From a virus: a stretch of 37,569 nucleotides of DNA. The notes below the pieces were generated by a model, which worked only from the letters and a program-made list of their open reading frames with translations, was not told the DNA's origin and did not search any database. The stretch is from IMG/VR virus record IMGVR_UViG_3300043256_000241, positions 1 to 37,569 of that record. One strand, written 5' to 3'. Shown piece by piece: positions 1 through 37,569 of the stretch. A program made the translations under genes and the position numbers. The stretch's first letter is position 1. Each line of letters opens with the position of its first letter.

Positions 1-6674: not shown

Positions 6675-7037
6675 ATGAGGTGGGGAGAGCTTGCCATACC
6701 CGAAGTGGCCCTAGCTGCTATAACGGCTTGGTGTCGCATTATGTATGCGCAGATGTCCCCCAGAGAGTTGGCTTACGCTATGGGTAACGGCTTGACCGAT
6801 GGGTGCGGATTAGCAGAAGCGCGGCACTACATCAGCGCTTACTACTCCGCGCGGGAGGTGCGGGAGACCTTCCGGTGCTTGCGTAACTACGGGCCGTGCC
6901 CCCTCTGTGGGCAAGCGCTACGGCATTGGCGGCCAGCAACTCTAGTCTGTCAGGAGTGCGAGGGTGACATTCACCTACTCGGTTACTACGCCAGCCAGCT
7001 TACCAAATTTGCAAAGGGAGGAGGTGATACTAAATGA
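6675..7037 (+). CDS. Zinc-ribbon hypothetical protein, 120 aa
   Basis: The N-terminal two thirds are helical (AMGNGLTDGCGLAEARHYIS). The C-terminal third has CPLCGQ and CQEC about 20 residues apart, a treble-clef or zinc-ribbon pair. The ribosome site is weak and the gene starts 5 bases after the ParB-like stop, so it is probably translated by coupling. Its stop overlaps the next ATG (ATGA). Function unknown. Confidence 0.7.
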   Translation: MRWGELAIPEVALAAITAWCRIMYAQMSPRELAYAMGNGLTDGCGLAEARHYISAYYSAREVRETFRCLRNYGPCPLCGQALRHWRPATLVCQECEGDIHLLGYYASQLTKFAKGGGDTK

Positions 7038-7228
7038 AGCCAGCCGAGGTTCTGACTGAGGCCAAGGACGCCATTCAGAAGTGCCGTGACGGGGAGATAA
7101 CCACGGGCCAGGCCCAGGCCATAGCGGCGCTGCTCCGTGAGGTGCGGGGTATCTACAACGTCGCCATCCAAGTTGCTCGTCTCAGCGGCAAGCCCGTAGA
7201 CCTTCCGGCCCTAACCGCCGGACGCTAG
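7034..7228 (+). CDS. Small helical hypothetical protein, 64 aa
   Basis: GGAGGAGGTGAT lies just upstream of ATG 7034, one of the best ribosome sites in the window, suggesting high expression. The protein is two or three helices (EVLTEAKDAIQKCRDGEITT, then QAQAIAALLREVRGIYNVAI), the size of a small DNA-binding or accessory protein. It is the last gene before a strong terminator-like hairpin. Confidence 0.75.
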   Translation: MKPAEVLTEAKDAIQKCRDGEITTGQAQAIAALLREVRGIYNVAIQVARLSGKPVDLPALTAGR

Positions 7229-7232
7229 TGTA

Positions 7233-7269
7233 CTAGGGGGCGGGCAGTTGGCAGCTACCCGCCCCCTAG
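7233..7269 (+). terminator. Strong hairpin, probable terminator
   Basis: CTAGGGGGCGGG (7233-7244) and CCCGCCCCCTAG (7258-7269) are perfect 12-bp complements around a 13-base loop, 4 bases after the previous stop codon. There is no clear T-tract, so it may need Rho or rely on stem strength. It separates the early-type region from the packaging and structural genes. Confidence 0.75.
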
Positions 7270-7319
7270 CGCCATGGTTTCATGTAGTAGCTGGCCGACC
7301 GACCAGCAAGAGGTTTGAT

Positions 7320-7757
7320 ATGCGCAACATAATTGCTATCGGAGCATTGTTCGTGCTCATGATGGCTTTCGCGTTCGGCTTGAATAAGAGTCTGGATGGC
7401 TCAGCAACGGCGTCTCCGCTTGTTTCCCACACTACGGTTATAGCGGAAAACTTGGTCATTGGGGCACTATCCCCATCCGTCACCACAGCCTTCTTACCCA
7501 CTGACGACTGTGACCGAATAGTGGTTTTCGTGGACGCTACCGCTGGCGTGATTGTTAGGGCACAGCCATCAGTAGACGATGGGGCGATTGACTCATTTGC
7601 CTTTACGGGGGCTACGGCCTCTAAGATAGTTGGGCAGAGTGTGACGTACTTCAGCGATGCCCTAATCGCGCCCGAAATGGCCATAGAGTTTGAGCGTAGC
7701 AATGCGGCAGTGCCTACCACTATCAATAAGGCTTGGCTATTCTGCGCGCACACCTAA
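7320..7757 (+). CDS. Secreted or membrane-anchored protein, 145 aa
   Basis: ATG 7320 has AGAGG 6 bases upstream; the longer frame from 7248 would start inside the terminator hairpin. Residues 3-20 (NIIAIGALFVLMMAFAFG) form one hydrophobic segment, a signal peptide or membrane anchor. The remaining about 120 residues look beta-rich, with two Cys (DDCDR and LFCAHT near the end) that could form a disulfide after export. It lies just ahead of the packaging genes. It could be a virion surface protein or alter the host envelope; the sequence does not decide. Confidence 0.7.
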   Translation: MRNIIAIGALFVLMMAFAFGLNKSLDGSATASPLVSHTTVIAENLVIGALSPSVTTAFLPTDDCDRIVVFVDATAGVIVRAQPSVDDGAIDSFAFTGATASKIVGQSVTYFSDALIAPEMAIEFERSNAAVPTTINKAWLFCAHT

Positions 7758-7781
7758 AGCTAAGCTGGTAGTGTGCAGCAG

Positions 7782-7803
7782 CGGCCCCCGTAGCAAGGGG
7801 CCG
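7782..7803 (+). terminator. GC-rich hairpin, possible terminator
   Basis: CGGCCCC (7782-7788) pairs with GGGGCCG (7797-7803) over an 8-base loop, followed by TTGCCTTAT. It lies in the 83-base gap after the secreted-protein gene. The stem is short but very stable and the downstream T-richness is weak, so termination may be partial. Confidence 0.5.
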
Positions 7804-7840
7804 TTGCCTTATCTCTGCCCCGCGTGCTACGGTAGAGGCC

Positions 7841-8035
7841 ATGGCTACTAAGCCCATCACAGTTCACGCAGCGTCACCTCATAGCACTGACCGGCAGCGG
7901 GAGGGCCTAGACCGGCTGGTGGGGTACCTGGCCAAGTCCCTTGTCCCTGGCGTCCTACTCCCCCCCACGGCCCGCATTGTCATTGAGTGGGGCGACGAGG
8001 ACGTACTGACTACACTACGGGCCACTGATGACTGA
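7841..8035 (+). CDS. Small hypothetical protein, 64 aa
   Basis: GTAGAGG lies just ahead of ATG 7841. The gene overlaps the terminase gene by 8 bases, so the two are co-translated. The sequence has an N-terminal helix (TDRQREGLDRLVGYLAKSLV) and a beta-rich acidic end (ARIVIEWGDEDVL). Its place before the large terminase would fit a small terminase subunit, but it is short and I see no DNA-binding fold, so I do not make that call. Confidence 0.65.
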   Translation: MATKPITVHAASPHSTDRQREGLDRLVGYLAKSLVPGVLLPPTARIVIEWGDEDVLTTLRATDD

Positions 8036-9515
8036 CCATGACCTAAGCCTGGAGGGCTTCACGCGGCGGTGGGCCGCAAACAGTCATCGCTATCACGGAG
8101 ACATTAAGCAGTTCCTTGCTGACCAGTGGATTATCCGTACGAGCGGGGAACTCATTGATCTTCAGCCTGATCACGCCGAGGTGCTGGACTGCTGGTTTAC
8201 GCGTGATGCGCGCGGTAAGTTTCCCTATTCAACGTATATCATGGGGGACATTAAGAAATCCGCCAAGACGGAACTGGGCGCAGCCGTGGGCCTCTGGTTC
8301 ATGCTCACTGAGCCTGGCCGCCCTGAAGGCTATGCCCTGGCTAACGACCTGGAGCAGGCGAACAGCCGGAGCTTTGGGGCCATCAACGAGGTCATAGAGG
8401 CCAACCCCTTGCTGAAGCGGAACCTGGTGGTGCGCCGCCACCCACGGCCTGCCATCGTGTTCCCTGACGGGGGTCACTTGGAGGCCCTGCCTCATGACTA
8501 CGCGGGGGAGGCCGGAGCGAACCAGGCCATCACCCTCTGGACGGAACTCTGGGCCTTCCATAGTGAGCGCTCGGAACGGCTCTGGGAGGAGTTCACCCCC
8601 GTCCCTACCCGCCTAAATAGCATACGCTGGGTAGATAGTTATGCGGGCTTCCGCGATGAATCCCTACTCCTCTGGAAGCTGTACGAGGCCACGGTGCTGA
8701 AGGGCCGTCGCGTCCATGGCACCCTCCCCATGTGGGAGGACGTGACCGGTACCATAGTTTGCTACTGGGGTACCACGCCCCATATGCCCTGGCAGACCCC
8801 CGCGTACTACGCGCAGCAGCGTGCCCAACTGCGCCCCCAGACGTTCGCTCGGCTCCACCAGAACAAGTGGGATACCTCTCGCTCCGCCTTCATTAAGGCT
8901 GATCAGTGGGATGCCCTCCGCAAGGTACCGGTCATCTGGCCCTGGAAACACCGGAGCCTGCCCGTGTACGCTACTGTGGACGCGGCCCATAAGCGTGACT
9001 CCCTGGCTGTAACCCTGGTAGGCTATCATTGGTTGCTGGGTCTCGTGCTCCTGGCCCACCGCATCTGGACGCCTACGGAGGATAACCCCGTCATTCCAGA
9101 GGATACGGCGGTGCCGTGGCTGGAGGCGCAGGAGCGCATGTGGAACCTGCGCAGCGTCCACTATGACCCTGCCCACTTTGAGACGGCGGGTTACCGGCTT
9201 CAGGAAGGCATGGGCCGCCGCGGTGTAGACATCGTGGAGTACACCCAGACCGGCGATAACCTCCTGCTCATGGGGAACCAACTGTACGACGCCATCCGCT
9301 TCTGTTGGCTATCCGTGTACGACCAGGCGGCTAGCGACTTGCGAGCGCACGTCATCAATGCGCGGGCCAAGGAATCCGAGCGGGGGTTTAGGTTGACACG
9401 TGGGAAGGCCACAGCTAAGATAGATGGAGCAATCGCTTTGGCCATGGGAGTAGTCGCCGCCCTGGAACGGGGGCCGCGTGACTGCCGACTAGCTAGGGGA
9501 CTTACCTTTATCTAA
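8028..9515 (+). CDS. terL: Terminase large subunit
   Basis: The protein is 495 aa: the ATP-driven DNA packaging motor and nuclease acting at the prohead portal. The N-terminal ATPase has a Walker A-like GDIKKSAKTE (73-82) and a Walker B-like LWTELWAF (170-177), both degenerate in the way phage terminases often are. The C-terminal RNase H-like nuclease shows acidic residues at D318 (ATVDAAHKRDSLAV), D324, D380 (HYDPAHFE) and D466 (AKIDGAIALAMG). The length is normal for the family. It starts within the previous gene and its stop overlaps the next start. Confidence 0.93.
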   Translation: MTDHDLSLEGFTRRWAANSHRYHGDIKQFLADQWIIRTSGELIDLQPDHAEVLDCWFTRDARGKFPYSTYIMGDIKKSAKTELGAAVGLWFMLTEPGRPEGYALANDLEQANSRSFGAINEVIEANPLLKRNLVVRRHPRPAIVFPDGGHLEALPHDYAGEAGANQAITLWTELWAFHSERSERLWEEFTPVPTRLNSIRWVDSYAGFRDESLLLWKLYEATVLKGRRVHGTLPMWEDVTGTIVCYWGTTPHMPWQTPAYYAQQRAQLRPQTFARLHQNKWDTSRSAFIKADQWDALRKVPVIWPWKHRSLPVYATVDAAHKRDSLAVTLVGYHWLLGLVLLAHRIWTPTEDNPVIPEDTAVPWLEAQERMWNLRSVHYDPAHFETAGYRLQEGMGRRGVDIVEYTQTGDNLLLMGNQLYDAIRFCWLSVYDQAASDLRAHVINARAKESERGFRLTRGKATAKIDGAIALAMGVVAALERGPRDCRLARGLTFI

Positions 9516-9781
9516 TGGTAACTGCTGACGAACTTGACGATGAATCCCGCCTGTTCCTTGACCTTATCAATGGCTCCATGGATGCCAAGTACGCGCGTCT
9601 GGCCAAGGTCATTGATCACCGGTTTCGTAGCCAGCGCCGCCGTCTCCTGGAATTGGAGCGGGCCATAGAGAACGTGCTTCCCCTGGTGACTGAGGTACGC
9701 GCCCTCCGTCGCGCCCTAGTCGCTGTACCCGCTATCCTCTCCGTGATGGCCGGTACAGCCAAGGTCATGGGGTGGGTGTAA
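9515..9781 (+). CDS. Coiled-coil protein with hydrophobic C-terminus, 88 aa
   Basis: The start overlaps the terminase stop (TAATG). Residues about 25-70 are a basic, heptad-like helix (FRSQRRRLLELERAIENVL) and the last about 18 (LVAVPAILSVMAGTAKVMGW) are hydrophobic. This layout recalls XhlA-type haemolysin/holin accessory proteins, but the position beside terminase is unusual for one. Function unknown. Confidence 0.6.
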   Translation: MVTADELDDESRLFLDLINGSMDAKYARLAKVIDHRFRSQRRRLLELERAIENVLPLVTEVRALRRALVAVPAILSVMAGTAKVMGWV

Positions 9782-10269
9782 TGAGATTGCTTATTTTGGT
9801 TTTATTTGTTGCCGCTGCAATTGCGGCTAAGCCTTCGCCGGAGCCGTTCACTGTCACCGAGCGATTCCATGATGTAAACCTAAACGGCTGTGTAGGCGAG
9901 GATGATCGGCTTAGGTGGAAGCTATCAGGAACTTTGGCCCCTGGGGAGTCGGTCACGTTCACGCCTGGGGAGACGTTGGTGCCTGAAGAAGGTATCCCCA
10001 TCTGTGACAGGTCGGGCCGTGGCTTAGCCGCGTTCGTCTCCTGGGCGAAACGAGGCGGGAAGAACGCGGGGCCTGTCAGCCAGTACCTAGAGTGGGGTGA
10101 CAACACCTATGAGGGCGTGGCGATATGTCAGAAGTTGCCCCGCCTTGACGGTAAGCAGTTCCCGACGCTGACGTTTACAAACGAAGGGATACGGCGGGTC
10201 TACAGTATCGAGGGTTGGGGTGAGATCGTGAACCGTTCTAGCCTTCAGTTTGTGGCGGGCTGCCCATGA
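9781..10269 (+). CDS. Secreted protein, 162 aa
   Basis: ATG 9781 overlaps the previous stop (TAATG). Residues 1-18 form a signal peptide (MRLLILVLFVAAAIAAKP) with a likely cleavage site after AIA. The mature part is beta-rich with four Cys (NGCVGE, PICDRS, AICQK, AGCP) that could form two disulfides. The first codons are AT-richer than the surroundings. I recognise no family. A secreted disulfide protein placed between terminase and DNA-processing genes suggests a host-interaction role, but this is inference. Confidence 0.7.
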   Translation: MRLLILVLFVAAAIAAKPSPEPFTVTERFHDVNLNGCVGEDDRLRWKLSGTLAPGESVTFTPGETLVPEEGIPICDRSGRGLAAFVSWAKRGGKNAGPVSQYLEWGDNTYEGVAICQKLPRLDGKQFPTLTFTNEGIRRVYSIEGWGEIVNRSSLQFVAGCP

Positions 10270-10288
10270 GTCATGGCTGGGCCATTAG

Positions 10289-10369
10289 ATGAACTTGTTA
10301 TTCGCCCTGGTTCTGTTCCTGGGAGTCCTAGCCCTGGCCGGTCTACTGCTGGAGGCGGGTAACTGGTGA
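10289..10369 (+). CDS. Single-pass membrane microprotein, 26 aa
   Basis: The frame encodes MNLLFALVLFLGVLALAGLL followed by LEAGNW, one membrane helix with a short polar end. Its stop overlaps the GTG of the next gene. The ribosome site is weak. An alternative 29-aa frame at 10273-10362 overlaps it and is less protein-like (Pro/Gly/Ser-rich). The hydrophobic pattern favours this one. Confidence 0.4.
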   Translation: MNLLFALVLFLGVLALAGLLLEAGNW

Positions 10370-10527
10370 CGAACTTTCACCTACGCCAGTACACCTGCGA
10401 CAAGTGCCTACGTACTACGGCCATTTGGGTGCCGTTACCTGCCCCTGAGCACATAAAGCTGGTGGGCGGTGGCTGCCGTAAGTGCCTGATGCCTGCCAAC
10501 AAGTTTACACGGAAGGGCAAGGCATGA
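10366..10527 (+). CDS. Small four-cysteine zinc-ribbon protein, 53 aa
   Basis: The start is GTG 10366, overlapping the upstream stop (GTGA). The pattern is C11-x2-C14 (YTCDKCLRT) and C37-x2-C40 (GGCRKCLMP), a complete zinc ribbon, with a basic tail (KFTRKGKA). Its stop overlaps the next ATG (10524). The intact four-Cys pattern and overlaps at both ends make it convincing despite its size. Confidence 0.65.
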   Translation: MTNFHLRQYTCDKCLRTTAIWVPLPAPEHIKLVGGGCRKCLMPANKFTRKGKA

Positions 10528-11093
10528 CCGCCCTAGTGGTAGGCTTCTACGCTGGCCCTGGTGCGGGCAAGAGCACCATGGCTGCTCATGTGTTCGCCCT
10601 CCTGAAGTGGGCGGGGATACGGGCCGAGCTAGTCACTGAGTTTGCAAAGGAAGTCTACTGGGAGCAACGCCCTATCCCTGACCCGTTTTACGTTATTGCT
10701 AAGCAATACCATCGCTTAGTCCGTGTAGTCCCCCACGTAGACGTAGTGGTGACTGATGCGCCTCTGCTCCTGGGCCTGGCCTATACTCGCCACCGAGAGC
10801 TACAGCGGGTCATAACCGACTACGCGACACGGTTTCATATGTTCCATATCTTCCTCCACCGTCGCAAGCCCTATGACCCTGTAGGCCGGTACCAGGCAGA
10901 GCCGGAGGCGGTAGCCCTAGACCGTACAGTAGAGAACATGCTGGAGGACTTGCACCTGACGTATGCTAGCTACCCCGCCCGCCCCTGGGCAGCTAACGAC
11001 ATCTACGAGGCGATAGTACGGAGGCTGCGCCATGACCAGCATGCTAGTCAAGATACTGTTCGCCACGCAGCCAGGTTGGAGCCCCATCCGTGA
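10524..11093 (+). CDS. P-loop ATPase/kinase-like protein, 189 aa
   Basis: ATG 10524 overlaps the preceding stop; the in-frame ATG at 10482 would add 14 unconserved-looking residues. The Walker A GPGAGKST is at residues 11-18, after a beta strand (ALVVGFYA). ELVTEFAKEVYWE and VVVTDAPLLLGLAYTR fit the phage AAA/nucleotide-kinase-like family found in many tailed phages, whose substrate is uncertain. The C-terminal tail (DQHASQDTVRHAARLEPHP) is encoded by the 18-bp near-palindrome and a 20-bp repeat, so the tail may be dictated by DNA sites rather than protein function. Confidence 0.8.
   Translation: MTALVVGFYAGPGAGKSTMAAHVFALLKWAGIRAELVTEFAKEVYWEQRPIPDPFYVIAKQYHRLVRVVPHVDVVVTDAPLLLGLAYTRHRELQRVITDYATRFHMFHIFLHRRKPYDPVGRYQAEPEAVALDRTVENMLEDLHLTYASYPARPWAANDIYEAIVRRLRHDQHASQDTVRHAARLEPHP
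11033..11050 (+). promoter_or_regulatory. 18-bp near-palindrome, copy 3 of 5
   Basis: TGACCAGCATGCTAGTCA lies inside the last 20 codons of the P-loop gene, 40 bases before the next start (11090). In frame it encodes part of HDQHASQ. A site kept exact within coding DNA suggests selection on the DNA itself. Confidence 0.75.
11056..11075 (+). repeat. 20-bp exact repeat R2, copy 1
   Basis: CTGTTCGCCACGCAGCCAGG is repeated exactly at 21627-21646. Here it lies 5 bases after near-palindrome copy 3, in coding DNA. The other copy is in an intergenic region 63 bases before near-palindrome copy 4. Confidence 0.8.
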
Positions 11094-11947
11094 AAATCAC
11101 TGAGAACAAGCCCCGCCGTGCCCAGCTATTCCAACAATTGTTGTCAGACCGGTTCAAGGGCGGTTGGCCCCACCAGCACGAGCTATGGCCGTGCGTGCGC
11201 CTGGGAGTTGCCCAACGGTTCCTGGGCGCGACGGGCATGAGCTTTGGCACCCGCAAGCGCGCCCTCTACTGGCTGCGCGGGCAGAGCGCCGAGGCCCTGA
11301 TAATCGGGGTGACCACCTCCCTGGTCAAGCATACGTTCGTCTATGAGGGTGTGATCGTGAGCCCTGACCGTTGGCTGGGTGAACCTGACCTGGCCTTTGA
11401 CGAAATCAAAAGCACGGCCCTAAGCTCCGCCCGTCTATGGCCCACTGTAAAGGCGGGAGAGGCAGCCCTGCTGAGCTTCAGCGATATTGCCATGCACTCG
11501 TACTATGAGCAGTGCGCCATCTACTGCGTGGCTACGGGTACCAGCAAGTGCGGGCTTATCATTTATTTCCTCCACGGGGACTACGCGGAGCGCCGTAAGA
11601 AATGCCCAGAGCCCTTGTGCGGTGGCACCCTCGGCCCGTTCCAGGAAGACGGCCTGTACAAGCAGTGCAACAATCGGAAGTGCCCAGCCGTGGCGGCCAG
11701 TGGCGAGCCCTACAAATCCTACTCCATGGACTTGCGTGCCTATGATCTGGAGTTCTCTGCCCGCGAGTTAGCCTGGTTCCATGAGGAAGTCTATGCGAAC
11801 CGCAAGGGCCAGTTTGCGGCGGGCATGCAGGCTAAGACGGCGGCGGGAATCCGCAAGGCAGCCAAGGGCACTAAGAACTTCTACTGCTCCGGCTGCGAGC
11901 CTGGCCGCCTCATTGAGTGTGAGAACTACAACACGGGGAGTGAGTAG
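11090..11947 (+). CDS. Cas4-like (RecB-family) nuclease with Cys clusters, 285 aa
   Basis: The start is GTG 11090, overlapping the previous stop. An early Cys (WPCVRLGVAQRFLG, C35), the nuclease signature around D93 and E105-I-K107 (AFDEIKSTA), a Q-x3-Y motif (Q141, Y145) and a C-terminal CSGCEPGRLIEC (C266, C269, C277) match the layout of Cas4/AddB-type [4Fe-4S] exonucleases. A second cluster, C172, C177, C193 and C198, between the nuclease motifs and the C-terminal Cys, looks like an inserted zinc ribbon and is unusual. Such enzymes trim DNA ends in recombination. No cas1 or CRISPR array is present, so a recombination role is more likely than adaptation. Confidence 0.8.
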   Translation: MKITENKPRRAQLFQQLLSDRFKGGWPHQHELWPCVRLGVAQRFLGATGMSFGTRKRALYWLRGQSAEALIIGVTTSLVKHTFVYEGVIVSPDRWLGEPDLAFDEIKSTALSSARLWPTVKAGEAALLSFSDIAMHSYYEQCAIYCVATGTSKCGLIIYFLHGDYAERRKKCPEPLCGGTLGPFQEDGLYKQCNNRKCPAVAASGEPYKSYSMDLRAYDLEFSARELAWFHEEVYANRKGQFAAGMQAKTAAGIRKAAKGTKNFYCSGCEPGRLIECENYNTGSE

Positions 11948-12132
11948 TGCACATGGGTAGTGAAGTTGGGGAGAACAAGTTGCATAAGCGCCCCGTCTGC
12001 ATCTACTGCCTCCAGGAAATAGGGCTGGGCGTACCCCGCCACTGGCATGGGTTGGGGGCCTACTCGCACCGTGAGTGCTACGAGGCTGCGGGCGAGCTTG
12101 CCCCCCAGCAGGACGCCAGGAGGCGGCCCTAG
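11947..12132 (+). CDS. Small zinc-finger-like protein, 61 aa
   Basis: GTG 11947 has GGGGAG upstream; ATG 11953 is an alternative. CIYCLQE followed by HWHG and HRECYEA gives a C-x2-C...H-x3-C zinc site. It lies between a Cas4-like nuclease and an Hjc-like resolvase and overlaps the next start, so it may assist DNA processing. Family not recognised. Confidence 0.65.
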   Translation: MHMGSEVGENKLHKRPVCIYCLQEIGLGVPRHWHGLGAYSHRECYEAAGELAPQQDARRRP

Positions 12133-12518
12133 TGCCTGACATGACCTGGAAGGCCGTAGAGCGCCGCATAGCTAAGCAGCTAGGGGGCCAGCGTAACCCG
12201 CTGTCAGGTATCCGCTCTGGCCATGGTACCCACGGTGACCTCCTCCACCCCACCCTGTACGGGGAGTTCAAGCACACTAAGCGGGCGGCTATTCTCAGTT
12301 TGCTACGCGCGACGGTGAAGCTGGCCAAGCGCGAGCGCAAGATACCCCTTGTAATCATGCACGAGAAGGGCACCCAGAACTACGCGGCAGTGCTTCCCTT
12401 TAGCGACTTCCTGACCATTTGGAACGCGCTACGGGAGGCGGGTGAGGTACTACGTGGGGGGACGCCTGGGCCTAATCAGCTAGGTAAGCGAATCCGCCAG
12501 ATAACAGGAGGCAAGTAG
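12132..12518 (+). CDS. Hjc/PD-(D/E)XK-type resolvase-like nuclease, 128 aa
   Basis: GTG 12132 has AGGAGG at 12119-12124 with a 7-base spacer; ATG 12141 is a weaker alternative. The motifs follow archaeal Hjc and related restriction-fold nucleases: an early Glu (KAVERRIAKQLGG, E10), HGDLLHP (D36) and GEFKHTK (E45-x-K47), then a beta strand (IPLVIMHEKG). The length suits the family. It would resolve branched DNA during replication, recombination or before packaging. It is coupled to the phosphoesterase that follows. Confidence 0.75.
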   Translation: MPDMTWKAVERRIAKQLGGQRNPLSGIRSGHGTHGDLLHPTLYGEFKHTKRAAILSLLRATVKLAKRERKIPLVIMHEKGTQNYAAVLPFSDFLTIWNALREAGEVLRGGTPGPNQLGKRIRQITGGK

Positions 12519-13423
12519 TGGAGCAACATGACCTGGCCATAGACTACTCCGGCCAGCACGAGGTACCCGCCCAGCAGCACCTAACGCTCGGCTTCATCGC
12601 TGACTTGCAATACGGCGCTGACGGCTGCGACCTGGACAAACTGGAGAAGTATATAGACCAGGCCATGGGTATGGAGCATATTCATATCTTGGGCGTAGGC
12701 GATTTGGTAGATCGGCATAGCCCCAGTAACCGTACGGGCATTATCATAGCCCGCCAGGCCCTATACGACAGTGCACGTAAGTCACTGGACGATGCTGGGG
12801 AAAAGGACTTGACCGACCTGAAGGAAATCCTGGCCCCTACCCGCGCTGCCTGCAAGGTATGTGGTAACCCCATCTGGCTGGGTATCCACGAGGGGCACCA
12901 CTTCTACCAGTTCTACGACGGTACCACCACGGATACGCGGATGGCAGAGTGGCTGGGCTGCCCGATGCTGGGGCATACGGCGGCTACCTTCCTGGACTTT
13001 GTGGACGCGCACAAGCACAAGGGTACGTTCCGCATCCTTAGCCGCCACGGCACGGGTGGGGCGAACAGTGAGGCCACCGTTATCCGTAAGCTGGAGGCGT
13101 TGGCTACTGACTTTGTGGCTGACCTCTACGTGACCGGCCACTATCACATGCGGTTCGCCTTTGACCGGCCCCGCATTGACTGGGTGGATACCACCCGCCA
13201 CCACACGATGATAGATCGCACGTACTTTATGGTTTCAGCGGGCAGCTACCTCCGTGGCTACGTGGTGGGCAACCGGCTGGAGGGCCGCCCCCAGGGTACC
13301 TATGTGGAACAGAAGGGCCTTCGCCCCCGCTCCCTCGGTGGGCTGTTCATCGACATACAGCCCTACCGTAACGGCGGCAGTAGCGGTAGGCTTCTGTTCA
13401 GGCAGACTCCGATATACCCCTAG
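12518..13423 (+). CDS. Calcineurin-like metallophosphoesterase (SbcD/Mre11-like)
   Basis: GTG 12518 overlaps the previous stop. The metal-site motifs appear in order: IADLQYG (D29), GVGDLVDRH (D62, D65), GIHEGHH (122-128, where the classical motif is GNHE), SRHG (175-178) and TGHYHMRF (207-213). The 301-aa length suits a single catalytic domain. With its nuclease neighbours it probably acts on DNA ends or branched DNA, although protein phosphatase or nucleotide hydrolase activity cannot be excluded. No SbcC-type ATPase is in the window. An internal CKVCGN adds another Cys pair. Confidence 0.82.
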   Translation: MEQHDLAIDYSGQHEVPAQQHLTLGFIADLQYGADGCDLDKLEKYIDQAMGMEHIHILGVGDLVDRHSPSNRTGIIIARQALYDSARKSLDDAGEKDLTDLKEILAPTRAACKVCGNPIWLGIHEGHHFYQFYDGTTTDTRMAEWLGCPMLGHTAATFLDFVDAHKHKGTFRILSRHGTGGANSEATVIRKLEALATDFVADLYVTGHYHMRFAFDRPRIDWVDTTRHHTMIDRTYFMVSAGSYLRGYVVGNRLEGRPQGTYVEQKGLRPRSLGGLFIDIQPYRNGGSSGRLLFRQTPIYP

Positions 13424-13432
13424 AGGTGCACA

Positions 13433-15103
13433 GTGAATAAGCTACTGAGCGCTCCCATACGGGCACTGACCACCCCCCTCCGGTGGCTGCGCCAGCGTAA
13501 CGTGCGTAGCCTGTCCAGCATCGTGAGTACCGTGCTGGGCCGTATGCGGGGGGCCGCTAACGTGGGGGCTCTGCATCGGGCTTACAAGGAAAACGAACTG
13601 GTCAATTCCGCTATTACGGAGACCGTGCGCGGCTTGATTCAGGTGCCCCAGATGGTGGAGCGATGGTCACCACGCAGCGAGCGGTGGGCCGTCCAGCCCT
13701 GGACTCACCCGCTCCAGCGCCTCCTGGACAAGCCTCACCCCGTCATGGATAAGGTGCGCCTACTTGACCGCTTCTGGACGGACGTGGCTGTGCTGGGTAA
13801 CGGCCTGCTCTGGAAGCAACGCAACGGGGCGGGGGACGTGATAGCCCTATGGCCCATAGATGCGGCTGCCGTAGTCATCAAGGCTGACACTGAGAAGATG
13901 ATAGAGGGGTACTACGTCTTTACGGATGGTTCCACCTTCGGCACTGGCACGGCGATGGCCGGAGCCCAGAAGCTCGTGGAGGACAAGCTAAACAAGCGGT
14001 TCGTCCGCTACCCACCAGAGGACGTGATACACCTGGCCCTGAGCCCTGACCCGATATTCCCCCTCTGGGGTCTATCCCCCATCGCCCCCACCCTCCCCAG
14101 CGTGGACGCTGATGAGGCTATCACTGCGTTCATCATCCGCTTTTTCCAGGTAGGGGCTGTCCCCGCCTACCTCTATGAGGCTGAACGGGAGCTAACGGAG
14201 GACGAAATAGCCCGCCTAAAGACGCAGTTTGAAAGCCAGCAGGGCGGCGCTGACAAAGCCTGGGGCTTGGCAGTGGTGGACAGGACACAAGGCAAGCTGA
14301 CCCGCATGGGCTTGGCTACAGGTAGCCGAGAGATTGGCCTGCATGAACTACGCATGGACATAGAGGCGCGTATCCTCGGCCCCTTGAACGTGCCCCCCAT
14401 CGTGGTGGGCGCGGTCATCGGTCTCACCCATGCGACGTACAGTAACTATAGCCAGGCCCGTAGCGCTCAGCATGAGGAGAACACGGCCCCCAACCTTGTG
14501 CGCCTGGACTCTGTGTTTACGTGGGGCCTAGCGGGGGAGTTCGGGGATGACCTTCGCATCCGCTCAGACACTAGCCGTGTCCTTGCCCTAGACGAGTTGC
14601 AGACTAGCCGCTCCGCCCGCGCTGTACGCAAGCTCCTAGCCGGTGGCATGAGCATCAACGAGTTCCGCGCTGCGGTTGACCTGCCTCCCGTGGAAGGTGG
14701 AGACATACTCCTGCTCCCTCTGAACGCTGAGCAGCTACCTATTCAGGTGCGGAGCGGCGCGGGCTACCCCCTCCCTCTGGGCAGCAACCGTATACAGCAG
14801 TTGGCCGAGGCCCTGGGGACGGGTGGTGCTGGTGCTGGCGTCATTGATCGCCAGGTGCAGGCTAGCATCCGTTATGCCTTCCAACTGCTGGACGGTAAGC
14901 CAGAGGAGCACGACTGGGCTAGGACGCGGGCGGGCGTGAAGCTGGCCCTAGCTGCCCTCCCCCAGCGCGTGGAGGGAGCGACGGCTACCCAGGATGCGCG
15001 GCGGCTGCTGATCGCGGCCCACATTCACACAGTACGCGGGGTTGCCCAGAAGCTCGGCATGCGGCCCCAGGACGTGTTCACCGAGTACGGGCAGCTTCCT
15101 TGA
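13433..15103 (+). CDS. HK97-type portal protein, 556 aa
   Basis: GTG 13433 is preceded by AGAGGTG. The protein forms the dodecameric ring at one capsid vertex through which terminase pumps DNA. Matching features are HRAYKENELVNSAITETVRG near residue 50, LLDRFWTDVAVLGNGLLWKQ, YPPEDVIHLALSPDP, the ARILGPLNVPPIVVGAVIGL stretch in the clip/stem region and NEFRAAVDLPPVEGGD late in the protein. The C-terminal about 100 residues are a helical extension. It is followed by the protease and capsid genes in standard order. Confidence 0.9.
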   Translation: MNKLLSAPIRALTTPLRWLRQRNVRSLSSIVSTVLGRMRGAANVGALHRAYKENELVNSAITETVRGLIQVPQMVERWSPRSERWAVQPWTHPLQRLLDKPHPVMDKVRLLDRFWTDVAVLGNGLLWKQRNGAGDVIALWPIDAAAVVIKADTEKMIEGYYVFTDGSTFGTGTAMAGAQKLVEDKLNKRFVRYPPEDVIHLALSPDPIFPLWGLSPIAPTLPSVDADEAITAFIIRFFQVGAVPAYLYEAERELTEDEIARLKTQFESQQGGADKAWGLAVVDRTQGKLTRMGLATGSREIGLHELRMDIEARILGPLNVPPIVVGAVIGLTHATYSNYSQARSAQHEENTAPNLVRLDSVFTWGLAGEFGDDLRIRSDTSRVLALDELQTSRSARAVRKLLAGGMSINEFRAAVDLPPVEGGDILLLPLNAEQLPIQVRSGAGYPLPLGSNRIQQLAEALGTGGAGAGVIDRQVQASIRYAFQLLDGKPEEHDWARTRAGVKLALAALPQRVEGATATQDARRLLIAAHIHTVRGVAQKLGMRPQDVFTEYGQLP

Positions 15104-15127
15104 CCGACAGATAGGAGACGCATTATC

Positions 15128-15898
15128 ATGGATAACGTGACTAACAAGGCCGAGCGCGCAACCTTCCCTACGCGGCTCTGCGCCGCATTAGACCTGGAGG
15201 AGCGGAGCTACACGGCGCTGTTCCCCTACAACAAGCCCGACGTGCTCCGGCGCATATTCGTGCCTGGAGTATTCGCTGACTTCCTGGCTGCCCCCCTCTG
15301 GCAGGTACAGCACCTCTGGGTACATGACGACTGGGCACTACCCCTCGGCCCCGTGCTGGAACTGACAGAGACGGAAGAAGGGCTGCTGTTTAAGGCTCAG
15401 TTTTCGGACACCGTGCTGGGCCGCGACGCTTGGCAGCTAGTCCAGGATGGGGCGCTGAGCGCCGTCAGTATCTCCTGGATGCCCCAAGTAGTGGAGCGCG
15501 TGGAGCGTGGCGGGGTAGTGTTTATGCTCCAACAGAAGGCCCAGCTATTCGACGTGAGCCCCGTCAACTTTGGTGGTATGCGTGGGGCCAAGATTCTCCG
15601 TGATCGTATGGCCTCCCACTTCGGGGAGCATGACACGCTTGCTACGGTGCACCCTGAATCCCCGCCGAATTACGCCGACTGCTGCCACGATAATGACTGT
15701 TTTCCTGTAATCCCCCTCCCTCCCGTGGGAGATAACTTAGCCCTTATCTACGATCACCTAGACCAATTAGCAGCCCAAGCGACTGGCGACGGAGCGCCCC
15801 CGCAACCCCTAGAGGGTGCATGCAACTGCTCCGCCGCACAGAGGCGAGCCCGTGAAAACCTCCGGCTGCTCGGCCTCCGGCAACGCGAGGGCGAATAA
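15128..15898 (+). CDS. HK97-type prohead protease, 256 aa
   Basis: ATG 15128 has AGGAGA upstream. The serine-protease fold shows LWVHDDWALPLG with catalytic-type H66, and GALSAVSISWMP with catalytic-type S114, in the order expected for U35 prohead proteases, which trim the capsid delta domain. KAQLFDVSPVNFGGMRGAKI completes the domain. The tail beyond about residue 170 is unusual, with a Cys/His-rich piece (ADCCHDNDCFP) and a basic helix, possibly a zinc site. Confidence 0.88.
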   Translation: MDNVTNKAERATFPTRLCAALDLEERSYTALFPYNKPDVLRRIFVPGVFADFLAAPLWQVQHLWVHDDWALPLGPVLELTETEEGLLFKAQFSDTVLGRDAWQLVQDGALSAVSISWMPQVVERVERGGVVFMLQQKAQLFDVSPVNFGGMRGAKILRDRMASHFGEHDTLATVHPESPPNYADCCHDNDCFPVIPLPPVGDNLALIYDHLDQLAAQATGDGAPPQPLEGACNCSAAQRRARENLRLLGLRQREGE

Positions 15899-15936
15899 CC
15901 AACACCTGACCCGTAGTGAACTAGGAGGAAACCACA

Positions 15937-17295
15937 TTGGACGCAACCGCGATACGCGAGCGCATCAATGACCATGTGGCTAAGGCCACAAGCCTCCGTG
16001 AAGGGCTGGAGACGGCCCTGGAGGCGCACAAGGACGAAGGCGGCTACATCGAGTCTGCCGAGTACCAGGAGCCGTTCGCAGAGGCGGAGGGTCACCTGAC
16101 CTCGGCAGACACGCTGCGCGACATCTTGCACCGTCAGGAGCAGTACGACAGTAGGGCCGCTGACCTGATTGCCTGGCAGGAGGCCCCTGATGGAGCCACC
16201 CCGCCGCCCCCCGTGCCGGTCACCGACGCCGACGTGCTGAGGGCCTTGGAGATAGGCCCGCACAAGCTGCACCTTAGCCGGTCAGCCGCGCGGCCTGAAC
16301 TGGCTACAGCGGAGTACCGCGCCGCCCTGGCTCTGGCCATGCACACCCTGCCCCCGCGCGAGCCCAAGGCCATGGACGTGCTCCAGGCGGGGATAGACGA
16401 ACTGGGTGGCTTCCTACTGGCCCCCGACCAGCAGGCCGAGGTGCTACAGCGCTTGGCCGAGCGTTCCGCGATTCTGGACATGACAACCGCACTACCTACC
16501 GCCCGCGAGCAGGTTACCTGGTGGCGCGTCCAGGCGGCTACCGGCAGCGACAAGGGCATATTCTCCTCTGGCTTCATCGGCGCGTTCGTCGCTGAGATAC
16601 CAGCCGCTGCGGCGGGGGAGGTGGAGCCCAAGTTTGGCCGCCTGAACATCAGCGTAGACAAGCTGCGCACCAAGACGTTCCTGGGCCGTGACTTCGTGGC
16701 TGACACCGACTTTGACATACTCGCCTTCCTAACCAGGAATGGCTCCGAGAACCTGGGCCTAGTCGCCCAGCGGGCCATCCTGACCGGCGACGGTGTAGAC
16801 CAGCCGCTTGGCGTCGCCGTTGACCCCGACATCGCGGCGGCCACGGACGTTAGTGGTACCACCACTGATGAGATTTCCAACACCACGTCGGACATCGGTT
16901 CGGCTACCAAGATTATGGACTTGCAGGTGGAGCTTCCCCCGCAGTATTGGCCCAACGCGGTTTGGGTCATGCACCAGAAGGAGGAGCTTAATATCCGCAA
17001 GCTCGTGGACGGCAATAACCGCTTCCTCTGGGCGGCGGGCTTTGCTGACCGGCCCAACGAGTTGCTGGGCTTCTCAGTGGTGCGCTCCAGCTTCATGCCT
17101 GAAGGCGGCACTGACGGGAATATCGTGATAATCTGGGGGGACTTCTCCCAGTACATCACGCCCCGCCGCATGGCCATCAGTGCCCAGCTAGACCCGTTTA
17201 CCAAGGCTGACGTGGAGCAGGTCACCTTCTACCTCCGCACCCGCCTGGGTGGGCGTGTCGCCAACCCAGAGGCTTTTATCCTCGGTAGGGTCTAG
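15937..17295 (+). CDS. HK97-fold major capsid protein, 452 aa
   Basis: TTG 15937 follows AGGAGGAAA, a strong ribosome site, as expected for the most abundant virion protein. Residues about 1-140 are helical and charged, the delta or scaffold domain removed by the protease. The HK97 fold begins around DELGGFLLAPDQQAEVLQRL and continues through VDKLRTKTFLGRDFVADTDF and PNAVWVMHQKEELNIRKLVD to the C-terminal FYLRTRLGGRVANPEAFILG. The length is typical for a capsid precursor. Confidence 0.92.
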   Translation: MDATAIRERINDHVAKATSLREGLETALEAHKDEGGYIESAEYQEPFAEAEGHLTSADTLRDILHRQEQYDSRAADLIAWQEAPDGATPPPPVPVTDADVLRALEIGPHKLHLSRSAARPELATAEYRAALALAMHTLPPREPKAMDVLQAGIDELGGFLLAPDQQAEVLQRLAERSAILDMTTALPTAREQVTWWRVQAATGSDKGIFSSGFIGAFVAEIPAAAAGEVEPKFGRLNISVDKLRTKTFLGRDFVADTDFDILAFLTRNGSENLGLVAQRAILTGDGVDQPLGVAVDPDIAAATDVSGTTTDEISNTTSDIGSATKIMDLQVELPPQYWPNAVWVMHQKEELNIRKLVDGNNRFLWAAGFADRPNELLGFSVVRSSFMPEGGTDGNIVIIWGDFSQYITPRRMAISAQLDPFTKADVEQVTFYLRTRLGGRVANPEAFILGRV

Positions 17296-17325
17296 GCACC
17301 AGCGAAATACGAGGAGGAACAAAGC

Positions 17326-17577
17326 ATGATGATTTGCGCCAAGTGTGGCAGTGATGATGTGGTGCGGGCTGGGGCTGGCAATGTCTACCCCACCGGCACC
17401 CCGATATGCCGTGGCGACTGTCACGGGCCTACTGCCGTAGCTGATGATTCGCCATCGGAGGAAAGTATGGCAGCTACGGAGGAGGAAAGTACGGCAGCTA
17501 CGGAACAGGCAACGCCTACCCCTGCGCCTGGGTTCATGTCCAGGCTAATGGGGGCTAGTCAAGAAACGGAGGAATAA
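17326..17577 (+). CDS. Zinc-ribbon plus acidic-tail small protein, 83 aa
   Basis: AGGAGGAAC lies upstream of ATG 17326 (ATG 17329 is an alternative). ICAKCGSDD and ICRGDCHG form a zinc-ribbon-like N-terminus, followed by a Glu/Ala/Thr-rich disordered segment holding a 24-bp tandem duplication, and a short PAPGFMSRLMG end. An internal ATG at 17467 has its own GGAGG-type site and could yield a 36-aa product. It sits between capsid and a head protein, so it may be a minor head component. Function unknown. Confidence 0.65.
   Translation: MMICAKCGSDDVVRAGAGNVYPTGTPICRGDCHGPTAVADDSPSEESMAATEEESTAATEQATPTPAPGFMSRLMGASQETEE
17457..17504 (+). repeat. 24-bp tandem duplication
   Basis: Two adjacent 24-base units beginning GGAGGAAAGTA differ by a single base (T/C). 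In frame they encode related acidic repeats (EESMAAT, EEESTAAT). The first unit contains a ribosome site and an ATG, which the T-to-C change removes in the second. Confidence 0.8.
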
Positions 17578-17583
17578 AGCCGG

Positions 17584-18105
17584 ATGATTCAGAACCTAGC
17601 ATGCAAGATACTACTGGCCAAGGCGTACGGGGCTGGTGCAGCCCTTCTGTTGGCCATCAGTGGTGAGCGGGGCCAGATCGGGGGCGCGGGGGTTAGCATC
17701 CCCCGTAGCGCCCTGGTTAAGATGGTGGGCAGCCCCATCGACTGGGCTACTACCGCCGTGAACAGTGCGTCCCTGCGTACCCAGCGGTGCCGCCACGTGG
17801 ATTTCTTTGTCCTCGTGGGGGCCATCACGGGCACCATTGACGCGAAGGTTCAGGACTCGGCGGATGACAGTTCGTTCGCTGACCTGAGCCCCGCCGTCGC
17901 CATCACCCAGTTGGCTGCGACGGATGACGATACGCTGGTGGTGCTCAGCGTCAAGGAAGGCAGCCACCGCGAGTACGTGCGGGTTGTCGTGACCCCCACT
18001 GGTGGCAGCACTAACCTTGGCGGTACCCTGGCCATCGGCTACCCCGTCCTGGGCGAGTCTCCACCGTCCCTGGATGCCAACCTGGCAGAGGTTGTGGAGG
18101 GCTAA
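17584..18105 (+). CDS. Beta-sandwich head protein (probable decoration or minor capsid), 173 aa
   Basis: GGAGGAA lies 8 bases before ATG 17584. The second half (DFFVLVGAITGTIDAKVQDS, FADLSPAVAITQL, then HREYVRVVVTPTGG) reads as alternating beta strands of the kind seen in phage decoration or fibre-like proteins next to the capsid gene. The N-terminal helix is hydrophobic but short. Assignment rests on fold impression and position only. Confidence 0.6.
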   Translation: MIQNLACKILLAKAYGAGAALLLAISGERGQIGGAGVSIPRSALVKMVGSPIDWATTAVNSASLRTQRCRHVDFFVLVGAITGTIDAKVQDSADDSSFADLSPAVAITQLAATDDDTLVVLSVKEGSHREYVRVVVTPTGGSTNLGGTLAIGYPVLGESPPSLDANLAEVVEG

Positions 18106-18243
18106 AGTTGCTGCTGAAAAGTGCAGCAGTGCGCAGGAGCTTTGACCGGTTCCTGCGCGCCTTGGGGGGCCTAAGCTGGGGGTACTGGCTGGCCTGGTTA
18201 CCCTCGGTTCGGGCTCCCCAAAGCGCGGTAACGCTCATTTGTA
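18106..18243 (+). other. Structured intergenic segment with stem-loops
   Basis: Between the head protein and the promoter-like element lie CTGCTG/CAGCAG (18111-18116 and 18124-18129) and a perfect 8-bp stem, GCGCAGGA/TCCTGCGC (18131-18138 and 18151-18158, 12-base loop). It probably slows or ends capsid transcription before the new start downstream. A frame open from 18108 crosses all of it and is not called as a gene. Confidence 0.55.
18131..18158 (+). terminator. Stem-loop, possible terminator
   Basis: GCGCAGGA pairs with TCCTGCGC around a 12-base loop. There is no T-tract. It may set the ratio of capsid to downstream connector transcripts. Confidence 0.45.
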
Positions 18244-18274
18244 TAGCTCGTATAATCTTTGCGAGAAATGGGGG
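18244..18274 (+). promoter_or_regulatory. 31-bp promoter-like element, copy B
   Basis: TAGCTCG, TATAAT (18251-18256), then CTTTGCGAGAAATGGGGG; 29 of 31 bases match copy A at 1307-1337. The -10 is the perfect consensus. At 17 bases upstream is GTAACG (18228-18233), only 3 of 6 matches to TTGACA. Transcription would start near 18263, 16 bases before a small ATG at 18279. Confidence 0.65.
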
Positions 18275-18278
18275 CAGT

Positions 18279-18359
18279 ATGGCTTTCCGATACGTGGTGC
18301 CCGCGACCAGCCTGACCCCCGCTGAGGGGCCATACAGCACGGCTGGGGGGATTCTGTGA
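18279..18359 (+). CDS. Microprotein or leader peptide, 26 aa
   Basis: ATG 18279 lies 5 bases after GGGGG and about 16 bases after the predicted transcription start. The product begins MAFRYVVPATSLTPAEGPYS. Its stop overlaps the GTG of the next gene, so it may exist mainly to couple translation. Confidence 0.5.
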   Translation: MAFRYVVPATSLTPAEGPYSTAGGIL

Positions 18360-18631
18360 GCGCCCCAACGGCTGCGGGCTGCCGTGTTTACGCTTTATTG
18401 TGGCATATAGAGGGCGGCATGGCTGCGGTAGAGGCAGTCTACGCTGACGCTAGCACCCGTGAAAACGCGGTGCTACGGCTCCGCAAATGGGAGGGCCAGC
18501 AGCAGTGCGGCAGCCCCACTTGCGAGTGCCGCCATGGCATGATTACCATGGACTCAATTCCTCTTGGCCTCAATGGTATGGTGCTGGCGGGGGCGCAGGA
18601 AGTTACCGACAACAGCGGGGAAACTGACTGA
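18356..18631 (+). CDS. Hypothetical protein, 91 aa
   Basis: GTG 18356 overlaps the microprotein stop and is preceded by GGGGGG. The sequence has an N-terminal beta strand (CRVYALLWHIEGG), a helix with conserved charged residues (TRENAVLRLRKWEG) and a Cys cluster, CGSPTCECRHG, that may bind metal. It overlaps the next gene by one base. It sits at the capsid-connector boundary. Family not recognised. Confidence 0.65.
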   Translation: MSAPTAAGCRVYALLWHIEGGMAAVEAVYADASTRENAVLRLRKWEGQQQCGSPTCECRHGMITMDSIPLGLNGMVLAGAQEVTDNSGETD

Positions 18632-19461
18632 TGGCAAGCCCTAGAGATACCCCCACTTGCTACGCAGATGTGGGTGAATTGGAGCGTGTAGCAGGGGCCA
18701 TTGACGTGGCTGATTGGGCCGATGCAGTCCGTTATTTACGGGCTGCCAGTCGTCGCGTAGACCAGCATACGGGCCGCTGGTTCTACCAACTGGAGGCCAC
18801 TAATTTGGACATTGACGTAGCCTCCGGTCAGACCGAGTTCGTGCCCCGCTGGGACATCATCAGTACCCCCACGGCGCTGAAGGATGACGCCGACTTAGAC
18901 CAGACCTACAGCACTGATCTGCTAGCGGCTGGGGCTGTGGTTATCCTCATGGGGGACGCGGCTCCGTTCTGGGGGATGGAACTCCGCGAGGTGACGCTGA
19001 CGGCGGTGCGCAAAGGGTTGCGGGTTACTGCTGACTGGGGCTGGCCCCGCACTGTCCGCTCCTCCGGTGACACGGTGCAAGACAACCCCCTCAGCGCCGC
19101 TGCTACTACCCTGACCGTAGTGGAGGCGCAGCGGTTTGAGGTTGCCCAGACCCTCCGCATTGAGTCGGAGCAACTGTTCATCACCGATAAGCCGACTGCT
19201 ACTACCCTGACTGTGACTCGTGGCGTAAACGGCTCCACGGCGGCGAACCACACCCAGGCTACCGCTATAGACATACTGACGTTTGAGGCTCCGTCCGTGG
19301 CCGTAGTTACTGCTGGCCTAGCCGCCCGTCTCTGGCGACGGCGTGACACCGCCTTTTCCGATGTAGCGAGCGACGCCGACCCAACCCTGGAAATGGGGCC
19401 ACTGGGGCAGGACTTTGAGTTCCTACTGGCTCCCCTGGTCAAGCGGCGGATAGGCTTCTAG
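18631..19461 (+). CDS. Head-tail connector (gp6-like adaptor) with inserted beta domain, 276 aa
   Basis: The N-terminal helix bundle (CYADVGELERVAGAID, then VRYLRAASRRVDQHTGRWFY) fits the gp6-like adaptor family, which docks below the portal. Residues about 145-210 form an inserted beta domain (AATTLTVVEAQRFEVAQTLR and TATTLTVTRGVNGSTAANH), a module seen in several phage connectors. A terminal helix (AGLAARLWRRRDTAFSDV) closes the fold. The gene order agrees. Confidence 0.75.
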   Translation: MASPRDTPTCYADVGELERVAGAIDVADWADAVRYLRAASRRVDQHTGRWFYQLEATNLDIDVASGQTEFVPRWDIISTPTALKDDADLDQTYSTDLLAAGAVVILMGDAAPFWGMELREVTLTAVRKGLRVTADWGWPRTVRSSGDTVQDNPLSAAATTLTVVEAQRFEVAQTLRIESEQLFITDKPTATTLTVTRGVNGSTAANHTQATAIDILTFEAPSVAVVTAGLAARLWRRRDTAFSDVASDADPTLEMGPLGQDFEFLLAPLVKRRIGF

Positions 19462-19889
19462 TGGCTCAGCGCCCCGTAGTCCTGAACGCTCGTATCCGTT
19501 GGGGTAAGCTGCGTGACATTGGCCCCGCGCTTACCTTTGTCCAGGCGGCTATGCTGCGTGAAGCGGCCAACGAACTACGACAGACGGCCCCTCGGCACCT
19601 CCGCGACAAAATACGGGTTACTAAGTCTCAGATTATCATTGACGATGACTCGGCGGCGGCCATTGAATTTGGCTCCCGCGCCCACCTCCCACCCATTGCG
19701 GGCCTGCTGGACTGGGCCGCAAGCAAGGGGAAGTCTGCTGCCGCTGCCTACCGGATTCAGCGGGTCATCGGGGAGCGGGGCACCAAGCCCAAGCCCTTCA
19801 TGCAGCCCGCCATTGAGGCCGTACAGGGGCGCGCTACCGCTGTCATGGGGGCGGCCTGGGATACGTTCTTTAGGATACCAGGCCTGTGA
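19461..19889 (+). CDS. HK97 gp10-like neck/tail-completion protein, 142 aa
   Basis: GTG 19461 overlaps the previous stop. The features are an N-terminal helix (FVQAAMLREAANELRQTAPR), a central IEFGSRAHLPPIAGLLDWA and a late GTKPKPFMQPAIEA, the pattern of gp10/HK97-type neck proteins (typically 'P.PFl.pA'). It bridges connector and tail tube. It is coupled to its neighbour by GTGA. Confidence 0.75.
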   Translation: MAQRPVVLNARIRWGKLRDIGPALTFVQAAMLREAANELRQTAPRHLRDKIRVTKSQIIIDDDSAAAIEFGSRAHLPPIAGLLDWAASKGKSAAAAYRIQRVIGERGTKPKPFMQPAIEAVQGRATAVMGAAWDTFFRIPGL

Positions 19890-20329
19890 TAGACGTACTC
19901 CGCATCCGCGAGCGTCTGGCCGCCCAGGTAGCCAAGGCCCCTAAGCTACAGGGCTGCGATCAGTGGAGGCAGCCCCGCCTGGGTGCCCTGCCTCGTGCCG
20001 TTCTCTACTCAGCCCGTAGCCCTGTAGAGGCAAGTCCCCAGCGACAGAAGGTGCTGCACACCCTTGACGTAGAGTTAGTGGTAGCTCCCAAATCTAGCAT
20101 GGAGATAGCCATGGCGACTATGACCCCTCTGCTGGCGTCTACCATTGACTTCCTGAACCGTACGGCTTTCCCTGCTCTGGCCGCGAGTGAAGCCAACGGG
20201 GGTTTGGGTGTGGCCCTCCACGTGGCAGCTTATCAGCAGAGTGAGCGCGCCTACGCCAAGCGCGTCTACGTTACGGGCATCATAGAGGTCACCTTGACGG
20301 AGGTGACTGGTGAGGCGTACGGTACTTAG
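19886..20329 (+). CDS. Probable tail terminator protein, 147 aa
   Basis: GTG 19886 overlaps the preceding stop. The size and position (after the gp10-like protein, before the tube) match tail terminators, which cap the tail tube and join it to the head. The alternating pattern DVELVVAPKSSMEIAMATMT and YAKRVYVTGIIEVTLTEVTG fits an alpha/beta fold with a C-terminal strand pair. There is no sequence motif, so position carries most of the call. Confidence 0.6.
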   Translation: MIDVLRIRERLAAQVAKAPKLQGCDQWRQPRLGALPRAVLYSARSPVEASPQRQKVLHTLDVELVVAPKSSMEIAMATMTPLLASTIDFLNRTAFPALAASEANGGLGVALHVAAYQQSERAYAKRVYVTGIIEVTLTEVTGEAYGT

Positions 20330-20353
20330 TACAGGTTGAACTGGAGGAAACAG

Positions 20354-20572
20354 ATGTTACTGAAGTGGGTTGGAGATTCCCGTTACGTCCAGGGTGTAGG
20401 CGGATGGCCTGCCTCTGATCACGAAGAACCTAACGCCAAAACGGCTAGGGCCAAGCTAAAAAGTAAGCTCTATGCCCGCGTGGACGCGCCAGAGGAAGAG
20501 CCGCCTGCCGCACCGTTAGAGAACGCGCTCGGTAGCATAATGGAGTCGGCCAAGCAAGAGGAGGCTAACTAA
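20354..20572 (+). CDS. Small hypothetical tail-region protein, 72 aa
   Basis: GGAGGAAA lies just ahead of ATG 20354, better than the in-frame TTG at 20336. The protein begins MLLKWVGDSRYVQGVGGWPA, similar to short FluMu/tail-region proteins that start with a W-x-G-x-x-R-Y-V strand, then has an acidic, Pro-rich and Ala-rich tail. Its stop overlaps the tube gene start (TAATG). Confidence 0.65.
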   Translation: MLLKWVGDSRYVQGVGGWPASDHEEPNAKTARAKLKSKLYARVDAPEEEPPAAPLENALGSIMESAKQEEAN

Positions 20573-21600
20573 TGACCACTGGCGCTATCACCAAGTTGCG
20601 CAAGCAACAGATAGTCGTGGAGGCGGCTAAGGGCACGGGGATACCCGCCACTAATCGCTTCCTCGGCCCTGGTACTCTACTGGACATGGCTGCCCAGGAG
20701 CAGCCGGAGAACGACTACGGGGTACTGGACGTGAACCAGGAGGCTCCTACCGAGGTGGAGCAGGGTAGCCAGCTTGACCTTGGCCCCACTGAACTGAGTT
20801 ACGAGCAGCTTCCCTACCTGCTAGGCGCGGGTGTGCTGGGGGGCGTGGTAGCGGTGGAGGAGACACCTGCACAGGCCGACTACAAATACACCTACACCCC
20901 ACCGGCGGCGGCAGACCCCAACCCCGATACCCTGACCATAGAGGGCGTCCATAGTGATGGTGTTGCTGACGTGCAGGCCCTAGAGGCTAACTACTGCTTT
21001 GTTACGGAACTGAGCATAAGCGCCAGCCAGGGGCGCGAGCACGCCCAGGTATCGGCCACCTTCATAGGGCGCAAGGCTCTGGCCGTTACGCCCACTGCTG
21101 ATATAGCCGTTCCTAGCCGCACCCTTGTACCGGCTAACCTCTGGGGTGTCAAGTTCGCTGCAAACCACGCGGGCCTAGACGGTGCTTCTGTCATCGCCGG
21201 TGGCGCGGTGAGCTTTGACTGGAACCTGGTGACCGGCCTGGCCCCTAAGTTCCGGCTGAGCGAGTCCCTGGAGTTCGTGGAGCACCAGTTTGGCGTTGGG
21301 CGGCTGGCCACGCTGGCTCTGACCATTGACCTCAGCGCCCTCCTGGAGACTGAGCGGCTGAGCTTCTTCCGTGCCCAGACTGAGCGGGCCATCCGCCTCC
21401 AGGTAGACGGCCCTGCTATTGGCACCGGCAAGCACAACATCACCATAGATGGTAGCTACTACCTCGTTGAGCCCCCCGCCGAGCCAGGCGACGATGACGG
21501 CCAGGAGACTGTCACCTTGAACTACGTGGGCTTCTATGAGGTGGCGGCGGCTAAACAGTTTGAGGTGCTAGTGACTAATAGCCAGGTGGCGGTTTTGTAG
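20572..21600 (+). CDS. Major tail tube protein, 342 aa
   Basis: The protein is beta-rich and sits just before the chaperone frameshift pair and tape measure, the standard position for the tube subunit. The start, MTTGAITKLRKQQIVVEAAK, and internal EQGSQLDLGPTELSYEQLPY and CFVTELSISASQGREHAQVS resemble siphophage tube proteins of the larger two-domain type. SFDWNLVTGLAPKFRLSESL belongs to the second sandwich. Hexamers of this protein would stack along the tape measure. Confidence 0.82.
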   Translation: MTTGAITKLRKQQIVVEAAKGTGIPATNRFLGPGTLLDMAAQEQPENDYGVLDVNQEAPTEVEQGSQLDLGPTELSYEQLPYLLGAGVLGGVVAVEETPAQADYKYTYTPPAAADPNPDTLTIEGVHSDGVADVQALEANYCFVTELSISASQGREHAQVSATFIGRKALAVTPTADIAVPSRTLVPANLWGVKFAANHAGLDGASVIAGGAVSFDWNLVTGLAPKFRLSESLEFVEHQFGVGRLATLALTIDLSALLETERLSFFRAQTERAIRLQVDGPAIGTGKHNITIDGSYYLVEPPAEPGDDDGQETVTLNYVGFYEVAAAKQFEVLVTNSQVAVL

Positions 21601-21626
21601 GCAGAGCACGCTACGGACTTCTGGCC

Positions 21627-21646
21627 CTGTTCGCCACGCAGCCAGG
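21627..21646 (+). repeat. 20-bp exact repeat R2, copy 2
   Basis: This is an exact copy of CTGTTCGCCACGCAGCCAGG at 11056-11075. Here it lies 26 bases after the tube gene stop and 63 bases before near-palindrome copy 4. A micro-ORF (21653-21712, beginning MAKGRPRPKGGWAALLF, with AGGAG upstream) starts just after it; I treat that as doubtful. Confidence 0.8.
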
Positions 21647-21663
21647 AGCAACATGGCAAAAGG

Positions 21664-21704
21664 GCGGCCCAGACCCAAAGGCGGTTGGGCCGCTCTATTG
21701 TTTA
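21664..21704 (+). terminator. Probable terminator after the tail tube gene
   Basis: GCGGCCCA (21664-21671) and TGGGCCGC (21686-21693) form a perfect 8-bp GC-rich stem around 14 bases, followed by TCTATTGTTTA, a moderately T-rich stretch. A partial terminator after the tube gene is common and keeps structural proteins in excess over chaperones. Confidence 0.7.
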
Positions 21705-21709
21705 GCAGA

Positions 21710-21727
21710 TGACCAGCATGCTAGTCA
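21710..21727 (+). promoter_or_regulatory. 18-bp near-palindrome, copy 4 of 5
   Basis: TGACCAGCATGCTAGTCA ends 7 bases before the ATG of the first tail chaperone gene, exactly where a ribosome site would be expected; none is visible there. A protein bound here, or the sequence itself, could limit expression. Confidence 0.75.
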
Positions 21728-21734
21728 AAACCCG

Positions 21735-22316
21735 ATGAATAGGGCGCAACGTCGCGGGATGGAACAGCAGATAACCCGCGAGCTACGCCGCCAGCAGAGG
21801 CGGCAAAAGCAACAGGAGGACAGGCCAGTGAGAGTCAAGGACATGCTGGAGTGGGTGGACGTTCCAAACGAGGTGGGGGCGGAGTTCCGCCTGCGCCCCC
21901 TGAGCGGGGGGGAGCTAGACCAGTGCGATGAGGAAGGCACCCGCCGCGTGGGCAAGCAGCTAGCCGCCATGAGTGGCGCTGACCCCGAAATGCTGAAGGA
22001 ACTAATGAGCAGCGACGTAGAGGAGACCCGACAGCAGCGCCGCTCAGACCCCACGTTCGGCTTAGACCTTAGCGCAGTGGTGCGCTACGGCCTCCAGGAG
22101 TGGCGTGGTGGCAGCTATGAGGGGGTGGAGTGCAGTGCGGAGGAGAAGGCGGGCCTGGACGCCAAGACACGCGACTGGGCGGCTGGGTGGATAGCTACGC
22201 GCAGCCGGAGACCAGCGGGGGAAGGGCAAGACTCCGAGCCCAGGTCAGCGGCCACGGCAGAGTCCCTAGAGAATACGCCGCCGCAGACAACCTCCGAAGG
22301 CTCGGAGTCCGCATAA
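21735..22316 (+). CDS. Tail assembly chaperone, short form (gpG-like), 193 aa
   Basis: The protein helps load the tape measure during tail assembly. The N-terminus (MNRAQRRGMEQQITRELRRQ) is basic and the middle holds a domain with AEFRLRPLSGGELDQCDEEG and a helix run; the C-terminus is low-complexity. It lacks a clear ribosome site. A second open frame displaced by -1 overlaps its end (22130-22316), the classic arrangement for a frameshifted chaperone pair upstream of the tape measure gene. Confidence 0.82.
   Translation: MNRAQRRGMEQQITRELRRQQRRQKQQEDRPVRVKDMLEWVDVPNEVGAEFRLRPLSGGELDQCDEEGTRRVGKQLAAMSGADPEMLKELMSSDVEETRQQRRSDPTFGLDLSAVVRYGLQEWRGGSYEGVECSAEEKAGLDAKTRDWAAGWIATRSRRPAGEGQDSEPRSAATAESLENTPPQTTSEGSESA
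22217..22223 (+). other. Candidate -1 frameshift slippery site GGGGGAA
   Basis: In the chaperone frame the codons read gcG GGG GAA. Slipping back one base here joins the short form to the downstream frame, which continues GGA AGG GCA. The P-site codon re-pairs perfectly; the A-site codon only partly. No other site in the overlap looks better by eye. Confidence 0.55.
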
Positions 22317-22459
22317 CCTACGCGGACTACTGGACTACTCTTGCGCGGCTCCTAGAGGACTTGGCAGACCTGAAAGAAGGCATAGAGGAGTGGCGCGAGG
22401 CTGAGCAAAAGCGCAGTACGCGGGTAACAGCAGCAAAGGGGAAACATGGCCGCAGGTAG
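22220..22459 (+). CDS. Tail assembly chaperone, frameshift extension (gpT-like)
   Basis: This part of the chaperone is made only after a -1 shift. The extension of about 79 residues contains EYAAADNLRRLGVRITYADY, WTTLARLLEDLADLKEGIEE and a basic end (RSTRVTAAKGKHGRR). The fused product would be about 241 aa. The ORF 22130-22459 has no convincing independent start, which supports frameshifting rather than a separate gene. In lambda-like phages the extended form binds the tape measure. Confidence 0.75.
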   Translation, partial: GRARLRAQVSGHGRVPREYAAADNLRRLGVRITYADYWTTLARLLEDLADLKEGIEEWREAEQKRSTRVTAAKGKHGRR

Positions 22460-22610
22460 AACCGAGTTATTACTAGTCGCCCAGACGAAGGGTTGTGCCG
22501 AGCGCATGTTTCGCTGGGTTATCCGTTCCTGGTTGTGTCGTATTGGTTTGCACTATCCATTGTTTCGGTGTAGGCGGTGCCCCTATACGGCGCGGGGTTG
22601 GGCAGACTAA
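22446..22610 (+). CDS. Small basic Cys-containing protein, 54 aa
   Basis: ATG 22446 follows AAAGGGGAAAC, a good ribosome site, and overlaps the end of the chaperone extension by 14 bases. The product is basic and aromatic, with FRCRRCPYTARGWAD at the end (a CxxC pair). It fills the gap before the tape measure gene. In lambda-type phages nothing usually sits here, so it is an unexpected insertion. Confidence 0.55.
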   Translation: MAAGRTELLLVAQTKGCAERMFRWVIRSWLCRIGLHYPLFRCRRCPYTARGWAD

Positions 22611-22612
22611 AC

Positions 22613-24922
22613 GTGGCAGCAGAGGGTAGGCTAGAGCTACTGGCGACGCTGAAGGATAAGGCGTCAGGGCCGCTGCGTAAGCTGCGCGGCCTAGCCGGTG
22701 GTATCGGTGGCGCTATGCGTAAGGGTGCGCTAGTCGGTGGCGCTGCCATCGTGGGGTTGGGGGTTGTCTCGGTCAAGGCGTTCGCCGACTTTGACCAGGC
22801 TATGACTAGTTCCTTAGCCATTATGGGGGACGTGTCTGATACGCTGCGTACAGAAATGTCTGACGCTGCCCGCGAGGTTGCTAAGACTACAACCTTTTCT
22901 GCTACCCAAGCGGCTGAGGCGTATTTCTTCCTGGCATCGGCTGGCCTAGACGCTGAGCAGAGCATCGCGGCTCTGCCCAAGGTGGCCGCCTTTGCGCAGG
23001 CAGGCAATTTCGACATGGCCCTAGCCACTGACCTGCTGACTGACGCGCAATCGGCCCTGGGCTTGACCGTTGACGATACGACGGAGAACCTGGAAAACAT
23101 GGTTCAGGTGTCTGATATTTTGGTTAAGGCTAATACACTCGCTAACGCGACAGTCCAGCAGTTTTCTGAGGCCTTAACCAACAAGGCAGGCCCAGCCCTG
23201 CGCGCCGTTAATAAGGATACCGCAGAGGGGGTAGCTGTCCTGGCTGTCTTTGCTGATCAGGGCATCAAGGGGTCAATGGCAGGTACCCAGCTTGCTATCG
23301 TACTACGTGACCTTCAGACTAAGGCGCTCAAAAACGCGGAGGAATTTGCTGCGCTCAATATCTCCGTGTTTGACTCTGAAGGCAACATGCGTAACATGGC
23401 CGATATTATAGGTGATTTAGAGGGTGCTCTTGGCGGCATGAGTGACGCACAAGCGAAAGCAACGCTGTTACAGCTTGGCTTCAGCGATAAGTCAATTGCT
23501 TCCCTCCAAGCGCTGTTGGGCCAGAGTGATGCTATCCGCGAATACCAGACGGAACTGGAAAAGGCTGGTGGTATTACACAAGAGGTAGCCGATAAGCAGC
23601 TAGAGAGTTTCACTGCACAGATGAGCCTGCTGAAGTCAGCAGTAATGGACATACTCATAACGCTGGGCGGGCTGCTTATACCGCTTCTCCTGAAGCTGGG
23701 CAAGTTCCTATCTAATGACGTATTGCCTGCCGTGGAGGAGTTCATTAGGGGCTTTGTCGGCGGCTTTAAGAATATGGGTGACGGCGCACAGGGCTTCATT
23801 GGCATTGGCCAGGACGTGGGGCGAACTATTAAGGAGTTCGTAGACTCTGCGATACCCAAACTTAAAGCCCTATGGGGTACGTTCAAGTCGGGGCTGGAAG
23901 TTGTTGTACCTCTCATCAAGGGCCTGTTCAACTTCATCATTGATAACAAGCCGGTGCTTATAGCTGCCATCATCGCCATAGGCATAGCTATCCTCCTGGC
24001 CCTCGGCCCTGGAGCTATCGCTATAGCGGCTATCATCGGCCTCATACTCCTCATTGGCTTGATACGGGAGAACTTCGACGCTTGGAAGGCTACGGTAGAG
24101 GAGTTCGTGGACAAGGTTATTGAGAAGGTGGAGGGCATCCCCGTCCTGGGCGAGATATTCAAGGCCACGATCAAGGTCATTGGGGATAAGATTGAGGCCC
24201 TACAAGGCTTCATCCAAGGACTCATAGACTTTGTAGGTGAGCTTGTCCGGTTCGTCAAGGCCATTATCTCCGGTGACTGGGCTACTGCCTGGGATGCCCT
24301 AAAGAACCTGGCCCAAATCGCGCTTGGCCTGTTCCTGGACTGGCTCCAACTGACCTTCATCGGCACCATCGAGTCTATCCTGGGTGCGTTGAACGTCTGG
24401 AATTTGGTCAAGGGTACGTTCAATGGGTTGGTGGGGAAGATAGGGGGGGTAGCTACTAAGGTGGGCGCGGCTGCGTTTGGCTTGGGGCGGGCCATTATTA
24501 ACGGTATCAAGGACGGTGTAACAACGGGCTTTTTCCTCGTGAGGGGCGTGATTAACACCCTGATAGGTGGGGCAGAATCGGGCATCAATTTCATGCTGCA
24601 AGGCGTGGATAACTTGGGCCACCGCCTGAACCAAATCGGGGGTGCGATTAGCTCCGTTATCGGTTTCTTTGGCGGCCCCAGCCTGCCCACTATCCCGCAC
24701 CTATCCCCTATCACGTTGCCCCGCCTAGAGCATGGTGGCCGCGTCTTGGAGACCGGCCTGGCTGTAGTCCATAAAGATGAGGAGTTCCGTGCAGGGGGCT
24801 TTGGCGGCGGTGTCGTTATACAGCAGCTGCACCTCGGCCTGGGCGTAACCCGCGCAGACGTGTCTCGCCTCATGGACTTCATAGAGGAGGAGCAGGCTGA
24901 TCGGAGACGGCGGGGCCGATGA
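22613..24922 (+). CDS. Tape measure protein, 769 aa
   Basis: GTG 22613 is chosen because the protein then begins VAAEGRLELLATLKDKASGP, a typical tape-measure start; GTG 22577 is an in-frame alternative lying within the 54-aa gene. The N-terminal region carries the conserved SLAIMGDVSDTLRTEMSDAA and FSATQAAEAYFFLASAGLDA of the phage tail tape-measure core domain (about residues 45-250). Two strongly hydrophobic stretches follow, about 344-366 and 447-485, which may enter the host membrane during DNA ejection. At about 0.15 nm per residue the tail would be near 115 nm (rule-of-thumb inference). Confidence 0.9.
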   Translation: MAAEGRLELLATLKDKASGPLRKLRGLAGGIGGAMRKGALVGGAAIVGLGVVSVKAFADFDQAMTSSLAIMGDVSDTLRTEMSDAAREVAKTTTFSATQAAEAYFFLASAGLDAEQSIAALPKVAAFAQAGNFDMALATDLLTDAQSALGLTVDDTTENLENMVQVSDILVKANTLANATVQQFSEALTNKAGPALRAVNKDTAEGVAVLAVFADQGIKGSMAGTQLAIVLRDLQTKALKNAEEFAALNISVFDSEGNMRNMADIIGDLEGALGGMSDAQAKATLLQLGFSDKSIASLQALLGQSDAIREYQTELEKAGGITQEVADKQLESFTAQMSLLKSAVMDILITLGGLLIPLLLKLGKFLSNDVLPAVEEFIRGFVGGFKNMGDGAQGFIGIGQDVGRTIKEFVDSAIPKLKALWGTFKSGLEVVVPLIKGLFNFIIDNKPVLIAAIIAIGIAILLALGPGAIAIAAIIGLILLIGLIRENFDAWKATVEEFVDKVIEKVEGIPVLGEIFKATIKVIGDKIEALQGFIQGLIDFVGELVRFVKAIISGDWATAWDALKNLAQIALGLFLDWLQLTFIGTIESILGALNVWNLVKGTFNGLVGKIGGVATKVGAAAFGLGRAIINGIKDGVTTGFFLVRGVINTLIGGAESGINFMLQGVDNLGHRLNQIGGAISSVIGFFGGPSLPTIPHLSPITLPRLEHGGRVLETGLAVVHKDEEFRAGGFGGGVVIQQLHLGLGVTRADVSRLMDFIEEEQADRRRRGR

Positions 24923-27426
24923 CCAACCCGCTCTATGAGCTAAAGGCTGACCTTAATGGTGACGGCACGTTTGAGACCGACTGGAGCACCTTCCTGAAGG
25001 GCTTAAAGGGCGTTACTCTGTGGCGGGATTCTGCTCTGGACGCTTTCCCCGCCCGTGCAGGTGCCCTCCTTATGGATAACGAAGACAGGCGGTTCAGCCC
25101 CAAGAACGCGAGTAGCCCCTACTCCCCCGACTTGAAGCGGGGCGTTAAGGTGCAGCTAAAGGCTACGGTCACTACACCGGCGGCTTCTAATCTGATAGAG
25201 AATCCATCGCTAGAGAACGATGCCGTGGGGTGGGCGGATGACCTGGGTGTATTGACTCGTGTTACAACTCAGGCTAAATATGGAGCGGCCTGTGGGTCGT
25301 CAGTTGGGGCGGCGGCAGGAGCACAAGCCATAAGCGTGCAGAATCGAGACGCTAGCCGTATACCTGTTACGGCGAGCTTATCTTACGTTTGGCGTGTTTG
25401 GATGCTCGCTATCGGTGGCTCCTCAGACTGGCACCCTGTCATCCTTTGGCACAATAGCGGCGGCAGCGTTATATCGAGCGATTCTGGGACAGTTGTTACG
25501 CTCCGTCAGGACGGCCCTTGGGCTGAATTATTGGTCATAGCTGTAGCCCCTGGCACTGCCGTAACTGCCTTCCTGGGTATCATTGAGGACGGAAGTAGTT
25601 TTGTTGTCGGCGAAACAGTATTCATTGACGCCGCATTTTTCTACCAGGGTACGGATACTAGCCAGCCCTATGTGGACGGCGATCAGCCAGGTGCTACCTG
25701 GAGCGGTACCGCACATGAGTCCACGAGTAGCCGCGCAGCCAATCCCCAGACTGCCCTACTGACCGGTAGCATACGGAACTTCAGGGTATCCCGTAGTGGG
25801 GAGCCCCTAATGGAAATGCAGGTTACAGGGCACTTGGAGACCCTTGCGGGCATCAAAATCAGCGCGGGGCCATTTACTCGTAAGCCCTCCAAGGTTGTTA
25901 TACAGCGGCTCCTGGACATTATGACACCAGGGGAACTCATAGATGATGGTGCTTTCCGCGTGGCTGGTGACAACATCATTCTGAACAGCCCGTTCGTTAT
26001 CGGCGGGGTAACCGATACTGCCAAGCTGGGCGGCCCTGACCCTGAGACCTACGGAGCCCTGGAGGGAGACGCTGTATTCGCCTTCCGCGCTGGCGTTACC
26101 GTTACTGACCGCCTGGCCGGTGATCTGGACATGACCAGCCGCACTAACGACACTGATGCGTACGATATACGCCAGTTCCTAGCCACAAATGACACTGACA
26201 TGGTGGGGGAGAAGGTACTGGTAGAGGCGTTTGATAACATAGGCGTGGTGGCCTCCGTCCTGATAACCCTGACCCTAGATGACTGGCAGTACGCCGTGCT
26301 GAAGGACGTACAGTTTAACAGTGGCTCCACCAGCCGGAGCATCCGCTGGACGTTTGACGGTAGCATTACAGCCACCGCCGATGGCTTCCTAGACTTCATT
26401 ATCGACGGCCTCAGCATGTACCCCAGTAAGAACCGTATCGAACGGTCATTCAACCCCCCTGACGCAAGCAACTTCGATGAGGATATAGAGTACCTGGACG
26501 CCTTTGAGCGGAGTGCCTTAGCTACTCTGGAGGAGGCCGTGAAGTCAGCCGGTGGCTGGTGGCTTGAAGATGGGCTGGGAGCCTTGGTTTTTGAGGACTT
26601 TGACCAACGATCACCAACCGCCGTGGCCAAGCTGCGGCTTACTGACACGGAGATAGAGGACGGATTCTACGTCTCTGACCCCCAGTACAGCGAGCCCGCC
26701 GCCAACTTCTACAACCGTATCCGCGTGGCTAGCTTTGGCGACGTGTCCCTACTGACCGTAGAGCGCCGTACTCTATGGGCCTTTGAGCCCGTCCCTCGCG
26801 CCTATGGCAATGATGCGCGCGTGCGCCTGCGTGCCCAGTACCTAGCGGAAGAGGGGGAGGAGGGCTTGATTTTGCGCCGCGCTGTAGCCGTCCTAGCCCT
26901 TACTGCTGGGGCCGTGACGGATGATACTCGGCCCCTTAGTGGCAAGAGTGTTCCGAGTCCGTATGTAGAGAACTATGGGCGGGCGGGCTTAGCCATCGCT
27001 AGGGCAGGGGGCGCTGGAATGACCGTATCCAAGTTCAAGGTACGCGGGCGGGCGCAGAACCGGAGCACCACAGAGCGTACGTTCGTTGACAAGGTTCACG
27101 CAGGTACTGACGATGACCAGCCCCGCCTCCTGGAGCTAGAAATGCCCGCGCAGGGCTACCGGACACAGTTAATGACCGATCTGGCCGACTGGGCTGACCG
27201 CTACGGCAACGGCCTCAGTAAGGTGCGCCTGGAACTAAAGGCGTCAGACGTGCCCCTGCTACTGGAGGTCATAGGCCGCCAGCCTGGACTCCCCGTGCGC
27301 TACCGCCAAGTGACGGGGCCAGGGGCTAGCATGGCTGACGAACTGTACTACTTGGAGGGGTGGCAGTTAGACCATGAAATCAATGGGATGGCCCGCCTGA
27401 CTATGCTCCTGGAAGAAGCAACATAA
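24919..27426 (+). CDS. Tail tip/minor tail protein with carbohydrate-binding-like domain, 835 aa
   Basis: The start overlaps the tape measure stop (ATGA), the usual place for tail tip proteins. The N-terminus (YELKADLNGDGTFETDWSTF) resembles phage tail tip proteins of this type. Residues about 90-270 form an inserted jelly-roll resembling carbohydrate-binding modules (SNLIENPSLENDAVGWADDL ... PGATWSGTAHESTSSR). The rest (AGIKISAGPFTRKPSKVVIQ, ERSFNPPDASNFDEDIEYLD) probably forms the hub. It probably contacts host surface glycans. Confidence 0.8.
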   Translation: MTNPLYELKADLNGDGTFETDWSTFLKGLKGVTLWRDSALDAFPARAGALLMDNEDRRFSPKNASSPYSPDLKRGVKVQLKATVTTPAASNLIENPSLENDAVGWADDLGVLTRVTTQAKYGAACGSSVGAAAGAQAISVQNRDASRIPVTASLSYVWRVWMLAIGGSSDWHPVILWHNSGGSVISSDSGTVVTLRQDGPWAELLVIAVAPGTAVTAFLGIIEDGSSFVVGETVFIDAAFFYQGTDTSQPYVDGDQPGATWSGTAHESTSSRAANPQTALLTGSIRNFRVSRSGEPLMEMQVTGHLETLAGIKISAGPFTRKPSKVVIQRLLDIMTPGELIDDGAFRVAGDNIILNSPFVIGGVTDTAKLGGPDPETYGALEGDAVFAFRAGVTVTDRLAGDLDMTSRTNDTDAYDIRQFLATNDTDMVGEKVLVEAFDNIGVVASVLITLTLDDWQYAVLKDVQFNSGSTSRSIRWTFDGSITATADGFLDFIIDGLSMYPSKNRIERSFNPPDASNFDEDIEYLDAFERSALATLEEAVKSAGGWWLEDGLGALVFEDFDQRSPTAVAKLRLTDTEIEDGFYVSDPQYSEPAANFYNRIRVASFGDVSLLTVERRTLWAFEPVPRAYGNDARVRLRAQYLAEEGEEGLILRRAVAVLALTAGAVTDDTRPLSGKSVPSPYVENYGRAGLAIARAGGAGMTVSKFKVRGRAQNRSTTERTFVDKVHAGTDDDQPRLLELEMPAQGYRTQLMTDLADWADRYGNGLSKVRLELKASDVPLLLEVIGRQPGLPVRYRQVTGPGASMADELYYLEGWQLDHEINGMARLTMLLEEAT

Positions 27427-27938
27427 TGGCCGACAAGATGACTCAGAAGAGTCTGGAGAATGTATCAGGATTCAGCCCTGACTCTTGCCTCCAGGCATCC
27501 GAGTTTGGACGCATGTTTCCTGACGGCCTAGACGTAGAGGATAAGCAGTCAGCCTCCCGTAAGGCATGGCAGAGGGTGCGCGCCGCGGGCCTTGACGTTA
27601 CCTTTGCCGCGTGCAGCGTGGCCCAGGCCCTAGCGGGGCCGGAGGTACTGGTGGAGTTTCGGGGCATCTGCCTCCAGCAACTCCGCGACTTACTACCCAG
27701 CGACCCTCCCACTGTACTGGCGACAGCACGCCCGAACACCCCCGCCTATAAGGCTGCCACACGCCACCAGAAGCTCATAGGAGCCCCTATCACGGGGAAC
27801 GTGGCCTATGAGGCGTCTGTGGCTACTCGCCTTGCTGCGCGGGCTCTGGGCAGCCTGGAGCAGGAGCGGGCAGTATACGCCGCGCAGACAGATTGGTGGG
27901 AGCTTCAGCACTCCCGCCTGCTGGCCGGTGAACTATGA
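27426..27938 (+). CDS. Hypothetical tail-region protein, 170 aa
   Basis: ATG 27426 overlaps the preceding stop. The protein is mostly helical (SASRKAWQRVRAAGLDVTFA, AYEASVATRLAARALGSLEQ) with several Cys (SCLQAS, AACSVAQ, GICLQQ). It lies between tail tip and receptor-binding genes and is coupled to both, so it is probably a virion or assembly protein. No family recognised. Confidence 0.65.
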   Translation: MADKMTQKSLENVSGFSPDSCLQASEFGRMFPDGLDVEDKQSASRKAWQRVRAAGLDVTFAACSVAQALAGPEVLVEFRGICLQQLRDLLPSDPPTVLATARPNTPAYKAATRHQKLIGAPITGNVAYEASVATRLAARALGSLEQERAVYAAQTDWWELQHSRLLAGEL

Positions 27939-28399
27939 CTGAACGTAGGGGAGGCTTCCGGCTCAACCCTATCGCCGTTGTCGCGGATAGCCTGGACAAG
28001 CGCGCCCCGCGTCGCACGGCTACTGGCCTGCGGGGCACTCACGTCAGCCACGATGGCCTCATAGATGACTGGCATGAGGTAGGGGACTCAGGCGAGCCAG
28101 CCTTCGAGAACAGTTGGGTCAACAAAGGCGGTACCAATGAGACTGCTGCTTTCCGCAAGGACGGTGAAGGCACGGTATTCCTGAAGGGCGTTATCACCGC
28201 AGGGACAATAAACACGGCGGCGTTTACGCTTCCTGCTGGCTACCGTCCTGCGCTAGGTAAGAAGTTTGGCGCCTGGTCACGCTCAGCCTCGGCAGCAGTT
28301 ATCGCCCAACTGAATATCGACGGCAACGGCGTTGTAAACCCTCGTGCAGGCAATAACGACCGTTTCTCTGTAGCATGTAGTTTCCCCGCTGAACAGTGA
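27935..28399 (+). CDS. Tail fibre/receptor-binding protein, 154 aa
   Basis: The middle and end match the short head-like domain found at the tips of many phage fibres: ENSWVNKGGTNETAAFRKDG, VFLKGVITAGTINTAAFTLP, AGYRPALGKKFGAWS, then VIAQLNIDGNGVVNP. These domains trimerise and bind host surface molecules. The N-terminus (GFRLNPIAVVADSLDKRAPR) probably attaches to the tail tip. It is short for a fibre. Confidence 0.72.
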   Translation: MTERRGGFRLNPIAVVADSLDKRAPRRTATGLRGTHVSHDGLIDDWHEVGDSGEPAFENSWVNKGGTNETAAFRKDGEGTVFLKGVITAGTINTAAFTLPAGYRPALGKKFGAWSRSASAAVIAQLNIDGNGVVNPRAGNNDRFSVACSFPAEQ

Positions 28400-28438
28400 C
28401 CTTGACGTGTTCCTAGGTACAGGGGTAGGATAGCAACA

Positions 28439-28795
28439 ATGGCTGACCAACCTGGCATCTACAAGCTGCGCGTCTACCAGGGTGCGACCCTTGATCGCAC
28501 GTTCACCTGGAAGGACTCGGCGGGGGTCGCTATCAACCTGACCGGCTTTACGGCGGCGGCGCAAATCCGTACTAAGATTGACGGTGCTCTACTTCTGGAC
28601 ATGACCACGGCCAACAGTAGGATTGTCCTCGGCGGCGCAGCGGGTACTATCCAACTGCTGGTAGTCTCAGACGATACTCGCGCCTTGAAACCCGTCAAGA
28701 ATGGCGTCTGGGATTTGGAACTGACCGACGCAGCAGGCAAGGTAACCCGCCTGCTGGAAGGCGACGCCTTTATATCCCCAGAGGTTACCCGCTAA
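28439..28795 (+). CDS. Ig-like/baseplate-type tail protein, 118 aa
   Basis: AGGAT lies 8 bases before ATG 28439. YQGATLDRTFTWKDSAGVAI followed by NLTGFTAAAQIRTK is a pattern common in small beta-sandwich phage proteins, similar to BppU-like N-terminal domains. The final part (NGVWDLELTDAAGKVTRLLE) completes a seven- or eight-strand sandwich. It probably joins fibres to the tail tip. Confidence 0.65.
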   Translation: MADQPGIYKLRVYQGATLDRTFTWKDSAGVAINLTGFTAAAQIRTKIDGALLLDMTTANSRIVLGGAAGTIQLLVVSDDTRALKPVKNGVWDLELTDAAGKVTRLLEGDAFISPEVTR

Positions 28796-29511
28796 TGGAC
28801 ACTACGGTAGAAGTCATTGAGGTTAAGCAAGTCGTTAGCGTGGGCGCGGGCGATATTGTTGTCACCCAAGAGACTACGGTGCAGATTATCGAAACTGTCG
28901 CTCCTGCTGGCCACGTATCATTTGAGCGAATCTATCCTAGCCGTATCGCTTTCGGCGGGGCGTCCTGGGGCCTCCCTGGATGGAGCGAGCTTCTGGACGT
29001 AATTGCTGTCCGTGACGGCTTTACACTTGCTAATGACATCTTGCTGGCGACGCCCTTCTACGTGGCCGAGCGGTCAACATTTGATAGGATTGGCCTCAGA
29101 GCCTCTATTGGCATAGGGCCGGTTTTCGCGCGCCTTGGCGTCTACAACCGCAAGGACGGTGAGCCAGGGGACTTGCTTCTGGACGCAGGAACCGTGACAG
29201 GGTTTACCGGATTGAAGGAGATTATAATTTCGCTGACGCTTGAACGTGGATGGTACTATACGGCAATAGTTTCCAATTCAGCGTTGGCCGGTGACATAGA
29301 TAGCATAACGAGCGTTGACCCCCTGACCGTCGGCGTACCGTTGACGGGCCAGGCCGCCGACCAACAGGTAGTAGCGGAGGGGCTAATCCCGTACGCAACG
29401 GGGCAGGCCACAGCGGAGAGCGGCGGTCTGCCCGACCCCTTCCCCGCCGTCACCAACCTTGGCTCGATCAATATCTTCCCCGCCGTTCCCCGTCTCAGGA
29501 GATCAGCCTAG
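28795..29511 (+). CDS. Virion surface protein, probable host-binding, 238 aa
   Basis: The start overlaps the previous stop (TAATG). The first 40 residues are repetitive beta strands rich in Val and Thr (VSVGAGDIVVTQETTVQIIE). The middle (VFARLGVYNRKDGEPGDLLL) resembles domains at fibre tips that present a beta-sandwich face. It is next to the fibre gene and before lysis genes, where host-range proteins sit. I infer a receptor-binding or tail accessory role. Confidence 0.55.
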   Translation: MDTTVEVIEVKQVVSVGAGDIVVTQETTVQIIETVAPAGHVSFERIYPSRIAFGGASWGLPGWSELLDVIAVRDGFTLANDILLATPFYVAERSTFDRIGLRASIGIGPVFARLGVYNRKDGEPGDLLLDAGTVTGFTGLKEIIISLTLERGWYYTAIVSNSALAGDIDSITSVDPLTVGVPLTGQAADQQVVAEGLIPYATGQATAESGGLPDPFPAVTNLGSINIFPAVPRLRRSA

Positions 29512-29751
29512 ATGGCTACCTTCAAGAGCCGTACGGAAATAGACGAAACTTTCCGTAAATTGCCAGATGGGTCAATGGAAGTTGTGGCGACTAAGGAGCG
29601 TGTCATTTCTGCCCGCGAAGTTGAGCTGAGTAACGCCCGTAGAATCATACGGCAGCTTTTCCAGAAGGAAAGCTGGACGGCGGCTGATATGCGCCGAATT
29701 ATCCACATGTTGTTCTGGTTAGTAGCACGAGAGGACGCAGAAAATGAATGA
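29512..29751 (+). CDS. Small hypothetical protein, 79 aa
   Basis: CAGGAGATC lies just upstream of ATG 29512. The protein starts with a beta strand region, then a helix (ELSNARRIIRQLFQKESW), ending in hydrophobic and acidic residues (IIHMLFWLVAREDAENE). It overlaps the holin gene by 8 bases, so it may be a lysis regulator, but no motif supports that. Confidence 0.6.
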   Translation: MATFKSRTEIDETFRKLPDGSMEVVATKERVISAREVELSNARRIIRQLFQKESWTAADMRRIIHMLFWLVAREDAENE

Positions 29752-30121
29752 ACTGGCGTTCGTAGCAGCGGTAGCCTGGGCCATCCCGCCTGTGGTGAGC
29801 TTCCTGAAGAACCGGCGCTGGCCCTCGGAGGTGACCATGGCCCTGCTGGGGGCCGTCTCCCTGGCCGTGGCCACGGTAGGCCTGGCCGTCTCAGGGGAGC
29901 TAGGCACGGTGAGCCTCAGTAACCCAGAGGCCCTACTGGGGGCCACTGGCCTGGCCTTTATGGAGGCGTCCGTGGTCTACCGCGTGGTGACTGGCGGGGT
30001 ACGCGGGGAGCGCCTTAACGAGGCCCTGACCGGTGCCCTCTGGGATGGTGGGGCCACCGAGGGCGCAAGTGGTGACCCTACCTTGATAGGCACCGCTGCT
30101 GGGGACGGTGCACCCCGATGA
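29744..30121 (+). CDS. Probable holin, 125 aa
   Basis: Three hydrophobic segments, about residues 4-21, 31-50 and 62-83, with short loops and a charged, Gly-rich C-terminus fit a small membrane pore protein. It is immediately upstream of the cell-wall hydrolase and overlaps it by 4 bases, the usual lysis pair. It would release the endolysin at the end of infection. Confidence 0.72.
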   Translation: MNELAFVAAVAWAIPPVVSFLKNRRWPSEVTMALLGAVSLAVATVGLAVSGELGTVSLSNPEALLGATGLAFMEASVVYRVVTGGVRGERLNEALTGALWDGGATEGASGDPTLIGTAAGDGAPR

Positions 30122-31173
30122 AGGTAGCCCCCGTCATCTGGCAGTTCGGGGTAGACTACCCTGGCGCGCAGGGCGACGATAGCAAGCTGCCCATCCGCGA
30201 CGTGATAATCAAGGCGTGGGATGAGGTCTACTGGATGGCCAAGTTTGACCGCCACGCCGCCGCCGTCTCCGGCCCCGCATCCATCGCCAAGCTCGTAGCT
30301 ACGTACAAGGCGCAGGGCATTGGGGTCTACCTCTGGGGTGTTCCCAAGGGCCGCAATGTTGCTGCCCAACTGCGCCTGGCTAAGGCGTGCCTGGACGTGC
30401 CAGGGGTCAAGGGCCTCTACCTGGACGTAGAGCCCTACGCGGGCTTTTGCAACGCCGACTGCACCTACCTGGCAGACACCTTCATGGCCAAGCTGCGGGG
30501 TGCCCGCCCCAAGGCGTACCTGGGCGTCATCTATGACCCGCGCAGCCAGCACTGGGCACGGAGTGGCACCACACGGTGGCTGAGGCACGCCACCGCCGCC
30601 GCCCCCATGTGCTACTGGGTGACATTCGCGGGGCAGGGCGTCTGGGCAGGTGCGGCCTCCAGCATCCACCAAGCAAAGCTAGACCTGAACGGCCCCCTCG
30701 GTTTCCGTGGAGCCTATACCCCCATGCTCCAGGGCAACGCCTCCGGCTCTGACCTCCAGCAGGCCGCTCAGCAGGCCAACACTGACAAGGCTACTCTGGT
30801 CACTATCTGGCGGCGGGGCGTAGTCTCCACGCAGGGCTGGGCCAGCCTGGCCTCAGTGCCAAAGCCAGTAGTAGCTCCGGCTCCTCCCCTCCCTCCCGCC
30901 GACTGTTCAGAGGTGGAGGCAGCCCTGGCCGTCTGCAAGGTGAGTCTGGGTACCGCACAGGCCACAGTGGCTGACCGTGACCGCACCATCTTGGGCCTCA
31001 ACCGCAAGGTATCGGAGCAGGGGGAGCGCATTGGCATCCTGGAGGGCGTAGTGGCTACCTTGCAGGATGCAGTCAAGGTGAAGGATGACCGGCTGGCCAT
31101 CGTAGTGCCAGAAGCGAACCTCTGGCGTACCGCCAGGGCCGTGTTCCGCGCCCTAGTATCGGAGCACCTCTAG
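30118..31173 (+). CDS. Endolysin-like TIM-barrel glycosidase with C-terminal coiled coil, 351 aa
   Basis: Residues about 1-240 read as a TIM-barrel glycoside hydrolase: DVIIKAWDE, IGVYLWGVPKG, then GLYLDVEPYAG (99-109), whose Asp-x-Glu resembles the catalytic end of strand 4 in GH25-like lysozymes, and YLGVIYDPRSQH. After a Pro-rich linker (VAPAPPLPPA) comes a coiled coil (about 262-330; ADRDRTILGLNRKVSEQGER), which may multimerise the enzyme or bind the wall. There is no signal peptide, consistent with holin-dependent release. Confidence 0.75.
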   Translation: MKVAPVIWQFGVDYPGAQGDDSKLPIRDVIIKAWDEVYWMAKFDRHAAAVSGPASIAKLVATYKAQGIGVYLWGVPKGRNVAAQLRLAKACLDVPGVKGLYLDVEPYAGFCNADCTYLADTFMAKLRGARPKAYLGVIYDPRSQHWARSGTTRWLRHATAAAPMCYWVTFAGQGVWAGAASSIHQAKLDLNGPLGFRGAYTPMLQGNASGSDLQQAAQQANTDKATLVTIWRRGVVSTQGWASLASVPKPVVAPAPPLPPADCSEVEAALAVCKVSLGTAQATVADRDRTILGLNRKVSEQGERIGILEGVVATLQDAVKVKDDRLAIVVPEANLWRTARAVFRALVSEHL

Positions 31174-31174
31174 C

Positions 31175-31495
31175 GTGCCTGGTAAACCTACCTCAGTGGA
31201 CGGCCTGCATAAGGCCATCATGGAGGCCAACCCCCACCTGGACGGGGGCCGCGATGACCAGGCTGTGCGCAGGTTGGCCTGGTGCTATAAGCTCACCACT
31301 GACATGCACAAGGACATGACGAAGCGGCCCCCTACCTACACGGCCAAGGCGGCCCGCTTAGACGAGTACCACAAGCTCTACGCAGACGCGCTCCGCCTGG
31401 AGCAGGAGCTAGGCATTACCCCAGCGGCCCGCGCCCGCCAAGGCATGGGTAGCGACGGTGCGACTGGTGTCGGGCTGGGAGGAATTAAGGGATGA
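31175..31495 (+). CDS. Possible P27-like terminase small subunit, 106 aa
   Basis: GTG 31175 has GGAG about 10 bases upstream. The C-terminal stretch YADALRLEQELGITPAARAR resembles the end of P27-family small terminases ('l..e.GltP.sRar'). The rest is helical and charged. The position, far from the large subunit, is unusual but possible because the window may start at an arbitrary point. It could equally be an unrelated early protein. Confidence 0.4.
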   Translation: MPGKPTSVDGLHKAIMEANPHLDGGRDDQAVRRLAWCYKLTTDMHKDMTKRPPTYTAKAARLDEYHKLYADALRLEQELGITPAARARQGMGSDGATGVGLGGIKG

Positions 31496-31845
31496 CCACC
31501 CCAGCCTCCGATATACCTTTGGCTCAGCGCACGCTCTGCATAGACTTTGACGGGGTGCTCCACACCTATAGCAGGGGGTGGCACGATGGCACCCTGTATG
31601 ACCCTCCGATACCAGGGGCAATAGCGGCGCTCTGGGCGTTACGAGAGGCGGGCTATGTCCTCGTGGTGCATACGACGCGCTGCGCCGACCCAAGCCAGAC
31701 CCAACTAATCCGCGACTGGCTAGAGCGATATGGTGCCCCTGTCATCTGGAAGGTTACCCATGAGAAGCTGCCCGCCTTAGCCTATATAGATGACCGTGCC
31801 GTGCGCTTCACCGATTGGCCCGACATTCGCAAGAGGTTTGTCTGA
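31492..31845 (+). CDS. HAD-family phosphatase, 117 aa
   Basis: The catalytic motif LCIDFDGVLHTY (D18, D20), motif II VVHTTRC (T61/T62), a Lys at about 92 (THEKLPALAY) and motif III IDDRAV (D100, D101) are in HAD order. At 117 aa it lacks a cap domain, like small phage HAD proteins of the polynucleotide 3'-phosphatase or 5'-nucleotidase types. It lies with nucleotide-metabolism genes. The substrate is unknown. Confidence 0.8.
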   Translation: MTTPASDIPLAQRTLCIDFDGVLHTYSRGWHDGTLYDPPIPGAIAALWALREAGYVLVVHTTRCADPSQTQLIRDWLERYGAPVIWKVTHEKLPALAYIDDRAVRFTDWPDIRKRFV

Positions 31846-32276
31846 TGCCTGACCAGCATGCTAGTCAGCCAACGGACTTTGAGGGGGCGGCCCTCCTGGT
31901 GGCCGCTGAAATGGTCAAGCTCCTAGTGGAGCGTCATCGGAAGTATGGCCCCGCCAACATCGCTCGCCATGGGGAGCGGGGTTGCGTGGTGCGTATGGGA
32001 GACAAGCTGGCCCGCCTAGAGCGTGCCTATGGCCTGGCCCCAACGTGCTGGAAATGCGGAGCCCCCTACGGTGGCCAAATGGAGCCCCTGGAGGAGGCGG
32101 AGTTCAGCGATGAAACCCTAGAGGACGCTTGGCTGGACGGGGGTAACTACCCGCTAGTGGCCATGATGGTGCGCCGCGGCTGGTGGCACCTCCCCCTGCG
32201 CCCTGAGTCCAAGCGGTGGGGGCCACCGAGTGTATTCAAGCCCCTTGCCCAGGGCAGCTTAGCAGTAGGCTACTGA
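31845..32276 (+). CDS. DUF1599/MazG-like all-alpha NTP-hydrolase-like protein, 143 aa
   Basis: ATG 31845 overlaps the previous stop. The protein has HRKYGPANIARHGERG, RMGDKLARLERA (50-61) and DETLEDAWLDGGNYPLVAMM (89-108). This K-Y-G, R-x-x-DK and D-T-x-x-D arrangement is that of DUF1599/MazG-type domains linked to nucleotide clean-up or modification. A CWKC insert (68-71) is atypical. The first residues, MPDQHASQ, are encoded by near-palindrome copy 5, so the N-terminus is set by a DNA site. Confidence 0.65.
   Translation: MPDQHASQPTDFEGAALLVAAEMVKLLVERHRKYGPANIARHGERGCVVRMGDKLARLERAYGLAPTCWKCGAPYGGQMEPLEEAEFSDETLEDAWLDGGNYPLVAMMVRRGWWHLPLRPESKRWGPPSVFKPLAQGSLAVGY
31850..31867 (+). promoter_or_regulatory. 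18-bp near-palindrome, copy 5 of 5
   Basis: TGACCAGCATGCTAGTCA covers codons 2-8 of the MazG-like gene and is read in the same frame as copy 3 (DQHASQ in both). Bound protein here would block the start region of a gene. Confidence 0.75.
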
Positions 32277-32280
32277 ACGG

Positions 32281-32526
32281 ATGACTAAGCCCCTCCTCTG
32301 CCGCCTCGGTGTCCACCGCCCCTACAGGTGCCAATACGCGCCCAGCAAGGGGGCACTCCACTACTGCCAGCGCTGCTCTTGCATCTGGTATGCGGGCAAG
32401 GGAGAAGCCCGTCACACGTGCCACCGCCAGCTAGTAGCATACCACCCTACCCGACAGCGTAGACGGGCTGCCAGGCGCAGCCTAGTGCGTCTGCTGGCAC
32501 GTGGGGAGCGTATCCTCCGTGGTTAA
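32281..32526 (+). CDS. Small zinc-ribbon basic protein, 81 aa
   Basis: LLCRLGVHRPYRCQY, YCQRCSCIWY and RHTCHRQ give several Cys/His, and the last 25 residues are strongly basic (PTRQRRRAARRSLVRLLARG). It probably binds zinc and nucleic acid. The ribosome site is weak. It overlaps the methyltransferase gene by 8 bases. Confidence 0.65.
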   Translation: MTKPLLCRLGVHRPYRCQYAPSKGALHYCQRCSCIWYAGKGEARHTCHRQLVAYHPTRQRRRAARRSLVRLLARGERILRG

Positions 32527-33865
32527 GTACCCCGTCAAGGGCGTAGCTCTGCATCTGGGGGACTGTAGGGAGGTGCTTGCAGCTATGCGTCCTGCGTCCA
32601 TAGATGCCATCGTGACTGATCCGCCTTATGGCCTGAACTTCATGGGCAAGGACTGGGATAAGCCCCGCCCTGGGGAGGACTTTGTGGAGTATTTCCACGG
32701 CGGCGACTTCCAGCGCTGGACGTTCCTCTGGGCCAGGCAGGCCCTACGCGCCCTAAAGCCTGGGGGCCACATGCTGGTTATGGCGGGGACGCGCCTCTGG
32801 CATCGCACGGCCTGTGGAGTGGAGGATGCGGGGTTTGAGATTCGGGATACGCTCATGTGGCTCTATGGTACGGGCTTTCCCAAGTCCCTAGACGTGAGCA
32901 AGGCAATAGACAAAGCGGACGAGACACGTAAACCGGAACGGGAAGCCGTCGGGCGGTGGCTAAGGGAACAGCGTGAAGCTGCTGGACTTACCCAGAAATT
33001 CGTAGCTGCCTACTGGCCAAGTGCGACTGGCAGGTTGACTGGCTGCGTAGCGAATTGGGAGCTTGGCTTTAACTGCCCGACTTGGGAGCAGTGGGTACAA
33101 TTGCGGCGCATTATCGGCTTCGGGGGTGAAATGGACGCTGAAGTTTGGCGACTGAATGGCCGTAAGGGGGAGCCTAGTGCTGTTTGGGAGTCGGCAGAAG
33201 TGGTGGGCAAGTACCAGGGCGTAACACCAGGGCTACCAGGAAAGCGGTTCAGTGTACGGGATAACTTAATACGTGCCCCAGCAACCCCCGACGCCCACCA
33301 GTGGGAAGGCTGGGGTACGGCCCTAAAGCCAGCCTGGGAGCCCATCATCCTCTGCCGCAAGCCTCTGGAGGGCACTGTAGCGGCCAACGTCCAGGAGCAC
33401 GGCGTAGGGGGACTGAGCATAGATGCCTGTAGGATTGCCACAGACGAAAATACTAGCCGTCCCCCAAGCCCTAATCCCATTGACGTTTATGCCTATGGGG
33501 GCCAGAAATTGCACCTTGGTGGAAGGGGCCACTCTAAAGGCCGCTGGCCCGCCAACGTAGTCCTGGACGAAGATGCGGCGGCGCTGCTGGACGCGCAGAG
33601 CGGCGGGGCCTCCCGCTTTTTCTACTGCGCGAAAGCTAGCCGCAAGGAACGGGGGGAGGGCAATGATCATCCCACAGTGAAGCCCATCACCCTCATGCGC
33701 TGGCTCTGCCGCTTGGTAACCCCCCCCAAGGGCGTTATCCTTGACCCGTTCATAGGCAGCGGCACCATGGCCCTGGCCGCTCTTGCTGAGGGCTTCCGGT
33801 GCGTGGGCATAGATACTGACGAACACTACCTGGAAATAGCCCAGGAGCGTATCAGTCATGGCTAG
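32519..33865 (+). CDS. DNA methyltransferase (N6A/N4C, beta-type order) with inserted HTH-like segment, 448 aa
   Basis: GTG 32519 is preceded by GGGGAG; GTG 32501 is an in-frame alternative with no ribosome site. Catalytic motif IV TDPPYG is N-terminal (33-38), and the SAM-binding DPFIGSGT (409-416) and HPTVKP (384-389) are C-terminal, the beta-class circular order. Residues about 145-200 (GRWLREQREAAGLTQKFVAA ... VQLRRIIGF) resemble an XRE-type helix-turn-helix inserted between motifs; it may recognise DNA or regulate the enzyme. It would methylate phage DNA against host restriction. No cognate endonuclease gene was seen. Confidence 0.88.
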   Translation: MVKYPVKGVALHLGDCREVLAAMRPASIDAIVTDPPYGLNFMGKDWDKPRPGEDFVEYFHGGDFQRWTFLWARQALRALKPGGHMLVMAGTRLWHRTACGVEDAGFEIRDTLMWLYGTGFPKSLDVSKAIDKADETRKPEREAVGRWLREQREAAGLTQKFVAAYWPSATGRLTGCVANWELGFNCPTWEQWVQLRRIIGFGGEMDAEVWRLNGRKGEPSAVWESAEVVGKYQGVTPGLPGKRFSVRDNLIRAPATPDAHQWEGWGTALKPAWEPIILCRKPLEGTVAANVQEHGVGGLSIDACRIATDENTSRPPSPNPIDVYAYGGQKLHLGGRGHSKGRWPANVVLDEDAAALLDAQSGGASRFFYCAKASRKERGEGNDHPTVKPITLMRWLCRLVTPPKGVILDPFIGSGTMALAALAEGFRCVGIDTDEHYLEIAQERISHG

Positions 33866-34037
33866 GAAGCCTAAGACTGACAGAGAGCGGGTAACAGCCT
33901 ATGACCGGCTGGTAACAATACTGTCGCGCAACTGCCCGTTGAGCCCCAATCCCACCCCAGTTAAGATGCGCCGCTGGAAGCGTGCCTACAACGCCTTGTT
34001 CTCAGTAGCGATGGCACGGGATTTCAGCCGTGACTGA
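33858..34037 (+). CDS. Small basic protein, 59 aa
   Basis: ATG 33858 starts 8 bases before the methyltransferase stop, with AGGAG about 10 bases upstream. The protein is basic and helical (KTDRERVTAYDRLVTILSRN, then KMRRWKRAYNALF). Its end overlaps the next GTG. It may be a DNA-binding or regulator protein of the methyltransferase. No family recognised. Confidence 0.6.
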   Translation: MARKPKTDRERVTAYDRLVTILSRNCPLSPNPTPVKMRRWKRAYNALFSVAMARDFSRD

Positions 34038-34269
34038 CGCAATGCTCCCTCCCGATATGTGCCCTGTTACTACGGGGCAGCTACGTGCAATGGAGCATGC
34101 CCGCCGCGTAAAGGCAGGGCTTCCATGCGGCGAAGGTTGCCACCAGCCTGATAATAGCCGCCGTGGTACAAGAATAGGGACGCAAACCGTAGCTAAATGT
34201 AAGCATCCTACTGTGACAGTGTGGGGCACTTGTACTAAGTGTGGAGCAACTGGGGTGGCTCATGGCTGA
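34030..34269 (+). CDS. Small Cys/His-rich protein, 79 aa
   Basis: GTG 34030 overlaps the previous stop. CGEGCHQPDN and AKCKHPTV...GTCTKCGATG form a possible two-part zinc ribbon. The first 30 residues are helical and basic (TTGQLRAMEHARRVKAG). It overlaps the next gene by 8 bases. Function unknown. Confidence 0.62.
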   Translation: MTDAMLPPDMCPVTTGQLRAMEHARRVKAGLPCGEGCHQPDNSRRGTRIGTQTVAKCKHPTVTVWGTCTKCGATGVAHG

Positions 34270-34468
34270 GAGTTTCCTGCGTAAGCGTGCTATCGGCAAG
34301 GACTACCCCCTTACCGCTGGCGAGTACGAGGCGCTACGCCAAGTTGCTGCACTGGCCCGCATGGTATTCCTGTTGCGCGTCATCGCTAGCAGCACGGCGG
34401 GGGACACGTTCAACCCTCAGCTAGAGGAGCTAGCGGCACTAGAGCGGGAGCTAGAGGCGAATGACTGA
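34262..34468 (+). CDS. Small helical protein, 68 aa
   Basis: ATG 34262 has GGGGTGG upstream; GTG 34241 is the in-frame alternative. It is all helical (LTAGEYEALRQVAALARMVF, then LEELAALERELEAND) with a hydrophobic stretch, ARMVFLLRVI, reminiscent of the RAMVFLV stretch in the gene at 5176. Its stop overlaps the polymerase start. It may be a polymerase accessory, but that is only positional inference. Confidence 0.6.
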   Translation: MAESFLRKRAIGKDYPLTAGEYEALRQVAALARMVFLLRVIASSTAGDTFNPQLEELAALERELEAND

Positions 34469-36704
34469 GACCCGCGTGCCCCCCTCCGGCCCCAAGGACG
34501 CGGAACTGGCGTTTGTGGCCCAGAGCCCAGGCTACGAGGAAGGGGAAAAGGGCCGCCCCCTGGTAGGCCCAGCCGGTCAGGCCCTCCGCCGCATGGCCGC
34601 TGAGGTAGGGCTAGACCTCTCGGCCTGCTGGCTCACCAACATTTGTGATCGCGTGTTGCTGGGTAGCACTGCGCCCAAGGTGCGCGACCTGAAGGAAGGG
34701 GCCGCACGTATCCGCGCGGAACTAGCCGAATTGCCTAACTTGAAAGGCGTAGTTTTACTGGGAGCCTACGCCTCTAAGCTCGCGTTCAGCGCCCCCATTA
34801 GCGTCTGCCAGGGCCGCTCTGACCGCCTGTTCGCGGGGAGCCGCTATAAGAATGACGCGACGTGGGCCGAGGCCCGCGACAGCCAGTTAGCCAAGTATCG
34901 AGACGTGGGGATGCAGGAGGAGCACGTAGCCGAGGCCATAGCCGCCTGGGATGCCCGTGAGTCCGCCCCCAGCTTGTCCAGTACGGGGTACCCCGTCATA
35001 GCCTGCTGGCACCCATCTTATTGGCTCCGTCTGCGTGACAAGTTTCGCAAGCAGACCGTAGAGGCCGATATTAAGACGGTATTGGCCCTGGCCCCCCGTC
35101 TCAGCGAGCCTCCGACCCTCCCCGCCATCACCATGCCTAACGAGGTAGTGGTAACCGGCTTGGTGGGCCTGGACACTGAGACTGAGGACGTAGAGGGGCT
35201 ACGGGAGAAGATGGGCCTGAAGGGGAGCGATGGCCCAGACCCGCGCGCGCTCCGGTGCATCGCGGTGGGCCTCAGTACGGGGGAGTGCGTCACGCATCCT
35301 GGCCAGGTCACGTTCGCCCCCGACGCGGAGCCCGTGGCCCACAACCTCCCCTTTGACGCGGGGGCCGTTGACGATTGGACGCCCAATTGGCATGACTCCA
35401 AGATGCTGGCCCATCTGAGCGGGGAGCGCGACACTGTAATGAAGTCCCTGAGCCTCCGGCTCCTGGGCAAGCCCATGGTCAAGTTTGAGGACGTGGTGAA
35501 GGGCACCCCAGAGTTTTACCAGTATTGCGTCAATGACTCGCAATCGCACCTGGAAATCTACCAGGAACTCCGGCGACGGGCGAGCGTAGGCACCCTCTGG
35601 CTCTATGACAATGTGGAGCAGCCCATGCTACGCATCTACGCGCGCTGGAGTATGCAGGGCGTGTTCACCCTTGACCGGAAACGGGCTGCTGCCCTGGCTG
35701 AGAAGTGGGATAGCGAACTAGAGGCAGAGGGGGACGCCTTAAAGCGGTTCCTGGGCGTGGACAGCCTCCAGAGCAACCCCCAGCTACAGAAGGTTACCGG
35801 CCTGAAGTCCGTAGCCGAGGCCGAGCGGATGAAGTACCTAGATAACCCCAAGGTAGCCGCCCTCCACCAGTACCGGACAGGTTCCAGGGCGAAATATTTG
35901 TCTACCTACCTGCTACCCTGGCTGAAATGGCCTTGGCCACGCATCGGCACCCTCTGGCGGCCTACGGGGGCCTGGACGGGCCGCCCCAGCAGCAAGACGC
36001 TAAACCTCCAGAATATCCCCACCGATCTGGCTGACCTGCTGGGGGAAGAGGAGGGCTACGTGCTCCTAGCCCCAGACTACGCGCAACTGGAGGCGCGCAT
36101 CATCGCTCACCTATCGCAGGATGCCAACCTTCTGGACGTGTTCAGCCGAGGCGTGGACGTGCTGGAATGGGTGCAGGGGCTCATAGGTATGCCAGGCCCC
36201 GAATACCGTCGCTGGGCTAAGGTGCTGTTCTACGGCACCGTCTACGGGGGGGAGGAGCAAGGGCTTAGCATGCAAGCAGCCCGCTTCGGCCTGGCCCCGA
36301 CGCGCAAGCTCGTGCAGCAGCTAAAGGAACTCCAAGCTACTGTAAAGGCGGCCCTACCAGGCGTCTTGGAGTGGTGCAACCGTGTCCAGGACTTAGACCA
36401 GGTGCCAGGGCTGTTCGGGCGCACGCATCATGTCCCACCGCACCCTGATCAGGGGCACCGGAGACGGGAGGCCCGCGCAGCACCGCCCCAGGGTGGGGGT
36501 AGCGATGCTACCAAGCTGGCCACCATCGCCCTGGAGAAGGCGGGGTTTAACACTCGCCACCAGATACATGACTCCGTACTTATCAAGCTCCCAGTAGCGG
36601 AAGACACCCCAGACACCCGACATGCCATAGCCGAGGTCATGGAGGGTGTAGCGGCCCTCTCAGTGCCTCTGAAGGTAGACGTGAAGCTCTGGGGGGAGGG
36701 GTAG
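34461..36704 (+). CDS. Family A DNA polymerase fused to a UDG-like domain, 747 aa
   Basis: Residues about 10-210 resemble family 4 uracil-DNA glycosylases: VAQSPGYEEGEKGRPLVGPA (19-38) and CWHPSYWLR (182-190). The usual GEAPG reads AQSPG, so Glu is replaced by Gln21 and activity is doubtful. A 3'-5' exonuclease follows: DTE (238-240), HNLPFDAG (294-301) and YQYCVNDS (D359). The polymerase domain has motif A LAPDYAQLEARII (536-548), motif B RRWAKVLFYGTVYGG (583-597) and motif C QIHDSVLI (701-708), where most family members have HDE. SPO1-type phage polymerases have, to my recollection, a comparable glycosylase-like N-terminus. It is the main replicative polymerase of the phage. Confidence 0.9.
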   Translation: MTETRVPPSGPKDAELAFVAQSPGYEEGEKGRPLVGPAGQALRRMAAEVGLDLSACWLTNICDRVLLGSTAPKVRDLKEGAARIRAELAELPNLKGVVLLGAYASKLAFSAPISVCQGRSDRLFAGSRYKNDATWAEARDSQLAKYRDVGMQEEHVAEAIAAWDARESAPSLSSTGYPVIACWHPSYWLRLRDKFRKQTVEADIKTVLALAPRLSEPPTLPAITMPNEVVVTGLVGLDTETEDVEGLREKMGLKGSDGPDPRALRCIAVGLSTGECVTHPGQVTFAPDAEPVAHNLPFDAGAVDDWTPNWHDSKMLAHLSGERDTVMKSLSLRLLGKPMVKFEDVVKGTPEFYQYCVNDSQSHLEIYQELRRRASVGTLWLYDNVEQPMLRIYARWSMQGVFTLDRKRAAALAEKWDSELEAEGDALKRFLGVDSLQSNPQLQKVTGLKSVAEAERMKYLDNPKVAALHQYRTGSRAKYLSTYLLPWLKWPWPRIGTLWRPTGAWTGRPSSKTLNLQNIPTDLADLLGEEEGYVLLAPDYAQLEARIIAHLSQDANLLDVFSRGVDVLEWVQGLIGMPGPEYRRWAKVLFYGTVYGGEEQGLSMQAARFGLAPTRKLVQQLKELQATVKAALPGVLEWCNRVQDLDQVPGLFGRTHHVPPHPDQGHRRREARAAPPQGGGSDATKLATIALEKAGFNTRHQIHDSVLIKLPVAEDTPDTRHAIAEVMEGVAALSVPLKVDVKLWGEG

Positions 36705-36770
36705 CCGTCGTGGGGCCAACTTTCCCAGACAATGAGAGTCATCGGCTGTGGGTAGCTGAGCACAAGGGGC

Positions 36771-36798
36771 TTGACAAGGGCCACGAGGGGCGTATGAT
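36771..36798 (+). promoter_or_regulatory. Consensus sigma-70-type promoter
   Basis: TTGACA (36771-36776) and TATGAT (36793-36798) are separated by 16 bases: a perfect -35 and a five-of-six -10. It is the best promoter by eye in the window and lies about 45-50 bases before the Cys-rich protein gene. It probably lets host RNA polymerase transcribe the operon that ends in the phage sigma factor. Confidence 0.75.
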
Positions 36799-36842
36799 GG
36801 TTAGCAAGCCGCCCGTAGCGGGTGGCAGGAAGGCAGGAGCGT

Positions 36843-37262
36843 GTGAAGCTGTACCAGCAGGGCTGCGAAGTGTGCACGGTGCTCAGGGAATACGAGGAAC
36901 GCAGCCAGCCACTCCGCGACCTGTTAGACACAGTACGCGCCCAGTGGCTAAACCCCACCTACCGGTACATCGGGGAGTTCCCCTGGGCGAGCCGCGCGCG
37001 CCGCGAGGCGCAGTGCCGGTTCCGCAAAACCGTGTGGCTAGTATACCATCGCTGGCAGGTCTACGTGTTAGCCTTAGAGGCAGTGACTCGCCGCGTGCAG
37101 GATACCGTACACCCTCAATGTTCCGTATGCGGTGTGCTGATGGGCTGGGCACACGTGACAGAGGAGGCAGAGAAATGCAATACCTGTACAAGCCGAGGCG
37201 CGGGCAGCCCATGGGCCATATTCCTTGGCCCGCGTTTGTCCGTTGCTACGGCCACGAGCTAG
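36843..37262 (+). CDS. Cys-rich hypothetical protein, 139 aa
   Basis: GTG 36843 follows AGGAAGGCAGGAG; GTG 36822 is an alternative. Three CxxC pairs are present: CEVC near the start, CSVCGVLMG and CNTCTSRG near the end. The middle is helical with many Arg and Trp/Tyr (FRKTVWLVYHRWQVYVLALE). It is the first gene after the consensus promoter and could bind zinc and DNA, or modulate the sigma factor encoded downstream; neither can be shown from the sequence. Confidence 0.68.
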   Translation: MKLYQQGCEVCTVLREYEERSQPLRDLLDTVRAQWLNPTYRYIGEFPWASRARREAQCRFRKTVWLVYHRWQVYVLALEAVTRRVQDTVHPQCSVCGVLMGWAHVTEEAEKCNTCTSRGAGSPWAIFLGPRLSVATATS

Positions 37263-37375
37263 CAGCAACCCTGATGCTGGGGGGGGTCATCGGCCTGTTC
37301 CTGCTCTGGCTGCTGCTGTTTGGGGATTCTCCACCGGAGCCGGTAGCAAGCTCCTGGAGTGAAGGCCCACGGTGA
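37175..37375 (+). CDS. Single-pass membrane protein, 66 aa
   Basis: ATG 37175 follows GAGGAGG by about 7 bases, inside the end of the preceding gene. Residues about 34-54 (LAATLMLGGVIGLFLLWLLL) make one membrane helix, with a basic N-terminus and a Pro/Ser-rich C-terminus. It is coupled to the sigma factor by GTGA. A membrane anti-sigma role is a weak possibility; a lysis or exclusion role is another. Confidence 0.6.
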   Translation: MQYLYKPRRGQPMGHIPWPAFVRCYGHELAATLMLGGVIGLFLLWLLLFGDSPPEPVASSWSEGPR

Positions 37376-37569
37376 GCAGTAACGGGGCCATCCCCTGGGA
37401 TGACGCCAGGGACTACGCGGTGCGTATAGCCCGTAAGCGCGGCCTGCGCCATGAAGACGCTGAGGACGTAGCCCAGGACACGCTCCTGAAGATATGGCCC
37501 CATCGGGCTAAGGTGACGAACTGGCGCGCTTACCTGTTCGTGGCGGTGTGCAACCAGGTGCATCAGTGG
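37372..37569 (+). CDS. Phage sigma factor (ECF/sigma-70 region 2), truncated at window end
   Basis: GTG 37372 overlaps the membrane protein stop. The first 66 residues include RHEDAEDVAQDTLLKIW and NWRAYLFVAVCNQVHQW, the signature of sigma-70 region 2 (compare 'DAEDLVQETFLraW'), which contacts core RNA polymerase and the -10 element. The rest (region 4, needed for -35 contact) is beyond the window. It would redirect host polymerase to phage promoters, and candidate targets are the 31-bp elements at 1307 and 18244 (inference). Confidence 0.75.
   Translation, partial: MSSNGAIPWDDARDYAVRIARKRGLRHEDAEDVAQDTLLKIWPHRAKVTNWRAYLFVAVCNQVHQW

Follow-up and report, generated by a model that had tools for sequence, protein, structure and literature searches.

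In phage T4, the resolvase gp49 (endonuclease VII) is bound to the portal gp20 and frees packaging when Y or X junctions have brought it to a halt (PMC9958956), and packaging HNH endonucleases adjoin the terminase, as summarised in PMC5304195 with reference to Kala et al. 2014. Extra genes between terminase and portal have been published for Microbacterium phages (PMC7302621), and jumbo myoviruses commonly encode SbcCD together with various resolvases (PMC7824862). A further family of interest is phrog_7339, annotated as 'DNA repair exonuclease': these calcineurin-like metallophosphoesterases (MPEs) have members in MTATph1, KLEB27-3, EL753P1, Slash, Jenst and Geobacillus phages, where their genes often lie beside terminase or portal.

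Here we analyse a block of six genes located between the large terminase (TerL) and the portal of a 37.6 kb IMG/VR virus record with a G+C content of 61%, the whole of which we refer to as the window. What the block would have in common with T4 gp49 is its proposed job, the removal of junctions that stall packaging: the folds are unrelated as judged by sequence, and the role in T4 is experimental, whereas that in the window is proposed from gene position. With the packaging HNH endonucleases, as they are described in the citing paper, the window shares a nuclease gene adjoining the packaging genes, but here PD-(D/E)XK and MPE enzymes are predicted and an HNH is lacking. Since jumbo myoviruses encode SbcCD and resolvases, the parts of the block are already known, and the new element is their grouping between TerL and portal; no earlier report of this cassette was found in the literature searched, which largely comprised papers available without subscription.

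Results

The original prediction of a coupled DNA-processing cassette at 10366-13423 was right in both its coordinates and its coupling: start/stop overlaps join all six genes (ATGA between ZR1 and the P-loop gene, then GTGA and three times TAGTG; Table 1), a shared AGGAGG site precedes the MPE gene and the portal start lies 10 bases past the MPE stop. Because their stop and start codons overlap, the six ORFs are almost surely translated together. The portal is followed in the window by a protease and then the capsid gene, and no Rfam RNA was found within the window. The Walker A region of TerL (8028-9515) reads KKSAKT, compared with the usual GKS/T form.

Table 1. Genes of the TerL-portal interval of the window and the evidence for their assignment.
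Feature	Coordinates	Strand	Evidence
TerL, left flank	8028..9515	+	phrog_9 E=1e-30
g9515, small conserved protein after TerL	9515..9781	+	69% aa identity to L001 1194-1472
g9772, hydrophobic signal-like N-terminus	9772..10269	+	no family match; no L001 homologue
ZR1, 53-aa zinc-ribbon-like protein, CxxC...CxxC	10366..10527	+	66% aa identity to L001 1463-1648
P-loop, nucleotide-kinase-like	10524..11093	+	Walker A GPGAGKS; AAA_28, phrog_2107
Cas4-like, predicted PD-(D/E)XK exonuclease of lambda-exo/YqaJ-Cas4 type	11090..11947	+	motifs
Zn2, 61-aa zinc-finger-like protein, CxxC...HxxC	11947..12132	+	34% aa identity to L001, motif retained
Hjc-like, Hjc-type Holliday junction resolvase	12132..12518	+	phrog_2002 / phrog_244
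MPE, calcineurin-like metallophosphoesterase, 'GHH' clade	12518..13423	+	phrog_7339, tree, motifs, fold
Portal, right flank	13433..15103	+	PF04860 E=1.6e-36; 81% aa identity to L001

In order to place the block in an evolutionary context, we compared it with L001, a diverged relative that covers the region from TerL to the neck genes and exhibits 82% aa identity in TerL (of which part is present). Five of the six block genes are found there in the order of the window (TerL-g9515-ZR1-exonuclease-Zn2-Hjc-MPE-portal), with all four cysteine residues of ZR1 preserved, whilst no L001 homologue was found for the P-loop gene or for g9772, the latter reading as cargo rather than core. Synonymous divergence between window and L001 is strong (pS 0.49-0.70), and dN/dS values are low for the exonuclease (0.13), MPE (0.16), Hjc-like (0.26) and ZR1 (0.31) genes, compared with those of portal (0.13) and TerL (0.10); Zn2, at 0.49, shows looser constraint and is fast evolving. 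As the three nucleases are under purifying selection similar to that of portal and TerL, and as the core is retained in L001 in the same order and place, the core is, judging by these comparisons, an old and selected part of this phage lineage. A recent random insertion absent from all relatives, the outcome set against the original prediction, is hence ruled out. The search for this gene order in other phages was successful as far as L001, but the Cas4-like gene together with the Hjc-like gene was seen in no other virus: in pattern scans of viral contigs the pair co-occurred only in window and L001, and scans with exonuclease, resolvase and portal patterns recovered L001 alone. Among the partial contigs of TerL relatives (L004-L018), homologues of exonuclease, resolvase and MPE were not detected in any, on which basis a block common to all TerL relatives was rejected. 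Only two phages, related to each other, are known to carry the complete set.

The Cas4-like protein displays the motifs V-S-P-D93...D-E105-I-K107, followed by Y-Y-E-Q141...A-T-G150. An arrangement of SPD...ExK and then Q...TG is the pattern of lambda exonuclease and YqaJ; with Cas4 (AddB-type) the window protein also has a C + CxxC...C layout in common, in which C35 and C266/C269/C277 are invariant across the window, L001 and a candidate homologue in L002. One N-terminal and three C-terminal cysteines fit the layout of iron-sulphur nucleases of the Cas4/AddB type. The protein differs in carrying an extra zinc-ribbon-like insertion (C172/C177/C194/C199, of which C194 is not preserved in L001 as aligned), in matching no profile and in being encoded beside neither annealase nor Cas genes. 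The nuclease motifs are conserved in L001, and the motif pattern, which was composed after inspection of the sequence, turned up in 57 of 200,000 shuffled sequences; among 636 ORFs no other unrelated one contained it. Alignment to L002 6579-7415 was weak (hhalign P=0.006), a Marinitoga YqaJ lined up the motif at a level that is not significant (P=0.27), and a scan of viral contigs with the L002 nuclease pattern found only L002 itself. Searches of Pfam, PHROGs, NCBIfam, PADLOC and PDB sequences gave no match: the Cas_Cas4 and PDDEXK_1 profiles were unmatched at E up to 1 (for the L001 homologue up to 5 in Pfam), the sole profile match was a chance one to IBR, and the PDB sequence searches returned chance matches only. 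AlphaFold, working from an alignment of only two sequences, gave no usable fold (pLDDT 34). The proposed 'Cas4-like nuclease' is hence borne out in its motifs and cysteine layout but not by any library profile, which makes the label looser than claimed: by motif it is a fair lead, not demonstrated membership.

The Hjc-like resolvase of the original prediction is well supported by its sequence. The protein matches phrog_2002 / phrog_244 (E about 1e-5), shares 72% aa identity with its L001 counterpart and exhibits the E of WKxxER, SGHxT..D and YxExK; its start is at 12132, not at the 12075 of the longest ORF. Its closest phage relatives are the gut-phage proteins of BS162P1 and MT835482 (38-45% identity), which also possess the catalytic residues: the E, D and ExK residues are invariant across the four proteins and the size is about 130 aa, as expected for an Hjc-type nuclease with an intact catalytic motif. 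Motif order (E...D...ExK) and size are those of archaeal-type Hjc and phrog_2002, to which similarity is nevertheless low and from which the window protein differs in a short D-to-ExK spacing of 9 residues. In Bacteroides phage BS162P1 (L028 5314-6318), an I-HmuI-like HNH segment precedes the Hjc-like domain and is fused to it, an arrangement that looks like the invasion of a resolvase gene by a homing gene.

The P-loop protein was expected to be an ATPase of the cassette; the P-loop itself stands, but core membership does not, with the gene absent from L001 and of nucleotide-kinase type. Both a Walker A motif and a kinase-family profile, the marks of (d)NMP kinase-like proteins, are present (AAA_28 E=2.3e-6; phrog_2107 'thymidylate kinase' E=3.6e-10), such that it looks like a nucleotide kinase resembling phage thymidylate or nucleoside kinases. 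On these profiles a nucleotide-kinase type is preferred to a recombination ATPase, and by its distribution the gene is an optional passenger.

The MPE is a distant relative of phrog_7339 (E=1.3e-11) with 79% aa identity to L001 and 41% to L002, and displays the motifs D29-x-Q31, G61-D62-x-x-D65, G126-H-H, H177-G and G207-H-x-H210. In the MPE tree the window falls within a well-supported clade of ten rows, in which every row has GHH in place of GNH(D/E) and every row except L039 has DxQ in place of DxH. This clade thereby differs from the phrog_7339 MPEs, which belong to the same fold family but retain DxH and GNH(D/E) and were not seen with the Cas4-like and Hjc-like companions found in the window. 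Against the five motifs of SbcD/Mre11 (DxH, GDxxD, GNHD, H, GHxH), DxQ and GHH replace DxH and GNHD, within an AlphaFold model that has the MPE fold (pLDDT 74, pTM 0.77). Foldseek matched this model to many MPEs across the superfamily (Vps29, LpxH, PolD DP1, Mre11) without a clear choice, TM-scores by query length being highest for PolD DP1 (0.45-0.49) and about 0.37 for Mre11. The modelled fold thus appears to be real with an altered metal site, and the fold matches leave a nuclease role plausible without singling it out. Concerning the predicted 'SbcD-like phosphoesterase', the modelled MPE fold was upheld but no special closeness to SbcD emerged, which makes this label, too, looser than claimed; no SbcC/Rad50 partner was recognised among the scanned genes or the ORF list of the window, which is possibly incomplete.

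The order TerL-MPE-portal is also present in MTATph1, KLEB27-3 and EL753P1, the MPE being separated from each of its two flanking genes by no more than one other gene, and in MaeS, Slash/Staley, Jenst, PK5.1, CBP1 and L019 the distance between MPE and TerL is 1.0-2.5 kb. In MCV2, vir520, vir249, L002, L020-23 and L025 the distance is at least 9.6 kb; the GHH-clade MPEs of L002, L020-23 and L025 are 16-30 kb from TerL. Overall, of 16 sampled records or contig groups, 10 have the MPE no more than 3.1 kb from TerL (random expectation 2.6, P=2e-5), where the 3.1-kb threshold was chosen post hoc and two search proteins were selected with their position already known. When related phages are merged, 6 of 12 remain near TerL (P about 0.01), or 5 of 11 with the window excluded (P=0.03), a modest signal that may serve as a lead, not as proof. 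At least three changes of position are required by the MPE tree. Nucleases or resolvases neighbour several of the relatives: a PDDEXK_1 nuclease in L039 (E=1.5e-24), the candidate Cas4-like nuclease in L002, a phrog_2139 exonuclease and a RuvC-type resolvase in L020 and a resolvase in vir520. A scan of genomes with the MPE returned one archaeal contig. In L019 (5804-7691) TerL is apparently split into two overlapping frames with ATPase and nuclease parts, either by a frameshift or as separate genes. At 34461-36704 of the window, a fusion joins a uracil-DNA glycosylase (UDG) domain and a family A DNA polymerase (PF03167 + PF00476), and a homologue lies directly upstream of the MPE in L025 (6110-8734); in L039 a separate UDG-like gene (4127-4762) abuts the MPE.

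The place of the block had been described as normally reserved for head genes. Its location between TerL and portal is correct, but 'reserved' is too strong, as other cargo is found there in TerL relatives: an endolysin or transglycosylase can directly follow TerL, or a methyltransferase can lie further on. In the window (9515-13433) and in L006-L008, L013 and L014 the stretch after TerL holds the nuclease block or else a gene for an endolysin, a transglycosylase or a methyltransferase, and it seems from these gene contents to be a variable cargo site of this terminase lineage. Elsewhere in the window (32501-33865), an N6/N4 DNA methyltransferase carries a long insertion inside its catalytic domain, with the PF01555 match spanning 34-449.

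Discussion

We give about an even chance to the reading that the block core serves phage recombination and the processing of DNA ends as one module, that it is translated together with the packaging genes, and that it most likely debranches and trims concatemers. Its members would be the two small zinc-binding-like proteins, the PD-(D/E)XK exonuclease, the Hjc-type resolvase and the MPE nuclease. In late replication such a module could strip branches and trim concatemer ends, the exonuclease and MPE acting on ends, Hjc on junctions and the zinc proteins as putative DNA-binding helpers, so that linear duplex DNA reaches terminase and portal; recombination would then be a second face of this activity. 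That the block trims and resolves intermediates for packaging, as first suggested, is plausible, and gains support because the MPE recurs near TerL and because the portal-bound resolvase of T4 provides a precedent.

Nearly as good an account is an ordinary recombination or replication-repair module that has come to reside after TerL where cargo is tolerated; its substrates would be replication intermediates or DNA breaks, and nothing would tie it specifically to packaging. We regard this as a serious possibility at somewhat below even chance. The unrelated cargo of the TerL relatives and the genes published at this site in other phages (PMC7302621) both suggest that position may be permissive, and the MPE relatives of L002 and L039 lie together with Sak4-like and ERCC4-like genes (in L039 also with UDG) in what, from sequence, appear to be recombination modules, that of L002 being far from TerL. 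What argues for a link to packaging is that the MPE is repeatedly close to TerL in several separate clades and that the position is long conserved in window and L001.

The remaining explanations concern the chemistry or the target of the enzymes. The altered metal ligands of the clade (DxQ, GHH), the indecisive Foldseek matches and the nucleotide-kinase-like P-loop gene in the same block would suit an MPE that acts as a phosphodiesterase for nucleotides or RNA ends, with a place in nucleotide metabolism alongside the P-loop protein and with DNA left to the exonuclease-resolvase pair only; yet the P-loop gene is absent from L001, nucleases and resolvases neighbour the MPE relatives, and the best TM-scores include PolD DP1, a 3'-5' exonuclease, so that we consider this improbable. 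Nucleases can also serve anti-defence or the degradation of host DNA. An anti-defence role was raised in the original prediction and found no positive support: PADLOC models gave no credible match for the six block proteins (the only one was Csn2 at E=0.079), the block showed neither a small inhibitor-like nor a membrane partner, and its late-gene position and coupling to the portal also speak against an anti-defence or host-DNA-degrading nuclease set, which we deem highly improbable.

Returning to the packaging module, a broader and rather doubtful extension is that MPEs of the GHH clade and of phrog_7339 serve many tailed viruses as packaging accessory nucleases, the counterpart of packaging HNH endonucleases and T4 gp49, and that in this phage they form one machine at the terminase-portal junction together with the Hjc-type resolvase and an iron-sulphur exonuclease. 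Phage DNA needs debranching before or during packaging, and the responsible enzymes are known from a few models such as T4 gp49. If the proposal is true, the block would offer a compact gene set, and the recurrent MPE a marker, for testing how terminases handle branched concatemers.
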